Positions 1 through 64,000 of a stretch of DNA of 64,000 nucleotides are shown here, piece by piece (within the stretch, counting starts at the first letter, position 1; every line of letters starts with the position of its first letter). The notes below the pieces were generated by a model that was not told the DNA's origin, did no database searches, and worked only from the letters and a program-made list of their open reading frames with translations. This DNA is from Bacteroidetes bacterium HGW-Bacteroidetes-16 (GTDB taxonomy: Bacteria; Bacteroidota; Bacteroidia; Bacteroidales; F082). The position numbers and the translations under genes are program-made. The stretch covers positions 62,001 through 126,000 of the forward strand of contig PHDN01000002.1 of assembly GCA_002840975.1 (NCBI GenBank), read 5' to 3'.

Positions 1-1383
1 TTCTTTAGTTTGAATCTTTTATTTACCAGCGAGTTATTTATCAGGATGGGATCCATTGTGTTTGGAACCATCAACCTTTGGCTGATGTTCCAGATTGGCA
101 AAACCCTTCGGGACGAACGCACCGGTTTTATAGCAGCCTTGTTATATACCTCATCGGTTTATGGGTTCATCATCACAGGTATTTTCATCCTGCCCGATAC
201 GCCACAGGGTATGTTCTGGCTTTGGTCGTTATATTTAATGATGAAAACCTTGCCGGGATGTCCTCGTATTTACGAACACCGAAATAACATGTTACAGCTG
301 GGTGTGGTCATGGGACTTGCCATCTTATCAAAATATTCTTCCGTATTTCTTTGGGGAGGGGCTGTTCTTTATTTGGTGCTTTTCAACCGAAAATGGTTTA
401 ACAGCAGGTACCTGTATTATGCCCTGATAGCATCAACCGTTTTGGCTTTGCCTATTCTGATATGGAACCTGCAAAATGATTTTATTAGTTTTACCTGGCA
501 AGGTGAGCGGGTTAATATGGCCGGGCAAACTATTCGGATTGATTACATGCTGACTGAGCTCGCGGGAGAATTTTCATACAACAACCCCATTAATTTTATA
601 CTAATTGTGCTGGCCGTGATCGCTTATCTCAGGGGAAAAATGACCATCAATAAAAGTCTTGCTCGGGTCATGCTTCTCCTGAGCTTACCTCTCATTGGGA
701 CTTTTTTAGCTTTTTCTTTCTTCCGAAGCACGCTTCCACATTGGACAGCTCCTGGTTATACCACCCTGATTCCCCTGACTGCAGCCTGGCTGACAGAAAA
801 AACCACGAACCGCCTGATTCCAAACTCAATAAAAGCAGCTTTGGGATTGCTTGCACTGACAATCATACTGGGTCTTGCTCAAATAAAAACCGGTTTGATT
901 CCATTGGATAAAACAATCCTTTTTGAAGAAATAGGCGAAAAAGATCCATCACTAGATCTATTTGGTTATACTGAAGCCGGAGAAGCGTTTGTGGAGATCG
1001 TACAACGCGATCGTAGAAACAACGAGATGAATGAAGAGGTCTTTTTGACGGGAACTAACTGGTTTCCTTTGGCCAACTACGACTACTATGCAGCCACGCC
1101 GGCAGGAATAAAAAGTCTCGGCATCAACACCCTCAACCGCCTTCACAAATATGCATGGATCAACCACATTGAAGGCGGTTTTAAGTTGGGATGGGATGCT
1201 TATTATTTAACCGACAGCCGTGATTTTAAGGCTCCCGACAGTACCCTTTGCAGCTATTTTGAAACCATGATCCCGGCAGACACCATCCAAATATCCCGAG
1301 GCGGCAAAATAGCAAAACGGGTATTTGTTTATAAGATGAAAAACCTCATCAAATTGCCTGATGATCCGTTACAACATGAATGA
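1..1383 (+). CDS. GT39-type (ArnT/PMT-like) membrane glycosyltransferase, 5' truncated
   Basis: The frame is open to the left edge of the window, so this is the C-terminal 460 residues or so of a longer protein. It shows repeated hydrophobic segments over residues 1-300, including a PDTPQG loop typical of the dolichyl-phosphate-mannosyltransferase/ArnT-like superfamily (GT-C fold), followed by a soluble C-terminal tail of about 150 residues. Such enzymes transfer a sugar from a polyprenyl-phosphate donor at the periplasmic face of the inner membrane. The first extracytoplasmic loop, which carries the catalytic acidic residues, lies outside the window. The substrate cannot be told. The next gene starts about 70 bases on, behind its own promoter. 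Confidence 0.8.
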   Translation, partial: FFSLNLLFTSELFIRMGSIVFGTINLWLMFQIGKTLRDERTGFIAALLYTSSVYGFIITGIFILPDTPQGMFWLWSLYLMMKTLPGCPRIYEHRNNMLQLGVVMGLAILSKYSSVFLWGGAVLYLVLFNRKWFNSRYLYYALIASTVLALPILIWNLQNDFISFTWQGERVNMAGQTIRIDYMLTELAGEFSYNNPINFILIVLAVIAYLRGKMTINKSLARVMLLLSLPLIGTFLAFSFFRSTLPHWTAPGYTTLIPLTAAWLTEKTTNRLIPNSIKAALGLLALTIILGLAQIKTGLIPLDKTILFEEIGEKDPSLDLFGYTEAGEAFVEIVQRDRRNNEMNEEVFLTGTNWFPLANYDYYAATPAGIKSLGINTLNRLHKYAWINHIEGGFKLGWDAYYLTDSRDFKAPDSTLCSYFETMIPADTIQISRGGKIAKRVFVYKMKNLIKLPDDPLQHE

Positions 1384-1406
1384 ATAAATTCCTGGCACAC
1401 TTTTAT

Positions 1407-1414
1407 TAAGTTTG
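1407..1414 (+). promoter_or_regulatory. -7 box (TAAGTTTG) of the GH13 gene
   Basis: Exact match to the Bacteroidota -7 consensus TAnnTTTG. It overlaps the TTG codon at 1412 that a longest-ORF rule would choose as start, so translation should begin at the ATG at 1451. Confidence 0.5.
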
Positions 1415-1450
1415 CCTCTTGTTTCGTGCATTCAACCGGTACCTAAAGCC

Positions 1451-3283
1451 ATGAAGGAACAAAAGTTAGAAAAAATAAATGTCTATCAGGTGTTTACCCG
1501 CCTTTACGGAAATAAAAACACCCATAACAAGCCCTGGGGAACCATTGAAGAAAATGGAGTGGGTAAGTTCAACGATTTTAACGACAAGTCTTTGTCGGAA
1601 ATAAAAAAAATGGGGATCACCCATCTTTGGTTCACGGGTGTTCTGCATCATACCGTCATCCGCGACTATACAGCTTATGGCATCACCAATGATGATCCTG
1701 ATGTGGTAAAGGGCCGCGCCGGTTCACCCTACGCGGTGAAAGATTATTACAATGTAGATCCCGACCTGGCAGTGGATCCGGCACAACGGCTGCAAGAATT
1801 TGAAGCCCTGATTAAACGCACCCACGACCACGGTCTCAAGGTGATCATTGACATCGTTCCCAACCACGTTGCACGAAATTATCAGTCAGTTTCCAATCCG
1901 GAAGGCACCGAAGACTTTGGCGCTTTGGATAACACTTCCGTGGAATATACCCGTAACAACAATTTTTATTATGTCCCTGGTCAGGATTTTCAAGTGCCTG
2001 ATTTTTTAAATGGTTATGAACCACTTGGCGGAGAACCCCACCCGCTTTCAGACCACTTATTTTACGAAAGTCCGGCCAAATGGACCGGAAACGGATCGCG
2101 CGAAGCCAAACCCGGCTTTTACGACTGGTACGAAACAGTGAAAATCAATTATGGAATCCGTCCCGATGGATCTAAAGATTTTGAAAACCTTCCGGCAGAA
2201 TATGCTCAAAAGGATTACAAGGAACATGCTGTCTTTTGGGCAGATAAACAGGTGCCCGATTCGTGGAAGAAATTCCGTGATATCGCTCTCTATTGGATCG
2301 ACAAAGGCGTGGATGGATTCCGCTATGATATGGCCGAAATGGTACCCGTTGAATTCTGGAGCTATATGAACTCGTCGATCAAAATGAAAAACCCAAGGGC
2401 CTTTTTGCTGGCCGAGGTGTACAATCCATCGCTTTACCGGGATTATATTTTCATGGGAAAGATGGATTACCTTTACGACAAAGTGGAGCTTTACGATACA
2501 CTGAAACACATCATGCAGGGATACGGAAGCACCGACAATCTGGTTCCTATCCAGGAAGGCCTGGCTGATATCGAGCACAACATGCTGCATTTTTTGGAGA
2601 ACCATGATGAACAACGTATTGCCAGCGGCGGTTTCGCCGGAAATGCCCAAAATGGAAAGCCCGCCATGGTGGTTTCAGCCTGTTTAAGTACTGCTCCAAC
2701 CATGTTGTATTTTGGGCAGGAAGTGGGCGAACCCGGTGATGGAAATCCGGGGTTTGGCTCCGAAACCCGTACCACTATTTTCGACTATTGGGGTGTGCCC
2801 AACCACCAACGTTGGATGAACAACGGCGCTTTCGATGGCGGACAGTTATCGATGAAAGAAAAAAACTTACGCGATTTTTATGTGAAGTTGTTGAATACGG
2901 TCAAAGAACACCCTGCCTTCACCGGGAAATATAAAGAAATACACAGTCACAACCGATCGCATACGCCTTACTACAACGACCGTGTTTTTTCTTTCGTCCG
3001 ATGGGATGAAGACGAACAACTCATCATCGTGTCCAACTTCGATGCCGACAGTAGCTTTGGTTTTCAACTATCGTTGGATTCGGAACTCATTAACCAATGG
3101 CAGCTTAAAAAGGGAGTTTTTCATTTCACTGACCTGTTGAGTGATCAGTCTGGTTACGAGCTTATTGCAGATGACTATGGTGCCAGTTTGAGGGTGGATT
3201 TAAAGCCGCTTGAATCCCTGATTTTGAAGCTGGAGAAAAGCGGGAAAAAGAATATGCCTGCCGGCAAGGCAAGGTTGACGTGA
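1451..3283 (+). CDS. GH13 alpha-amylase-family glycoside hydrolase
   Basis: About 610 residues. All four GH13 signature regions are visible: DIVPNHV (about residue 135), GFRYDMAEM with the nucleophile Asp (about 290), the general acid Glu in LLAEVYN (about 320) and ENHDEQR (about 385). The (beta/alpha)8 barrel is followed by a C-terminal beta domain. There is no signal peptide from the ATG at 1451, so the enzyme is probably cytoplasmic and acts on alpha-glucans or maltodextrins. Subfamily and exact linkage cannot be read off. The ATG start is preferred because the upstream in-frame TTG at 1412 lies inside the predicted promoter. Confidence 0.88.
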   Translation: MKEQKLEKINVYQVFTRLYGNKNTHNKPWGTIEENGVGKFNDFNDKSLSEIKKMGITHLWFTGVLHHTVIRDYTAYGITNDDPDVVKGRAGSPYAVKDYYNVDPDLAVDPAQRLQEFEALIKRTHDHGLKVIIDIVPNHVARNYQSVSNPEGTEDFGALDNTSVEYTRNNNFYYVPGQDFQVPDFLNGYEPLGGEPHPLSDHLFYESPAKWTGNGSREAKPGFYDWYETVKINYGIRPDGSKDFENLPAEYAQKDYKEHAVFWADKQVPDSWKKFRDIALYWIDKGVDGFRYDMAEMVPVEFWSYMNSSIKMKNPRAFLLAEVYNPSLYRDYIFMGKMDYLYDKVELYDTLKHIMQGYGSTDNLVPIQEGLADIEHNMLHFLENHDEQRIASGGFAGNAQNGKPAMVVSACLSTAPTMLYFGQEVGEPGDGNPGFGSETRTTIFDYWGVPNHQRWMNNGAFDGGQLSMKEKNLRDFYVKLLNTVKEHPAFTGKYKEIHSHNRSHTPYYNDRVFSFVRWDEDEQLIIVSNFDADSSFGFQLSLDSELINQWQLKKGVFHFTDLLSDQSGYELIADDYGASLRVDLKPLESLILKLEKSGKKNMPAGKARLT

Positions 3284-3318
3284 TATAAATAGATTATTAC
3301 TGATAAATTATCATTACC

Positions 3319-3765
3319 ATGCAAGAAACTGAATACATGATGAATGAAGCCTATGAAGAGGCAAAAAAAGGACTTATTGAAGGAGGCATCCCCATAGGTT
3401 CTGTATTGGTCCACAATGGACAAGTGATTGGGCGCGGGCACAACCGCCGGGTACAAAACAACAGTGCCATTCTCCATGCCGAAATGGATGCACTTGAAAA
3501 CGCAGGAAGACAACCAGCTACAGTGTATCAGAAGAGCACGTTGTATACAACGCTATCTCCTTGCCCTATGTGTTCGGGAGCCATTATGCTTTATGGTATT
3601 CCACGTGTGGTGATTGGCGAAAACAGCACTTTTAAAGGAGACGAAGCGCTACTTATAAGCCGAGGTGTTGAGATTCAAGTATTAAATCATCCCGGATGCA
3701 AAGAGTTAATGCAACAATTCATTCAGGAAGAGCCCAAACTTTGGAACGAAGACATCGGAGAATAA
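3319..3765 (+). CDS. Yeast FCY1-type cytosine deaminase (nucleoside/base deaminase family)
   Basis: 148 residues, the full length of a single-domain deaminase. The zinc site is intact: HAE (about residue 54, with the proton-shuttle Glu) and PCPMC (about 75-79). The sequence follows the fungal cytosine deaminase pattern along its whole length: EGGIPIGSVLV, GRGHNRR, LYTTLSPC, GAIMLYGIPRVVIGEN and a C-terminus ending in W-x-EDIGE, as in Saccharomyces Fcy1. That makes free cytosine to uracil a better guess than tRNA adenosine editing (TadA), although substrate is inferred. It lies 35 bases after the GH13 gene and 52 before a DUF4395 gene, possibly in one transcript. Confidence 0.82.
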   Translation: MQETEYMMNEAYEEAKKGLIEGGIPIGSVLVHNGQVIGRGHNRRVQNNSAILHAEMDALENAGRQPATVYQKSTLYTTLSPCPMCSGAIMLYGIPRVVIGENSTFKGDEALLISRGVEIQVLNHPGCKELMQQFIQEEPKLWNEDIGE

Positions 3766-3817
3766 TCCCCACATACAATAACAAAATCTTTATAAAACAA
3801 ATCAACATAAATTAGTC

Positions 3818-4492
3818 ATGAATAAAATAATGCAATTTGGTGAACAAGTAGAAGGATATCAAATTCCTGTTTTAAACGAACGTGAGATAAGGGCTGCTGC
3901 CGGAATTCTCTTTTTAATGATGTTTATAGCCATACTGAATGTCATTTACACTGGAAATTTTCTATTACTCAAATATGCGGTTATCCTGTTTCTTACCGAT
4001 ATTTTAATTCGTGTATTCATCAATCCGCGATTCTCACCTACGCTTATTATCGGTCGGCTGATTGTCCGCAATCAGGTGCCGGAATATGTTGGAGCTCAAC
4101 AAAAAAAGTTTGCCTGGATTATTGGTGTAATTCTTGCCCTGACCATGTTTGTCCTTCTGGTGGTGGTCAATTCACAGAGTCCAATTACCGGTTTGATTTG
4201 TTTTATTTGTCTCATATTTTTGTTTTTTGAATCTGCATTTGGACTCTGTCTTGGATGCAAATTATATTCCCTCTTCTATAAAGAAAAGGCACAATATTGT
4301 CCGGGAGAGGTCTGTGAACTCAAAGACAGACAGGACATTCAAAAAACATCATGGATCCAGCTACTCATCGTACTGGCCTTCGGCTTATACCTGTTACTGA
4401 CCGTCTTTTTGTTTCACGATTTGTTAAACAACAGACCTTTTGCTCTGTTTGGGGAAGACAACCATCCCCAAACTACGGAACATGGACTATAA
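3818..4492 (+). CDS. DUF4395 family membrane protein
   Basis: 224 residues with about five hydrophobic segments: two between residues 27 and 70, two between 97 and 145, and one near 180-200. The order is typical of DUF4395: D-x-x-x-R-x-F-x-x-PRFSP, then EYVGAQQKKFAW, then a CLGC motif (about residue 145) after a membrane helix. A further Cys pair follows (YCPGEVCE). Conserved Cys suggests thiol or metal chemistry at the membrane, but no function is established that I can cite. It lies 28 bases before an NTF2-like lipoprotein gene. Confidence 0.8.
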   Translation: MNKIMQFGEQVEGYQIPVLNEREIRAAAGILFLMMFIAILNVIYTGNFLLLKYAVILFLTDILIRVFINPRFSPTLIIGRLIVRNQVPEYVGAQQKKFAWIIGVILALTMFVLLVVVNSQSPITGLICFICLIFLFFESAFGLCLGCKLYSLFYKEKAQYCPGEVCELKDRQDIQKTSWIQLLIVLAFGLYLLLTVFLFHDLLNNRPFALFGEDNHPQTTEHGL

Positions 4493-4520
4493 CAAATTTT
4501 GAGATATTAGATTAGAAAAC

Positions 4521-5078
4521 ATGAAAAAACACCTACGCTTATTTGGTTCAGCCATACTGTTACTATTGTCAGGCGCCTGCACTCAACAATCGGGAACGTC
4601 TGCTGAGCATACTCCCATTCCGAATACAAATGAAAGAAGCCAAATAATTTACTTATTGGATTCGTTCAATAATGCAGCTGCAAGTGCCGATTTTGAGCAG
4701 TATTTTAACTGTTTTGCCGAAGAAGCTGTTTTTATTGGCACAGACGCCACAGAATATTGGACCAAAGAACAATTTATGATTTGGGCAAAACCGTATTTTG
4801 ACCAGGGAAAGGCCTGGAGTTTTCAACCGATGGAACGTCATATTTATTTTGACCAGACCGGAAATACAGCATGGTTCGATGAATTACTCAATACCCAAAT
4901 GAGCCTCTGCAGAGGATCGGGGGTATTGATTAAACAAAACAACGTATGGAAAATTCAGCAATATGTGCTCTCAATGACCATCCCAAATAACAAAACAAAA
5001 GAGGTCGTTAGCTTAAAGGGGGCCTTTGAAGAAGCACTGATAAATGAACTTGTCTTAAAGCATGGCGATAATAAATAA
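4521..5078 (+). CDS. NTF2/SnoaL-like lipoprotein
   Basis: 185 residues. The N-terminus has a signal peptide with lipobox LSGAC, so Cys20 should be lipidated and the protein periplasmic or outer-membrane attached. The rest (about residues 40-150) has the SnoaL-like/NTF2 pattern: an initial helix, AEEAVFIGTDATEYW, and strands ending in VWKIQQYVLSMTIP. The fold often forms small-molecule-binding dimers or orphan enzymes; no substrate is evident. Last gene before the convergent tRNA. Confidence 0.75.
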   Translation: MKKHLRLFGSAILLLLSGACTQQSGTSAEHTPIPNTNERSQIIYLLDSFNNAAASADFEQYFNCFAEEAVFIGTDATEYWTKEQFMIWAKPYFDQGKAWSFQPMERHIYFDQTGNTAWFDELLNTQMSLCRGSGVLIKQNNVWKIQQYVLSMTIPNNKTKEVVSLKGAFEEALINELVLKHGDNK

Positions 5079-5152
5079 CCTTACCATTCTTGCCTGACCA
5101 TTACAATAGGGTGCCCTTTAAAAAATTAAATAGCTTGTAAAAATGTGTCAAA

Positions 5153-5188
5153 TAAAAAGGGCTCCGAAAGTCAGACTCCGAAACCCTT
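5153..5188 (-). terminator. Rho-independent terminator of tRNA-Thr
   Basis: On the minus strand AAGGG pairs with CCCTT, the stem extends through eight further pairs including G-U, and it is followed by a short T run. It sits about 10 bases after the tRNA 3' end. Confidence 0.65.
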
Positions 5189-5198
5189 AATTTTTCTG

Positions 5199-5271
5199 AG
5201 CCTTCCATGGGACTCGAACCCACGACCTGCTCATTACGAGTGAGCTGCTCTACCAACTGAGCTAAGAAGGC
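5199..5271 (-). tRNA. tRNA-Thr (anticodon CGU)
   Basis: The 73-nucleotide minus-strand sequence folds as a full cloverleaf: 7-bp acceptor arm (GCCTTCT with GGAAGGC), D-arm GCTC/GAGC, anticodon stem GCTCA/TGAGC with loop CTCGTAA, and T-arm with TTCGAGT. Positions 34-36 are CGT, which reads ACG threonine codons. CCA is not encoded; the base after the acceptor stem is T. Confidence 0.96.
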
Positions 5272-5431
5272 TTGGTTTTGTGGCGGCAAAGATAACCCTA
5301 TTTTCTTTTTGTTTCTTCCCATCAGGGTTTAACTTTTCTTGTGAAAATACAAAAAGTAACTTTCAATATTATTTGTATCTTGCACGCCGGAATTAGAATG
5401 AATCATTTATTAATCACAAAAATTTAATCAC

Positions 5432-6391
5432 ATGTTAAAAAAATCATTGATAATGATGGGGCTGGTTGTGTTCACACTGGGACTATTGGCCCAGACGGTT
5501 GAAGAAGCCGGAGCCAAATACAATGAAGGAAATGAATTGGTAAAACAAGAAAATTATGAGGCTGCCGTCCCTATATACGAGCAAGCAATGAAGATGGCCA
5601 CAGATGCCGGTGCCGATGCTGCCGACCTGAGAGGGAACATAGAAAAGCAACTTGGTAATGCCTATTATCGTGCTGGTGTTAGTTTATATAAAGACAAAAA
5701 AATAGACGCCTCTATTGCCATCCTTGAAAAAGGGTATGCTTTCGGACAACAAATTGGTGATGAGGATATTAAGAATAAAACTGCCGACCTCGCCTCGCAA
5801 CTGCGCTCAAAAGTAGGCGATTCGATGCGTAAAAAAAATAATCTCGATGAAGCTTATGTTGAGTATGAAAAGGCGCTTACGATTGATCCGACCAATGTAA
5901 AAGCCATGTATGGCCAAGGCCTTGTTTATAAGGAAAAAAACGACCTGGAGAAGATGAAGGAGAAAATGAACCAGGTTATTGAGTTGAGTGATGGATCGGA
6001 TAAATTGCAAAAAATGGCAGATGCCGCACGCCAAACTACTGCCAATGCTCTTGAAGTAGCCGGCGCAAAAGAGCTTCAAAGCGGTGATGCCCACAAGGCT
6101 ATAGTGCTTATTAACGAATCGTTTACTTACCAACCAGGCGAAGCCAACGCCTATTATTACTTGTTGATTGCCTATAACAAAATCAGTGAATGGGAAAATG
6201 CCATTGCTGCCGGCACAAAAGCCCTGGAACTTAAAAAGGAAGATGCTTCTGAAATATACTTTGGCTTAGGGCAAGCCAGCGAAGGAAAAGGGGATGCTGC
6301 TGCAGCCTGTGAAGCTTACAAAAATGTAACTTCCGGTCCCAACGTGGAATCTGCCAAATATCAGATGACACAAAAACTGAAATGCAGTTAG
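5432..6391 (+). CDS. Secreted tetratricopeptide-repeat protein
   Basis: 319 residues. A signal peptide (MLKKSLIMMGLVVFTLGLLAQ, cleaved near AQ) is followed by TPR-like helical pairs: YNEGNELVKQENYEAAVPIYEQA (from about residue 29), AYVEYEKALTIDPTNVKAMYGQGLVYKEK (about 145-175), and two C-terminal units around EANAYYYLLIAYNKISEWENAI and EIYFGLGQASEGKGD. It is probably a periplasmic or outer-membrane scaffold; no partner can be named. It is monocistronic, with a strong terminator behind it. Confidence 0.85.
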   Translation: MLKKSLIMMGLVVFTLGLLAQTVEEAGAKYNEGNELVKQENYEAAVPIYEQAMKMATDAGADAADLRGNIEKQLGNAYYRAGVSLYKDKKIDASIAILEKGYAFGQQIGDEDIKNKTADLASQLRSKVGDSMRKKNNLDEAYVEYEKALTIDPTNVKAMYGQGLVYKEKNDLEKMKEKMNQVIELSDGSDKLQKMADAARQTTANALEVAGAKELQSGDAHKAIVLINESFTYQPGEANAYYYLLIAYNKISEWENAIAAGTKALELKKEDASEIYFGLGQASEGKGDAAAACEAYKNVTSGPNVESAKYQMTQKLKCS

Positions 6392-6408
6392 GTTTTGAGT
6401 CAGACTTT

Positions 6409-6445
6409 AAAAGCCCGGATAGAAAAACTACCCGGGCTTTTTTTT
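6409..6445 (+). terminator. Rho-independent terminator of the TPR gene
   Basis: AAAAGCCCGGATAG and CTACCCGGGCTTTT form a stem with one mismatch and an A-rich loop, followed by eight or more T. Confidence 0.88.
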
Positions 6446-6841
6446 GTAAAACAACCCTGGAATAAATTTCAGGTTACAATATCTGCCATGCCTACGGCAT
6501 TTGGATGCTGTTTCTAGTTTATCTTTCACGCTTCCCCTTTCACCTCAAAGTAGGAGGAGAAACAACATATAATAAAAACAACTCAGGTATAAAGCACCGC
6601 TAATAATTATAGAAAAAAGAATTTATAACCAACAAGGTGCAAAGCACCGTCATATTATTTTCTCTGGAAAAATGGAGAATCGACGAAAGTAACCATGGGC
6701 TAAAGCCGCATGGCAATAGATGGGGCTGAGGATAGAGCTTTTTTAACCTATGATTTCCTGTCTCACAACTTACTGCTTCGTGCTTCAGGATCTTCTAATC
6801 GACCTATCCCTTTATCCGGTTACAAACCGAATATCAATACT
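6446..6841. repeat. Gene-free gap with several short palindromic repeats
   Basis: About 400 bases without a credible gene. It contains compact palindromes with three-base centres (TGCC-TAC-GGCA near 6490, GGTGC-AAA-GCACC near 6635, GGC-TAAA-GCC near 6698). There are also two imperfect copies of a unit built on a GGTnnAAAGCACCG core (about 6585 and 6634), about 50 bases apart. This looks like decayed dispersed intergenic repeat. Origin and function are unknown. Confidence 0.45.
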
Positions 6842-7942
6842 TTAGTCCAATGCCGTGCTTACTCTGTCCGGAGGATCTATTCCTTTTTGTTTCCTGTTGG
6901 CCAATGCTTCACGTGCATTTTTTTCGGAACCCAGTAGAATGGCAATCCATTGGGTACTCTTGCGGCTTCCCAAACTAATTTTAATGGCCATGGTGATGGG
7001 AACGGAAAGTAACATGCCAATATCGCCAAATATCCATCCCCAAAACACCAGCGAAAGGAATACCACAAGGGTACTTAAATCCATGCCTTTAGCCAAAAAC
7101 TTAGGCTCAACAATCTGCCCAACGATAAAATTGATGGCTCCATAACCTATCCCGGCATAGAGCACTCCTGAAATTCCACCTTGTATCAGTACAAAAAGCA
7201 AGATGGGAATGGCCGAAATGGTAGATCCAATATTTGGTATAAACCTGAAAATAAACACCAGCAAACCCCATATAACGGCATAGGGAATATCCAGGATAAT
7301 CAATAACAAAGCTACCAAAATACCGGCAACGCTTCCTGTTATTGTCTTCATTCCAAGATAATTACGCACGTTTTTGGTTATCAGACCCAGGTTGGTCATC
7401 GACCGATCGGGTTTTTTAAGAATGGCTGCAAGCTTTATTGGAAAACTGGTTGATTCACCTATAACAAATGCAACCACCAGAATCAGCAGCACAATCTGAC
7501 CCATTACGCCTCCCAGGGAGGCAAGGAAATTGGTTGCATAACCAAATACATTTCCTCCTCCGAATTTAGAGAGAACATCATCCGGATGCAAGCTCATCCC
7601 AAAACCATTGACCCATTCTATAAGCTGAGTGATCACCGCACTCAACTTTTCCTTGTAGACGGGTAAGTTAAGAGTAAACTTCTTAAGTGACTGGTTGATA
7701 ACGACGCTGAATCCAAAAATAATCGAACCCAGGCTCACCATCACAATCAGGATGGATAAGGAGCGGTTCACTTTTTTTTTGATCATCCAGTCGATAGGCT
7801 GATAAATAATGATGCTGACAAAAACAGCCATGAGTACCGGGTTGATGATGGGAGCGGCATAACGTAACCCGGCAATAACAACAAAACCGGCCGCGAATAA
7901 AACGATGGGGTGATTTCCTGAAAATGACAATTTTGCTTTCAT
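6842..7942 (-). CDS. AI-2E family (PerM/YdiK-type) transporter
   Basis: 366 residues, usual family length. Two to three N-terminal membrane helices are followed by a central amphipathic domain (about 85-150) and a C-terminal helix cluster. The family hallmarks RFIPNIGSTISAIPILL (about residue 235), GQIVEPKFLAKGMDLSTL (about 280) and FWGWIFGDIGMLLSVP (about 310) are present. Family members have been linked to autoinducer-2 export or Na+/H+ exchange; nothing here distinguishes the substrate. It lies 101 bases downstream of the PorZ-like gene on the same strand, with no terminator visible between. Confidence 0.88.
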   Translation of the reverse strand: MKAKLSFSGNHPIVLFAAGFVVIAGLRYAAPIINPVLMAVFVSIIIYQPIDWMIKKKVNRSLSILIVMVSLGSIIFGFSVVINQSLKKFTLNLPVYKEKLSAVITQLIEWVNGFGMSLHPDDVLSKFGGGNVFGYATNFLASLGGVMGQIVLLILVVAFVIGESTSFPIKLAAILKKPDRSMTNLGLITKNVRNYLGMKTITGSVAGILVALLLIILDIPYAVIWGLLVFIFRFIPNIGSTISAIPILLFVLIQGGISGVLYAGIGYGAINFIVGQIVEPKFLAKGMDLSTLVVFLSLVFWGWIFGDIGMLLSVPITMAIKISLGSRKSTQWIAILLGSEKNAREALANRKQKGIDPPDRVSTALD

Positions 7943-8043
7943 GGTCGCCTTGATTGATAAGGGCCATAAAGATATTAAAATGGTCGAAAAGGAGAAAGAT
8001 TTAAAAAAAGAATCATGAACCTGTCAAGGCAAAATTATCACGG

Positions 8044-10380
8044 CTATCTGATTACCAATATTTTCGTAACCACCTTTTCTGATTTATCTACCGTGAAAGC
8101 AAATACCATGTAAATCCCTGTTGCCACATCATGCCCATCGAAATTTTTCCCATTCCAAACCGCCTGGCCACCTTCACTTTTTGTTTGGTAAACCAGGTTT
8201 CCGTAACTGTCGGTAATTTTGATAAATGTGTCGCTTACCAGGCCCTTGATGGCAATATCGCCATGATAATCTTCGCGCACCGGATTAGGATAAGCATACA
8301 CTTTTGATCCGGGAGGATTTGGGGGTGTTGCAGAACCACGGTACGAAATAAGTCCGTTGGCTGTTCCAATATACACTTCGCCTTTTTGGTCGATGCCAAT
8401 GCTGATGATTTGATTGGATAGCAACGGGCTGTTTTCTGCTGTAAAATGATATATTTCTTCCAGTCCGTCAGGAGAGATCAGAAAAACTCCTGTACGTTCA
8501 GTCCCAATCCATTTGCGGTTGGCGCCATCAACGGTAATGGCAGTAACAAGCTCTGTTTCAAGCAATATATCGGCCAATCCCGATCCATCATTTCGTGGAA
8601 CAAGAATTTGCTGGGCATCGTAATTGGCTCCCGGCACAAAAATATTTTCAGGTGAATAAAACACGGATACTCCTTTATCAGATCCAATCCATACTTCACC
8701 ATCCAGGTCGGTAGCAAACGAATATACTTTATTGCCCGGAATATGTCCCAAGCCGGTTGTTGAACGCAAAACTTTTGCCTGGTCATCGGACGGATCGTCG
8801 AGTGTGTTATTGTCGTTAAACACAATCACAAATCCATCAGCCCGTTTTATAATCCATTTTTGATTGTAATCATCCACCATCATATCAGTAACATCGGTTC
8901 CACTCAAGGCTCCACCAAGATTATAAGAGAGCCATTCACCATTGTTTTTCATCACTGAAATCAGGTTTCCGGCTCCCGAATTGGCTACCCAAAGATTATG
9001 ATCGCTGTCGAAATCAAGTCCTCCGGCCAGGGTGAGGTTTTGGGCGCTTGTCCATGGCTGAAGAGATGAATTTTGTTTATCGAAGATGGTGCTTAACTCG
9101 TTGTTTACAAACTGCAGCACTCCATTACCCCATGTGCCTATATAAGCAATATCAGGATTATTTGGATCGACCTTTACCGTGATAAAATCAGTAACGGTGT
9201 CAAAGGCAGGTGTATTGCTTCTGTTGTGGGTAGTCCAGTTCCCGTCATTAGATGAAAAAACGCCATCGGTCATGTAGCGTTTCGACCAATTTGACTCGTG
9301 GCCACCCGACGCAACCCATACATTGGAACCCCCGCAATCCAAATCAAATACGTTTTTTGTTCCCGGGCCATTCGGCTTAATAAATTCTCCGCTCCAACCG
9401 TTGTTCCACGCTTTTACAAGACCCAGTTTTGCATCACCTATCCAGTAAAAATCATTGTCCATATCCACTGAAAGAGGTGTAATTGTTTGATCGGATGGTT
9501 TATAAATAGTAGCAGTTTTTTCTGCCAGGTCATTAAATACATTCACTGAACCCCGATTTACCACTAAAAACCAATCGTCATAAGCCTTCATTTGATAGCG
9601 TGCATAGTTATTCTCCCGGTCAAAATAGTTCCACGCGGTTCCATCAAACACGAACATGGTATCTGAAGCCCATTGTCCGCTGGCATAGTTGGTGTAAATT
9701 TTACCTTTGAAATTTGTTATCAGGTTATACTTCAAGTTGGGGTACTTCAGCTTGCTGTCTTTTTTCCATTGTTGAAAATCGGCCAGGTTGACGGAGGAAA
9801 CTCTGGCATAATAAATTCCTGATATAGTGGCAGCAAAATAAGAGGTGTCGTTGAAAGTAATATCCAGCACATCGAGGGAATTTCCGCCGGGGCCTATATA
9901 CCAGGTGTCGTAAATTTCAATTCTGTCCATATCAACTACCACAATACCAAACCCACACGACAAATAAGCATACTTTCCTTTAATCAGGATATTGTTGATG
10001 GTTTTATTCCCTAATATATCCTTGTCGCGTATGTCTGAAAGATTGATCACGCTTCCATTGGGATAAACCAAATCGAGGTTGGCATTTGAGTAGGCCACCA
10101 ACAAGGCATCAACGGTAGGGTTAAAAGCAATTTTATTAATTCCCACATCGCTTAACCCTTTAACCTTATCGAACCTGGTGATGCTATTGTCGTCCTGGTG
10201 ATAAACAAACAGGCTGTAAGGAGTAGCGGCATACACATCGGTGTGAACCAGTGCCACATCTATTACATTGCTATATGGAAGATGGGTTCTCCATTCACCA
10301 ATACCAATTTCCTGTGCCGATGCGCCTGATGCCCATTGCATGACAAAGATGAAGAACACAATTTGTTTAATTTTTACCAT
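8044..10380 (-). CDS. porZ: PorZ-like T9SS component (two-component-regulator propeller plus sorting domain)
   Basis: 778 residues, the length of Porphyromonas PorZ. A signal peptide ending near SAQE is followed by IGEWRTHLPYSNVIDVA, the PorZ N-terminal propeller start. Repeated propeller blades run through to about residue 690 (for example VYAATPYSLFVY, EVWIGSDKGVSVFYSP, EVYIGTANGLISY). The C-terminus is a T9SS type A sorting domain beginning AYPNPVRED and ending in KSEKVVTKILVIR. PorZ is a surface part of the T9SS attachment complex that delivers anionic LPS to cargo. Assignment rests on architecture and N-terminal similarity; a plain propeller cargo protein is the alternative. Confidence 0.75.
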   Translation of the reverse strand: MVKIKQIVFFIFVMQWASGASAQEIGIGEWRTHLPYSNVIDVALVHTDVYAATPYSLFVYHQDDNSITRFDKVKGLSDVGINKIAFNPTVDALLVAYSNANLDLVYPNGSVINLSDIRDKDILGNKTINNILIKGKYAYLSCGFGIVVVDMDRIEIYDTWYIGPGGNSLDVLDITFNDTSYFAATISGIYYARVSSVNLADFQQWKKDSKLKYPNLKYNLITNFKGKIYTNYASGQWASDTMFVFDGTAWNYFDRENNYARYQMKAYDDWFLVVNRGSVNVFNDLAEKTATIYKPSDQTITPLSVDMDNDFYWIGDAKLGLVKAWNNGWSGEFIKPNGPGTKNVFDLDCGGSNVWVASGGHESNWSKRYMTDGVFSSNDGNWTTHNRSNTPAFDTVTDFITVKVDPNNPDIAYIGTWGNGVLQFVNNELSTIFDKQNSSLQPWTSAQNLTLAGGLDFDSDHNLWVANSGAGNLISVMKNNGEWLSYNLGGALSGTDVTDMMVDDYNQKWIIKRADGFVIVFNDNNTLDDPSDDQAKVLRSTTGLGHIPGNKVYSFATDLDGEVWIGSDKGVSVFYSPENIFVPGANYDAQQILVPRNDGSGLADILLETELVTAITVDGANRKWIGTERTGVFLISPDGLEEIYHFTAENSPLLSNQIISIGIDQKGEVYIGTANGLISYRGSATPPNPPGSKVYAYPNPVREDYHGDIAIKGLVSDTFIKITDSYGNLVYQTKSEGGQAVWNGKNFDGHDVATGIYMVFAFTVDKSEKVVTKILVIR

Positions 10381-10486
10381 AAGAGGTTTCTTTTTTCAGT
10401 TTAGTATTAACTGCAAATTACCTGATTTATTGTAACCAAATCAAGAAGCATCATCGTGAAAATATTCAACTTTTTAAATATATTAT

Positions 10487-10494
10487 TACATTTG
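10487..10494 (+). promoter_or_regulatory. -7 box (TACATTTG) of the AraC/HMA-like regulator
   Basis: Perfect TAnnTTTG match ending only six bases before the ATG at 10501. It supports that start and implies little or no 5' leader. Confidence 0.55.
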
Positions 10495-10500
10495 TGTGCT

Positions 10501-11124
10501 ATGAAAAAGATAACCCTCCACCTCAACAACATGATTTGCGACTGCTGTGTTCGCGTGGTTAGGATGGATTTGGAAGCGATGGGTGTAAAGGTATTAAAAA
10601 TATCCCTGGGAGAAGTTGTTATCAATTTCAATCCGCTCAAAACCACCTTGGAGGCTATTGAAAAAATGCTTGAGACAAACGGAATTTCGTTGATAAAAAA
10701 TAAAGAGGGGATCATGGTGAAAGAAATCAAGAGGAGTGTGATATCGCTGGTGCACCACACCACTTTCAACGCCATGGTACGCAATTCGGATTACCTGGTA
10801 GGGAAATTTGGCAAATCCTATCCCTATCTTTCTTCCCTGTTTTCAAAATACGAGGGCATCACCTTGGAAAAATACATCATATTGCACAAGGTGGAACGCA
10901 TCAAGGGACTCATCGAAGAGAACGAACTCACGCTCAGTGAAATCGCCTTTATGATGGGTTATAGCAGCGTGCAATACCTTTCCACCCAGTTTAAAAGTGT
11001 TGCAGGGGTTTCTGTTTCCGAGTTCAAAAAACATCCGGCACAATACCGTGTTTCCATCGACAAACTCGGGAAAGGAAGTTTTGCCACAGAAAGTGATCAC
11101 GAGATACCGATGTCGATTATTTAA
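10501..11124 (+). CDS. AraC-family regulator with N-terminal HMA-like metal-binding domain
   Basis: 207 residues from the ATG at 10501. The first 70 or so resemble a heavy-metal-associated (ferredoxin-like) domain: beta strand KKITLHL, NM-I-C-D-C-C with Cys13, Cys15 and Cys16, then a helix and the strand KVLKISLGEVVINF. The C-terminal part is an AraC DNA-binding domain with two helix-turn-helix units, GKSYPYLSSLFSKYEG and LSEIAFMMGYSSVQYLSTQFK. A soft-metal (Cu/Ag-like) sensor is inferred from the Cys cluster. No efflux gene is adjacent, so targets are elsewhere. The longer frame from 10456 would start upstream of the promoter and is rejected. Confidence 0.78.
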   Translation: MKKITLHLNNMICDCCVRVVRMDLEAMGVKVLKISLGEVVINFNPLKTTLEAIEKMLETNGISLIKNKEGIMVKEIKRSVISLVHHTTFNAMVRNSDYLVGKFGKSYPYLSSLFSKYEGITLEKYIILHKVERIKGLIEENELTLSEIAFMMGYSSVQYLSTQFKSVAGVSVSEFKKHPAQYRVSIDKLGKGSFATESDHEIPMSII

Positions 11125-11334
11125 ATTGGCCAAACCTTGTTATTAATTTGCTAAAAGCGGGAAGGTATGTCACAGAATGCATTTCCAGAAAAAATTATTA
11201 TATATACGTTAAATCAGACTTTTAGGGCGATAAACGCGTTAACATAAAATAGGCATAAACACAATGTGTGTATGGGATAGTTATTGGGCATTTTAAAAGA
11301 CGGCATAAATCGACAACAAGAGAATAAAAAAAGT

Positions 11335-11760
11335 ATGACAGGATTTAAATTAACGACATCGGACAACAAAGAAATAAGATTTGAATTTTACATAGACACT
11401 GCACCTGTGACATCAAAAGCGTTTGTTGACATATTGCCATTTACAAGGACTTTTCATCACGCAAGGGTTTCTGGACAAGAAATATGGATTGACAATGTTC
11501 CCAAACTTGACATCATTCAAGAGAACGCATCAGTATTTACCGAACCAGGCGAAGTTGTATTTGGCCCGACAAAGCCCACTAGAACAAAGACTGCAAACTG
11601 TTTTGGAATCTATTATGGTGATGGTAAAGGACTGGACGCTTGCAACATTTTCGCAAGGGTAATTGAAAGTGACAAACAAAAATTGATTGACCTTGGAAAT
11701 AATATTTGGAAAAACGGGTCGCAATATTTGACTATCTCAGTAATCGAAGAAACAAAATGA
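11335..11760 (+). CDS. DUF3830-like (cyclophilin-fold) protein
   Basis: 141 residues from the ATG at 11335; the extra 17 in-frame codons upstream look non-coding. The segments IRFEFYIDTAPVTSKAF, FHHARVSGQEIWID, ENASVFTEPGEVVFGP and LGNNIWKNGSQYLTISV follow the order of DUF3830, a small cyclophilin-like beta-barrel family. Molecular role unknown. It stands alone, with about 210 bases of gene-free DNA before it and 340 after it. A lone small gene in such flanks may have been acquired. Confidence 0.6.
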   Translation: MTGFKLTTSDNKEIRFEFYIDTAPVTSKAFVDILPFTRTFHHARVSGQEIWIDNVPKLDIIQENASVFTEPGEVVFGPTKPTRTKTANCFGIYYGDGKGLDACNIFARVIESDKQKLIDLGNNIWKNGSQYLTISVIEETK

Positions 11761-12100
11761 CCGACAAAGCAACGACAGAAATAAAAACGCTCTATAACAG
11801 CACCTATCCCAATAGGCTGGATTTTGTGTTCCAAAGACAGTTTTGTGGTTAATCAAACATGCGTTTTTCAAATCAAGTTTTGTGGTAAAAGTCCCGCCCT
11901 GCGGGTAGCTTCGAAAAGTTATTTATTGTGTCATTTGTCCTGTTTTTTACCCTTCTTGCCCATTTCCTAATCAGTTTACTTGTATATTTGCCTTTGCAGG
12001 TAATAAGATCAGTTGTTTGTATTAAATGATCCTTTTTCAGAGGAATAAACGGTTAAATAAAATAATAAGGATGTTGCACATTTTAAGATGGTTATACTAA
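11761..12100. other. 340-base gene-free stretch
   Basis: No credible ORF. It holds a small inverted repeat CCTAT-CCCA-ATAGG (about 11802-11815), a CCCGC-CCT-GCGGG palindrome (about 11894-11906) and, near the right end, the predicted promoter of the mlaE gene. No RNA gene was recognised. Confidence 0.5.
11983..11990 (+). promoter_or_regulatory. -7 box (TATATTTG) upstream of mlaE
   Basis: Perfect TAnnTTTG match, with a TTG about 24 bases upstream as a possible -33 element. It would give a 5' leader of roughly 100 bases. Confidence 0.4.
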
Positions 12101-12835
12101 ATGATTAGCGAAATTGGGAAATACCTGATGGTTATTTTTCAGGCTTTTAAAAAGCCGGATAAAGGCAGTGTGTTTATAAAACAACTGATTATCGACTTTC
12201 GGTACCTGGGAGTGAGCTCAATCGGACTGGTGGCGTTTATTTCCTTGTTTACCGGTGGCATTATCGCCCTGCAAACAGCCTACAACATCGACAATCCTTT
12301 GGTTCCCATGTGGCTGATTGGTTACACCACCAAACAAATGATGATCCTGGAGTTTTCGCCTACCATCATCAGTTTGATTTTGGTTGGTAAAGTAGGGTCG
12401 AGCATTGCTTCCGAAATTGGCACCATGCGCGTAACACAACAAATTGACGCGTTGGAAGTGATGGGCATCAACCCGGCCAATTACCTGATCCTTCCCAAAA
12501 TAACCGCCGCCATGATTTACAACCCCATCCTCATCGTCTTTTCGATGGGCGTTGGTTTGTTCGGCGGCTGGTTCTCCGTAGTCATCACCGGACAGGTTAC
12601 TTCCGTGGCTTTTGTCGATGGACTGCAGTCGTTTTGGGATCCGTTTTCCATTACTTATGCTCTCATTAAAACAGTGGTTTTCGCCTTCATCCTGGCTTCT
12701 GTGGCCGGCTACAAGGGTTTTACCGTCCAGGGCGGCTCGGTGGAGGTTGGCAAAGCCAGTACACAGGCGGTGGTCATCAGTAGTGTGTTGATTATTATTT
12801 TTGATTTGTTGCTCACCCAGATGTTGCTCACATGA
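12101..12835 (+). CDS. mlaE: MlaE-family phospholipid-transport ABC permease
   Basis: 244 residues with about five membrane helices. Family motifs seen: FRYLGVSSIGLVAFISLFTGGIIALQTAY, LILVGKVGSSIASEIGTMRVTQQIDALEVMGINP (the MlaE interfacial EIGTM-x-V-x-EQIDAL-type segment) and GYKGFTVQGGSVEVGKASTQAVV near the C-terminus. It is the inner-membrane permease of Mla-type lipid trafficking between outer and inner membranes. Its stop overlaps the start of the ATPase by four bases (ATGA), indicating translational coupling. No MlaD-type MCE-domain gene is adjacent. Confidence 0.92.
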   Translation: MISEIGKYLMVIFQAFKKPDKGSVFIKQLIIDFRYLGVSSIGLVAFISLFTGGIIALQTAYNIDNPLVPMWLIGYTTKQMMILEFSPTIISLILVGKVGSSIASEIGTMRVTQQIDALEVMGINPANYLILPKITAAMIYNPILIVFSMGVGLFGGWFSVVITGQVTSVAFVDGLQSFWDPFSITYALIKTVVFAFILASVAGYKGFTVQGGSVEVGKASTQAVVISSVLIIIFDLLLTQMLLT

Positions 12836-13581
12836 TCGAAGTAAGAAATATTTCCAAATCTTTCGATGGCCAGGAAGTGCTTAAAAACATCAGCACTACG
12901 TTCGAAAAAGGCAAAACCAACCTGATTATCGGACAAAGTGGTTCCGGGAAAACCGTTCTGATGAAATGTTGTATCGGCTTGTTGGATACTGATGAAGGTG
13001 AAATAAAATTTGATGGCCGGAGGTTCTCGAACCTGAAAGGTACAAATCAAAAAAATGTACGCAAAGAAATGGGGGTTCTTTTTCAGGGTGGTGCGCTCTT
13101 CGATTCGTATACCGTGGAAGAAAATGTAATGTTCCCGCTCAATATGTTCACCGACAATACATTGGAAGAAAAACGTGCACGTGTAAATGAAGTGCTGACT
13201 CATGTAAACCTTGAAAATGTGAACAGTAAATACCCGGCCGAAATCAGCGGAGGGATGATTAAAAGAGTGGCCATCGCCCGGGCCATTGCGCTAAATCCAA
13301 AATATTTATTTTGCGATGAACCCAACTCGGGCCTCGACCCAAAAACGGCCGAAGTGATTGATGAACTGATTTCCGAACTGACCGAGAAATTTCAGATGAC
13401 TACAGTAATCAACACGCACGATATGAACTCTGTGTTGCAGATTGGGCAAAAAATTGCTTATCTCTACAAAGGGCAACTTTGGTGGGAAGGCGACCATCAG
13501 GGCATTCTCGAAACCACCAACGAAGAACTTAACGATTTTGTTTTCTCCACCGAATTAACCCGAAGACTAAAACACAGGTAA
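12832..13581 (+). CDS. mlaF: MlaF-family ABC transporter ATP-binding protein
   Basis: 249 residues, a complete ABC ATPase: Walker A GQSGSGKT (about residue 38), Q-loop LFQGGALFDSYTV, signature SGGMIKR instead of the usual SGGQ (the Met form is common in Mla/Ttg2 ATPases), Walker B YLFCDEPNSGLDP and switch His in INTHDM. It powers the MlaE permease encoded just upstream. Confidence 0.93.
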   Translation: MIEVRNISKSFDGQEVLKNISTTFEKGKTNLIIGQSGSGKTVLMKCCIGLLDTDEGEIKFDGRRFSNLKGTNQKNVRKEMGVLFQGGALFDSYTVEENVMFPLNMFTDNTLEEKRARVNEVLTHVNLENVNSKYPAEISGGMIKRVAIARAIALNPKYLFCDEPNSGLDPKTAEVIDELISELTEKFQMTTVINTHDMNSVLQIGQKIAYLYKGQLWWEGDHQGILETTNEELNDFVFSTELTRRLKHR

Positions 13582-13591
13582 TAAACCGTTT

Positions 13592-14131
13592 ATGAATATA
13601 AATTTTCTGGATATCATTTTAGTTATTCCGTTGTTGTTGTTTACTTACAGCGGATTTAAAAAAGGACTTGTCATTGAAGTTGCTACTCTTGCTGCCTTAA
13701 TCCTGGGACTGTATTTTGCCTTTTACTTTTCGGAATTTGCCACCGAAATTCTGGACAATTGGTTTGCCATCGACCCCGCCTATCTTACTGTCATCGCCTT
13801 CATTGTTACTTTCACCGTGGTGATGCTGTTGGTGATTGCCATAGGAAAAATATTTGAAAAATTTATAGACCTCCTGTTACTGGGCTTTTTTAATAAGCTT
13901 GCGGGAGCCGTGTTTGGATTGATGAAAGGAGCGTTGGTGGTAAGTATTATAATCTTCACTATCAATTATTTTAATGAAAGCCGGACTGTACTTAAAAAGG
14001 AAACCTGCGAGCAATCAATTTTATACAGACCTCTTGAATCCATTGCCCCTACTTTGTATTCATGGGTACAGACAACCCATTTTCATTTCAAAATTCCGGA
14101 AAAGCAGGAGTTAATCGATCAGGTGTACTAA
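13592..14131 (+). CDS. CvpA family membrane protein
   Basis: 179 residues with four membrane segments. The start LDIILVIPLLLFTYSGFKKGLVIEVATL and NKLAGAVFGLMKGALVVSIIIF match the CvpA/colicin V production family. Family members affect envelope homeostasis, but the biochemical activity is unsettled. It follows mlaF by 10 bases and probably shares its transcript, consistent with an envelope role. Confidence 0.85.
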   Translation: MNINFLDIILVIPLLLFTYSGFKKGLVIEVATLAALILGLYFAFYFSEFATEILDNWFAIDPAYLTVIAFIVTFTVVMLLVIAIGKIFEKFIDLLLLGFFNKLAGAVFGLMKGALVVSIIIFTINYFNESRTVLKKETCEQSILYRPLESIAPTLYSWVQTTHFHFKIPEKQELIDQVY

Positions 14132-14309
14132 GTTTAAATCTACTATTCTAATGGAGATTTGAAAGTACAGGGCCGTAAAATAGATTTCTCGGATTCAGAT
14201 ATAAGAGATGCTATGACGTCACATTATCTTTTTATTATTTTTTTTGGCTACGTAATATTTAGAAATAATTTGCCACTAGTTTTACAATTCAATATCATAA
14301 TTCACAACC

Positions 14310-14813
14310 ATGAAAACCCTGATTTTAGTCCGGCATGCCAAATCATCCTGGGACAATCCCCTCATATCCGACCACGATCGACCACTGCTTGAGATAGGTA
14401 AAAAACGTACCAGGCTGGTCATCGCAAAATTACAGGAAATGAATGTCCGGCCCGATTTAATCATCAGCAGTTCAGCCGTAAGAGCCATAGAAACAGCCAG
14501 GTACCTTGCAAAAGGAGTAAATTATCCGGTGGAAATGATTAAAACATCATCCGTCTATTATACTGCCTCTGCCCGTGAACTCCTAAATGAATTTCTTGAT
14601 ATGCCCGATCGTTTTAATACCATCATGCTGGTGGGCCACAATCCAACAATGACCAACCTGACCAATAAATTTTTATCAAATCCTATCGACAACCTGCCTA
14701 CAACAGGTATCGTTCAAATTTGTTTTAAAACCGATAAGTGGGACCAAATACACCTGTCAAAAATCGAAAGTCAGGCGGTGATCACACCCAAGAAGTTAAA
14801 TGGCAACCATTAA
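14310..14813 (+). CDS. SixA-like histidine phosphatase
   Basis: 167 residues. It has the phosphohistidine-forming RHAKS motif (RHG superfamily, about residue 8), SSAVRAIETARY (about 54) and GHNPTMTNL (about 110). Small single-domain members include SixA, which removes phosphate from His in phosphotransfer proteins. The substrate here is unknown. A gap of about 180 bases separates it from cvpA, so it may be transcribed separately. Confidence 0.88.
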   Translation: MKTLILVRHAKSSWDNPLISDHDRPLLEIGKKRTRLVIAKLQEMNVRPDLIISSSAVRAIETARYLAKGVNYPVEMIKTSSVYYTASARELLNEFLDMPDRFNTIMLVGHNPTMTNLTNKFLSNPIDNLPTTGIVQICFKTDKWDQIHLSKIESQAVITPKKLNGNH

Positions 14814-14908
14814 ACTCATCATTTAGGGGGACTTTTGGTGATTCTTATCTGTATTTTCGCCTTACGAAATTTGCAAAATTAACCTGTCTCTAAAATGAAC
14901 CATCGGAC

Positions 14909-15043
14909 ATGAGAATTAAACAGGTGCTGGTATTTTCTTTCCTCGGCATACTTTGGATTCTTTATCTGGGTTTACGCGCTTTTTTTACCATAGAAGAGGG
15001 TCAAATTGACTTGTTCCCGGTGAAAAAGAGCGGTTTGGAATAG
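14909..15043 (+). CDS. Possible 44-residue single-pass membrane peptide
   Basis: ATG to TAG, 44 codons. The product begins MRIKQ, has one clear hydrophobic helix (VLVFSFLGILWILYLGL, residues 7-23) and ends in a charged tail. Positive residues precede the helix, as expected for an inner-membrane peptide. Only length and this pattern support it; no family recognised. Confidence 0.35.
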   Translation: MRIKQVLVFSFLGILWILYLGLRAFFTIEEGQIDLFPVKKSGLE

Positions 15044-15084
15044 AGGAAAGAATTTCTCCAACCTGAAGCTTCCTTATCCATCCA

Positions 15085-16524
15085 CTACTCTTGAACCATT
15101 AACAGTGTCTCCAGATTTTTCGGGATATCCGTGTTGTCGATCATTCCATTAAACATCTCACTTCCGGGGCCAATGGCATAAACCGGCACATTGATTCCCG
15201 TGTGTGAATAGGATGTCCATCCCAATCCCGCTTTGTTGCTCATTAATTTAATCAGAAAAGAGGTGATGTGCTTATAACTGCTACCGGACGCATCCGGTTT
15301 TTCACCCGCTCCAATATACATGTTTTGATTAAAAACATGCTGAAGTTGTGTTAATTCACTTGAAGTTAAAGATATTTTAGTGGAGTCGCCCAAACCAAAT
15401 TCCTGGCCGAAGAGTATCAACATGTCTGCAAAATCCTTGCCTTTGTCACCGCTCAGTTGCCTGCTGAATTCGGCTAATTTCATATCAAAGCCTTCTGATG
15501 AAATATGTTGGTTAGCCAGAACAGCCACATTCAACTCATATTGCATCCCGCCATTTCCAAGTGCCAGGCCTCCGGTTTCGTGATCGGCTGTTACCACAAT
15601 GATCGTCTCATTGGGATGTTGATCGTAAAAAGCTTTGGCTACCGCGATGGCCTCATCAAAAGCAAGCATTTCCATTATATTGGTGGCGGCATCGTTTCCG
15701 TGTCCGGCCCAGTCGATTTTTCCTCCTTCGACCATCATAAAAAAACCAGATCCGTCTTGTAATAGATCGATGGCTTTTTGGGTGAAGTCGGCCAGAGAAG
15801 GGTTCCCTTCATTTCCATCAATCATGTAAGGCATGGCTGCGTCAGCTGCCAACCTTGGTGCAATGGCTAATACCTTGCCTGTTCCTGGTTTTAACGCTTT
15901 AAAACCTTCAAGCGTATTCACAAAAGCAAAACCATTTTCGATGGCTCGTTTTATGATCCGAATGGTGTCGCCATTAATTACCTTCATTGGAATGACAAAA
16001 CCGCCACCACCAAAAAAGTCAATATCACTCGCGGCCAAATCCAATCCAATTTCGAAATAATTTCCACGTGAGGGCTGATGGGCATAAAATACAGCCGGAG
16101 TGGCATGATCTATGGAAACGCTGGTGATAATGCCGGTTTTAAGTCCTTGTTTTTTAGCCCATTCTGCAATGGATTCAAAAGGTGCGGTGCCATCAGGATC
16201 CATCGAAATTCGTCCGATATTGGTTTTATGACCTGTGGCCAGCGCCGTTCCTGCGGCAGCAGATCCGGTAATAAACCGGTTATTGGCATAAGTAGTTACC
16301 CATCCAGTCGACGGAAATTGGGTAAAGGTTAAGTGTTTAAACGCAATTTTTTTATTGATTGCCATTTCGTAGGCTTGGGCTATATTGATCTGTGCCTGAC
16401 CCATCCCGTCACCGATAAACAGAAAAGCATATTTAATTTGAGTCTTTTGTGGTTTGTTTTGACATGAAACCAGGAAAAATGCTGACCAGGTAAGAATCAG
16501 GATTGAGAAAACAACTTTTTTCAT
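15085..16524 (-). CDS. Alkaline phosphatase (PhoA superfamily) lipoprotein
   Basis: 479 residues. The signal peptide ends in lipobox LVSC, so it is probably a lipoprotein. The metal-binding and catalytic landmarks are in order: FIGDGMG (about 36), the nucleophile Ser in ITGSAAAGTALATGHKT (about 86; Gly replaces the Asp that precedes Ser in E. coli PhoA), SIDHATPAVFYAH, MMVEGGKIDWAGHGNDA and VVTADHETGG. It hydrolyses phosphomonoesters outside the cytoplasm. Monocistronic; it diverges from the U32 gene. Confidence 0.93.
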   Translation of the reverse strand: MKKVVFSILILTWSAFFLVSCQNKPQKTQIKYAFLFIGDGMGQAQINIAQAYEMAINKKIAFKHLTFTQFPSTGWVTTYANNRFITGSAAAGTALATGHKTNIGRISMDPDGTAPFESIAEWAKKQGLKTGIITSVSIDHATPAVFYAHQPSRGNYFEIGLDLAASDIDFFGGGGFVIPMKVINGDTIRIIKRAIENGFAFVNTLEGFKALKPGTGKVLAIAPRLAADAAMPYMIDGNEGNPSLADFTQKAIDLLQDGSGFFMMVEGGKIDWAGHGNDAATNIMEMLAFDEAIAVAKAFYDQHPNETIIVVTADHETGGLALGNGGMQYELNVAVLANQHISSEGFDMKLAEFSRQLSGDKGKDFADMLILFGQEFGLGDSTKISLTSSELTQLQHVFNQNMYIGAGEKPDASGSSYKHITSFLIKLMSNKAGLGWTSYSHTGINVPVYAIGPGSEMFNGMIDNTDIPKNLETLLMVQE

Positions 16525-16540
16525 AGGAGAATATTTTTAG

Positions 16541-16548
16541 CAAAAATA
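16541..16548 (-). promoter_or_regulatory. -7 box (TATTTTTG) of the alkaline phosphatase gene
   Basis: Perfect TAnnTTTG match on the minus strand, 17 bases upstream of the start codon. Confidence 0.5.
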
Positions 16549-16657
16549 TTGAAAACATCACGTCAAATTATGAAAAATAATAAAGTAACGATTTGTTAAT
16601 GATGCGCAAAGCATCAGACAAGAAAAATCAGTTGGGATGAAGCGCGATCAAAATGAT

Positions 16658-16665
16658 TACTTTTG
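16658..16665 (+). promoter_or_regulatory. -7 box (TACTTTTG) of the U32 gene
   Basis: Perfect TAnnTTTG match with TTG 23 bases upstream. It lies inside the longest ORF, which argues that the first 16 codons (from 16637) are not translated and that the ATG at 16685 is the start. Confidence 0.5.
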
Positions 16666-16684
16666 CAGCCTGAAAAAACTGCTC

Positions 16685-17953
16685 ATGACCGCATCCGATA
16701 TTGAAATTATGGCTCCCGTGGGGTCGTACGAATCGTTGCAAGCTGCCATCCAGGGAGGAGCCAATTCGGTCTATTTTGGAATCGGCAATCTGAATATGCG
16801 CTCCAAATCATCACAAAATTTTACCCTTGAGGACCTGGCCCGGATAACAGCTTTCAGTCAACAAGCCAACATACGCACTTACCTTACCCTGAATGCGGTT
16901 ATTTACGATCATGAGCTGGAACAAATGCGCCAACTGGTAGATACAGCCAAAGACAACGGTGTAACGGCCATTATCGCTTCCGACCAGTCGGTAATTCAAT
17001 ATGCGCGACAAATTGGAATGGAAATCCACATGAGCACACAGACCAATATCACCAACCTGGAAGCGGTAAAATATTATGCTCAATTTGCCGACGTGATGGT
17101 CACCGCGCGCGAATTGCAGATCGAACAGGTGAAAGCCATCACGCAAGCCATCGAAAAACAACAAATCAAAGGACCTTCTGGAAATCTCGTGCAAATTGAA
17201 GTGTTCGCTCATGGGGCACTCTGTATGGCCGTCAGTGGAAAATGCTACCTCAGCCTCGACAACCTCAACTCATCGGCCAACCGCGGAGCCTGTCTGCAAC
17301 AGTGCAGGCGTAAATACATCGTAAAAGACAAAGAGAGCGATCTGGAATTAGAGATTGACAATGAATATATCATGTCGCCCAAAGATTTAAAAACGGTCGC
17401 TTTTCTGGATAAAATTCTGGATGCCGGAGTTCGGGTGCTGAAATTGGAAGGCAGGGGTCGTTCGCCGGAATATGTAAAAACGGTGACGCGTGTTTACCGG
17501 GAAGCTGTGGATGCCTGGTTTGCCAATGAATATACACTGGAAAATATTGGTCGTTGGAATGAAGAACTGGCCACCGTTTATAACCGCGGATTCTGGGATG
17601 GTTATTACCTGGGCAAAAAGTTAGGCGAATGGACAGATAATTATGGAAATCAGGCTACTACCCGAAAGAAATATATCGGACTGGTAACCAATTATTTTTC
17701 CAAAATCGGGGTGGCCGAAATCAAGATTGAAACCCATGATTTAAAGGTTGGGGAAGAGTTTAAGATCATCGGCCCCACAACAGGAGTTTATGAAGACCAT
17801 GTAAAGGAACTGCGCCTTGAGCTATTACCTGTTGATCAGGTTATTAAAGGAGATTTGTGCTCGCTTCCTGTAAAGGAGTTGGTACGACGTGGCGACAAAT
17901 TATATAAAATTGTAGCCGCAGATCGCACGGTTCTGAATTTGGTGCAGCAGTAG
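16685..17953 (+). CDS. U32 family protein (TrhP-like tRNA hydroxylation / collagenase-like)
   Basis: 422 residues from the ATG at 16685. The beta-barrel start IEIMAPVGSYESLQAAIQGGANSVYFG is typical of U32, and the U32 signature is complete around residue 172: E-V-F-x-x-GALC-x4-G-x-C-x-LS. Further Cys (RGACLQQCRRKY) continue the cluster that in characterised members is linked to Fe-S-dependent 5-hydroxyuridine formation in tRNA. The tRNA role is family inference; older annotation would say peptidase. It stands alone, divergent from the phosphatase. Confidence 0.87.
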   Translation: MTASDIEIMAPVGSYESLQAAIQGGANSVYFGIGNLNMRSKSSQNFTLEDLARITAFSQQANIRTYLTLNAVIYDHELEQMRQLVDTAKDNGVTAIIASDQSVIQYARQIGMEIHMSTQTNITNLEAVKYYAQFADVMVTARELQIEQVKAITQAIEKQQIKGPSGNLVQIEVFAHGALCMAVSGKCYLSLDNLNSSANRGACLQQCRRKYIVKDKESDLELEIDNEYIMSPKDLKTVAFLDKILDAGVRVLKLEGRGRSPEYVKTVTRVYREAVDAWFANEYTLENIGRWNEELATVYNRGFWDGYYLGKKLGEWTDNYGNQATTRKKYIGLVTNYFSKIGVAEIKIETHDLKVGEEFKIIGPTTGVYEDHVKELRLELLPVDQVIKGDLCSLPVKELVRRGDKLYKIVAADRTVLNLVQQ

Positions 17954-17958
17954 AATAA

Positions 17959-18063
17959 TGGAACACGGGTGACCCCGTACGAACGGGACAGGCACGGGTT
18001 ATACGGATGATCACAGATTAGTATCCGTGATTTATCCACTGCATCCGTGTCATCCGTGTTCCA
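17959..18063. repeat. 105-bp element with 10-bp terminal inverted repeats
   Basis: It starts TGGAACACGG and ends CCGTGTTCCA, an exact inverted pair. Inside are smaller inversions (CCCGT/ACGGG, ACGGAT/ATCCGT) and two ATCCGTG copies side by side near the right end. It fills the gap between the convergent U32 and macroglobulin genes. It resembles a short MITE-like or REP-like unit and could also terminate transcription in both directions. Confidence 0.55.
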
Positions 18064-18080
18064 AACATTCGAATCTATTT

Positions 18081-21000
18081 CTATTCCACCACAACCTTTC
18101 CTCCTGCCGAATGCGCGGCAAACTCAGGCGCGTACATGCTCTGAATGGTGGCCATTCCATCAACAAATGCTCCCTTTTGAGTTACATAAAGTCTATATTC
18201 AAGCACATAGGTTCCCTTTTGCATATACCGGATAAAAAAGTCAGAGCCCACATCGGTGATCTGGTGATAGTAGCCCAATCCCCCTGAATACATGTATCCG
18301 CTCAGGTTGGAAACCGGTTCCAGCCCCGTGGCACGCGTATCCGACAAATGGACAAATTCCAGGTTACGGTCGGTTATCACCACCAACCGCACCACCAGCT
18401 TATCACCGGTTTTAATTACCTGGTTTTTTTCTACAGGCATCAATACCTGTCCGCTATCGGTGCTCATTTCCAGAAACAGTTTTTTATCTACCGAGAGGGA
18501 GGTTTGCTGTTTTATCACCTTGTCGATTTGCTCAAAATATTGCCAATAAGCCGCCCCCCAGGCCAGGTGGTTATTGGGATTTTTCACTGTAATTTCTCCC
18601 AAATCGGAACTTACTTCTTCATGCGACCAGGACTTGCGAAAATACCCCGTTCCCGCTTCGGGTGCTTGTCCCTGATTGGATTTGCTATCAAGTACCTGGC
18701 CGGCCACCGTGATTTCAACCTGAACATTTTCGTCCAGCATTTTCCCGTCGGTCATCAACAAAGCATAAACTGCCTCCGCGGTGGCAGAAGAAGTACTCCA
18801 TTTGCTGGTTTGCTTCTGCTTCAGCAACCATATCTTCATCTGATCGATGATGGAGAGGTTTTTCTGCAGTTTGCTAAAGGCTTCAATCAACATGGCCTGT
18901 GTTTCTACCGGAGCTTCGTACCAGTTCCATCCTGATGGTTGACGCCAGTACATCCCCATTTCGTCGCTTACCAAAGCACGTTCCATTAGTGAACGCAGGA
19001 TGGCTTCCGAGTCGCTGCGGTAACCAAATTCAGGCAAAGCCAATGCCAGCATCCCTTGCAGATAGTTGCTTTGTTTGAGCCAATATTTCCGGGCCTGTTC
19101 TACAAAATAATCCACCGCTTTTTGACTTTTTTGTGGGATGGGATAATATTTTATCAGCAGCGATCGGGTATATAAATATTGTATGGCATTGCCCGACAGG
19201 TGGTTGTCGTTGATGGATTTGGGGAAATTCCGTTTAATTTCATCGTAGTCGTCCGCCATCTCCTGATCGAGCCATTTCACCGCTTTTTCAATCATCTGTA
19301 AGCGATTGGCATCGGAAGATAGTTCAAGCACTCCTTTGCTATCGAGCTTAGCCATTCCCAATACGATGGCCTGTGTGGTATAGCGGTCGTCGCGCATGCC
19401 ATCAAACCAGGGCCAGGCACCTGTCGAAAGTTGCTTTTCCTGCAATAGCGCCATGGTTTTTTCCTTTTCGCGGGCCATTTGGTTCAAATCGAACAATGAG
19501 GCAATACGCTGTTTTTGGGTGGCTTCATCCTCCGCTTCCAGAATCCATGGAGTAGCGCTTAAAACAGCATTTTTCAAGTCCTCATTCTTTTGAAGATTCG
19601 ACAAAAAGGCATCTAAGGAATGTTGCTTCCAGCTGTCGAACACCTGTTTGATTATCGGGTTGCTGTTTACGATGAATGATGACATCGCGTTGGCCATGTA
19701 CCGGTTGAAAACCGAAAGTGTGCTTTTGTCGACAGTTTCGGCAATGGAGGGCAAAGCCTGAATGGCATACCAGGCAGGATTGGAAGTAAATTCCAATGTA
19801 AACCGATAGTTCTGTGCGGAGGTAGGCCGTTTCATGCGACCGGTATTCACCAGGTTCAAAAATTCAAATTCTTTCTCTTCATTGGCTTTCACATTCATGG
19901 GCATGGTTTCCGTCACCAACACCCTGTTTGTCAATACGGGGATGACGCGTTCTTCACCGTCCGTGTGTGTTCCATCTGTAGCAGTGGTTCTTATTCCCAA
20001 CATTTGCAGATCACCGGGAATGAGTATCTTTTCGTTGAAAGCAGTACCTTGGCCGGGAGGAATTGACAACTCTTGTTTTTGTGACAATTCATCCGACGAT
20101 AGATTGAGCGTGTTTCCTGTTATAGGATCGTAGAACTCAATAGTGACCAGTGCTTTCATATTTACATCCGTCATATTTACCACCTTGGCGGTAAAATCCA
20201 GCTCATCATTCTGACGGACAAAACGCGGCACATTGGGCATTACCATCAACGATTTTTTGGCTTTGAACTCCTTCTGCGACGATCCCACTTTTAAATCCGG
20301 AGTATAGGCTAACATGAGGAGCTTCCAGGTGGTGAGGGCATCGGGTGTTTTGAAACTAAAGGTCACATTTCCCTCTTTATCGGTTGACAAATCGGGATAA
20401 AAGAAAGCGGTTTCGTTGAAGTTGGTACGAAGGGGTATATTTGGTTCCTTCGCTGGTTCTGGCGGCTGTGGTTGTTGCATGGTGACCGGTGCGATTTCTT
20501 CATCTTTATCAATTTCAACTTCGTCCTCAACAATTGTCATCACTCCACGTACCAGCCCCATTTTTTCATATATACCATCCGAATCTTCATAAAAATATCC
20601 AAACCAGTTGATATTGGGGTATTGGGGGCTAAAACCTGTTAAAAACGGGAACTTTTGTGCATACAGGTTACCAGAGTGTTCTGTTTGAAACTGTATTCCT
20701 TCCCAACCATGGCCTGTTGCAGTTGAATGATAAAGCGACATGTTCCATGTATGGTCGGTGAACTGATCCAATGAAGCATCGTACATTCCGGCCATCAGCC
20801 TTGAAGCCAGCGCTTGCCCATCAACACCTTTGATGTGCACTTTCCAGGTTTCCTTTTCTCCAGGAGTAAGAAAATCACGCCGGGTTTCCAAAACGATGTC
20901 CAGCTTTTTGTTGGTAAAAGGTACGTCGATAATAAATTTTTCTGTAAAAAGGCGGTTATTGATTACCATGCATGTGTTGACCAAAATACCTCCCCGATGT

Positions 21001-24000
21001 GCTTCCTTTACGGGAATTTCAAAGGTCTTTAGGCCTCCGCTCAGGATTACCCATTGGCTGAATAAAGTTTCCGTTCCATGAGTAACTTCAACCAACATAT
21101 CGGCTTTTCGGACTGCGGAGCCAACTGTAATAGTCACCGTTTGTCCGGGTTCAGCCTTTTGGGAGGATAAAGCAGCCCAATATGGAGGCTTGCCGGGAAT
21201 GGTTTTCTCATTTGAAGAATAAAGCGAAAAATAATGCTCCGCCTTTACCGATTTTCCATATTGATCTATTCCTTCCAGTACCATCACATATTCACCCACA
21301 GACCATGTACTTAATTCACCCAGCGATAGAGTGGCTTTTCCATTTATAGATAATTCTCTGTTTGACATTTCATTTCTTGTCCATTTTTCGGGCTTGTTCT
21401 CCTCTTTCCAGGCCAGATCGGGAAACTGATCACGATAGGATTGCTCGCTCATTACTTCCTGGTCGGGAAGACCAAAAGGTGTTGAAAATAATACTTTCCC
21501 GGGTGCATTCAATTGGTAAAAAGTAACCTTCGTCTCCATCCTGATTCCTGATCCTGACAGATTTGAAGCGGATATGTTAAAGTTTTCGATTGCTTCTCTA
21601 TTCACCTGATCGGTACCCTTCACGTCGAGTAAGGCAGAAACGGAGCCCACTCGAATGGATGTTTGCGCATCGTGCACCTCGCCCGTGATGTCGGTAACCT
21701 GAACCGAAACGGTGTATTGGTAAAACTGATCCAACCTGTTTTGAGCTGACGGATCGGTATTGGCTTTAAATTTCAGGGAGAAAACACCCTGATCATCAGT
21801 GGTAAATTCGCCAAAATCGATCTGCATATCAGACATCAGGTAAGGAGGAATCCAGCCATAGCTGCGGTATGGAATAGGCCAATAACTGCTACGTGTAACG
21901 CGGTAGGAGGCAAAAGCATTGGTAACAGCATTGCCCGCGTAGTTTTCAACTTTTCCTGTAACACGAATGCTGTCATTGAGTGCATATTGACCTGCTACTG
22001 TATCCAGAATTACTAAAAAGGCGGGCCTTTTGTATTCTTCAACCAGAACCTGGACATTACCTGATTTGGTTCTCAAATTCATGCTTCCATTGAGTTGATC
22101 CTGCGGGATTTGAATTGAACCCTGAAATGCACCATACGCATCTGTCACAACAGGGATTTCCATGATCTTTTTTCCATTGGGACTATACAACTGCATTAAG
22201 TCGCTCTGTCCCTTGACCAGGGTTACTTCATCTCCTAAACTTGAAACCACGATGCCCTTATAATACATAGTTTGACCGGGTCTGTAAATCGACCTGTCGG
22301 TGAATAAATACGTGCGGATTGTTGGATTAACTTGCTTTTCATTTTTATAAAAACGCATGAAATTTCGAGAAATCAACACATCCTCCCCTTTACGGAAAAC
22401 AAAAGTATAATTTCCATAACGCTCTTTTTTAAATGCAGTGATGAAGGTAAATCCGGCTTTGTTAGTTACTAACTGTCCTACCTGAACCGTTTCATGAATT
22501 CTCAGTTTGTTATTATACTGACTTTGGTACACTTCGATATCAACACCAGGGACTTGTTTTCCGGTAACGCGGTCGAGCACATACAACTCGCCACCATCGG
22601 TGTTGGTGTTTTCTTTCAAGATATAACTCAACTCCGAAACCCACAAGAGTTCAAATTCAACTTCAGATTGCTCGCTAAAATCCGGCTCATTACAAATAAA
22701 CAGTGCATAAAAACCTTTGTTAAGTGCCGGAATGCTAATGAGAGCCGTATGACCCTGATGATCTTTAGTATCGGGGAGATCACGCGAAAAGCTGAGAACC
22801 TCTTGTTGTTGAAGGGCTTGTTTCATCTGGTCCTTTTGCGGGACATTGCTTTTCAGGTAAGCATCCACATCCAACCTGACCACTTTAAAATACAGCTTAT
22901 TTACATTTTTAAAGCCAAGTGAAGCCAAAATCGGTTTACCCGGAAGGATTACCTCCTCGGTGGTGAGTGAAAAACTCTTTTGAAGAATTAGCTGAAGAAG
23001 TGCATCAAAAGGTGCTTTTTGGGCTGAATCAGTATAGATTTCCAAAGCCTGTTGGCAAATTCTGGCCGATTCTACGAGTTGAAAACGAGAACTGTCACTA
23101 ACTTGGGGTTGATAGCTTTGTCCATTGCTATAATATAGTTCTGCCAATGTATAATACACGTTACTCATTGATTTCTTGTCCTGGTTACCTTCAATCAATT
23201 TACTTAAAGCGTTGGCGTACTGATTCCACGAAGCTGAAGTTTGAACGGATTGTTGATACACATAGGTTAGTCGTCTGAGATCGAGATCGATGAATGCCCC
23301 GGAGTTATGCGAGGTAAGATGAAAGGCCAGCAAATGCTGAAATAGTTCAAGTACCTGAGCGTGGTTTTGTCCCAGTTGATTGGCATCAAGGGGCAAACCA
23401 ACAAAAGTATGTGAGTCCGCAAAGTAGGGGTTTTCGGGTTGAAAAAGAGGCTCCGGTGTATTTTTAAAATCAAGAGTGGATTCTGTAAAAAACAACAAGG
23501 CTCTGTTGGCGAGTAAATCGTACATCGTTGGCCAAAAATTGGTGTCGTATTCGGTAACGATTGCTTGAAAACCTTTCAAAGGCAACGCTTCAAGTTGTTT
23601 TCTGTTTTCAAGCGAAAGCAGGTAATGTGTTCGGATGGCTTGTTCGAACTGCATGGCATCCCAGGTTTTCATATCCATTGATGAATTCCCCATTACCGTT
23701 GTGCGTTGAAGAATTTGCCATTTATTTTGGTCATAGTATCGCTGGATGAGCTGTGCCTGCAGGGAGTGAAGAATTTCCCGTTCAGGTGTCTCTGCCGTAG
23801 ACAATTCCCCTGTCAGTTGCCCGATGGCTTTTTCCAGGTGGTTCTCCTCGAAATCGCCCTGTAGGCTCATTTTATACAATAGAGCTTTGATAAGTTGAGG
23901 CTGATTCGATTCGGCTTTGGCCTGATCATACACTTTATCAACCAGTATGATGGCGCTTTGCGGAAGGCCTTGTTTTTTAAAAGATTCAATTTCTTTCCAG

Positions 24001-24092
24001 GTTTTCTCAAAATCATTGTGTTGTTGGGCACAGGCCGGGAAAAGAAGTAAAATAAACGAGAAAGAAGCGAGAATTTGGGCAAATCGTTTCAT
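18081..24092 (-). CDS. Alpha-2-macroglobulin family protein lacking the thioester motif
   Basis: 2003 residues. A signal peptide ends near FPAC-AQQ (a weak lipobox). The N-terminal 500 residues are helical repeats, followed by macroglobulin domains including MG2 (SIYRPGQTMYYKG, about 597) and the A2M bait-proximal domain NETAFFYPDLSTDKEGNVTFSF (about 1224). The terpenoid-cyclase-like helical domain follows from about 1430, with a macroglobulin receptor-like end. At the usual thioester position, where many relatives have C-x-E-Q, the sequence reads SIAETVDKSTLSVFNRY, with no Cys or Gln. It therefore cannot trap proteases covalently in the usual way. No PBP1C gene is adjacent. Probably a periplasmic defence or envelope protein. 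Confidence 0.9.
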   Translation of the reverse strand: MKRFAQILASFSFILLLFPACAQQHNDFEKTWKEIESFKKQGLPQSAIILVDKVYDQAKAESNQPQLIKALLYKMSLQGDFEENHLEKAIGQLTGELSTAETPEREILHSLQAQLIQRYYDQNKWQILQRTTVMGNSSMDMKTWDAMQFEQAIRTHYLLSLENRKQLEALPLKGFQAIVTEYDTNFWPTMYDLLANRALLFFTESTLDFKNTPEPLFQPENPYFADSHTFVGLPLDANQLGQNHAQVLELFQHLLAFHLTSHNSGAFIDLDLRRLTYVYQQSVQTSASWNQYANALSKLIEGNQDKKSMSNVYYTLAELYYSNGQSYQPQVSDSSRFQLVESARICQQALEIYTDSAQKAPFDALLQLILQKSFSLTTEEVILPGKPILASLGFKNVNKLYFKVVRLDVDAYLKSNVPQKDQMKQALQQQEVLSFSRDLPDTKDHQGHTALISIPALNKGFYALFICNEPDFSEQSEVEFELLWVSELSYILKENTNTDGGELYVLDRVTGKQVPGVDIEVYQSQYNNKLRIHETVQVGQLVTNKAGFTFITAFKKERYGNYTFVFRKGEDVLISRNFMRFYKNEKQVNPTIRTYLFTDRSIYRPGQTMYYKGIVVSSLGDEVTLVKGQSDLMQLYSPNGKKIMEIPVVTDAYGAFQGSIQIPQDQLNGSMNLRTKSGNVQVLVEEYKRPAFLVILDTVAGQYALNDSIRVTGKVENYAGNAVTNAFASYRVTRSSYWPIPYRSYGWIPPYLMSDMQIDFGEFTTDDQGVFSLKFKANTDPSAQNRLDQFYQYTVSVQVTDITGEVHDAQTSIRVGSVSALLDVKGTDQVNREAIENFNISASNLSGSGIRMETKVTFYQLNAPGKVLFSTPFGLPDQEVMSEQSYRDQFPDLAWKEENKPEKWTRNEMSNRELSINGKATLSLGELSTWSVGEYVMVLEGIDQYGKSVKAEHYFSLYSSNEKTIPGKPPYWAALSSQKAEPGQTVTITVGSAVRKADMLVEVTHGTETLFSQWVILSGGLKTFEIPVKEAHRGGILVNTCMVINNRLFTEKFIIDVPFTNKKLDIVLETRRDFLTPGEKETWKVHIKGVDGQALASRLMAGMYDASLDQFTDHTWNMSLYHSTATGHGWEGIQFQTEHSGNLYAQKFPFLTGFSPQYPNINWFGYFYEDSDGIYEKMGLVRGVMTIVEDEVEIDKDEEIAPVTMQQPQPPEPAKEPNIPLRTNFNETAFFYPDLSTDKEGNVTFSFKTPDALTTWKLLMLAYTPDLKVGSSQKEFKAKKSLMVMPNVPRFVRQNDELDFTAKVVNMTDVNMKALVTIEFYDPITGNTLNLSSDELSQKQELSIPPGQGTAFNEKILIPGDLQMLGIRTTATDGTHTDGEERVIPVLTNRVLVTETMPMNVKANEEKEFEFLNLVNTGRMKRPTSAQNYRFTLEFTSNPAWYAIQALPSIAETVDKSTLSVFNRYMANAMSSFIVNSNPIIKQVFDSWKQHSLDAFLSNLQKNEDLKNAVLSATPWILEAEDEATQKQRIASLFDLNQMAREKEKTMALLQEKQLSTGAWPWFDGMRDDRYTTQAIVLGMAKLDSKGVLELSSDANRLQMIEKAVKWLDQEMADDYDEIKRNFPKSINDNHLSGNAIQYLYTRSLLIKYYPIPQKSQKAVDYFVEQARKYWLKQSNYLQGMLALALPEFGYRSDSEAILRSLMERALVSDEMGMYWRQPSGWNWYEAPVETQAMLIEAFSKLQKNLSIIDQMKIWLLKQKQTSKWSTSSATAEAVYALLMTDGKMLDENVQVEITVAGQVLDSKSNQGQAPEAGTGYFRKSWSHEEVSSDLGEITVKNPNNHLAWGAAYWQYFEQIDKVIKQQTSLSVDKKLFLEMSTDSGQVLMPVEKNQVIKTGDKLVVRLVVITDRNLEFVHLSDTRATGLEPVSNLSGYMYSGGLGYYHQITDVGSDFFIRYMQKGTYVLEYRLYVTQKGAFVDGMATIQSMYAPEFAAHSAGGKVVVE

Positions 24093-24124
24093 AGGATCAT
24101 TGTTGTTGAAAGATGCGTGAAGTA

Positions 24125-24132
24125 CAAAGATA
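24125..24132 (-). promoter_or_regulatory. -7 box (TATCTTTG) of the macroglobulin gene
   Basis: Perfect TAnnTTTG match on the minus strand, 33 bases upstream of the start codon. Confidence 0.5.
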
Positions 24133-24205
24133 ATGCCTAAATGAATTGCAATTGAAACAGCGGGTTAATTGAGTACTGATAACCCAGATTCAACTATTGA
24201 TGATG

Positions 24206-25009
24206 TTATTCTTCTTTTTTCACAAACTTCAACGGTTTCACCAGGCCTGAATACTCAATCAGTTCCATTTTTATAGAGCCTACAATCACCTCCGATTCAC
24301 CCATGACAGGCACATGGTTTTCGTCATCGCTTACCCAGACAAACATGGGATATTTATCGGCAAAAATATCACCAGTAGCCATCATGGGAGCAATTTTCAA
24401 ACACAGAATTCTGCCCCATTTTGTTTTTATATAGCCCCTTCCCTGGAATTTAATGGCTGATGTATACACCGAATCATCCAGAAAAAAATTGAGATAAAAC
24501 ATACTATCGGCATCAAAATCGCTCACTTTAAAAGTGCGCATATAATAAATAGCTGAAATAACATCCTGAACATTGGCCGGAATTGTTTTAGTCTTTGACG
24601 TGCTGACAGCGGTTAGTCTTTCCCTGTCAAAGGTCACCTTATCGTCTTTATTAAATTTCCCTTCACGGGTTTCGCGCAAGAAAACATACGGCAACAGGGT
24701 TTGCTGATCGACAAACGACTGAAACTTATCTCTCACCTTAAAGAAAAAATTAAACACCCCGGTTGAATTTCCCTCGCCGGTAATATGAAAAACGGTTTTA
24801 TCTGATCCTGTATATTGCTCCTTCCATTCTTCGACAGTAAGAATGGCTTCACCTGCTGTTACATTGCCTATACCCGATTGATAATACACCCGGTATTCGA
24901 GCCTTTCGCCTGTTTTAAATGCTTGATTCAGAATGACATCTTGTGCAAATACACCTGATGCATTTAGCGAGATAATAATAACTGAAATTAATAAACAGAT
25001 TCGCATCAT
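24206..25009 (-). CDS. DUF3108 family secreted protein
   Basis: 267 residues from the ATG at 25009. The signal peptide MMRICLLISVIIISLNASGVFAQ supports this start. The mature part follows DUF3108: FKTGERLEYRVYYQSG-x-G-x-V-x-AGEA, TRDREGK-like TREGKFNKDD, DVISAIYYMRTF and a C-terminal MGESEVIVGSIKMELIEYSG. The fold is a lipocalin/LolA-like beta sheet by family inference; the role is unknown. It lies 51 bases after leuS, but a -7 box immediately before the start suggests its own promoter. Confidence 0.82.
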   Translation of the reverse strand: MMRICLLISVIIISLNASGVFAQDVILNQAFKTGERLEYRVYYQSGIGNVTAGEAILTVEEWKEQYTGSDKTVFHITGEGNSTGVFNFFFKVRDKFQSFVDQQTLLPYVFLRETREGKFNKDDKVTFDRERLTAVSTSKTKTIPANVQDVISAIYYMRTFKVSDFDADSMFYLNFFLDDSVYTSAIKFQGRGYIKTKWGRILCLKIAPMMATGDIFADKYPMFVWVSDDENHVPVMGESEVIVGSIKMELIEYSGLVKPLKFVKKEE

Positions 25010-25013
25010 GGTG

Positions 25014-25021
25014 CAAACGTA
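25014..25021 (-). promoter_or_regulatory. -7 box (TACGTTTG) of the DUF3108 gene
   Basis: Perfect TAnnTTTG on the minus strand, only four bases before the ATGATG start. It lies in the leuS-DUF3108 gap and argues for a leaderless transcript. Confidence 0.5.
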
Positions 25022-25060
25022 CAGAAAGTATGATTCATAAAAGGCATAGGGTCTCACATA

Positions 25061-27991
25061 TTAAACGACGATATTGATAATTCTCTTGGGAACGACTATT
25101 ATTTTACGAAGTGGTTTGCCTTCCATCCATTTTTTTGCTTCATCAGATTCTATGGCAGCTTTTTCGATTTCTGCGATGGTCAATCCCACCGGGAGATCCA
25201 GTTTAAAACGCATTTTGCCATTAAATGAAACGGGATACTGAAAACTGGCTTCTGCCAGATATTTTTCATCGTATTGAGGAAAGTCAACTGTGCTGATACT
25301 ACCCTGATGTCCCAACAATTGCCACAATTCTTCGGCCACATGAGGCGCATAGGGTTCAATCAACAAGGCCAGAGGCTCCAGAATTTCACGTTTGTGACAG
25401 TTCAACTCCATGAGTTCATTAACGCAGATCATAAAAGCACTCACTCCGGTGTTAAACGAAAAACGCTCGATGTCCTCATGAATCTTTTTAATGGTTTTGT
25501 GCAACACCTTTAGTTCTTCTTTTGTAGCATTTTCATTGGTAACAATCAATTGATCGTTGTTATCAAAATACAATCTCCAAAGTCTTTTCAAAAATCTGAA
25601 AACGCCTTCAATACCATTGGTATCCCAGGGTTTGTCCTGTTCAAGGGGTCCCAGGAACATTTCATATAAACGAAGTGTATCGGCACCATATTTTTCGATA
25701 AGTGCATCCGGGTTTTGGACATTGTGTTTTGATTTGGACATTTTCTCCACCTCCCAGCCACAGATGTATTTTCCTTCTTCCAGAATAAACTCGGCATTTC
25801 TGTATTCGTCACGCCAGGCTTTAAACCCTTCGGTATTCAGCACATCATTTTCTACCAGATCGATATCTACATGCAGACGTTGGGTGTCGTAATCTTTGCG
25901 CAAATTGTGCGAAACAAATTTGTTGGTTCCCGGTATCCTATATACAAAACTTGATCTTCCCTGGATTTTCCCCTGGTTTATCAGCTTTTTAAATGGCTCT
26001 GTTTCGCAAGCCAGGCCCAGATCGTACAAAAATATATTCCAGAAACGGGAGTAAATCAAATGGCCGGCTGCATGTTCATCGCCACCCACATACAAGTCTA
26101 CATTGCGCCAGTACTGGTTGGCTTCCGCTGAAAAGTACTCGTCTTTGTTCTGTGGATCCATGTACCGTAGATAATAACCACTCGAACCTGCAAATCCGGG
26201 CATGGTATTGGTTTCCAGAGGGTACCCTTCCTTTGTTTTCCAGTCAGTCAGGGCAGCCAATGGTGGATCACCCTGTTCAGTGGGCAAATAACTTTCTACC
26301 TGAGGTAGTTTGAGCGGCAATTCACTTTCATCCAAAGTATATGGCATTCCATCTTTATAATATATTGGGAACGGTTCACCCCAATAGCGTTGACGGCTGA
26401 AAATGGCATCGTGCAAGCGGAAATTAATGGTTCCATAGCCAATGCCCATTTCCTGTATTTTGTTGATGGTCGTATTGATGGCATTTTTAACTTGCATCCC
26501 GGAAATAAATCCGGAGTTCACCATCACACCTTCCTTACTGTCAATAGAATCGTCCCAGGTAGCGGGATCAGTGGGCTCCTCCCCTTCAGCCACCACCACC
26601 TGGATGATGGGTAAATTAAAATGACGGGCAAAGGCAAAATCGCGGGAATCGTGGCCCGGAACGGCCATAATGGCCCCAGTTCCATATCCGGCCAGCACAT
26701 AGTCTGCAATCCAGATAGGAAGTTTTCCACCCGTAAGTGGGTTTATGCCATAGGCACCTGTAAATTCACCGGAAATATTTTTTACTTCGGTCATGCGTTC
26801 CCGTTCCGAACGATTTTTAGCCCAGGAAACGTATGCCAATACATTTACTTTTCTGTCAGGAGTAGTGATCTGCGTCACCAACTCGTGCTCAGGAGCAAGC
26901 ACCATGAAAGTAGCGCCGAACAAGGTATCGGGACGGGTGGTGAATACGGTGATTTTTAGTGTTTGTTGCTTCGGGTTATTAACCCCACCTAAATCCTCCC
27001 CAAAGGGGAGGACTTTGGTTGATTCGTTTAAATTTTTATCAGTGATCTGCTCCTTCCCCTTTGGGGAGTCCCCGATGGCTATCGGGAGGGGTGGGGTAAG
27101 AGAAGAATCTCCATCCCACACCTCAAAATCCACACTCGCCCCTTCGCTCCTTCCAATCCAGTTGCGCTGCATTTCTTTGATGGGTTCTGACCAATCCACT
27201 GTTTCCAGTCCGTCAAGCAATCGTTGTGCATAAGCTGTGATGCGCAACGACCACTGCAACATGAGTTTTTTCTCAACGGGATGTCCACCTCGCTCCGAAA
27301 GGCCTTCCTTGACTTCGTCATTGGCCAAAACAGTACCCAATTCAGGGCACCAGTTGACCATGGTTTCTGAAAGGTAGGCCAGGCGATAATGCATCAGGAT
27401 TTGCTGCTGTTCCTTTTCAGAGGTATTGTTCCAAAACTCAGCAGTAAATATTTCTTCACACGTGTTGGCTGCTTCCAGTCCGGTATTTCCATTGATTTCG
27501 AAATGTGAAATCAAGGCGCTGATATTTTCGGCTTTGTCTGTTTTTTTATTGTACCATGAATTAAATAGACGGATAAACGTCCACTGTGTCCATTTGTAGT
27601 ATTCCGGGTCAGAAGTGCGTACTTCACGGTCCCAATCGAAGGAAAAGCCTATTTTGTCCAGTTGCTCGCGATAGCGAAGAATATTTTTTTCTGTTGTAAT
27701 TTCAGGATGGGTGCCGGTTTGAATAGCATATTGTTCAGCAGGAAGTCCATAGGCATCGTAACCCATGGGATGCAACACATTAAAACCCTGATGTCGTTTA
27801 AAACGGGAGTAAATATCGGAGGCAATATATCCCAATGGGTGTCCAACATGTAAACCCGCTCCCGAAGGATAGGGAAACATATCAAGTACATAGAATTTAG
27901 GTTTGTCGTGATTGATGTCAGCCTTAAATGTTTTATGCTCACTCCAGTATTTCTGCCATTTCTTTTCAATGCGGTCAAAATCGTATCCCAT
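25061..27991 (-). CDS. leuS: Leucyl-tRNA synthetase with an in-frame repeat insertion
   Basis: 976 residues. Class I motifs are intact: HVGH in [16 protein letters not shown] (about 40-59) and KMSKS (about 749). The CP1 editing domain carries [21 protein letters not shown] and a [15 protein letters not shown] segment. It charges tRNA-Leu with leucine. Between EVWDGD and [11 protein letters not shown] lies an extra stretch of about 45 residues (roughly 296-343) rich in Pro and Gly. It is encoded by a 116-bp palindrome-bounded repeat (separate entry) and explains why the protein is longer than expected. Flanking sequence is uninterrupted, so the gene is probably functional. VanX-like gene 20 bases upstream on the same strand. 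Confidence 0.97.
26982..27097. repeat. 116-bp MITE-like repeat inserted in leuS
   Basis: The ends are exact inverted copies (ACCCCACC ... GGTGGGGT). Each half contains a subterminal hairpin: TCCTCCCC-AAA-GGGGAGGA on the left, CCCCTTTGGGGA and CCCGAT-GGCT-ATCGGG on the right. In the leuS frame it has no stop and is read as peptide segments such as TPPLPIAIG and PFGEDLGGV. No coding capacity of its own, so any mobility would need a transposase supplied elsewhere. Confidence 0.75.
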
Positions 27992-28011
27992 TACAATATC
28001 TGTTTTTTCTA

Positions 28012-28707
28012 TTACTTACTTTCTTCTAACATGTCAAAACTTAAGTCCAACAACTCATACTCTTTCCAGTTTTGATAATCAAAATGCCACCATTCACTAT
28101 GATAAACGGTAAATCCGTTATCATGCATCACCTTGATTAGCAAGTCTCTGTTTAACTTCACGTTTTCCGGAAGGTCAGGGAAATCAGGGGCTGCCGTATC
28201 GCTAAAACTATCATAATCAGTGGGCATTTCCAACTCCTTTCCAGTCTTAATATCCATGAGACCAATGTCAACTGCGGCACCTCGGTTGTGGCGCGATCCC
28301 GAATAGGGTGAGGCAACAAATGTAGTGTCTTTGAAAACCTCATAAAACTTGATTGTGGCGGCATAAGGACGATAAGCATCGTAAACAATAAGGCCAATGT
28401 CTTTCTTTGCTAAAATTTTTTGAACCCTTTTTAGTGCTTCCGCAACAGGTCTTCTGGCAAAGGCTTTTGGCTCAGTATATATTTTTTGTCCGGTAAAATT
28501 ATCGATGGTAGCATACCTGATATCCAACACAATACTTGGAATTTCGGTTTCCAAATTCACCAGTTGATTGTCAGTATTTATGCGAATTGACTCCTGATAG
28601 GCTTCTCTGGATCGTACAATGTTTAAGTTAGTCTCATATCGAGTTGATTTCTGTGCTTCAGCTAAATCCGAAACAACTAAGACAAGAAAAATAAAAACCC
28701 ATTTCAT
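28012..28707 (-). CDS. M15 family D-Ala-D-Ala dipeptidase (VanX/DdpX-type)
   Basis: 231 residues from the second in-frame Met, where a signal peptide ([19 protein letters not shown]) begins. The zinc and catalytic motifs of the M15D family are present: [15 protein letters not shown] (His and Asp ligands, about residue 147) and EWWHFDY (catalytic Glu and third ligand His, about 210). [11 protein letters not shown] carries the substrate-binding Arg. It cleaves D-Ala-D-Ala, most likely in the periplasm for peptidoglycan dipeptide recycling rather than for vancomycin resistance, since no vanHA genes are near. Confidence 0.88.
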
Positions 28708-28851
28708 AACGACCAAATTAGTTTGCGAAATTACAAAAAGAAGACGCTCCTTTTTTGTGGTTCACTATAAGCTTTCAACGATGATAAATGATTGGAAAAA
28801 ACAGGAATTCATCTACATGAACAATCACTATTTTTTTGCACCTATTATGAT

Positions 28852-29979
28852 CTATATGTCATTTTGCCCGTTTAGCAATCTTTCAACATAGTTTCCTATA
28901 GCCAGGGAAGCCGTAAGTCCGGGCGACTCCATTCCAATCAGGTTGACAAAACCGGGCAAACCCCTCAGGCTTTCTTCCCGGATATAAAAATCCCGTGGAG
29001 GGCCATCCTTTGTCTGAGTCTTAGGACGAATTCCTGCCATTTCCGGAATCAGGTCTTCTTCTTCCAGAAAAGGCAAAAACCGTCTGGTGGATTCGAAAAA
29101 GGCTTTTCGTCTTGAAGGAGTCAGGGTATAATCGTATTGGTTTGTATCCAGATATTGCACATCCGGGCCAAGCTTAACGCCACCTCCCATATCAATGGTG
29201 ACATGTATTCCCAACGCATCCTTGGAAGGTACGGGATACACCAGGCGGTTTAACAGCTTGTGTTTGGGAGGCTGGATTCTGAAATATTCTCCTTTACAAA
29301 AATGAATGGTTAAATCCTCATCGTTTACTCCCATCATGGACGCAATATTAAAGGATTCGAGTCCGGCAGCATTAATTACCCTTTTCGAGGTAAACGAAAA
29401 TGGATGACCATCAGCATCATTTAGGTCAATCTGATAACCTTCGGTCTGTTTTTCTATTCCGGTGACAACCGAGCTGTAGGCAAACTGTACACCATTGTTG
29501 ATGGAATTGGTTTCTAACCGTTTTAAATACCAATAGGAATCGATCACTCCGGTGGAGGGCGAAAACAATGCTTTTACCGCAAATATGTTCGGCTCCATGG
29601 CTTTAATCTCTTCCTGTGTCATCCAATATAAATCGGTAACACCATTGCTCAGGGCTTTTTGTTCTACCTGTTCAAGCGCCGGGATTTCCTCTTCGGAAGT
29701 GGCCACAATCAGCTTTCCACAACGGTTATAAGGCAGTTCGTACCGATCGCAGAAATCATATAAAAGATCTCTTCCCTCGACGCAAAGTTTGGCTTTGAGG
29801 CTGTTTTTAACATAATAAATCCCGGCATGGATCACCTCGCTGTTGCGACTGCTGGTCTCCTGACCAAAAGTGGGATGTTTCTCCACCACAAACACCTGCG
29901 AAATGTGTTGTGAAAGCTTTTCAGCGATGGCCAGACCAACCACTCCGGCACCAATAATGGTAATTTCAGCATCGAACAT
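28852..29979 (-). CDS. lhgO: FAD-dependent L-2-hydroxyglutarate oxidase-like protein
   Basis: 375 residues with the DAO fold. N-terminal FAD-binding GAGVVGLAIAEKL (about 10-22), EKH acid at the end of beta 2, SSRNSEVIHAGIYY (about 43) and a C-terminal second FAD contact GMESPGLTASLAIGNYV. This pattern, in particular RNSEVIHAGIYY and AGIRPKTQ, matches LhgO/YgaF. It oxidises L-2-hydroxyglutarate to 2-oxoglutarate with electrons passed to the membrane quinone pool. Substrate is by family; another 2-hydroxy acid is possible. Confidence 0.8.
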   Translation of the reverse strand: MFDAEITIIGAGVVGLAIAEKLSQHISQVFVVEKHPTFGQETSSRNSEVIHAGIYYVKNSLKAKLCVEGRDLLYDFCDRYELPYNRCGKLIVATSEEEIPALEQVEQKALSNGVTDLYWMTQEEIKAMEPNIFAVKALFSPSTGVIDSYWYLKRLETNSINNGVQFAYSSVVTGIEKQTEGYQIDLNDADGHPFSFTSKRVINAAGLESFNIASMMGVNDEDLTIHFCKGEYFRIQPPKHKLLNRLVYPVPSKDALGIHVTIDMGGGVKLGPDVQYLDTNQYDYTLTPSRRKAFFESTRRFLPFLEEEDLIPEMAGIRPKTQTKDGPPRDFYIREESLRGLPGFVNLIGMESPGLTASLAIGNYVERLLNGQNDI

Positions 29980-30029
29980 AGATCGATAAATTGAATTTCA
30001 GATTATTCTAATACAAATTAAAAGTATTG

Positions 30030-30037
30030 CAAAAGTA
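30030..30037 (-). promoter_or_regulatory. -7 box (TACTTTTG) of the lhgO-like gene
   Basis: Perfect TAnnTTTG on the minus strand, 50 bases upstream of the start. Confidence 0.45.
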
Positions 30038-30113
30038 GCAAGTTTAAAGGCATTTCATACAGGTGTTTCAGAACCTGTTGATTAATTAATTGGGATTGTA
30101 AATCAGCCAAACG

Positions 30114-32228
30114 CTATTGCTTTATCAATTTTTGATGCCAAACCTGTTTTCCAGATTTCATTTCAAAAATATAGCAACCATGCCTCCATCCTTCAGTCTG
30201 GATTGTTTTTGCTTCATCGGGCAACAGGTTAAAATTGGCGATTTTGGTTCCTGAAATATGATAAACCACCACATGACAAGCTTGGTTCCCGGCCCACTGC
30301 ATGGACACCTGATTTTTTAATGGATTTGGATAGATTTCGGGCACTTCAGATACATTTTCATTCATGCCACTTTGCAGTGTAGACCCTTTTAGAAATAGCT
30401 TTATCGAAATCCCGGAAGTATCGTTTTGTGTCATCAGATAGGCGTAGTCATTGTATTCACCATCGAACAATGGATGAAACGACATCACAAATTCCTGCGA
30501 CGAATGCCCGGGAATAGTTACTGGTAATGAAGTCTGTAAACTAAACGGATTAATGCTGAAATAACTGCCTGTAACAACAATGGATTCGGCATTTGGATTG
30601 ACAACATTTACTGGTTGACTGGTTGTATTTCCGGGTAAATTCTGAAACCCAAAATCTACAGTATCGAATTCAGGATAAAAATAGGTTGTTTTCCATGGAT
30701 ATTTTAACGATCTGTAACTACGTAGGTTAGCTGTTTGTGTTTGATGCATTTCGAGTACTTTTGTCCCATCGGATTGATATTCGGTCAAACACTTTTCTTG
30801 TGCATTCAGTGTCCAGCCAATGACCACATTTCCGTTTTCCAGGGTTTGCATGCTTCCCATGGGATTGGTTACCACAACCGGATTATTGTCATCATAACCA
30901 TTGATATAAGTGGCTGTCCATGTATTGGTATCCACCGCATAACTCACCCCGCGACTGTGGGGAGAATTGTGGTAGTTGCCATTATCGAAAACGGTAACCT
31001 TTCCCAACTCATCTTCCCGGGCCATATGCTGATCGGTGAATCCGTTTAGCGGATCGCCTACTATTGTAAACTGGTTGTGTACACCTCCCAAACGCCAAAG
31101 AATTTCACCCGTGTTTTTATCGATTTTGGTCAGTTCATTTAACTTTCGTGAGGAAATCAATACGTCTCCATTGGGATCGATGGCAATTGAATTTACATGC
31201 GCATAAATGACAATTGCATTACAAAAATCGACCTGATTGGGATCACCATCCATAATGTTAAAATGGTCGACGGTTCTCCATTGCCACAGCACAACATTGT
31301 CTGCATCCTTTTCTTCAATTACATATTGAATCACTGTAGCCTGTGGATTCCCACATTCCACATATTGGCTCATATCTGTTACAAGATATTCATCGTTAAT
31401 GGTCCAGTAATTTCCATCAGGCATCACAAGCAATTCATGGTTGTTGGTCGCATAGCCCATTGAGGCTTTATATAATCTGCGAAAACGATAGGCACTATCC
31501 AATTCCACATATGCAGACTTGGAAGCTTCAAAGTAAGTGATATACCCGTTTTTATTCACCTTAAAATCGAGACAGCGTGTAGGAGTTTCCTTGTAGAAAT
31601 ATGGGATTCCTTTGTTATCGGTTATCAGTTGAAAAAACTGGCCGACTTCGGAAGCCTGAAAATAATACTGATCAGGAGTCGGGGTGGTATTTAACCCTAT
31701 TTCATAGTAAGGATAGCCTTCAGGAAGCTCAAACCCTGATTGAATTTGGACTGTCTTGTTTTCTGCCTTTGCAGGAAATCCATTCATAACTCCGTCTGAA
31801 TTTAAATTCGGTTGTGGTGTATCTCTTACCTGAAAGGAATAGTTTAGCGCATCTGAAATATTTCCGTTTTGGCATCTCACACCAGACAAGTGTACTGAAA
31901 TAATATCGCCCGGTTTAAAAGGCTGGTCTGGTAAGAAAATTAGGGTATGGTTATTTTCCTTTAGCAATATTTTACCCATAATCATTTCGCCATGGTGATT
32001 AACCACATGCAACTCAATAGAATCAGAATTATCCCTAAAAGCCTCTTTATGTTTAAAGATCAGGTCGGAATACGGATTTATTTCGGTGGCTTCAGGAAAC
32101 GGAAATAAATAATAAAAATGCTGGTCATAGTAATATGGATTCTTCGATAATAGATCCGATGCAGCAAATACAGTTATTATAATAGCAAAAAGGGAAATGT
32201 AGAAATGGTATCCGGGACGCAATGTCAT
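30114..32228 (-). CDS. Secreted aryl-sulfate sulfotransferase homologue with T9SS sorting domain (copy 1)
   Basis: 704 residues from the ATG at 32228, whose signal peptide covers MTLRPGYHFYISLFAIIITV. An N-terminal Ig-like domain (about 30-130) precedes an ASST propeller (about 170-520) with NNHELLVMPDGNYW, WQWRTVDHFNI, YAHVNSIAIDPNGDVLISSR, GEILWRLGG and FDNGNYHNSPHSRG. A middle Ig-like domain and a T9SS domain (from IYPNPLKNQ to HQKLIKQ) follow. ASSTs move sulfate between phenols; the acceptor and even activity are not proven. The upstream TTG at 32285 lies inside the promoter, so it is not the start. It is divergent from its paralogue. Confidence 0.83.
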   Translation of the reverse strand: MTLRPGYHFYISLFAIIITVFAASDLLSKNPYYYDQHFYYLFPFPEATEINPYSDLIFKHKEAFRDNSDSIELHVVNHHGEMIMGKILLKENNHTLIFLPDQPFKPGDIISVHLSGVRCQNGNISDALNYSFQVRDTPQPNLNSDGVMNGFPAKAENKTVQIQSGFELPEGYPYYEIGLNTTPTPDQYYFQASEVGQFFQLITDNKGIPYFYKETPTRCLDFKVNKNGYITYFEASKSAYVELDSAYRFRRLYKASMGYATNNHELLVMPDGNYWTINDEYLVTDMSQYVECGNPQATVIQYVIEEKDADNVVLWQWRTVDHFNIMDGDPNQVDFCNAIVIYAHVNSIAIDPNGDVLISSRKLNELTKIDKNTGEILWRLGGVHNQFTIVGDPLNGFTDQHMAREDELGKVTVFDNGNYHNSPHSRGVSYAVDTNTWTATYINGYDDNNPVVVTNPMGSMQTLENGNVVIGWTLNAQEKCLTEYQSDGTKVLEMHQTQTANLRSYRSLKYPWKTTYFYPEFDTVDFGFQNLPGNTTSQPVNVVNPNAESIVVTGSYFSINPFSLQTSLPVTIPGHSSQEFVMSFHPLFDGEYNDYAYLMTQNDTSGISIKLFLKGSTLQSGMNENVSEVPEIYPNPLKNQVSMQWAGNQACHVVVYHISGTKIANFNLLPDEAKTIQTEGWRHGCYIFEMKSGKQVWHQKLIKQ

Positions 32229-32282
32229 CTTTGAATTATTTTCGTTCTGAACATACTGACCATGCAAAACAGTATTATGTTG

Positions 32283-32290
32283 CAAACATA
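32283..32290 (-). promoter_or_regulatory. -7 box (TATGTTTG) of sulfotransferase copy 1
   Basis: Perfect TAnnTTTG on the minus strand; it overlaps the longest-ORF TTG and favours the downstream ATG at 32228. Confidence 0.5.
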
Positions 32291-32518
32291 TCTAAAAAAT
32301 TGTCGTTTTATTAACTGTTGTGCCAACCATATTCTAAATATTTGATTATCAAAATAGATTTGATTCCCATTGTAGTGCATAGAATTTTGACTGCTCAGAC
32401 ACAATATGTGAAATTAAAAGGAAATAATTATAAAAAGCAGCCTTTTTTGTTTCAAAACACGAAACCTATTAGTGATTAATTTTGTCTGTATTTATTATCA
32501 ATCTTGATACCAATTCTT

Positions 32519-32526
32519 TAATTTTG
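32519..32526 (+). promoter_or_regulatory. -7 box (TAATTTTG) of sulfotransferase copy 2
   Basis: Perfect TAnnTTTG match 17 bases before the ATG at 32544. A second TAATTTTG lies about 40 bases further upstream. Confidence 0.5.
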
Positions 32527-32543
32527 CTAAAAATTCGCCTGTA

Positions 32544-34718
32544 ATGAAAAAAGTTTTACTGTTAAAAAAGATTTATAGTTCGGTCATTTTGATCTTACTC
32601 AGCATAACTCTTGGAGCTCAAACGAGCTGGAATTATGTTTCTCCTCAACCCGAATCGAAATTAATAAATCCTGAAAATAACATAGCTCTCAGAAACGGTG
32701 CCCGGTTAGATCGGAATAGTATCAGCACCGGATTAATTTCCGTTTTCGGTTCTGTAAGTGGACTCATTTCGGGAAATGTTAAGCTTTCTCATGACTCTCG
32801 TACCCTGATTTTCACCCCGAAGAAAGCATTTCAGTATGCCGAAACCATCAATGTAAAATTGCTACCCGGCATTCAAACAGAAAGCGGAGCAAATCTCGAG
32901 GGAATTTCGTTTCACTTTGTGATTAAGCCCGATGATTCAAGGGCACTTTCGCAGAATTTTGACCAGAATGATAATTCCTTTGAAAATGTCGCTGATAATT
33001 CACATAAACAACTGAATACAAAAGAGATTGTTTATAGTTCCAGTCAACTCATTACATACGGCAATGCAGAGTTGCCCGATAATTTTCCACCAATTGAGAT
33101 CCTGGCTTATAACAATCCTGCTCCAGAACTCACATTCTTTGCTCCTGAACCAAGTACAGATAGATATGGTGATTATGCTGTGATTGTTGATAATTATGGA
33201 ACTCCTGTTTTTTACAGAGAGTATCCTGACATTGCCGTAAATTTTCAGGTTGTGGCCAACAATCACCTGGTCCACAAATACGCATTACCAACATTTACCG
33301 ACAAAAACTCATTTGTTGTCTTGGATGATCAATATAACATCATCGACACGCTTCAGGTTGGAAATGGTTATAAGACAAATACTCATGATGTTAAAATGTT
33401 AGCAAATGGTAACCATTACCTGATGATTTATGATGAACAATTGGTAGGAATGGATACGGTTGTAGCAGGAGGTGATCCAAATGCAACCGTCAGAGGATTT
33501 GTCCTTCAGGAACTTGATCCTGACCACAACGTCATTTTTCAGTGGAGAAGTTGGGATCATTTCGCTATTACTGATGCCAATCATATTGATTTAACTGCAC
33601 AAAGTGTGGATTATGTTCATGTAAATTCGTTTGATACCACTTCGGATGGAAATTTATTGCTTTGTTGCCGGCATTTTGATGAAATCACCAAAATTGACCG
33701 AAATACCGGTGATATCATCTGGCGATTTGGACCGAAAGCCCAGAACAATATGTTTACGTTTACCAATGACACAGCTGGTTTTACATGGCCCCACGATATC
33801 CGTCAGAATGAAAATGGAAACATTACTTTATACGACAATGGTAACTTTGATAATCCACGGATATCCAAAGGTTTGGAATATGAACTTGATGATCAAAATT
33901 TGGTGGCAACTCTGGTGTTCTCTTATAGCAATGATCCTGCCATTTACGGGAAGAACAAAGGCAGCACACGCCGACTGCCCAACAACAATGTGCTCGTAGG
34001 TTGGGGAAATAATTGGCCCATCATTGCCACAGAGGCAAACAATGAAGGAATAAAAACCTGGGAACTGTCGGTAGATAGTTCATTGTCATTTAAAGTTTTA
34101 AAATTCAACTGGCAAACATCTTGTTTCGAAACTAATTTTGATACGATTGATTATGGTTATTACAATGATTATGTATCCTGGCCCGTTATTTTTACGATAA
34201 CCAACAACCTGGATCACGAAATTACCATCACAAGCGCATCCAATCACCTGGAGGCTTATACATTAGGAACACAGCTGCCATTGTACATTGCCGCCGGAGG
34301 AAGTGAAAATATGGTAGTGTATTTTTATCCCGTGGGAATGGGAATACACGACTTTAATGATGTGCTTACCTTGAATTATGATTCATATTATGCAGACACC
34401 ATGCCCCAAAGGATCACCCGTCAGGTTGTTTTAAAAGGAACAACCATCGAGCCTTTGAATATTGACCAAAACAGTGACGAACAAATTATTATATCCCCGA
34501 ATCCAACCAGTGGCTTGATTCAAATTGCTTCTTCTCAAAAAAAAATCACCAACGTAAGTATCTATAATGCGCTTGGAAAAATTGTTAGTAGCCATAAAGG
34601 AACCTCGAATCAACAAATTCAACTGGATTTATCGGGATACGAAAATGGGGTTTATTTTATTCAGGTTGAATTAGCTGGTGAAAAAAAATCAATCATGGCT
34701 AAGGTGATTAAAAACTAA
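32544..34718 (+). CDS. Secreted aryl-sulfate sulfotransferase homologue with T9SS sorting domain (copy 2)
   Basis: 724 residues with the same domain order as its divergent neighbour: signal peptide to about residue 25, Ig-like domain, ASST propeller and T9SS domain (from ISPNPTSGL to KSIMAKVIKN). Shared landmarks are TNTHDVKMLANGNHYLM, FQWRSWDHFAIT, YVHVNSFDTTSDGNLLLCCR, GDIIWRFG and LYDNGNFDN. The region after YDNGN differs (NFDNPRISKG against NYHNSPHSRG), losing a His-Ser-Pro-His cluster seen in copy 1. The pair may therefore differ in substrate or activity. Confidence 0.83.
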   Translation: MKKVLLLKKIYSSVILILLSITLGAQTSWNYVSPQPESKLINPENNIALRNGARLDRNSISTGLISVFGSVSGLISGNVKLSHDSRTLIFTPKKAFQYAETINVKLLPGIQTESGANLEGISFHFVIKPDDSRALSQNFDQNDNSFENVADNSHKQLNTKEIVYSSSQLITYGNAELPDNFPPIEILAYNNPAPELTFFAPEPSTDRYGDYAVIVDNYGTPVFYREYPDIAVNFQVVANNHLVHKYALPTFTDKNSFVVLDDQYNIIDTLQVGNGYKTNTHDVKMLANGNHYLMIYDEQLVGMDTVVAGGDPNATVRGFVLQELDPDHNVIFQWRSWDHFAITDANHIDLTAQSVDYVHVNSFDTTSDGNLLLCCRHFDEITKIDRNTGDIIWRFGPKAQNNMFTFTNDTAGFTWPHDIRQNENGNITLYDNGNFDNPRISKGLEYELDDQNLVATLVFSYSNDPAIYGKNKGSTRRLPNNNVLVGWGNNWPIIATEANNEGIKTWELSVDSSLSFKVLKFNWQTSCFETNFDTIDYGYYNDYVSWPVIFTITNNLDHEITITSASNHLEAYTLGTQLPLYIAAGGSENMVVYFYPVGMGIHDFNDVLTLNYDSYYADTMPQRITRQVVLKGTTIEPLNIDQNSDEQIIISPNPTSGLIQIASSQKKITNVSIYNALGKIVSSHKGTSNQQIQLDLSGYENGVYFIQVELAGEKKSIMAKVIKN

Positions 34719-34764
34719 TCACATCATGGCCGATAACTAATGAAAACAGTTTGTTTTAAACGAA

Positions 34765-34797
34765 TAAGGATCGTCCTGAATTGACGGTCCTTTTTTT
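34765..34797 (+). terminator. Rho-independent terminator of sulfotransferase copy 2
   Basis: AGGATCGTC and GACGGTCCT pair (one G-U) around a seven-base loop, followed by seven T. It sits between convergent genes and reaches the last bases of the marR gene. Confidence 0.85.
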
Positions 34798-35242
34798 AGC
34801 CCCTTATTTTATCCAACAATTCGTTCAGATGTCGGGCTTCCTCTTCGGTAATGGTCTTAAGTAACTCATCTTGCTGCGATTCGCAATGATCCATCTTGGC
34901 CAATAAACCCAATCCAACCTGTGTAATTACAACATCCTTTTGTCGTCTGTCAGCGGTACTTTCTGTTCGTTGAACCAAATTGCGCAGCACAAGCCGATCC
35001 ACCAGTCGGCTGACATCAGAACTCTGGTCGAGCATGCGTTCTTTTAAAAAACCAATGCTCGAAGGCGTATTTTTATACCCCCTTAGCACCCTGAGAATGT
35101 TGTATTGTTGAATGCTGATGCCATGTTGTTTCACTACCTGATAAAACCCATGACTTAACTGATTGGTGGTATAAGTCAGGTTAATGATTGCTTTGTGAAA
35201 TTCATTGCGAAACCTACCTTTTATTTCATCTTCAATCTTCAT
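34796..35242 (-). CDS. MarR family transcriptional regulator
   Basis: 148 residues with the MarR winged helix: ISIQQYNILRVLRGY, LKERMLDQSSDVSRLVDRLVLRNLVQRTESTADRRQKDVVITQVG (recognition helix and DRR wing). It follows the methyltransferase gene by eight bases, so the two form an operon. A palindromic operator candidate lies about 1.6 kb upstream at the yceI promoter. Confidence 0.92.
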   Translation of the reverse strand: MKIEDEIKGRFRNEFHKAIINLTYTTNQLSHGFYQVVKQHGISIQQYNILRVLRGYKNTPSSIGFLKERMLDQSSDVSRLVDRLVLRNLVQRTESTADRRQKDVVITQVGLGLLAKMDHCESQQDELLKTITEEEARHLNELLDKIRG

Positions 35243-35250
35243 ATCCTATA

Positions 35251-35853
35251 CTATTTGATTTTTCTGGCTACAAACCTGATCACTTGCGAAATACCCTGAT
35301 GAAATTCGCCTTCATATAATTTTACCTCCAATTCTTGTATGTTCAACTCCTGCATTTGAGAGGAAAAATCTTCCCAGATTTCTTTTTTTGAAAACAACAT
35401 TTCAAGGTTTCGCGGGCCACCGGAATTAAATTCAAGCTGCTTTTTGGCAAACCCTTCAAAAATAACAAGACCTCCAGGTTTTAGTTTGCTCAACATCTTG
35501 CGGTGAAAAAGCTGTCGTTCTTCCATCGGCAGGTGCACAAAAACAAAAACAATGCAATCGAAATAATTATTGCGCAGTACCACATCTTCGGCATCATCAA
35601 CAATATAATCGATTTTCACCTTATACAAATCGGCCAGCATATCGGCCTTTATTTTTCCATTTTCAGCGCTATCAAAGGCCGTAACATCCCACCCAAGAGT
35701 GGCAGCATAAACCGCATTGCGGCCTTCGCCTTCGCCGGGAAATAATACCTTTCCGGGTTTCACGCGATTAATCTGCTCTTTATAAAATTTGTTGGGTTCA
35801 ACACCATAAGCAAATTGCGCTGCTCCATATCGCTGATTCCAAAATGATTTCAT
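35251..35853 (-). CDS. Class I SAM-dependent methyltransferase (TehB/thiopurine methyltransferase-like)
   Basis: 200 residues. It starts FWNQRYGAAQFAYGVEPNKF, as in small TehB/TPMT-like enzymes. The SAM-binding motif I is LFPGEGEGRNAVYAATLGWDVTAFD (about 38-62), followed by the motif DDAEDV and a DCIVFVFVHLP strand. The substrate is unknown; relatives methylate oxyanions or thiols, consistent with a stress-related operon under MarR. The start codon is 20-30 bases from a long hairpin that separates it from the CDGSH gene. Confidence 0.85.
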   Translation of the reverse strand: MKSFWNQRYGAAQFAYGVEPNKFYKEQINRVKPGKVLFPGEGEGRNAVYAATLGWDVTAFDSAENGKIKADMLADLYKVKIDYIVDDAEDVVLRNNYFDCIVFVFVHLPMEERQLFHRKMLSKLKPGGLVIFEGFAKKQLEFNSGGPRNLEMLFSKKEIWEDFSSQMQELNIQELEVKLYEGEFHQGISQVIRFVARKIK

Positions 35854-35879
35854 TAGTGGTGATTGATTAAATTAAAACA

Positions 35880-35912
35880 GCCTGTCTTCGCAACCAGGTT
35901 GCGAAGACAGGC
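35880..35912 (-). terminator. 33-bp near-perfect palindrome, terminator of the CDGSH gene
   Basis: Two 16-base arms (beginning GCCTGTCTTCG) are perfect complements around a single central A. On the minus strand it is followed by TGTTTTAATTT. It lies directly after the CDGSH gene and before the methyltransferase gene, fitting a strong terminator or processing hairpin. Confidence 0.7.
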
Positions 35913-35922
35913 CGAAATAGTA

Positions 35923-36159
35923 TTAAAGATTTGCATGGGCACCATCGCAAAATGGTTTGTTCGCACTGTGCTTACAACCACACCAGGCAACTTTTTTCTG
36001 CTCAGCAATCTCCGTTTTTATGGGAGTAAAAGCGGTTCCTTTGTGCGACCCATCACAAAATGGCTGGTTTGAACTCTTGCCACAGGCACACCAGTAATAG
36101 GTGCCGGGAGTCATGTCCAGGATAAAAGGCTTTTTTTGCGCAATCGTTGGCTTCTCCAT
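35923..36159 (-). CDS. Tandem CDGSH iron-sulfur protein
   Basis: 78 residues with two CDGSH-type 2Fe-2S motifs (three Cys and one His each): CACGKSSNQPFCDGSH (about 24-39) and CGCKHSANKPFCDGAH (about 60-75). The small two-motif form is common in bacteria. The clusters are redox or NO/ROS sensitive; the exact role is unknown. The start is 11 bases after yceI, so the two are co-transcribed. Confidence 0.93.
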   Translation of the reverse strand: MEKPTIAQKKPFILDMTPGTYYWCACGKSSNQPFCDGSHKGTAFTPIKTEIAEQKKVAWCGCKHSANKPFCDGAHANL

Positions 36160-36170
36160 GAGAATTATTA

Positions 36171-36761
36171 TTAAGGGTTCATTTTCATTAATTCAACCCT
36201 GGCAGTGAGAGTGACTTCTTCACCTACCACGAGACCTCCTGTTTCAAGTGCTTTGCTCCAGGTTAGTCCGTAATCCGTTCGGCTTAATTTTCCTGTGAGC
36301 TTAAATCCGGCTTTTGTATTTCCATAAGGATCTACAATCATGCCACCGTAGGTAACTTCAAATGTAACGGGTTTTGTAATACCGTGCATGGTTAAATTGC
36401 CTGTCAAGGAATAATTTTTTCCCGATGTTTTTGTAAAAGATGTACTTGCAAAGGTAATTTGCTGAAATTTGTCTACATCAAAAAAGTCGGCACTACGCAA
36501 GTGATCATCGCGATCGATGTTGTTTGTGTTAATGCTTTTTGCTTCAATATAAAACTCAATTTTAGCATCGGTGAAATCTTCCTTTTCAGATTTAACTGAT
36601 CCTGTAAACTCGGTGAACTTCCCGGTAACTTCAGTAATCACCATGTGATCGATACCAAACTCCACTGAAGAGTGTGCTTTATCAAATTCCCATACGGAAG
36701 TTTGTGCCCATAAACCTGCTGCTGTTAGAAGTACTGTAAATAAAATTCCAATTTTTTTCAT
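36171..36761 (-). CDS. YceI family periplasmic lipid-binding protein
   Basis: 196 residues. The signal peptide (MKKIGILFTVLLTAAGLWAQ) is followed by the YceI lipocalin-like barrel: WEFDKAHSSVEFGIDHMVITEVTGKF, NIDRDDHLRSADFFDVDKFQQITF and GNLTMHGITKPVTFEV. YceI proteins bind polyisoprenoid or similar amphiphiles in the periplasm. It is the first gene of a two-gene unit with the CDGSH protein, with a MarR-type operator over the promoter. Confidence 0.92.
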   Translation of the reverse strand: MKKIGILFTVLLTAAGLWAQTSVWEFDKAHSSVEFGIDHMVITEVTGKFTEFTGSVKSEKEDFTDAKIEFYIEAKSINTNNIDRDDHLRSADFFDVDKFQQITFASTSFTKTSGKNYSLTGNLTMHGITKPVTFEVTYGGMIVDPYGNTKAGFKLTGKLSRTDYGLTWSKALETGGLVVGEEVTLTARVELMKMNP

Positions 36762-36788
36762 GTGAGTGTGTGTTAGTTAAATGAGGTG

Positions 36789-36796
36789 CAAAAATA
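36789..36796 (-). promoter_or_regulatory. -7 box (TATTTTTG) of the yceI-CDGSH operon
   Basis: Perfect TAnnTTTG on the minus strand, 27 bases before the yceI start and directly next to the palindromic operator. Confidence 0.5.
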
Positions 36797-36809
36797 AGTA
36801 ACAACATTA

Positions 36810-36823
36810 TATGTTACAACATA
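36810..36823. promoter_or_regulatory. Palindromic operator candidate, TATGTT-n2-AACATA
   Basis: 6-bp perfect inverted arms with a two-base centre, inside an overlapping GTAAC/GTTAC inversion (about 36798-36817). It sits 13 bases upstream of the -7 box, in the spacer/-33 region, where a bound repressor would block polymerase. The nearby MarR protein is the natural candidate. Confidence 0.45.
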
Positions 36824-36910
36824 TATTTAGTTAAAAATATGTAAATGACATAAATCACGCAAAATCAACCTCCCCAACGTAAAAAATTAGAGAGGGTTCA
36901 TAACATATAA

Positions 36911-37861
36911 CTATTTTAATTTTTTCCCGACCTTTTCAAGCATCAGCTTAGTCATTTTGTCCAGATCGTACTCCTGGGTTAATCCCCAGTCGCGACGGGC
37001 AATACTATCGTCAATACTTGCCGGCCAACTATCGGCGATTGCCTGACGGAAATCGGGTTTATAAGTGATTTTAAATTCAGGCATGTATTTTTTAATGGAT
37101 TCGGCCAGTTGTTTTGGCGTAAACGATATACCTGCAACATTATAGCTCGACCTAAGCGTGAGGTTCTTTCCCGGAGTTTCCATTAACCGAATGGTATTGT
37201 TGATTGCATCATCCATAAACATCATCGGTAAGGCGGTATCAGCCGATAGAAAACATTCGTAGCTGCCATGGCGAATGGCTTCATAAAATATTTCAACCGC
37301 ATAATCTGTGGTTCCACCACCAGCTTCTGTTTTATAACTGATCAAACCGGGATACCGTACACTACGGAAGTCAATTCCATATTTTTGATGGTAGTATTCG
37401 CCCCAGCGTTCACCCGCCAATTTGGAAATTCCATATACTGTATTGGGCTCCATGATGGTAAGCTGAGGGGTAAGATTGCGCGGTGTGGTAGGTCCAAAAA
37501 CGGCAATGGAGCTGGGCCAGAAAAGTTTTTTGGCATCCGATTGTTGTGCAGCAAGGATAGTATTGATCAGAGCTTTCATGTTAATATCCCATGCCTGCAA
37601 TGGGATTTTTTCAGCATTTCCTGACAATACAGCCGCCAGATTATAAACTTGAGTGATGTTATTGCGAACGATGTAATGCAACAGGTTTTGAAAATCCAAC
37701 ACATCCAGGATCTGTCCCGGGCCACTATCCCGGACCTCGTCCGTGGGATACTTTATATCGGTAGCAAAAACATTTTCATTTCCGTATTTGCTGCGCAATG
37801 CCATAACCAGCTCCGAACCTATCTGTCCTGAACAACCAATTACCAGTATTTTTTCCATCAT
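36911..37861 (-). CDS. tdh: SDR-type L-threonine 3-dehydrogenase
   Basis: 316 residues. A Rossmann motif GCSGQIGSEL (about 9-18) and the catalytic Tyr-Lys in YGISKLAGE (about 144-148) with Ser in PSSIAVFG are visible. The run RYPGLISYKTEAGGGTTDYAVEIFYEAI and DTALPMMFMDDAI is diagnostic of the short-chain (GalE-like) threonine dehydrogenase known from Flavobacterium/Cytophaga and mammals. It oxidises L-threonine to 2-amino-3-ketobutyrate with NAD+. No kbl gene is adjacent. Start could be either Met of MMEKIL. Confidence 0.9.
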   Translation of the reverse strand: MMEKILVIGCSGQIGSELVMALRSKYGNENVFATDIKYPTDEVRDSGPGQILDVLDFQNLLHYIVRNNITQVYNLAAVLSGNAEKIPLQAWDINMKALINTILAAQQSDAKKLFWPSSIAVFGPTTPRNLTPQLTIMEPNTVYGISKLAGERWGEYYHQKYGIDFRSVRYPGLISYKTEAGGGTTDYAVEIFYEAIRHGSYECFLSADTALPMMFMDDAINNTIRLMETPGKNLTLRSSYNVAGISFTPKQLAESIKKYMPEFKITYKPDFRQAIADSWPASIDDSIARRDWGLTQEYDLDKMTKLMLEKVGKKLK

Positions 37862-37883
37862 TATGTTATTAAATTAACAGTGG

Positions 37884-37891
37884 CAAATTTA
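37884..37891 (-). promoter_or_regulatory. -7 box (TAAATTTG) of tdh
   Basis: Perfect TAnnTTTG on the minus strand, 22 bases before tdh. Paired with the plus-strand box at 37948, it makes a compact divergent promoter region. Confidence 0.5.
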
Positions 37892-37947
37892 ATCAAGTAT
37901 CAAAAGCAAAAACAACCAAAACTGTCAATTTAATCCTGGTGTTGTAG

Positions 37948-37955
37948 TATATTTG
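37948..37955 (+). promoter_or_regulatory. -7 box (TATATTTG) of the GNAT gene
   Basis: Perfect TAnnTTTG match covering the TTG at 37953, which rules that codon out as the start; the ATG at 37983 is used instead. Confidence 0.5.
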
Positions 37956-37982
37956 CAATATATATTTCTTACATTTTGTTAT

Positions 37983-39095
37983 ATGATTGATATTAGGCCT
38001 GTTATAACCGATAAAGATCGCCGTGCTTTTGTTAATTTCCAGTTTAAGCTTTACCAAAATCATCCTTTTTGGGTGCCCCCTTTGAAATCAGATGAAGTGA
38101 AACAATTAACAGCAAAAACAAACCCTGCCTTTTGCTTTTGCGATGCTCAATTTTGGACCGCCTGGAAGGAAGGTAGTTGTGTTGGACGCATTGGTGCCAT
38201 AATAAACCACGATTACAACAAAAAAATCGGGAAAGAAATGGGGCGTTTTACCAGATTTGAAGTAATAGATGATGAGGAGGTAACCAAAGTCCTGTTTGAT
38301 GTAGCAGAAAAATGGCTGAGCAAGAAAGGTGTTAAAGCGATTCATGGGCCTCTGGGATTCACTAACCTCGACAATCAGGGTTTGCTTATTGAAGGCTTCG
38401 ATTACCTGCCTTCCATTGCTTCGGTGATGCACTTCCCCTATTATCAAAAACACATTGAGGAGCTGGGTTATTCCAAAGAAAACGACTGGATTGAATTCTT
38501 ATTAAAGATTGAAGAAATTCCAGAAAAAGCAACCCGACTGGTGGAAATTATCAAACAGCGTAATAACCTGGAAGTAATTCACCTAAAAGAGAAAAAAGAA
38601 ATGGTTTTGTATTTGAACGAGGTATTCTATTTATTGAACCGTGCTTTTGACGAACTTCCGTATGTAAGCCCGTTTTCTGATGAATTAATAAAAAGTGCCA
38701 CGCAAAAATACATGGACGTTTTGGCTCCAAAATATATTGTAATCATCAAAAAAGAGGGGCAACTGGCAGCCTTTATCATTGGGTTGCCCAGTCTTTCAAA
38801 AGCAATGCAGAAAGCAAATGGCCATTTATTTCCTTTTGGGTTTCTGCACATCAAAAAAGCATTAAAAGAACCAGAAGTCCTGGATTTACTGCTTACCGGT
38901 GTCGATCCTCATTACCAAAAATTAGGCTTGCCTGCCATTTTAATTAGTGAGTTACAACGCACTATGCTCGATAATGGGATAAAATATGTGGAAACTACCG
39001 GCATGTTCGAGACCAACCTGAAGGGTGCCACCACCTGGAAAAACTACGACCATATTCAACATAAACGCCGCCGGTGTTTTATAAAACAATTGTAG
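37983..39095 (+). CDS. Large GNAT-family N-acetyltransferase
   Basis: 370 residues from the ATG at 37983. N-terminal region IRPVITDKDRRAFVNFQFKLYQNHPFWVPPLKSDE and GRFTRFEV are typical of the long bacterial YghO-like/GNAT proteins, and the C-terminal half has GVDPHYQKLGLPAILISELQ, an acetyl-CoA-binding-like segment, followed by TGMFETNL. Substrate unknown. It stands alone; cysS starts 107 bases on behind its own promoter. Confidence 0.75.
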   Translation: MIDIRPVITDKDRRAFVNFQFKLYQNHPFWVPPLKSDEVKQLTAKTNPAFCFCDAQFWTAWKEGSCVGRIGAIINHDYNKKIGKEMGRFTRFEVIDDEEVTKVLFDVAEKWLSKKGVKAIHGPLGFTNLDNQGLLIEGFDYLPSIASVMHFPYYQKHIEELGYSKENDWIEFLLKIEEIPEKATRLVEIIKQRNNLEVIHLKEKKEMVLYLNEVFYLLNRAFDELPYVSPFSDELIKSATQKYMDVLAPKYIVIIKKEGQLAAFIIGLPSLSKAMQKANGHLFPFGFLHIKKALKEPEVLDLLLTGVDPHYQKLGLPAILISELQRTMLDNGIKYVETTGMFETNLKGATTWKNYDHIQHKRRRCFIKQL

Positions 39096-39174
39096 TTTAA
39101 GTCCGGCTTATGATGCAAATGCCAGCTATCGACACCAAACATTTCAATTTATAGACGATTCTACAGTCTTTTCT

Positions 39175-39182
39175 TAATTTTG
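39175..39182 (+). promoter_or_regulatory. -7 box (TAATTTTG) of cysS
   Basis: Perfect TAnnTTTG match 20 bases before the ATG at 39203. Confidence 0.5.
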
Positions 39183-39202
39183 CGCCACAAATCGATACGG
39201 TC

Positions 39203-40669
39203 ATGGAAACCCAATTGTATATTTATAATACCCTGGTCAGAAAAAAACAGTTGTTTAAACCCATTGCACCACCACACGTGGGTATGTACGTGTGCGGCCC
39301 GACAGTATATGGTGATGCACATCTGGGTCATGCACGCGCAGCCATTACCTTCGATATCGTTTTCAGGTATTTAATACACCTGGGTTACAAGGTGCGTTAT
39401 GTGCGTAATATTACCGACGTGGGTCATCTTGAAAATGATGCGGATGAAGGTGAGGATAAAATTGCCAAAAAAGCACGGATTGAAGAACTTGAACCTATGG
39501 AAGTGGTAAAGTTTTATACTGATCGCTATCATGCCAACATGGATGAATTGAATGTGCTGCATCCCAGCATTGAGCCCACCGCCTCAGGTCACATCATTGA
39601 ACAAATTGAATTGGTAAAAGAAATTCTTAAAAATGAATATGGATACGAAGCAGATGGATCGGTGTATTTTGATGTAGAAAAATACAACCGGAAGTTTGAA
39701 TATGGAAAACTTTCGGGACGTAAGATAGAAGACCTGCTACAAAACACACGTGAACTGGCAGGGCAGGAAGAAAAGAAGAATGGTTTTGATTTTGCCCTTT
39801 GGAAGAAAGCAGACTCCAGGCACATTATGCACTGGCCCTCTCCATGGAGCGAAGGATTTCCGGGTTGGCACCTGGAATGTTCGGCAATGGCTGCCAAATA
39901 TTTAGGCGATCCTTTTGATATTCATGGTGGTGGAATGGATCTGCTCTTTCCACACCATGAATCAGAGATTGCCCAATCCAATGCTGCCCATGGCCACGAT
40001 CCGGTGAAATTTTGGATGCACAACAACATGATTACCGTCAATGGTCAAAAAATGGGCAAATCACTCAACAATTTCATTACCCTCGATGAGTTTTTTACAG
40101 GGAACCATGAATCGCTAGTTCAGGCTTATTCACCCATGACCATTCGCTTTTTTATTCTTCAGGCTCACTATCGAAGCACCCTTGATTTTTCTAATGAGGC
40201 CCTTCAGGCTGCTGAAAAAGGATTGTCTAAACTTTTCGAAACTTATAAACTGATCGACCTGCTAAAACCCGCTCATACCTCATCATTCGACATTGATGCG
40301 ATTAAAAACTCACTGGAAAATGCGATGAACGATGATTTTAATACACCTGTCACCATCGCTCAACTTTTTGAGTTAAGCCGAATGATTAACCTTGCAAATG
40401 ATGGAAAAGCAAGTCTTAAACAGCCTGAAATCGATCAACTTAAACAGATTTTTGGCCTGTATTTATTTGATGTGCTTGGTTTAATTCCTGAAAAAAACAA
40501 CAGCAACGATCAACTGGTGAATTATTTGATGGACACCATTCTTGAACTACGCAAACAAGCCAAAGAAAATAAAGATTGGGCTACATCTGATCGCATCAGA
40601 GATGAACTGGCTAAATTAAATATCCAGGTAAAAGACACAAAAGAAGGAGCCCGTTGGAGTTTTAACTAA
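39203..40669 (+). CDS. cysS: Cysteinyl-tRNA synthetase
   Basis: 488 residues, family length. HIGH-type motif HLGH in [21 protein letters not shown] (Zn ligand Cys at the start), zinc-binding [10 protein letters not shown] and FPHHESE, and a KMGKS form of the KMSKS loop ([10 protein letters not shown]). It attaches cysteine to tRNA-Cys. Its stop codon abuts the stop codon of the convergent PKD gene with no base between. Confidence 0.97.
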
Positions 40670-42244
40670 CTACCTGGTTACTATAATAAGCCGACTATCA
40701 GTGTTTGGTGCGTTGAATATTTTTAGCACATAGGTTCCGGGTATCACATCGGTTACATCCAGTTGAAATGATCCAACAGTAGAAAAATCAAGATGATAGG
40801 TCTTAATCAATTGACCTTGTGTACTGAATAGCTTAATTTCAGGAGTCGATTTTCCCAAAAAAGAGGTTTGTACAGTCAGTACATCAGAAACAGGATTGGG
40901 GTAGATTTTACAGTTTGTTGAACCAAAATCAAGTTCCGGGTTAATTCCACTTGCAACGTCTTCAATCACCGTGATGTGAATACCCGTGGCATTTGGATTT
41001 TCTCCCGAAAGGTCAACCCTGATCTTTTCGGCAGTAACACCTATGATTTCAGGATAAATCCAATAGGGTTTGGCTTTCATATTTACAAACTCAAACAATC
41101 CCTGGTCGTTGGCCTTACAATACATCAGCATATCATCGTTTTCATTCATTAAATAAATATTTGCCCCAACTGCAGGTTGTGCATCGGTTATTCCTTTGGG
41201 AAGATTATCGTAAACAATCGTTCCTTCTATTATGGAATTGCCGGGTAAATAATCGTCAGGTAACCTTAATCTGATGTCGTATTCCCAGGAAGTAGCATTG
41301 AGGTGAATGGGCTTTGCTTTCTGCCACAACAGTTCATCGCCATAATAGGTTGGAAGCAAATGACCCTGATATATTGAATTTAAGGAGAGTTCACTTTTTA
41401 CAGTATACTCTCCTGCCGGAATCTGGTAAAAATAATAATACCCAAGCGTGTCGATCCTGACAGTATCAAATGTGTAATAATGGTTGGCAGAATCTTTGGC
41501 ATAGAGATAAGCAATCCCTGCATCGATGGGCATAAGTTCCGAAAAAACATGACCCCCAAAGTGGTGATATTCCAATGGACTGATATAAATTAATTGGGTA
41601 ATGGTGTTTGAAAACTGCTGAGAATAAATATTCATGGTCACGGTCAAACTAACCAGAAATAAACCGGGCTCGCTATAAATATGTTCGGGGTTTTGCAACA
41701 ATGAGGTAGTTCCGTCACCAAAATCCCATTTCCAGGAACTGACATGCGGATTGGTTGTCTGATCGAAAAACCAATATCTAAATCGATCTCCTGTAGCCTT
41801 TTGTACATACTTAAACCTGGCTTGCAGCGGTTTAAACTGATAAGGTGCATCAATATAAAAATTGCTTAACAGGATATTCGAATAAATGTTTTCGCCAAAC
41901 CTGAAATGCAACGTGTTTTCATATGGTTTGTCGTTTTTATCGAGTGTCATAATGAGGTACGAACCACTCTTCTCTTGTGTTACAATCGTGTCAAAAAAAT
42001 AGCCATCATCATTTGTAAATACTTCTTTAAAGTAATAACCGCGGGTATTGTCACCCCCATTAGAGAGAATATTCACCCGATGATTTGCAATAGGACCACC
42101 ATAAAGCACATGTAATACCTGCCCTGAAATATAAACTTCATTTGGTTGGTTTCCTGCAATTAGAACAGGGAAATTTACCAAAAGTAAAAAGATCCCCAGC
42201 AGGTAGGTTTTCGTTTCTTTATATATTTTTAGAGAGCTGATCAT
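40670..42244 (-). CDS. Secreted PKD-domain protein with T9SS sorting domain
   Basis: 524 residues. After a signal peptide (about 1-30) comes a carboxypeptidase-regulatory-like domain (VYISGQVLHVLYGGPIANHRV), then a PKD domain with WKWDFGDGTTS-LLQNPEHIYSEPG (about 168-195), more beta domains, and a T9SS domain from KIYPNPVSDVL to RLIIVTR. It is probably a surface or released adhesin-like or scaffold protein. No catalytic motif seen. Confidence 0.82.
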   Translation of the reverse strand: MISSLKIYKETKTYLLGIFLLLVNFPVLIAGNQPNEVYISGQVLHVLYGGPIANHRVNILSNGGDNTRGYYFKEVFTNDDGYFFDTIVTQEKSGSYLIMTLDKNDKPYENTLHFRFGENIYSNILLSNFYIDAPYQFKPLQARFKYVQKATGDRFRYWFFDQTTNPHVSSWKWDFGDGTTSLLQNPEHIYSEPGLFLVSLTVTMNIYSQQFSNTITQLIYISPLEYHHFGGHVFSELMPIDAGIAYLYAKDSANHYYTFDTVRIDTLGYYYFYQIPAGEYTVKSELSLNSIYQGHLLPTYYGDELLWQKAKPIHLNATSWEYDIRLRLPDDYLPGNSIIEGTIVYDNLPKGITDAQPAVGANIYLMNENDDMLMYCKANDQGLFEFVNMKAKPYWIYPEIIGVTAEKIRVDLSGENPNATGIHITVIEDVASGINPELDFGSTNCKIYPNPVSDVLTVQTSFLGKSTPEIKLFSTQGQLIKTYHLDFSTVGSFQLDVTDVIPGTYVLKIFNAPNTDSRLIIVTR

Positions 42245-42263
42245 AGCAAAATGATATCTGAGT

Positions 42264-43616
42264 TTAGTTAAGTCTGATTATTGCCCCTATTCTTAAAGTA
42301 AAAGCGGAAAGGGGTTTATTATATCCTGGTTTATTATAAATTGAATGGATGTAGTATCGGTATCCTGGTTCGATGGCCATAGAGAACTGATTAGAGAGTT
42401 TATACTCGATACCGGCACCCAGCCAAAGTTGAAAATAGGTATTATTCCGCACCGGTAATTTATTTTGTAAGTTTATTATTTCGACATCTTTTTCCGCAGG
42501 ATGCGGTTTGTCAATAAACTTTCCAACTTGTATATTCATTGCAGGACCACCGTAAAGATACCAGTTAAAAGATGAATGATTGCCTTGGTGAAAATAGCCT
42601 AACAGAACAGGAACCTGAACATAGATATACCGGTTGGTAACTTCAGAGATTACCAAATGACGGATGCTGTCCCATACCTCAACAGTTTTGGTATAATAGG
42701 TAGGTACCACTTGTCCGTTAATAGAATCGAACGTTACATCATACACATCATGATAGGTACCCATTAAATCGTTGCTGATATAGTCAAGTTTTGCAAAACC
42801 CCGATCTTTGGCATAAGAAACGCCAAATCCAAAACGCAGAAAAAACGATTTGTTTAGATGAAAAATAGGCTCATAATTAATCGAATACGTATTTAAAAGG
42901 GTGACAGAATCAAAAGTGGTAGTTACAAATTCAGGTGAAACACCTACAAAAGAAGACCATTTACGCGGTTTTATTGATAAGGCATTTTTCACCGGACCAA
43001 GGTTTTTATCACCTCCTTTTTCTACATTTTGGGATTGATGAAACGAATAGAAAAATGGCTCATACATAGTTTGATTCACCTGATTTAATCCTCGAAAATT
43101 TAAGTATGAAATTCCCAAGAAAACCCGATTTTCCATATCATTGATTTGTTTTTCAGTATCATTTCCAATTGGATCCGGATTTTCAGGTTCCTTAAAAGCA
43201 GCAGGATTATTCCCAACAACGATTTCATTTTTCGATTGACTTGGTCCGACTGTTTTAGCAGGTTGGATTACTACTGGTTTTTGATTGATCGAAGGCTGAG
43301 ATTCTTTGGCTATGAGATCATTAGAAGTAGCTGGCTCATGTACTGGATTTTCCGGAGCTTCAATGGAGGTGTATTCTACCGAATCTGTTGATTTAAAAAT
43401 TGTTTTCTTTTCAGGAATTAAAAAAACCCAGCTAAGAAGAATTACAAGGAAAGCGGCAGCTAAAACGAATGTCCTCTTGATCCTATTCGCTTTTGCCCTT
43501 TGTTGGGTTTCCATACCAGACAGTACCCCTTGCCAAACACGCGGAGGTGGTGTTGGCTCAAAGGAATCAAACTTTTCCCTGATTATACGATCGATATGGT
43601 CGTTATGGTTTGTCAC
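42264..43616 (-). CDS. Anti-sigma-like membrane protein fused to an outer-membrane beta-barrel
   Basis: 450 residues in one frame. Residues 1-48 are cytosolic and acidic with PPPRVWQGVLSGME; residues 49-67 form one clear membrane helix (FVLAAAFLVILLSWVFLIP). A disordered Pro/Asn-rich linker follows to about 145. The last 250 residues have alternating beta strands ending in FTLRIGAIIRLN, typical of the 8-stranded PorT/OmpA-like barrels. The start overlaps the sigma-factor stop by four bases, so the two are coupled. An anti-sigma role is inferred from position and topology. A single-pass inner-membrane anchor plus barrel is hard to reconcile with one membrane. Confidence 0.65.
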   Translation of the reverse strand: MTNHNDHIDRIIREKFDSFEPTPPPRVWQGVLSGMETQQRAKANRIKRTFVLAAAFLVILLSWVFLIPEKKTIFKSTDSVEYTSIEAPENPVHEPATSNDLIAKESQPSINQKPVVIQPAKTVGPSQSKNEIVVGNNPAAFKEPENPDPIGNDTEKQINDMENRVFLGISYLNFRGLNQVNQTMYEPFFYSFHQSQNVEKGGDKNLGPVKNALSIKPRKWSSFVGVSPEFVTTTFDSVTLLNTYSINYEPIFHLNKSFFLRFGFGVSYAKDRGFAKLDYISNDLMGTYHDVYDVTFDSINGQVVPTYYTKTVEVWDSIRHLVISEVTNRYIYVQVPVLLGYFHQGNHSSFNWYLYGGPAMNIQVGKFIDKPHPAEKDVEIINLQNKLPVRNNTYFQLWLGAGIEYKLSNQFSMAIEPGYRYYIHSIYNKPGYNKPLSAFTLRIGAIIRLN

Positions 43617-44158
43617 AAATTTTCTTTCTTTTCAATTATTTTTAAACGTTTTTGCAGACTTGCCCTGGCTCTGGAAAGTTGCGATTTAGATGTGTTTTCC
43701 GAAATCCCGAGCATTTCCCCAATTTCCTTATGCGTGTATCCTTCTATGATATTCAGGTTAAAAACAGTTCTATAGCCATCCGGTAATTCATTAACCATAT
43801 TCAGTAATTCGCGCGTCGACATATTCTCAACAACCAAACTTCTGGTTTGATTTGTTTCTTTTACCTGATCTAAATCGGTTTTAACTCCCTGCTTAATTCT
43901 TTTATTATAGTAGTTAATAGCAGTATTTACGATTGTGCGTCGAACCCATCCTTCGAGCGATCCCTCTCCCCTGAAATCTTTTAAATGAACGAAAACCCTG
44001 ATAAAGCCATCTTGAAGAATATCCGCCGCATCATCTTTATCCAATGCAAAACGCAAACAAACCCCGTACATTTTTGGGGCAAGATGCAGATAAAAAGCCT
44101 CTTGTGCTTTTTTATCGTTCCTTAACAACTTAATTATAAAAGATTTATCAAATTCCAT
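43613..44158 (-). CDS. ECF-type RNA polymerase sigma factor
   Basis: 181 residues. Region 2 (YGVCLRFALDKDDAADILQDGFIRVFVHLKDFRGEGSLEGWVRRTIVNTAINYY) and region 4 (LPDGYRTVFNLNIIEGYTHKEIGEMLGISENTSKSQLSRARASLQKRL) are complete and region 3 is absent. It directs polymerase to envelope-stress or surface-related promoters. Its activity is probably held by the membrane protein encoded directly downstream. Confidence 0.93.
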   Translation of the reverse strand: MEFDKSFIIKLLRNDKKAQEAFYLHLAPKMYGVCLRFALDKDDAADILQDGFIRVFVHLKDFRGEGSLEGWVRRTIVNTAINYYNKRIKQGVKTDLDQVKETNQTRSLVVENMSTRELLNMVNELPDGYRTVFNLNIIEGYTHKEIGEMLGISENTSKSQLSRARASLQKRLKIIEKKENL

Positions 44159-44324
44159 GCGACCCTTTTCGTTTTTCTTTCCACAGAAAAACAGGGCAGC
44201 AAGTTAATAAAATCCATTCATAATTCGTATTGTTGACAAAAAGCCTTTGTGAATGGTTGCATAGAAGCCACTTTTACAATACCAAGAGGTCAATGTGCGA
44301 GAGGAATGAGGACAGGTTCGGGAA

Positions 44325-45968
44325 TCAGGAAACCACAAACTGCCTGTTGATAACATGTAGGAGTTCAGGTTTATTGATGGGTTTGAACAATAAATGATCA
44401 ACGTGTTCTTTTTCAATCACTTGCGTTTGTTCAAAATCCAATTCATTCCCAATTATTACGATGCGAATTTGCCTGTCTTGTTCTTTTATTCTATTGATTA
44501 ATTCCACCAAAGGAATTCCGGGAAGATCAACATCAAGAATAACCAGATCCACTTTAAACTCATTTAAATGACTGATCAATTTTTCCCCGGTTTTGGCCCA
44601 GTGCAGTTCGACCTTAGTTTTAGATAACATCATCTTCATCAGGTTAAAGTTGGCAAGTTCGTAATCAGCTATCAAAATGGTTTTGTCAGTCCATGAATAA
44701 TCAATACCCAACTGATTATAACTAGGCTCCATCGAATGGACTGAGATAATGGATTCGGGTAAATGAAGGTAAAAAGTGGAGCCTTTCTCAGGTGTCGAAT
44801 CCAGGGTAATTGATCCTTTCATCAGCTTGGCCATCCCGCTTGCAATGGCCAGCCCCAGCCCTGATCCGCCAACAACACGTGTGGGTGAATTATCTACTTG
44901 CCTGAAATGTTCAAATATTGACTCATGAAATTCAGGAGCTATTCCAATGCCCGGATCCTTTACATAAAAACAGATGCCGTTCATATTCTCAATAAAATAA
45001 CCAAGCTCAATCTGACCGGTACTTGTAAAAACAACCGCATTGTCAAGAAAGTTGATTAAAATTTGATGCACTTTACGAATATCTGCTGAAATGATAAGAT
45101 TCCTGTAATCAGTTTGTTCATTTAATATGATTTGTAAGTGCTGCTTGTTGTGTTGATGTTGAATTCTTTTGGATTCATTAAAAACATAATGTAAAATTTC
45201 GGATACTGCAAGGTTGTCGTTATGCACATCCATTTGCCTGGTCTCAATCTTAGAAATGCTAATGACATCTTCGATACGCTTTAGCAAAATATCACTACTG
45301 CCACGCACGATTTGTGTATACTCCTCACGGTCTTCGGATGGCAAATTTTCCATTAAAAGAAGCTCCAGAAAACCAAGAATATGATTTAACGGGGTGCGAA
45401 TTTCATGTGAAAGATTACTAAGAAATGCTGTTTTAAGCATATTCCCTTCTTCCGCCTTCTCTTTTGCTAAAATTAAATCCTTTTCAGCAAGCCTCCTTTG
45501 AGTAATATTTCCAATAATGATTAAATGGGCTGTGGCTTTTTGTTCACTGTTGGTAATAGAAATTCCCCTCACCCTGAAGTAGCTGTCCGAGGCATCTAAA
45601 TCAGAGATTCTGGTCTCGATATCAAACTGAACATGATCGTCGAGTAATCTGGAAATTTTTTCACTTAATCTGGTGTCGTCAAACTGCAAAAACCTGCTGA
45701 TATGTACATGCTGATTTTGGTTAGTCTGTGCATAATCAAATAACTTGCTAAATGTACTGTTAATAAACTGAATATAACCAAATGTGTCGAGGCTTAACAT
45801 GGCAAGAGGCACATGGTTAAGTACATCGGTATAGGTAACGTTTTTTGATGTCAGATCCGAAATCGATTTTTCATACTCACTAAGCTTGCTTTCCAATTCA
45901 CGAATACGTTCCGTCAACCGACTTATGTTGTCGTTTTCTTCAGATTCTAAGGCTTGCTTATTTCTCAT
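44325..45968 (-). CDS. Hybrid sensor histidine kinase with PAS and receiver domain
   Basis: 547 residues, no membrane segment. Coiled coil (10-45), PAS (about 48-155), dimerisation/phosphoacceptor FLSNLSHEIRTPLNHILGF with His near 186, ATPase boxes NFLDNA (N), KDPGIGIAPE (G1), GSGLGLAIASG (G2), then a C-terminal receiver with the phosphoacceptor Asp in VILDVDLPG and Lys in LFKPINKPEL. The receiver has Gly (IVIIGNE) where a Ser/Thr normally follows the fourth strand, which may weaken switching. Output is not evident. Divergent from nothing; gap of 166 bases to the sigma-factor gene. Confidence 0.92.
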   Translation of the reverse strand: MRNKQALESEENDNISRLTERIRELESKLSEYEKSISDLTSKNVTYTDVLNHVPLAMLSLDTFGYIQFINSTFSKLFDYAQTNQNQHVHISRFLQFDDTRLSEKISRLLDDHVQFDIETRISDLDASDSYFRVRGISITNSEQKATAHLIIIGNITQRRLAEKDLILAKEKAEEGNMLKTAFLSNLSHEIRTPLNHILGFLELLLMENLPSEDREEYTQIVRGSSDILLKRIEDVISISKIETRQMDVHNDNLAVSEILHYVFNESKRIQHQHNKQHLQIILNEQTDYRNLIISADIRKVHQILINFLDNAVVFTSTGQIELGYFIENMNGICFYVKDPGIGIAPEFHESIFEHFRQVDNSPTRVVGGSGLGLAIASGMAKLMKGSITLDSTPEKGSTFYLHLPESIISVHSMEPSYNQLGIDYSWTDKTILIADYELANFNLMKMMLSKTKVELHWAKTGEKLISHLNEFKVDLVILDVDLPGIPLVELINRIKEQDRQIRIVIIGNELDFEQTQVIEKEHVDHLLFKPINKPELLHVINRQFVVS

Positions 45969-46034
45969 TTTGCTAGTGTTTTAACGATGCAATAAAATTA
46001 GTTTATATCCATATTAGCTATTAGGTTTTCAACA

Positions 46035-47174
46035 TTATGACATCAGCGTCACTAAAGTTTGATGATCATGTTTTGATAATTTATGATGCATTCCTGAAAC
46101 TTTATTTCGATGATATTGCGCTACAATTTCTGATAGTTGTTCACCATTAACATTTATCTCCGACAGTTTAACCGGAGATCCGACAGATGCAAAAAACGCA
46201 GTGAGTTTTTCAATGGTTTCATCAACATCGCTGGTGTCAAACAGGGCATCCCCAAGTTTACTAATTCTGTCCGAACATGTTTTTTTGTGAAGTTTAAGCC
46301 ATGCAGGATAAGCGATGCTCAAACTGGCTCCGTGTGGTGTATCAAACATCAGCGACAATTCGTGCCCCATGGCATGTACTCCCCAATCGCCTCCTTTTTT
46401 CCCGTAGCTTGTAATTCCATTTAGAGCCAGGGTAGCATCTAACATAATATTGGCTCTGTATTCCAGGTTATCCAGGTTGTTCAATAGCTTTGGTGCCCAA
46501 CGCATTGCATCTTTAATGATAGAAAAAGTAAAGCTGTCGGTAATTGAAGGTTCTCCTTCGCCAAAATATGACTCCAGCGAATGAGCAATTAAGTCTACAA
46601 TTCCAAATGCCGTGTAATTTTTAGGAACAGATAACGTGAATTCAGGATTCAAAAAGCTCGTTTTAGGGAACAACAATTCGTTTACAAAACCCAGTTTTTC
46701 TCCGGTTTCATGATTTTGAATCACTGCGGCAGCATTCATTTCCGAGCCTGTAGCTGCAAGGGTTAAAATAGTAACCAAAGGAGTTGCTTTTTCAGGATGA
46801 GCCCTCCAGGTCATAAATTCCCAGGGATCGATTTCGGTTTGTAATCCCAACGAAATGATTTTAGCGGAATCAATTACACTTCCCCCGCCTAACGCGAGAA
46901 CAACATCTACTTTCTTTTCTTTGCCAAGTTTTACAGCGGCCCTTACATCATCAATTACAGGGTTCGGTTTAATTCCAGAGAATTCTGAAACCTTGAACCC
47001 ACCGGATGTTAATACGTTCATTATCTGATTGTAATAACCATATTTTTTCACTGATCCTTTTCCATATATCAGCAAAATATTCATGCCAAATTTTTTTAAA
47101 CAAGGACCAAGTTCATCTTTAATCTGATTCCCGAAGACTAAACGAACAGGATTATATACAGTAAAATTCACCAT
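46035..47174 (-). CDS. Iron-containing alcohol dehydrogenase (BDH/YqhD group)
   Basis: 379 residues. NAD(P)-binding GGGSVIDSAK (about 95) and the metal ligands Asp and His in VDLIAHSLE, HAMGHELS and DTPHGASLS are all present. The group reduces aldehydes such as butyraldehyde with NAD(P)H. MTWRAHPEKATPLVTILTLAATGSEMN is typical of the BDH subgroup. Monocistronic. Confidence 0.92.
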   Translation of the reverse strand: MVNFTVYNPVRLVFGNQIKDELGPCLKKFGMNILLIYGKGSVKKYGYYNQIMNVLTSGGFKVSEFSGIKPNPVIDDVRAAVKLGKEKKVDVVLALGGGSVIDSAKIISLGLQTEIDPWEFMTWRAHPEKATPLVTILTLAATGSEMNAAAVIQNHETGEKLGFVNELLFPKTSFLNPEFTLSVPKNYTAFGIVDLIAHSLESYFGEGEPSITDSFTFSIIKDAMRWAPKLLNNLDNLEYRANIMLDATLALNGITSYGKKGGDWGVHAMGHELSLMFDTPHGASLSIAYPAWLKLHKKTCSDRISKLGDALFDTSDVDETIEKLTAFFASVGSPVKLSEINVNGEQLSEIVAQYHRNKVSGMHHKLSKHDHQTLVTLMS

Positions 47175-47275
47175 TATTGCGGTTTTGAATTATCCCTTTT
47201 TATACTGACAAATGAAGTAAAAAGTTTCGAGAGGTTCAACTTATTCAAACTCATCCACTATAACGCAAAAATACA

Positions 47276-47283
47276 TATCTTTG
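47276..47283 (+). promoter_or_regulatory. -7 box (TATCTTTG) of ahcY
   Basis: Perfect TAnnTTTG match, giving a leader of about 60 bases before the ATG at 47351. No SAM- or SAH-type riboswitch was recognisable in that leader. Confidence 0.45.
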
Positions 47284-47350
47284 TGCACTTATAAAGTGAT
47301 AAACTTTATTATCATAACCTATTGATCATTAGACAAATTAGATTTTATAC

Positions 47351-48778
47351 ATGACAGAATTAATCATCGAAGAACAATTGCAATATAAGATTGCAGATAT
47401 TTCTCTTGCCGAATGGGGCAGAAAAGAGATTGAAATTGCTGAAAAAGAAATGCCGGGTTTAATGGCCATTCGCAACAAATACAGCAAAACAAAACCTTTA
47501 CAAGGGGTTCGTATCACAGGGTCATTGCATATGACCATTCAGACCGCCGTACTCATCGAAACCCTGGTCGCTCTTGGTGCAGATGTGCGTTGGGCCAGTT
47601 GCAATATTTTTTCCACACAGGATCAGGCAGCCGCAGCCATTGCAGAAGCAGGAATTCCTGTTTTTGCCTGGAAAGGTGAAACATTAAAAGAATATTGGTG
47701 GTGTACCTTCCAGGCGCTTAGTTTTGCTGATGGTAAAGGCCCTCAACTGATTGTTGATGATGGTGGCGATGCCACGCTGCTTATTCACAAAGGCTTTGCT
47801 GCAGAAAAGAATGCTTCATTACTAAATGTAACTCCGGAGAGTATTGAAGAAGGCGAAATTTTAGAATTATTAAAAACCACACTGGTTGAAGATCCTAAAA
47901 AATGGCACCGCACAGTAGCAGATTGGAAAGGCGTTTCAGAAGAAACAACCACCGGAGTTCACCGTTTGTATCAAATGTTCGAAAAGGGAGAACTGTTGAT
48001 ACCAGCCATTAATGTGAACGATTCTGTTACCAAATCAAAGTTTGATAACCTGTATGGTTGTCGCGAATCGCTGGCCGATGGCATCAAACGCGCTACCGAT
48101 GTAATGCTGGCAGGAAAAGTGGTAGTGGTTGCTGGTTATGGTGATGTTGGCAAAGGCTCGGCACATTCTATGCGCAGTTATGGTGCCAGGGTCATGATAA
48201 CAGAAATCGACCCCATTTGCGCCTTACAGGCAGCAATGGAAGGCTTTCAGGTTACCACAATGGAGGAAGCTGTAAAATTTGGTAATATTTTTGTTACCAC
48301 CACAGGAAACAAAGATATCATTACCGCCCAGCACATGGCAAATATGAATGATCAGGCCATTGTTTGTAATATTGGTCATTTCGACAACGAAATTCAAGTT
48401 AGTAAACTTGAGAAATTACCTGGAATTAAGAAAATTAACATCAAACCACAGGTAGATAAATATTTATTTCCAGATGGTCATGCCATTTTCCTGTTGGCTG
48501 AAGGTCGCCTGGTGAACCTGGGCTGTGCCACAGGTCATCCCAGTTTTGTGATGAGCAACTCATTTACAAACCAAACACTGGCTCAAATTGATCTTTGGGA
48601 AAAACGCAATGAATATAAAGTAGGCGTATACCGGCTTCCTAAGTATCTTGACGAAGAAGTAGCCCGCTTACATTTGGAACAAATTGGGGTAAAACTCACC
48701 AGGTTGTCGAAAGAACAAGCTGATTATCTGGGTGTAGATTTGGATGGCCCATATAAGCCAGATCATTACCGTTATTAA
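47351..48778 (+). CDS. ahcY: Adenosylhomocysteinase
   Basis: 475 residues. The NAD-binding signature [17 protein letters not shown] (about 257), the substrate segments [19 protein letters not shown] and [18 protein letters not shown] and the C-terminal PDHYRY are conserved. It splits S-adenosylhomocysteine to adenosine and homocysteine in the methyl cycle. Single gene with terminator. Confidence 0.98.
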
Positions 48779-48799
48779 TAACACACATTAAATAAAAAA

Positions 48800-48827
48800 A
48801 GCGACACTTTCTGGTGCCGCTTTTTTT
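48800..48827 (+). terminator. Rho-independent terminator of ahcY
   Basis: AGCG-a-CAC pairs with GTG-c-CGCT around a TTTCTG loop, followed by seven T. Confidence 0.8.
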
Positions 48828-48850
48828 ATGTGTTTAGCTTTTCCTTTTTG

Positions 48851-49519
48851 TCAAAAAGGGGTAAGAGTAATACCTACCGAAATGGGATAAAGTTCGGGAC
48901 CTCGTCCCTTATTGAATATTTGTGAAATCTGGTAATATCCAAACAAATTTACTGATTTATATCCAACCCTTAAGGTAAAACCATAGGCATAATCCTGGGT
49001 TTGCGAAATGGTTTTGGTTTTGATGGTAACACGAGTAGCCTGTTCGGGCGTGTCACCAACATATTTCTCCTTGCTACTCAACAAATATCCAATCTTAAAC
49101 CCAACGCCCATCTTCATCTCGTTTTTAAAGCGAATCTTCAACTCCATTGGTAACTCCAAATAGGTGAGATTAATTTTACTGCGTTTGAATGATTCTTTTA
49201 TTGGAGAAAACACAATGGTGTCTGCCTTTATATCGTCAATCTTCGAGTGGCTGTAAATATTGTGGTTGCCAATACCTAATCCAATGCCAAAGGATGAATT
49301 GCCTTTACCAATTTGAAAATTGTACATTCCATAAATATTAGCACCCTGGTGAATCGTCCGTACATCCATATTATATGGAATGTTCTGCAAGAGGTCGGTA
49401 AACATGTCAAATCCAATGGTTATCTTGCGTTTAGCGTTTTCGCTAATAACTTGTGAAAATCCCATGCTGCCAAAGAGCATGATAAATAAAACTAAAAATC
49501 CAAAAGAGCGTGTATTCAT
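48851..49519 (-). CDS. Outer-membrane beta-barrel protein (PorT-like)
   Basis: 222 residues. A signal peptide (MNTRSFGFLVLFIMLFGSMGFSQ) is followed by alternating beta strands with FEMKMGVGFKIGYLLSS-like FKNEMKMGVGFKIGYLLSS and a C-terminal PISVGITLTPF ending in an aromatic residue, as expected of a barrel. Single gene, convergent with ahcY. Confidence 0.75.
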   Translation of the reverse strand: MNTRSFGFLVLFIMLFGSMGFSQVISENAKRKITIGFDMFTDLLQNIPYNMDVRTIHQGANIYGMYNFQIGKGNSSFGIGLGIGNHNIYSHSKIDDIKADTIVFSPIKESFKRSKINLTYLELPMELKIRFKNEMKMGVGFKIGYLLSSKEKYVGDTPEQATRVTIKTKTISQTQDYAYGFTLRVGYKSVNLFGYYQISQIFNKGRGPELYPISVGITLTPF

Positions 49520-49537
49520 CGTTAGTTATTTTATTAA

Positions 49538-49545
49538 CAAAAATA
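49538..49545 (-). promoter_or_regulatory. -7 box (TATTTTTG) of the beta-barrel gene
   Basis: Perfect TAnnTTTG on the minus strand, 18 bases upstream of the start. It overlaps the gap after the tlpA-like gene. Confidence 0.45.
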
Positions 49546-49567
49546 GTATTTACAAGGTTAACTGGCC

Positions 49568-50185
49568 TTATTCTTTTAATAATTGATCGATTATTTGATT
49601 CATCTGGTCCGAATTCCAACGGGCCGCACCTTTTTTACTCAATATCACCTGACCGTTTTTGTTTAATAAAAAAGTAGTCGGAATACTTTCAGAGTAAAAT
49701 GCAGCAGGAACATCTGTATATTGAAAAAAGGGGAGTTCTGTCAAATGGCGCTTTTTCGCGAAAGAAAGTACCGTTGAAACTGATTCGTTGGAAACAAGGA
49801 CAAAATTCACCTGGTCACCATACTTGCTGTATAGTTCAGCGATACCAGGTAACTCGGCCACACATGGCGGACACCAGGTAGCCCAAAAGTTGATAAAAAC
49901 AGGCTTATCATCCATCAGTGTGGACAAAGAAATTTGTTTTCCGTTCATATCCGTAATCGACCATGTTTTTGTATCTTCAGGTATGATAAATTGGTCTTCC
50001 GAATTCATTTCTGATGGAGCCAAGGATGTAAGACGAATAAAAATGGAAACAACCTCAACACGTGTGGAAGGAATCAGGATCAACAGGATGAACAACAGAA
50101 AAAAAATATCAGATGCAATGGAGAACTTTGATTTCTTCCGGTAATAATTTTTCAGATAATTAACAAACTTTTTGAATTTAGTCAC
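49568..50185 (-). CDS. TlpA-family membrane-anchored thioredoxin
   Basis: 205 residues with a GTG start; no ATG lies in frame before the anchor. One N-terminal membrane helix (about 25-42) tethers a thioredoxin domain with the active site WATWCPPC (about 104-111) and the cis-Pro segment SIPTTFLLNKNG (about 170). It reduces disulfides in the periplasm, as in cytochrome c maturation or repair; the partner is not apparent. The next gene on the same strand, 38 bases upstream, encodes a small acidic protein. Confidence 0.88.
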   Translation of the reverse strand: MTKFKKFVNYLKNYYRKKSKFSIASDIFFLLFILLILIPSTRVEVVSIFIRLTSLAPSEMNSEDQFIIPEDTKTWSITDMNGKQISLSTLMDDKPVFINFWATWCPPCVAELPGIAELYSKYGDQVNFVLVSNESVSTVLSFAKKRHLTELPFFQYTDVPAAFYSESIPTTFLLNKNGQVILSKKGAARWNSDQMNQIIDQLLKE

Positions 50186-50223
50186 TTGATTATTAAAGTA
50201 TTTTGGGTGTGGGAAAAGTTCCG

Positions 50224-50634
50224 CTATTCCAACAAATTGGCCCTGCGGTCGAGAAGTTCGTTAATTTGATCTTCGGAAAGACCAGGTTTTTTTAGCATCT
50301 CATCAATAGCCGCTATTCTACCGGGAGGGTTAAGTGTTAATTCTTCAACTTTAATTTCATCCTGCAAGAGGTCTTCGTTATCTTCTCCCAGTTGTGCGCG
50401 CAATTGTTCAACCAAATTGCTCACCATTTTTTTAACAGGTTCACCAAATTGCCCTTGCAACTGGTGACTGATTTGATCCTTCATCGTTTCGTAATTGCTG
50501 AAAAAAAACTGAAACTGTTTCATCATCGAACGATCCACTCCGGGAATATCTTCCATCGATTGTCTTTCAACCAACCGTTTAAAAAGCCTGAACAATTCGT
50601 CCAGATCCTGTTTAAATTTTTCATCTTCCATCAC
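50224..50634 (-). CDS. Hypothetical acidic helical protein
   Basis: 136 residues, highly charged and predominantly helical (DEKFKQDLDELFRLFKRLVERQ, VKKMVSNLVEQLRAQLG, AIDEMLKKPGLSEDQINELLDRRANLLE), with no membrane segment or signal. Not recognised. The C-terminal helical hairpin PGLSEDQINELLDRRANLLE is reminiscent of scaffolding helices only. Starts with Met-Met; either could be used. Position between tlpA-like and DUF4837 genes suggests an operon. Confidence 0.6.
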   Translation of the reverse strand: MMEDEKFKQDLDELFRLFKRLVERQSMEDIPGVDRSMMKQFQFFFSNYETMKDQISHQLQGQFGEPVKKMVSNLVEQLRAQLGEDNEDLLQDEIKVEELTLNPPGRIAAIDEMLKKPGLSEDQINELLDRRANLLE

Positions 50635-50696
50635 CCTACAAAATTACAATAATCCCGACATACTCCTTCAGGATTTACAAAATCTTAACTTTTTTG

Positions 50697-51713
50697 CTAT
50701 TTTAAAGGTGCTGCCGAATACAAAATCGCCTCCACCTGCCGCAACAAATCGCGTTTATTCTGGTTGGGGTAATATACGTAACCCATCAGGGTGAAAATAT
50801 TTTCATTCTCTTTGTCGGTAAAGGAATAGCTGATGAAAGGCCCTCCCATAAAATCATTGGCCACATTCCACATTCCTCGGGTTTCAATGGCGTATTCGCT
50901 TGGAAAATCTGTTACTTGTATGGCTTTTGGCAACACATAGGTTTCGTCAATCATCATAAATGAACCTTCAGAAGTTCCCGGAACATATTGCTTCAAATCG
51001 CGGTTAATACGCGCCACGATACTCTCAATAGAAAACTGGGCTTCAGATACATAAGGTTCCGACATGATGATGATACCCTGGCTATAGGCAGGAACTTCTT
51101 TTCGTATCCACATAAATCCAGATGCCGATTTAGCCAGATAAAAACCGGCAGGCACACTCATATTAAAATTAAAGGCTTTAATCACCTCTTCAGAAACATT
51201 GTTTTTGGATGTGGGATTAAACACTTCCATGATGCGGGCACGCTCTGCTTCGCCAAAACTATGCATAATGATTTGCTCTTTTTTCTCGAATACTTCGACA
51301 AAAGCCTGTAAGTTGGAGCATTTGATTCGGAAAATACGCTGAGGACCAGCCCACAAATCGTTGAAAACTTCCATCTTCGATTCGGTAATAGAGGGATCTA
51401 TTTCTACAATGAGTAGGTTTCGGTATTTCTTAAACAATTCGGAAAAATTAGCCACGGTAATGTGACTAAGTTTAAAAACAGGTTCAACCTGTGGTAAGCC
51501 ATATTGTTCCTGTTCCAGGTATTTTCTGATTACCTGACCAATCTGCCCATCCCATTGTTCCTGATTTTGAAGCACGACCAGCACTTCGGAGCTGTTTCCA
51601 ATCGATCGGGGCAATTTTGGTTTATCGCTATTTGGAATACAGCCTGAGAAAACCAATACAAATACGAATAGCAGGGTAAATAAGCCAATTGTGTAGAATT
51701 TATTTAAAACCAT
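50697..51713 (-). CDS. DUF4837 family lipoprotein
   Basis: 338 residues with lipobox FSGC after a signal peptide (about Cys25). RSIGNSSEVLVVLQNQEQWDGQIGQVIR and the later GFMWIRKEVPAYSQGIIIMSEPYV fit DUF4837, a Bacteroidota family. The role is unknown. It lies 54 bases downstream of the lytic transglycosylase gene, suggesting an envelope function. Confidence 0.85.
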   Translation of the reverse strand: MVLNKFYTIGLFTLLFVFVLVFSGCIPNSDKPKLPRSIGNSSEVLVVLQNQEQWDGQIGQVIRKYLEQEQYGLPQVEPVFKLSHITVANFSELFKKYRNLLIVEIDPSITESKMEVFNDLWAGPQRIFRIKCSNLQAFVEVFEKKEQIIMHSFGEAERARIMEVFNPTSKNNVSEEVIKAFNFNMSVPAGFYLAKSASGFMWIRKEVPAYSQGIIIMSEPYVSEAQFSIESIVARINRDLKQYVPGTSEGSFMMIDETYVLPKAIQVTDFPSEYAIETRGMWNVANDFMGGPFISYSFTDKENENIFTLMGYVYYPNQNKRDLLRQVEAILYSAAPLK

Positions 51714-51767
51714 TGTTCTTTGCTGTGGTGATACTTAAATAACTCTGACTAAACTAATTTATTGCGA

Positions 51768-53555
51768 TCAACTAATTTCGGCTACAATGATTTTCTGTCC
51801 TGGTTTCAGTTTGTTGATGTTATGCATATTATTCAGAGCCTTAATCTGCTCTACTGTTACCCCGTCATATTCTTTGGCTATATCCCACAGTGTGTCGCCT
51901 TTGCGCACCACATGATAAAGGTATTTACCCTGAGCAACCGAGTTGGTTTTTTTACTTTCGGGTCGGTAAACCGTAAGCGTTTGTTTTGGATAAATATTGT
52001 TGTTTTTCAGGTTATTCCACTCTTTTAAGTCGGTTACCGAACATTGGTATTTTTTGGCAATCAATCCGAGGTTTTCACCATTCTTTACTACATGTTTTGA
52101 CTCAACACCTGAACGAACTACCGGATCGCCTGATTTACTGCTATATTGCACACCACCACCTCCAAATAGAACGAGTTTCTGCCCGGGATAGATGGTGTTG
52201 TTTTTTAAGTTATTCCAGTGCTTAATCTGGCTAACATACACATGGTTTCGTTTAGCTATCAATCCAAGACTCTCACCATTTCTAACAATATGTATATTCC
52301 GATCTTGTGCTTTCTTGACTTCAACCATCAATTGATCGCGCTCCACGCCTTTTTTTGTTTTAAAAGCATAAAGCGAATCTTCATTTGTGAGATAGCTGGC
52401 AACATATTGGCGAGGAATACGCAAAATAAAGGTTTTACCCTCCGTAGCTGGTATGATGCCCATTTTAAACTGAGGGTTTAAAAATTTCAGTTCATCTAAT
52501 GGAATGCCCAGCAATTCGTTTAATTGATCAAAAGCCAGGATATTGCTAACTGTCACAGTATCGATATTATAGTAAAACATGCCCGGACGCATGGGATAAA
52601 TGTTGTGTTCTGCAGCATAATTCATTACATAGTTTACTGCAATAAAGGCGGGAACATATCCACGCGTTTCGCGTGGTAAAAAAGCCCACACGGCCCAATA
52701 GTTCTTGGTTCCTCCTGCCCTGCGAATAGCCCTGTTTACGTTTCCTGCCCCGGAATTATAAGCAGCCAAAACCAGGGACCAATCACCATAAATTTCATAT
52801 AGATCTGTCAAATGCTCACAGGCTGCGATGGTACTTTTTATCGGGTCGTAACGATCGTCAACCAAAGAGGTTACCTGCAAATCATACACTTTTCCTGTTC
52901 CATACATAAACTGCCACAATCCTTTGGCACCCATGTGTGAGCCGGCAGCAGGGTTTAGCGCCGATTCAACAATAGCAAGGTATTTAATTTCTAGTGGCAT
53001 ATTGAAACGATCTAGCGCTTCTTCGAACATGGGGAAGTAAATCTCCCCCAAACCAAGCATGCGTGCAGTCAGGTTTCTTTTTTTATTGGCATACAGGTGA
53101 ATATAATTTTTCACCTCTTTATTGTAGGTAAGTTCAATGGTTGTTTGTTTATTTAATGTTTCGATGCGTGCGGCATAAACCGAATCGGGAAAATCCGGGA
53201 TTTCCCCCAAATCAATTTGAGCTCCCCCCGGACGAGTATACATTGGACTAAGATCAAAAAACCGGGTATCATAGAATTTCGAATTAGTCATGCTGTCAAT
53301 GGTTCGAAGAATCTGCGAGTCGCGAATAAGTAACTCAAAATTTCCGGTTGTATCAACAAGTGTGTTTGTATAGAGGTCAACGTCAAAAGTGGAAGAGTCC
53401 TGTAATGCTCCGGGTAATGTATCACCTTCAAAAACAACATTGGCGGTGTCGGATGAGACAATATTGGTGGTGTCAGGATTCGTGCCCATACTTAAAGCGC
53501 CAAACGAAAAAGCCATCATGGCAAGTACAGTGAATAGGAATGTGGATAGTTTCAT
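51768..53555 (-). CDS. MltD-like lytic transglycosylase with three LysM domains
   Basis: 595 residues. Signal peptide (about 1-24), long N-terminal linker, SLT domain with catalytic Glu in [13 protein letters not shown] (about 193), [10 protein letters not shown] and [14 protein letters not shown], then LysM repeats at about 414-458 ([16 protein letters not shown]), 487-530 ([16 protein letters not shown]) and 546-592 ([16 protein letters not shown]). It cleaves peptidoglycan glycan strands to form 1,6-anhydro ends and is held to the wall by the LysM units. Confidence 0.93.
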
Positions 53556-53587
53556 GAATAACTAATTTTAGAAACAACGAGATTTTG

Positions 53588-53595
53588 CAAAAATA
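53588..53595 (-). promoter_or_regulatory. -7 box (TATTTTTG) of the lytic transglycosylase gene
   Basis: Perfect TAnnTTTG on the minus strand, 32 bases upstream of the start. Confidence 0.5.
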
Positions 53596-53690
53596 GTTGT
53601 TTGATAACACGGAAACCATTTAAATGAAAAACTAATGAACAGGAAGGCGTTAGTTTGTTTTGGTTTATAATTGAGGGAAATAGAAAATAA

Positions 53691-53718
53691 AATGCCCGCT
53701 TTTTTAGGGCGGGCTTTT
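53691..53718 (-). terminator. Rho-independent terminator of the flavodoxin gene
   Basis: GCCCGC and GCGGGC pair around an A/T-rich loop; on the minus strand ATTTTATTTTC follows. It lies directly after the flavodoxin stop. Confidence 0.75.
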
Positions 53719-53727
53719 AGCAAAACG

Positions 53728-54246
53728 CTATAGGTTTTGCTTAATTATTTTTGTCCAGGCTTTTATTCTTTCATCCGTTAATTCAGGTTCGTTATCTAAA
53801 TCAAGTGCCAACCCGTAAAAATGGTCGTTTTCTATTCCATCTGAGTCGGAAAATTTATATCCTTCAACAGGCCATTGTCCGATTACCTTTATTTTCCTTT
53901 TGTCCATTTCCTCCTGAAAAACGCTCAAGCCATCCACAAAATGATCGGGATATAATACCTGATCGCCCAAGCCAAAAAAAGCGGCCGTAAAATTTAACGA
54001 TCCTTGTTTGTCAAGTTTTCTAAAAAAACGGTTCCATTCATTATCTGCTTTGGCATCAATCCAATTCTCAGCACCAATTGTTGAACTGCCAAAAATCATC
54101 AGTTTATAATTTCCCAGCGTGTTCATGTCAAAACTGACCACATCGGCAATATCAATCATCTCGCGATCGAACATCGAATAGACCTTTCTGGCAGCTTTTT
54201 CAACATTGCCTCCCATTCCCCAATAAAGCAAAATAATTTTTTTCAT
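53728..54246 (-). CDS. Flavodoxin
   Basis: 172 residues, usual flavodoxin length, with IILLYWGMGGNVEKAARKVYSMF as the FMN phosphate loop (a divergent form of the usual S/T-x-T-GNTE), LMIFGSSTIGAENWIDAKADNEW and FTAAFFGLGDQVLYPDHFVDGL as the isoalloxazine-stacking and 90s loops. It carries electrons at low potential; the partner is not encoded nearby. Confidence 0.85.
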   Translation of the reverse strand: MKKIILLYWGMGGNVEKAARKVYSMFDREMIDIADVVSFDMNTLGNYKLMIFGSSTIGAENWIDAKADNEWNRFFRKLDKQGSLNFTAAFFGLGDQVLYPDHFVDGLSVFQEEMDKRKIKVIGQWPVEGYKFSDSDGIENDHFYGLALDLDNEPELTDERIKAWTKIIKQNL

Positions 54247-54379
54247 GTTTTCATTTTTTACAGGCAGTAAAAATACAACTAATTGTTTTTTGATTATTTT
54301 GATTGCTTAGGATTTTGCCTATTTATTTCAAATACAAATAAAATTGATTTTATCTTTTCAAGCCAATGGTTTCTTTCTC

Positions 54380-54387
54380 TATTTTTG
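54380..54387 (+). promoter_or_regulatory. -7 box (TATTTTTG) of the terC-like gene
   Basis: Perfect TAnnTTTG match 19 bases before the GTG at 54407; no ATG lies in frame nearby, which supports the GTG. Confidence 0.45.
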
Positions 54388-54406
54388 AGCCCTAATTTAG
54401 GTAAAC

Positions 54407-55465
54407 GTGAGTTGGCACGAAATATTGATTTTTGGGAGTTTTTTAATCCTCGTTACCTTTCTTTTGTTTCTTGATATTGGGATTTTTAATAAAGAAAACA
54501 AACCGGTAACCTTTAAAAGTGCTCTGTTTTGGACCTCGGTATGGGTAAGTTTAGCCCTCATTTTTTGGGGATTAATTTATTTTTTCGGTAATCAAATCCA
54601 TGATCCGCAAAATATTGAAGAGCTTACACAACTGATTACAAAATATAATCATCCAATAAAAATAGACCCTGATAATTTTGATGCGGCCCTGATGGTTTAC
54701 CAACAAAATCTGGGCTTGGAATTTATTACTGGTTACCTGATTGAGTATTCCCTTTCGGTTGACAATATTTTTGTGATCCTGATGATTTTTTACTCATTTG
54801 GAGTTGAAAAAAATTATTATCACAAAGTGTTGTTTTGGGGGATATTGGGTGCCATTATAATGCGATTTTTGTTTATCTTCTTAAGCGCGGCATTAATTCA
54901 ACAATTCTCGTGGATACTCTATGGATTTGGTCTATTGTTGGTGTTTACCGGTGTTAAAATGTTTATTGAGAGAAACAATGTGGGAAAAATCGATACGACC
55001 AACCATCCGGTTATCCGGCTCGCCGGGAAATATCTATCGGTGGATCATGAATACAAAGGAGACCGGTTTTTTATAAGGAAGAATAATAAATTATACATTA
55101 CCGGTTTATTCGTGGTTTTGTTGGTTATTGAGTTTACCGATGTTATTTTCGCTGTTGATTCCATACCCGCCATTTTTTCGGTTACCCGCGATCCATATAT
55201 TGTTTACTTTTCAAACATCTTCGCCATTATCGGATTGCGTTCCTTGTTTTTTTTAGTCGAAAGCATAATTCAACGGTTTTGGTTTATTAAAATTGGTCTG
55301 TCTTTATTACTGGTTTTCATTGGCATGAAAATGTTAATACATCCTTTCTATGACATCCAAACCATGCATTCGTTGATCATTGTATTGGGCATATTGGTAG
55401 GTAGCGTTCTGATCTCTGTATTCTTTCCAAAAAAAAACCCGGTCATTTCTGACCAGGTTGAATAA
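54407..55465 (+). CDS. TerC family membrane protein
   Basis: 352 residues, nine or so membrane helices. TerC landmarks: LDIGIFN (about 25), GYLIEYSLSVDNIFVILMIFYSFGV (about 110-134) and VLLVIEFTDVIFAVDSIPAIFSVTRDPYIVYFSNIFAIIGLRSLFF (about 240-285), with the acidic metal-like residues E and D conserved. The family is tied to tellurite or metal-ion homeostasis in exported metalloproteins. Start GTG is chosen as the only in-frame start after an upstream stop. The last 12 codons overlap a terminator of the opposite strand. Confidence 0.9.
   Translation: MSWHEILIFGSFLILVTFLLFLDIGIFNKENKPVTFKSALFWTSVWVSLALIFWGLIYFFGNQIHDPQNIEELTQLITKYNHPIKIDPDNFDAALMVYQQNLGLEFITGYLIEYSLSVDNIFVILMIFYSFGVEKNYYHKVLFWGILGAIIMRFLFIFLSAALIQQFSWILYGFGLLLVFTGVKMFIERNNVGKIDTTNHPVIRLAGKYLSVDHEYKGDRFFIRKNNKLYITGLFVVLLVIEFTDVIFAVDSIPAIFSVTRDPYIVYFSNIFAIIGLRSLFFLVESIIQRFWFIKIGLSLLLVFIGMKMLIHPFYDIQTMHSLIIVLGILVGSVLISVFFPKKNPVISDQVE
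55429..55459 (-). terminator. Rho-independent terminator of the M1 peptidase gene, inside terC
   Basis: AACCCGGTCA and TGACCAGGTT form a stem with one mismatch and a four-base loop; the minus strand then has nine T. It lies within the terminal codons of the terC-like gene. Confidence 0.8.
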
Positions 55466-55485
55466 AAAATTCTTTTGTAACCACG

Positions 55486-57453
55486 CTATTTTACCAGTTT
55501 CCGTTTCATAAAATTCTTACCATCAGTAACTTGAATTAAATAAATTCCCTTTGATAAATCCAATGTATTGATTTGTATTTTATCAAGTTCTGTTTCAAAA
55601 GAACGAATGAATTTCCCCTGAAGGTCTGTCAGATTTACTTCGCGTGAATGATTTGATTTGTTGGGAAAATAAATAGTAACATAATCGGTAACCGGAATGG
55701 GGCCCACGGTAAAATAAGCAGGTGAATCCATTTCGTTAACATTCATAATGATGCTGTTCACTTTTTCCATCGTCCATTTCTCCGGATCTACCAAAACCAA
55801 TCCGACTTCTTTTCCTGTTTCAATTTCATAGGTATTCACGTTGGCTGTCTGCTCGAGTTTAATAATCGTATCCGTACCATCGAGGAAAAGGAGTTTGTAC
55901 TCCATGATCATTTTGAAAAATGGAGTGGAAGAAGAAGTCGATTGCGTTGAAGTAAGGAAAAACCTGGTATTGGTTGAATACCAATCTAAATCATACATGG
56001 GGTATCCTTCGCCATAATACCACTGGTCGAAGAAATAACCGAAGTCCATACCGGTAACCTGTTCTGCCGTATTTTTAAAATCTTCACCTGTCGCGGTGCT
56101 CCCGGTAAAATCGGTTTGAAAAGTACGCATTACTTCAAAAAACAAGTCGTCGTTTTGAATTTCATGACGTAACATGTGAATGATGACGGCACCTTTGTCG
56201 TACGACAATCTGCCGGAAAAGATACGCCATTCATTACCCGGATATACTTCGTCTTCAGGAATATAAACGCTTCCTCCCGGTGATGACATCGCGTTTGATT
56301 GTTTTGATGAAATAAAGCTCTTCCCAGCTTCCCATCCTAAAATAAACTCGTTGGCCAGGTAATCGGAATAGGTTGCAAATCCTTCATTAATCCAGATATC
56401 ACTCCAAGTGGCACAGGTTACGTTGTCGCCAAACCACATGTGTCCTAGTTCGTGGGCTACCAAGTCAAATGAAAATCCTCCCAGTGTGGTCATGGTTTGA
56501 TGTTCCATTCCTCCACCCAACTGAGTAAGACAATGTCCATACTTTTCTTCCCAAAATGGGTATAGGATGTATTTCTCGGAAAATAACTCGATAAATTCAG
56601 CCGTTTTATCAATTCCTGCTTTGTTATTTTCAAGACATCCGGGCGAGTCGTATATGAAATTCTGTATAAGAATAGAGTCGCCCGCCATTTCCGTGGGATG
56701 TGCATATACATTATATTCCTGATAATCTGCCACAGCAAATGAAATCAGATAATAATCGATGGGGTAATTTGATTTCCATTCAAACCGGTGTTTTCCGTTT
56801 CCAAGCTCAACCACATTGGTTAATAGCCCTTCGGAACCAGCCATGTTGTCGGTGCTGGTGGTGAGAAATACCCAGCATGAATCAGCCTTATCTTCTAAGT
56901 CTTGCTTTACCGGAAACCAATCCTTTGCCGCAAACGATTCCGACAGAGTCCAGGTTACCGGTTGATTATAAGTACCTGAATAATCATTGGTTACGCCAGT
57001 AAAAAAACCACCGGTAGGAGGCTCACCCTGGTAAAACACTTGCGCTGAAAATGAATCACCGGCATTAATTTCAGTAACCGGAACCAACACATTATTACCG
57101 TCACGCAAAAAGTTGGTGTATTGAATTCCATTGAACCACAATGAATCGATATTCTGTTCCGGAATTAGTTCGAAGGCAAAAGTATCTAGTGGTACCAATG
57201 CAATGCCGCTAATTGTCCCATTCCCTTTTATATAAATTGAGGTGCTGGACACTTCAATATCTAAGCCGTAAAAGGTAACATCGTAATCCCACATATAAGG
57301 ACTTTGCCAATCATAAAGACCAAAATAATTTAGTTGTTGACCTCGTTGCGGAACATGAGAACATTTTCCTTCCATATTGGGATCCTCATTCCATTGTGCA
57401 GAGAGGCTTATCGTCAAGATCAAAAGAACGAGTGTGGTAATTTTACATTTCAT
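55486..57453 (-). CDS. Secreted M1-family aminopeptidase-like metalloprotease with T9SS sorting domain
   Basis: 655 residues. Signal peptide (about 1-20), N-terminal beta domain, gluzincin catalytic site HELGHMWFGDN (about 332) with the third ligand Glu in WINEGFATY (about 351), then a T9SS domain (from VGPIPVTDY to NFMKRKLVK). The usual GAMEN exopeptidase motif appears as LGGGMEHQT (about 316), a GxMEH variant seen in distant M1 members. Export by T9SS puts it at the cell surface or outside. Confidence 0.87.
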   Translation of the reverse strand: MKCKITTLVLLILTISLSAQWNEDPNMEGKCSHVPQRGQQLNYFGLYDWQSPYMWDYDVTFYGLDIEVSSTSIYIKGNGTISGIALVPLDTFAFELIPEQNIDSLWFNGIQYTNFLRDGNNVLVPVTEINAGDSFSAQVFYQGEPPTGGFFTGVTNDYSGTYNQPVTWTLSESFAAKDWFPVKQDLEDKADSCWVFLTTSTDNMAGSEGLLTNVVELGNGKHRFEWKSNYPIDYYLISFAVADYQEYNVYAHPTEMAGDSILIQNFIYDSPGCLENNKAGIDKTAEFIELFSEKYILYPFWEEKYGHCLTQLGGGMEHQTMTTLGGFSFDLVAHELGHMWFGDNVTCATWSDIWINEGFATYSDYLANEFILGWEAGKSFISSKQSNAMSSPGGSVYIPEDEVYPGNEWRIFSGRLSYDKGAVIIHMLRHEIQNDDLFFEVMRTFQTDFTGSTATGEDFKNTAEQVTGMDFGYFFDQWYYGEGYPMYDLDWYSTNTRFFLTSTQSTSSSTPFFKMIMEYKLLFLDGTDTIIKLEQTANVNTYEIETGKEVGLVLVDPEKWTMEKVNSIIMNVNEMDSPAYFTVGPIPVTDYVTIYFPNKSNHSREVNLTDLQGKFIRSFETELDKIQINTLDLSKGIYLIQVTDGKNFMKRKLVK

Positions 57454-57554
57454 ACAATATAATTATAAGTGTTATTTGATTAAAACATGAATATTAACGC
57501 AGGGTCAAAAAAAAGCAATCAGCTAAGATAATACTTTTGACGCCACCGAATTTC

Positions 57555-57562
57555 TATCTTTG
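57555..57562 (+). promoter_or_regulatory. -7 box (TATCTTTG) of the DUF4175 operon
   Basis: Perfect TAnnTTTG match, 45 bases before the ATG at 57608. A second match, TACTTTTG, lies at 57532-57539. Confidence 0.5.
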
Positions 57563-57607
57563 CCGTTAGATAGAATAATGACATGAAAATTCCCGTAAAA
57601 GTTGTCA

Positions 57608-60600
57608 ATGAAAACCAGTTACGACATATTAATTGAAAAACTCAGGCAATTTATCCTGAAGTATTATAAGAATCAAATAATCAAGGGTATATTACTCAGT
57701 ATTGCGCTCATTATTTCATTTTTTCTTCTTATTAATCTGATTGAATATTTTGCATGGAGCAATACGGCCATACGCACCGGACTGTACTATTCATTTTTTA
57801 CCACTACTCTTTTGGTATTGGGTTACTATGTTTTAATTCCGGTTTTAAGGATGTTTAACATGGGGAACACACTTTCTTATGAGGAAGCCTCAAAAATAAT
57901 CGGAAGACATTTCCCGGAAGTGAGCGATAAATTATTGAATACGCTCCAACTCCATGCACTGGACAAAACAGGTCAACTCGAACTGATAACAGCCAGCATC
58001 AACCAAAAAGCGGCCGAGTTGGAACCTGTTCCGTTTAAAAGAGCCATTAACTTTAAAGGAAATAAAAAGTACATGAGATATGTACTTCCTCCATTGCTTG
58101 TTTTGCTTCTGCTATCAGCCATAAGCCCATCTGTCCTGACAAAACCCACCCGGCGGATATTAAATTACAATACACATTTTGAAAAGCCACTTCCTTATAC
58201 CGTACGTTTATTAAACACCAACCTTACCTCGATTCAAAAAAATGATTTTACAGTGGAAGTTGAGGTTGTTGGAGAGGTGTTGCCTTCTCTTCTCGAGCTC
58301 AACGACGGACAATACGCTTACAGAATGGGAGAAATCGCATCAAGGAAATACCAATATGTATTTAAAACGCTCAATCAGGATGTCCATTTTACAATAAATA
58401 CTCCTGAATATACCAGCCAAACATATCATATTCAGGTGTTTCCAAGACCTTTAATTTATGGTTTTCAATCGAATTTAAAATATCCATTGTACCTTGCCAA
58501 AGAAGACGAAACCATTGAAAACACTGGGGATTTGGTCGTGCCGGAAGGAACCACCATTCAATGGAAGATTTTTACTAAGGATGCGGATTCTGTTAAAATG
58601 CAACTTGATGATCGTTTTATTTGGCTAACTGCTAATAACAGCAATACATTTGAATACCAACAGCAGGTTTTCAAATCATTTAATTACACAATATCGCCAA
58701 TAAATCAATATGTTAAACAACCTGATTCTCTGGTGTTTACCTTGCAGGTAATTCCGGATGAGTATCCGGAAATAAAAGTCCAGGAATTTCGGGAACAAGG
58801 TTATTACTCGCAAACGCATTTTAGTGGTGAAATTAAAGACGATCATGGTTTTTATCGTTTGAACTTTTTATACCGCAAGGATAGTTTACCAGAACAACTA
58901 TGGAAAATGGTTTCTCTTAATCAGGAAACATCAATTTTACGTCAGTCTTTCGATTTTAGTTTTAATCCGCATGAAATGGGTTTTAGCCCAGGAGAAAGCA
59001 TCACTTATTGTTTTGAAGTCCGTGATAATGATGCAATAAATGGATACAAAAAGAGCCGTTCTTCCATGTTTTATATGCAATTACCAAGTGCGGACGAGCT
59101 TAACGACAAATCAGAAGCACAGGCTGATGAAGTGAAAAAGAAACTAAATGAATCATTGATTCAATTAGAATCCCTCAACAAGCAAATTGAAAAGACCGAG
59201 TTGATTCTATTTGAAAAAAAAGATTTGAACTGGATAGATAAACAGAAGATATCCGATTTGCTTGAAAAAGAAGAAGCCTTAAAAAACCAGCTTGAAGAAA
59301 TAAAGCAACTAAACGAAGAAATTAAAGAGCTTGAGTCGCTTATTAATAAAAAAATAGATCCTGAATTAGAACAAAAACTCAACATGCTTCAGGAGTTGTT
59401 TGATCAACTCATGAACAATGACCTGGATAAAGAGCTGGAAAAGTTAAAAGAACAGTTGGAAAACCTGGATAAAAATAAGCTGGAAGATTTTTTAAAGGAT
59501 ATGAAATTGAAAAACCAGGAGCTAAAAGATAATCTGGAACAAAATCTTGAACTATTTAAACAATATGAGGTTGAAAAAAAATTGGAGGAAGCCATCAATA
59601 AATTGGAGGAATTGAGTCAAGAACAACTTGATTTGGCTGATAAAACGACCAAAAAAGAACTTGAAATCAAAGATATACTGGAGCAACAAAAAGAAATTCA
59701 GGAATCATTTGAGGATATTCAAGAGAACCTGAATGAAGCCGACTCTCTTGACAAAAAATTAGAAGACCCCTTTAATATTAAGAAAGACACGGCTGCCATC
59801 AATTCTATTGAAAAGGAGATGGAAGAAGCCTCTGGGAATTTAGAAAAAAATAAAGAAAAAAAGGCCGGCGAAAACCAACAAAAAGCCGGTAATGAAATGA
59901 AAAAAATGGCGGTAAGCCTGAGTATTACTTTAGAGGGAGCTAAGGCTGAGCAGATGGGAGAAGATGCTGAACAGGTACGGGCTCTGCTCGATAATTTGCT
60001 TGACATGAGCTATGAACAGGAAATGCTGATTAATAAAGTCGCCGAAACATCACAAAATGATCCATTGTATATCGACAATACCGAAAAGTTAAAATTGTTG
60101 CAAACCGATTTTATAGTGATCCATGATTCGTTAAAAGCATTAAGCCAACGACAAATCATGATACAACCATTTATTCTGGAAGAATCAGGCAAGATAAACA
60201 GCAACATGGATAAAGCGATGCATTCAATGCAGGAACGTCGTGTAGGTGAATCGTTAGGGGCGCAGCAATATGCCATGACTTCCACTAACAATCTATCGTT
60301 AATGTTGGCGGAATCGCTTAAACAGATGAAATCATCCATGAAAATGGCTGGGCAAAAAAGCGGAAAAGGAGAATGCAACAATCCCGGAGCGGGAAGCAAA
60401 CCTTCTCTGGAAGAGATAATGGATGCTCAAAAAAAACTGGGTGATCGCATGAAAAAAAATGGAAAAAAAGAGGGTAAAGAAGGAAAAAACGATCCGGGTG
60501 GAGTTAATGGAAACAGTCAGGAACTGGCACGGATGGCGGCCATGCAAGGAGAGATCCGAAGACAATTACAGGAGTTAATTAATGAAATTGAAGCTTCTGG

Positions 60601-60955
60601 ACAAAAAGGAACAGGCCTGAATAAGATAACGGAAGAAATGCAAAAAACTGAAAAAGATCTGATTCAACGACAATTTCGTCAAGAGACTCTAGAACGACAA
60701 AAAGAAATAGAAACCAGGTTGTTACAATCGAAAGAGGCTCTTCAGGAAAGAGAAAAAGAGAAAAAAAGAGAGTCCAATGAAGGAAAAAACCGTGAAATAA
60801 GAAACCAAAATCAAGAACTCAAGTATAACGACCAAAGAACACGTCAGGAAGAAATACTACTTACCGTGCCCATTGAAGTATCGCCCTATTACCTTGACTT
60901 GTATAAAAAGTATCTCTTTAAGTTAGAAAATGAAAAATATGAACCCAAAAAATGA
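57608..60955 (+). CDS. DUF4175 family protein with long coiled coil
   Basis: 1115 residues from the ATG at 57608. Three N-terminal membrane helices (about 25-160) are followed by a periplasmic beta region. From about 505 onward runs an extremely charged coiled coil rich in Leu, Glu and Lys, then a Gly-rich QKSGKGECNNPGAGSK segment (about 919) and another helical tail. The N-terminal order (LSYEEASKIIGRHFPEVSDKLLNTLQL) is that of DUF4175. Function unknown; probably an envelope scaffold. First gene of a tight four-gene cluster with ybeY and mnmG. Confidence 0.85.
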   Translation: MKTSYDILIEKLRQFILKYYKNQIIKGILLSIALIISFFLLINLIEYFAWSNTAIRTGLYYSFFTTTLLVLGYYVLIPVLRMFNMGNTLSYEEASKIIGRHFPEVSDKLLNTLQLHALDKTGQLELITASINQKAAELEPVPFKRAINFKGNKKYMRYVLPPLLVLLLLSAISPSVLTKPTRRILNYNTHFEKPLPYTVRLLNTNLTSIQKNDFTVEVEVVGEVLPSLLELNDGQYAYRMGEIASRKYQYVFKTLNQDVHFTINTPEYTSQTYHIQVFPRPLIYGFQSNLKYPLYLAKEDETIENTGDLVVPEGTTIQWKIFTKDADSVKMQLDDRFIWLTANNSNTFEYQQQVFKSFNYTISPINQYVKQPDSLVFTLQVIPDEYPEIKVQEFREQGYYSQTHFSGEIKDDHGFYRLNFLYRKDSLPEQLWKMVSLNQETSILRQSFDFSFNPHEMGFSPGESITYCFEVRDNDAINGYKKSRSSMFYMQLPSADELNDKSEAQADEVKKKLNESLIQLESLNKQIEKTELILFEKKDLNWIDKQKISDLLEKEEALKNQLEEIKQLNEEIKELESLINKKIDPELEQKLNMLQELFDQLMNNDLDKELEKLKEQLENLDKNKLEDFLKDMKLKNQELKDNLEQNLELFKQYEVEKKLEEAINKLEELSQEQLDLADKTTKKELEIKDILEQQKEIQESFEDIQENLNEADSLDKKLEDPFNIKKDTAAINSIEKEMEEASGNLEKNKEKKAGENQQKAGNEMKKMAVSLSITLEGAKAEQMGEDAEQVRALLDNLLDMSYEQEMLINKVAETSQNDPLYIDNTEKLKLLQTDFIVIHDSLKALSQRQIMIQPFILEESGKINSNMDKAMHSMQERRVGESLGAQQYAMTSTNNLSLMLAESLKQMKSSMKMAGQKSGKGECNNPGAGSKPSLEEIMDAQKKLGDRMKKNGKKEGKEGKNDPGGVNGNSQELARMAAMQGEIRRQLQELINEIEASGQKGTGLNKITEEMQKTEKDLIQRQFRQETLERQKEIETRLLQSKEALQEREKEKKRESNEGKNREIRNQNQELKYNDQRTRQEEILLTVPIEVSPYYLDLYKKYLFKLENEKYEPKK

Positions 60956-61433
60956 CCAAATAGTAACTGTTCATTCGAACAGAAATAATATTCACGACAT
61001 TGAACAATTCGCAGAAACTTTGTGCGATCACCTAATGATAAATGAAACCTATTTTGGAAATATCCTGACTTCATTAAGTGAGCTTTACCATATCTGGAAT
61101 ATCAGCAATCCTTCTGACTCAATAAAACTATCTTATAATACTGATTTTAAAACACTTAACATATTTATTGATGGATTTGAACAAAAGGTTATCGATCAAA
61201 TAAACACTCCCGAAAACCTGGATCACGAAGAACATGGTACAATTTCTGATAAGGTATTTGTGATTCAACGCCTTACCGACAGTATTGTTATTAATGAAGA
61301 CAATTCGGTTCAAATATCCTTCGATATCAGCGCCATTCATAACAGGATATATCATGAAAGGGCACGTTTACTTCGTGCTTACCATAATGGGGTTAATGTA
61401 ACCAAGGTAGCATCAAACGATGATCACGTTTAA
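60930..61433 (+). CDS. Degenerate HATPase (RsbW/anti-sigma-like) protein
   Basis: 167 residues. The order matches an RsbW-type ATP-binding domain: a helix IHDIEQFAETLCDHLMINETYFGNILTSLSELYHIWNISN, a strand KTLNIFIDGFEQ, then SDKVFVIQRLTDSIVINEDNSVQISFDIS. The N-box position, where a working enzyme has E-x-x-x-NA, reads SELYHIWN, and no G-box glycines are seen, so ATP binding is doubtful. It overlaps the upstream gene by 26 bases and the next by 14, implying coupling. The second ATG at 60939 is also possible. Confidence 0.6.
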   Translation: MKNMNPKNDQIVTVHSNRNNIHDIEQFAETLCDHLMINETYFGNILTSLSELYHIWNISNPSDSIKLSYNTDFKTLNIFIDGFEQKVIDQINTPENLDHEEHGTISDKVFVIQRLTDSIVINEDNSVQISFDISAIHNRIYHERARLLRAYHNGVNVTKVASNDDHV

Positions 61434-61839
61434 CTATCTTTTTCATCTCAACGACTTCAAGAAATATGAAGTTTACCTTAAACTTTGGATTGCTCAGGTA
61501 ATCCTTCTTGAGAATAAAAAAAGAGGGGATATCACCTACATCATTTGCGATGATGACCAACTACTCGATATAAATTTGAAGTTTCTAAATCACGATACGT
61601 ACACCGACATCATTTCATTCCCTACTTCCAACAACACCAATATTATTTCGGGAGAAATTTTTATCAGCTTACCACGGGTGATCGAGAATGCAAAATTAAA
61701 CCAAAACAAGCCTTATGATGAATATTCCCGGGTAGTTATTCATGGTATTTTGCATTTGATAGGATATAACGACCATAACCCTGAGGAAAAAGAGGAAATA
61801 CGCGCTAAAGAGGATTATTACTTAACTTTGCGGCCTTAA
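61420..61839 (+). CDS. ybeY: Endoribonuclease YbeY (16S rRNA maturation)
   Basis: 139 residues. The zinc motif HGILHLIGYNDH (about 107-118) is the H-x3-H-x5-H of the YbeY/UPF0054 family, and the preceding strand DIISFPTSN-x-GEIFISLPRV is typical. It processes and quality-controls 16S rRNA 3' ends. Start overlaps the preceding frame by 14 bases. Confidence 0.93.
   Translation: MITFNYLFHLNDFKKYEVYLKLWIAQVILLENKKRGDITYIICDDDQLLDINLKFLNHDTYTDIISFPTSNNTNIISGEIFISLPRVIENAKLNQNKPYDEYSRVVIHGILHLIGYNDHNPEEKEEIRAKEDYYLTLRP
61823..61830 (+). promoter_or_regulatory. -7 box (TAACTTTG) of mnmG
   Basis: Perfect TAnnTTTG match within the last codons of ybeY. The transcript would start near 61837, so the parS-type palindrome would lie in the mnmG 5' leader. 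Confidence 0.45.
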
Positions 61840-61846
61840 ACTACAT

Positions 61847-61862
61847 TGTTCCACGTGAAACA
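61847..61862. promoter_or_regulatory. parS-type ParB-binding site, TGTTCCACGTGAAACA
   Basis: Identical to the well-known Bacillus parS form; the arms differ by one base from a perfect palindrome. It lies between ybeY and the mnmG start and rules out the in-frame TTG at 61846 as start. Confidence 0.85.
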
Positions 61863-61869
61863 TTTCCCT

Positions 61870-63738
61870 ATGTTTGAACTATATGACATCATCGTTGTAG
61901 GAGCCGGTCATTCGGGTTCGGAGGCTGCCGCTGCCGCTGCAAATCTGGGCTCGAAAACCCTTCTTATTACGATGAATTTACAAAGAATTGCACAGATGTC
62001 CTGTAATCCGGCAATGGGTGGAGTTGCAAAAGGTCAAATTGTGCGTGAAATTGACGCCCTTGGTGGGTATTCAGGAATTGTCACCGACAAAACCATGATC
62101 CAGTTCCGCATGCTAAACAAATCCAAAGGACCGGCTATGTGGAGCCCAAGGGCCCAAAGCGATCGTATGCTTTTTGCCTTGGAATGGAGACAAATGCTGG
62201 AGAAAACTCCAAACCTGGACTTTTGGCAAGATACCGTTACTGAATTAATTCTTGAAGATAATCTGGTGACAGGCGTTGTTACTGGAATGGGTCATAGAAT
62301 TTTTTCCAAAGCAGTAATCCTGACTGCTGGTACCTTTTTAAATGGTAAAATTCATATTGGACAAAAACAATTTGGAGGGGGCCGAATGGGAGACTCTCCT
62401 TCTTATGGGATCACAGAGCAACTGTTTCATATTGGATTTGAAGCGGCACGACTTAAAACAGGAACTCCCGTTCGTGTTGACGGCCGTACGATCGATTTTT
62501 CCAAAATGGAAGAACAAAAAGGGGATGAAAACCCTCAAAAATTTAGCTATACTGATACTCCACACTTAGCTCAACAGCGGAGTTGCTGGATAACCTATAC
62601 TTCAAAAAAAGTACATGATATTTTGAGAATGGGCTTTTCTGATTCTCCTATGTTTGCAGGAAGAATTGAAGGAAAAGGACCCAGGTATTGTCCTTCGATT
62701 GAAGATAAAATAGATCGATTTTACGATAAAACAAGACACCAATTGTTTGTAGAACCAGAGGGTTGGAATACCATAGAATATTATGTCAACGGATTTTCAT
62801 CTTCTCTTCCAGATAATATCCAGCTACAAGCATTGCGTGAAATACCGGGATTTGAAAAAGCAAAAATATTCACACCAGGTTATGCTATAGAATACGACTA
62901 CTTCCCTCCTACTCAGCTTAAAAATACACTTGAAACGAAACTGATTAATCACTTATATTTTGCAGGTCAAATAAATGGAACTACAGGATATGAAGAAGCA
63001 GCAGCTCAAGGAATCATAGCAGGAATCAACGCGCATTTAAAACTAAATGAAAAATTGCCTTTTGTGTTAAAACGTCAAGATGCTTACATTGGAGTGTTAA
63101 TAGATGATTTAGTTACCAAAGGCGTTGATGAACCTTATCGGCTTTTTACTTCCAGGGCTGAATACCGGACTTTGCTACGCCAGGACAATGCAGATATCCG
63201 GCTTACACCAAAAGGATATGATTTAGGATTGGCATCACAGGAAAGATTTGATAATGTAATTAAAAAGTATAACAAAATTACCGGGTTTATTCAATTTCTA
63301 AAAACAGAAGGTGTTGCACCAAAAGAAATAAATGATTGCCTCGAATCATTAGAGACCCCAATTTTACGACAACAAGTTAAAGCCTCCGATATCCTTCTTA
63401 GGCCCCAGGTTAACCTCTTTGACCTCATTGAGTCTGTTAAATCTATAAAAACTTATGTTAATACACATCAGCTTAATAAAGAAGAAATAGAAGCGACTGA
63501 AATCCATATTAAATACGAGGGATATATTCAAAAAGAATCAGACGTGGCTGACAAATTATCCAAATTGGAGAATATTTTAATCAATGACAATTTTAATTTT
63601 CACCAACTCCAATCCCTATCCACAGAGGCCAGGCAAAAACTAACCAAAATTCGTCCTTCTACTATCGGTCAAGCATCCAGGATTAGTGGTGTATCCCCGT
63701 CGGATATCAATGTATTGCTTGTGTTTTTTGGTAGATAA
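61870..63738 (+). CDS. mnmG: tRNA uridine 5-carboxymethylaminomethyl modification enzyme MnmG (GidA)
   Basis: 622 residues from the ATG at 61870; the longer frame from TTG 61846 runs through parS. FAD-binding [14 protein letters not shown] (about 8), [43 protein letters not shown]-like [16 protein letters not shown] and [39 protein letters not shown] are all present. With MnmE it makes cmnm5U at position 34 of several tRNAs. It is bracketed by two parS sites, as often seen near oriC. Confidence 0.97.
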
Positions 63739-63744
63739 TCCAAT

Positions 63745-63760
63745 TGTTTCACGTGAAACA
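63745..63760. promoter_or_regulatory. parS-type ParB-binding site, TGTTTCACGTGAAACA
   Basis: Perfect 16-bp palindrome, the consensus parS, six bases after the mnmG stop and seven before the next start codon. Confidence 0.9.
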
Positions 63761-63767
63761 TCATAAA

Positions 63768-64000
63768 ATGAAATCAACAAATGTATGCCCGGTATGCGGT
63801 TCTTTTGATATAAATCTTTTCTTGAAGACAAAAGATTATTTCCTGACAAAAGAAGAATTTTCTCTACTAAAATGTGATCAATGCGGCTACCTCTCAACCG
63901 ATCCCGTTCCGACAGAAAAAGAGCTTCCAAAATATTATAACTCAGATCAATATCTTTCGCATACCGCTGCAAATAAAGGGGTATTAAACCGCATATATGA
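63768..64000 (+). CDS. Zinc-ribbon SAM-dependent methyltransferase, 3' truncated
   Basis: Only the first 77 codons are inside the window. The product begins MKSTNVCPVCGSFD, and a second pair follows in LLKCDQCGYLSTDPVP, so the four Cys make a zinc ribbon; then ELPKYYNSDQYLSH and the frame continues to the edge. This N-terminal ribbon plus YYxSxxYxSH segment precedes class I methyltransferase domains in many Bacteroidota proteins. The catalytic part is not visible. It starts seven bases after the second parS. Confidence 0.7.
   Translation, partial: MKSTNVCPVCGSFDINLFLKTKDYFLTKEEFSLLKCDQCGYLSTDPVPTEKELPKYYNSDQYLSHTAANKGVLNRIY

Follow-up and report, generated by a model that had tools for sequence, protein, structure and literature searches.

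Within the window, by which we mean the whole 64,000-nucleotide stretch of Bacteroidetes bacterium HGW-Bacteroidetes-16 DNA that was analysed, a gene for an ECF sigma factor, a gene for a fusion between a putative anti-sigma segment and an outer-membrane barrel, and a gene for a predicted surface protein (DS) were found to follow one another, and together they are read as a Dma-type surface-signalling unit of an uncultured Bacteroidales bacterium, with a probability of about 0.82 for the full mechanism proposed here. In this mechanism, the first ~48 residues of the fusion would keep the sigma factor at the inner membrane, and from them one membrane helix and a disordered tether of ~150 residues would lead across the periplasm to an 8-stranded barrel in the outer membrane. 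The trigger would act at the outer membrane, through a ligand or partner bound to a hairpin of the barrel, a disturbance of the barrel or tension in the tether, perhaps with proteolysis as a next step, and the sigma factor so released would switch on its own operon from a single GCAACC-N16-TGTCA promoter. The main predicted output would be DS, a PKD/Ig-like protein exported by the T9SS, which would probably work with the barrel at the cell surface.

The sigma factor gene was located at 43613..44158 on the (-) strand, which carries every window feature described below, and encodes 181 aa in which both ECF regions 2 and 4 were matched by Sigma70_r2 (PF04542, 2e-13) and Sigma70_r4_2 (PF08281, 2e-17), with a further match to TIGR02937. 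The fusion gene (42264..43616) encodes 450 aa from a GTG start that lies inside the end of the sigma reading frame, giving a 4-nt overlap (GTGA) and bearing out the overlap described in the initial annotation, which was made from this sequence alone. Searches with the fusion protein returned no match among plasmid records and, at the level of sequence, none among solved structures. The gene immediately upstream of that for the sigma factor, on the same strand (44325-45968), encodes a PAS hybrid histidine kinase, and open reading frames of like size and place were also seen in some relatives (L051, L052 and L054).

The initial annotation had also described a short cytosolic piece, a single membrane helix and a Pro/Asn-rich linker, and had proposed structure prediction of the full protein as a check; each of these parts was recovered from the open reading frame, hydropathy, composition and an AlphaFold2 model built on 48 aligned sequences, which returned helices, a disordered linker and a confident barrel. 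Residues 1-48 (43473..43616) constitute the predicted cytosolic anti-sigma segment and, in the alignment, carry the conserved motif IDxLIxxKFxxFxPxPPxxVWxGI; conservation was 0.535 over residues 5-32, and residues 34-48 have a net charge of +4, an inside-positive pattern. Residues 49-67 (43416..43472) form the membrane helix, the sole segment with a hydropathy above 1.6 (2.74), and the model placed helices at 5-17 and 25-65. A single membrane segment in a similar place was present in every complete relative compared, with two cut-off copies being without one. The following 148 aa (residues 68-215; 42972..43415) were predicted to be a disordered periplasmic linker, with pLDDT below 50, the lowest conservation in the protein (0.211) and a composition of 9.5% Pro and 10.8% Asn. 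The N-terminus matched no named anti-sigma domain (NF052375 scored 14.5 bits, where 100 are required), and the domain scan of the fusion protein gave neither a FecR nor an STN match. It is proposed that residues 1-48 bind the sigma factor and that the fusion protein acts as a sensor, and an anti-sigma function shared with the Bacteroides Dma-type proteins would rest on position, topology and motif rather than on a domain match.

The model folds the C-terminal 235 residues (216-450; 42267..42971) into an outer-membrane barrel of 8 strands, which places it in the OmpA/OmpW size class, and the pLDDT there is for the most part close to 90 or higher. The barrel fold given in the initial annotation held, with a size somewhat below the 250 or so residues stated there. 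Fold comparison of residues 215-450 with VIA-align retrieved OmpW, OmpA, NspA and similar barrels at Z scores of 16-17, and the OMP_b-brl_2 domain was matched in 15 of 22 relatives at E<=0.1, with a best value of 6e-10. The window protein's own Pfam barrel match (OMP_b-brl) fell below the curated cut-off, though its model was clear, and this shortfall speaks for the alternative that the C-terminus forms a beta domain soluble in the periplasm, which would make the protein a conventional anti-sigma factor of the inner membrane whose large sensor is periplasmic. That alternative is considered very improbable, as it is opposed by the confidently predicted, closed barrel and its structural matches (Z ~17), by the domain matches among relatives, by a homologous barrel in a split operon (described below) that has a signal peptide-like N-terminus and an STN domain, and by the annotation of Bacteroides and Parabacteroides homologues as outer membrane beta-barrel or porin. 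The earlier interpretation of the protein as an inner-membrane anti-sigma module joined to an outer-membrane barrel is supported by its anatomy, its conservation and its positive-inside charge pattern.

Strands 3 and 4 of the modelled barrel are very long, and their tip forms a long hairpin, L2 (residues 276-331; 42624..42791), which is predicted from strand order to be extracellular. L2 was the best conserved region of the fusion protein (0.573, versus 0.39-0.42 for the other outer loops), and such conservation of outer loops suggests a constant partner, for which DS is the obvious candidate. The length of L2 was considered as a mark of DS-linked proteins and rejected, since L2 is equally long-type in Dma proteins of the Flavobacteriia type, which lack DS. 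A search with the hairpin motif matched only DS-linked proteins, and the Bacteroidaceae type has a short L2; it is only the sequence conservation of L2, and not its length, that goes with DS.

Full-length relatives of the fusion protein, with identities from 91% to 30% and without stop codons, were found in the same genus and family, and in a search of the phylum many other Bacteroidota had matches to the N-terminus and the barrel within one frame. The host, an uncultured member of the Bacteroidales, is close to the metagenome-assembled genome of Bacteroidetes bacterium GWF2_41_31, the fusion protein of which is 90% identical. When conserved fusions after ECF sigma genes were sought in related genomes, as had been proposed earlier, a sigma gene was found directly upstream in 98 of 98 loci with readable upstream DNA, mostly with an overlap; these loci came from genome searches and a scan of named genomes. 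The host genome itself, fragmented into 46 contigs, holds at least four ECF genes with such a partner (on C23, which carries the window, C35, C11 and C21). An accidental gene order, or a frameshift or assembly artefact joining two genes, found no support and is given practically no credence, since dozens of assemblies made independently share the same single frame, with identities as low as ~20%, and the linker keeps a constant length of 129-181 aa among relatives; a frameshift or assembly artefact is ruled out by this conservation.

Alignment of upstream regions revealed an ECF-type promoter ahead of the sigma gene, with a -35-like element, GCAACC, at 44255..44260 and a -10-like element, TGTCA, at 44234..44238, 75 nt before the sigma start codon. 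The -35-like element was present in all 25 upstream regions (as GGAACC in one), the spacer was exactly 16 nt in 25 of 25 relatives, and the distance to the start codon was 72-85 nt. In 12 of 14 relatives the strict pattern GCAACCWTT-N13-TGTCA, which would miss weaker matches, occurred once per genome, at the module's own sigma gene, and this suggests autoregulation together with a very small regulon. A relaxed pattern gave only a few dispersed matches in nine genomes, and a candidate second regulon site (G000:C35:48471) was dropped as it lies inside a 716-aa reading frame. A second conserved block, TTTATTAACTTGCTGCCC, was aligned between the promoter and the sigma start at 44195..44212, ~22 nt downstream of the -10-like element, and is perhaps the -7 box of a housekeeping promoter or a 5' UTR element. 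In a paralogous group (L022, L024, L025, L027 and L033), a promoter-like AAC-N17-GTC was seen upstream of the sigma gene, 20-24 nt before the start codon, a place different from that of the window promoter.

The third gene of the unit (40670..42244) encodes DS, a 524-aa protein with a signal peptide-like N-terminus, in which Pfam and NCBIfam models delineated PKD and CarboxypepD_reg domains and a T9SS type A tail. The sorting domain (residues 447-524; 40673..40906) scored 31.6 bits with TIGR04183 (cut-off 23) and 38.8 with PF18962 (cut-off 27), and the tail was present in all 53 relatives scanned; export to the surface by the T9SS is predicted. DS lies directly downstream of the fusion gene on the same strand in 67 of 75 Bacteroidales loci, with a median gap of 11 nt. 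Of the 34 loci within L021-L055, a set retrieved independently of the hairpin pattern, that had a downstream gene, 26 had DS next. About 141 T9SS-tail matches were counted in the whole of the host genome, on which basis the adjacency of DS to the fusion gene is not attributed to chance. Entire sigma-Dma-DS triads were also duplicated in tandem in several genomes (L079, L081, L082, L084, L087 and L092). As the loci are related to one another, these counts do not represent independent events. DS was absent from the Flavobacteriia-type Dma loci (0 of 24, with short flanks) and its place was taken by other genes at some Bacteroidales loci, and it is therefore not needed by all Dma proteins; the linkage could mean co-expression alone. 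The initial annotation, correct about the sigma and fusion pair, had overlooked both this third gene and the split version of the unit in the same genome.

Other genes were encountered after Dma-type pairs. At L135 (G000:C21) and L045, the protein encoded after the pair carries a T9SS tail of type B (CHU_C) rather than type A, and at L041 and L044, in other Bacteroidales, the next gene apparently codes for a protein with a lytic transglycosylase (SLT) domain, which hints at an output directed at the cell wall.

A search with the DS core retrieved, besides the Dma loci, proteins of ~1,000 residues located elsewhere, and 11 of the 12 such loci examined proved to be operons of an ECF sigma factor, a FecR anti-sigma factor, a barrel protein whose start resembles a signal peptide, and a T9SS protein. 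The window's own genome has one copy (L234, G000:C40:35000-42500), and further copies are at L235-L243 and L245. Ten split loci were confirmed to carry FecR and FecR_C domains, and an STN domain was found in 8 of 10 split-operon barrel proteins. Profile-profile comparison aligned the split barrel with the Dma barrel over its whole length, including L2 (98.9%, 227 columns), and the split T9SS protein with DS over 341 columns (99.93%), the common part being the last ~340 residues. A beta-helix was seen in the ~1,000-residue protein of the copy scanned, and the split operon resembles a version of FecI/FecR/FecA signalling built on a small barrel. In established cell-surface signalling systems, what an outer-membrane transducer senses is passed on through STN and FecR (PMC9249621, PMC11637429), and the split operon therefore independently supports signalling from barrel to sigma factor, with the fusion appearing to replace the FecR-STN contact.

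It is tentatively proposed, at less than even odds, that DS binds the conserved barrel hairpin, so that the sigma factor would report on its own surface product (or on T9SS export) and control almost nothing else; the same barrel and surface protein would then have been wired to an ECF sigma factor twice, by the covalent tether of Dma and by FecR-STN contact. A rival to the main reading, given somewhat less than an even chance, is that the barrel senses outer-membrane assembly or envelope stress, failed insertion freeing the sigma factor, and that DS is a co-transcribed output without barrel contact. The many Dma loci without DS agree with this proposal, as does the strict promoter pattern, which predicts DS as the main output, and there is a precedent in P. 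vulgatus, where a related sigma/anti-sigma pair is induced by a membrane-active toxin in a response that overlaps that to BamA inhibition (PMC9308784). Against it, the best conserved region is the predicted extracellular L2, which would be unexpected if insertion alone were monitored, and the relatives of the barrel and DS stay together where the anti-sigma link differs. For the signalling unit as a whole, the interest is that Dma proteins are recent and that a version with one predicted promoter per genome and a dedicated surface partner offers a small, testable circuit. The split operon ties an outer-membrane barrel and a T9SS product to sigma control and, set beside the fusion, lets two natural solutions to signalling across both membranes be compared.

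Proteins of this architecture have been described in gut Bacteroides. Genetic evidence indicates that Dma1 and Dma2 of B. thetaiotaomicron, whose chains extend between cytosol and outer membrane, keep their cognate ECF21 sigma factors in check (PMC13088901), and Dma1/Das1 and Dma2/Das2 resemble the window system in the adjacent ECF sigma gene, the cytosol-to-outer-membrane architecture and the restriction to Bacteroidota (PMC13088901). Profile-profile comparison of the window family with a set of Dma-like barrels including those of B. finegoldii and P. distasonis gave 99.7% over 163 columns, an alignment of the barrel only, with the N-terminal part unaligned. In Bacteroides finegoldii and Parabacteroides distasonis, the barrel gene likewise follows a sigma gene; a NigD-like gene lies beside the pair in B. 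finegoldii, where the sigma factor is 42% identical to that of the window, and an open reading frame resembling NigD was recognised by eye in P. massiliensis. The window system differs from the Bacteroidaceae/Tannerellaceae Dma proteins in a beta3-L2-beta4 region of 70 residues rather than 16-28, and from the Bacteroides systems in its private promoter and in a third gene for a T9SS-exported PKD protein instead of NigD.

The P. vulgatus pair M0N98_03760/61, of the ecfO-reo type, shares with the window system a large anti-sigma factor that ends in a barrel, is predicted to cross the periplasm and is encoded next to an upstream ECF sigma gene, and its inducing toxin targets the outer surface (PMC9308784, PMC13114119); unlike in the window system, its regulon includes nigD and LPS genes and no T9SS partner is described. 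In FecI/FecR/FecA, an outer-membrane protein also informs an inner-membrane anti-sigma factor about the surface (PMC9249621, PMC11637429), whereas the window system has no FecR, STN domain or TonB-dependent receptor and an 8-strand barrel that is covalently joined. In the PorA-PorXY-SigP system of Porphyromonas gingivalis, a surface protein with a T9SS domain similarly influences an ECF sigma factor, but does so through a two-component system; this pathway is limited to Porphyromonas and has no Dma protein (PMC7712824). The three-gene unit with its private promoter and split sister was not found described in the searchable literature, which did not extend to the 2024 PNAS account of Dma1. The architecture class is already known in gut Bacteroides, and it is the dedicated surface partner, the private promoter and the split sister that make the window system a variant of it.
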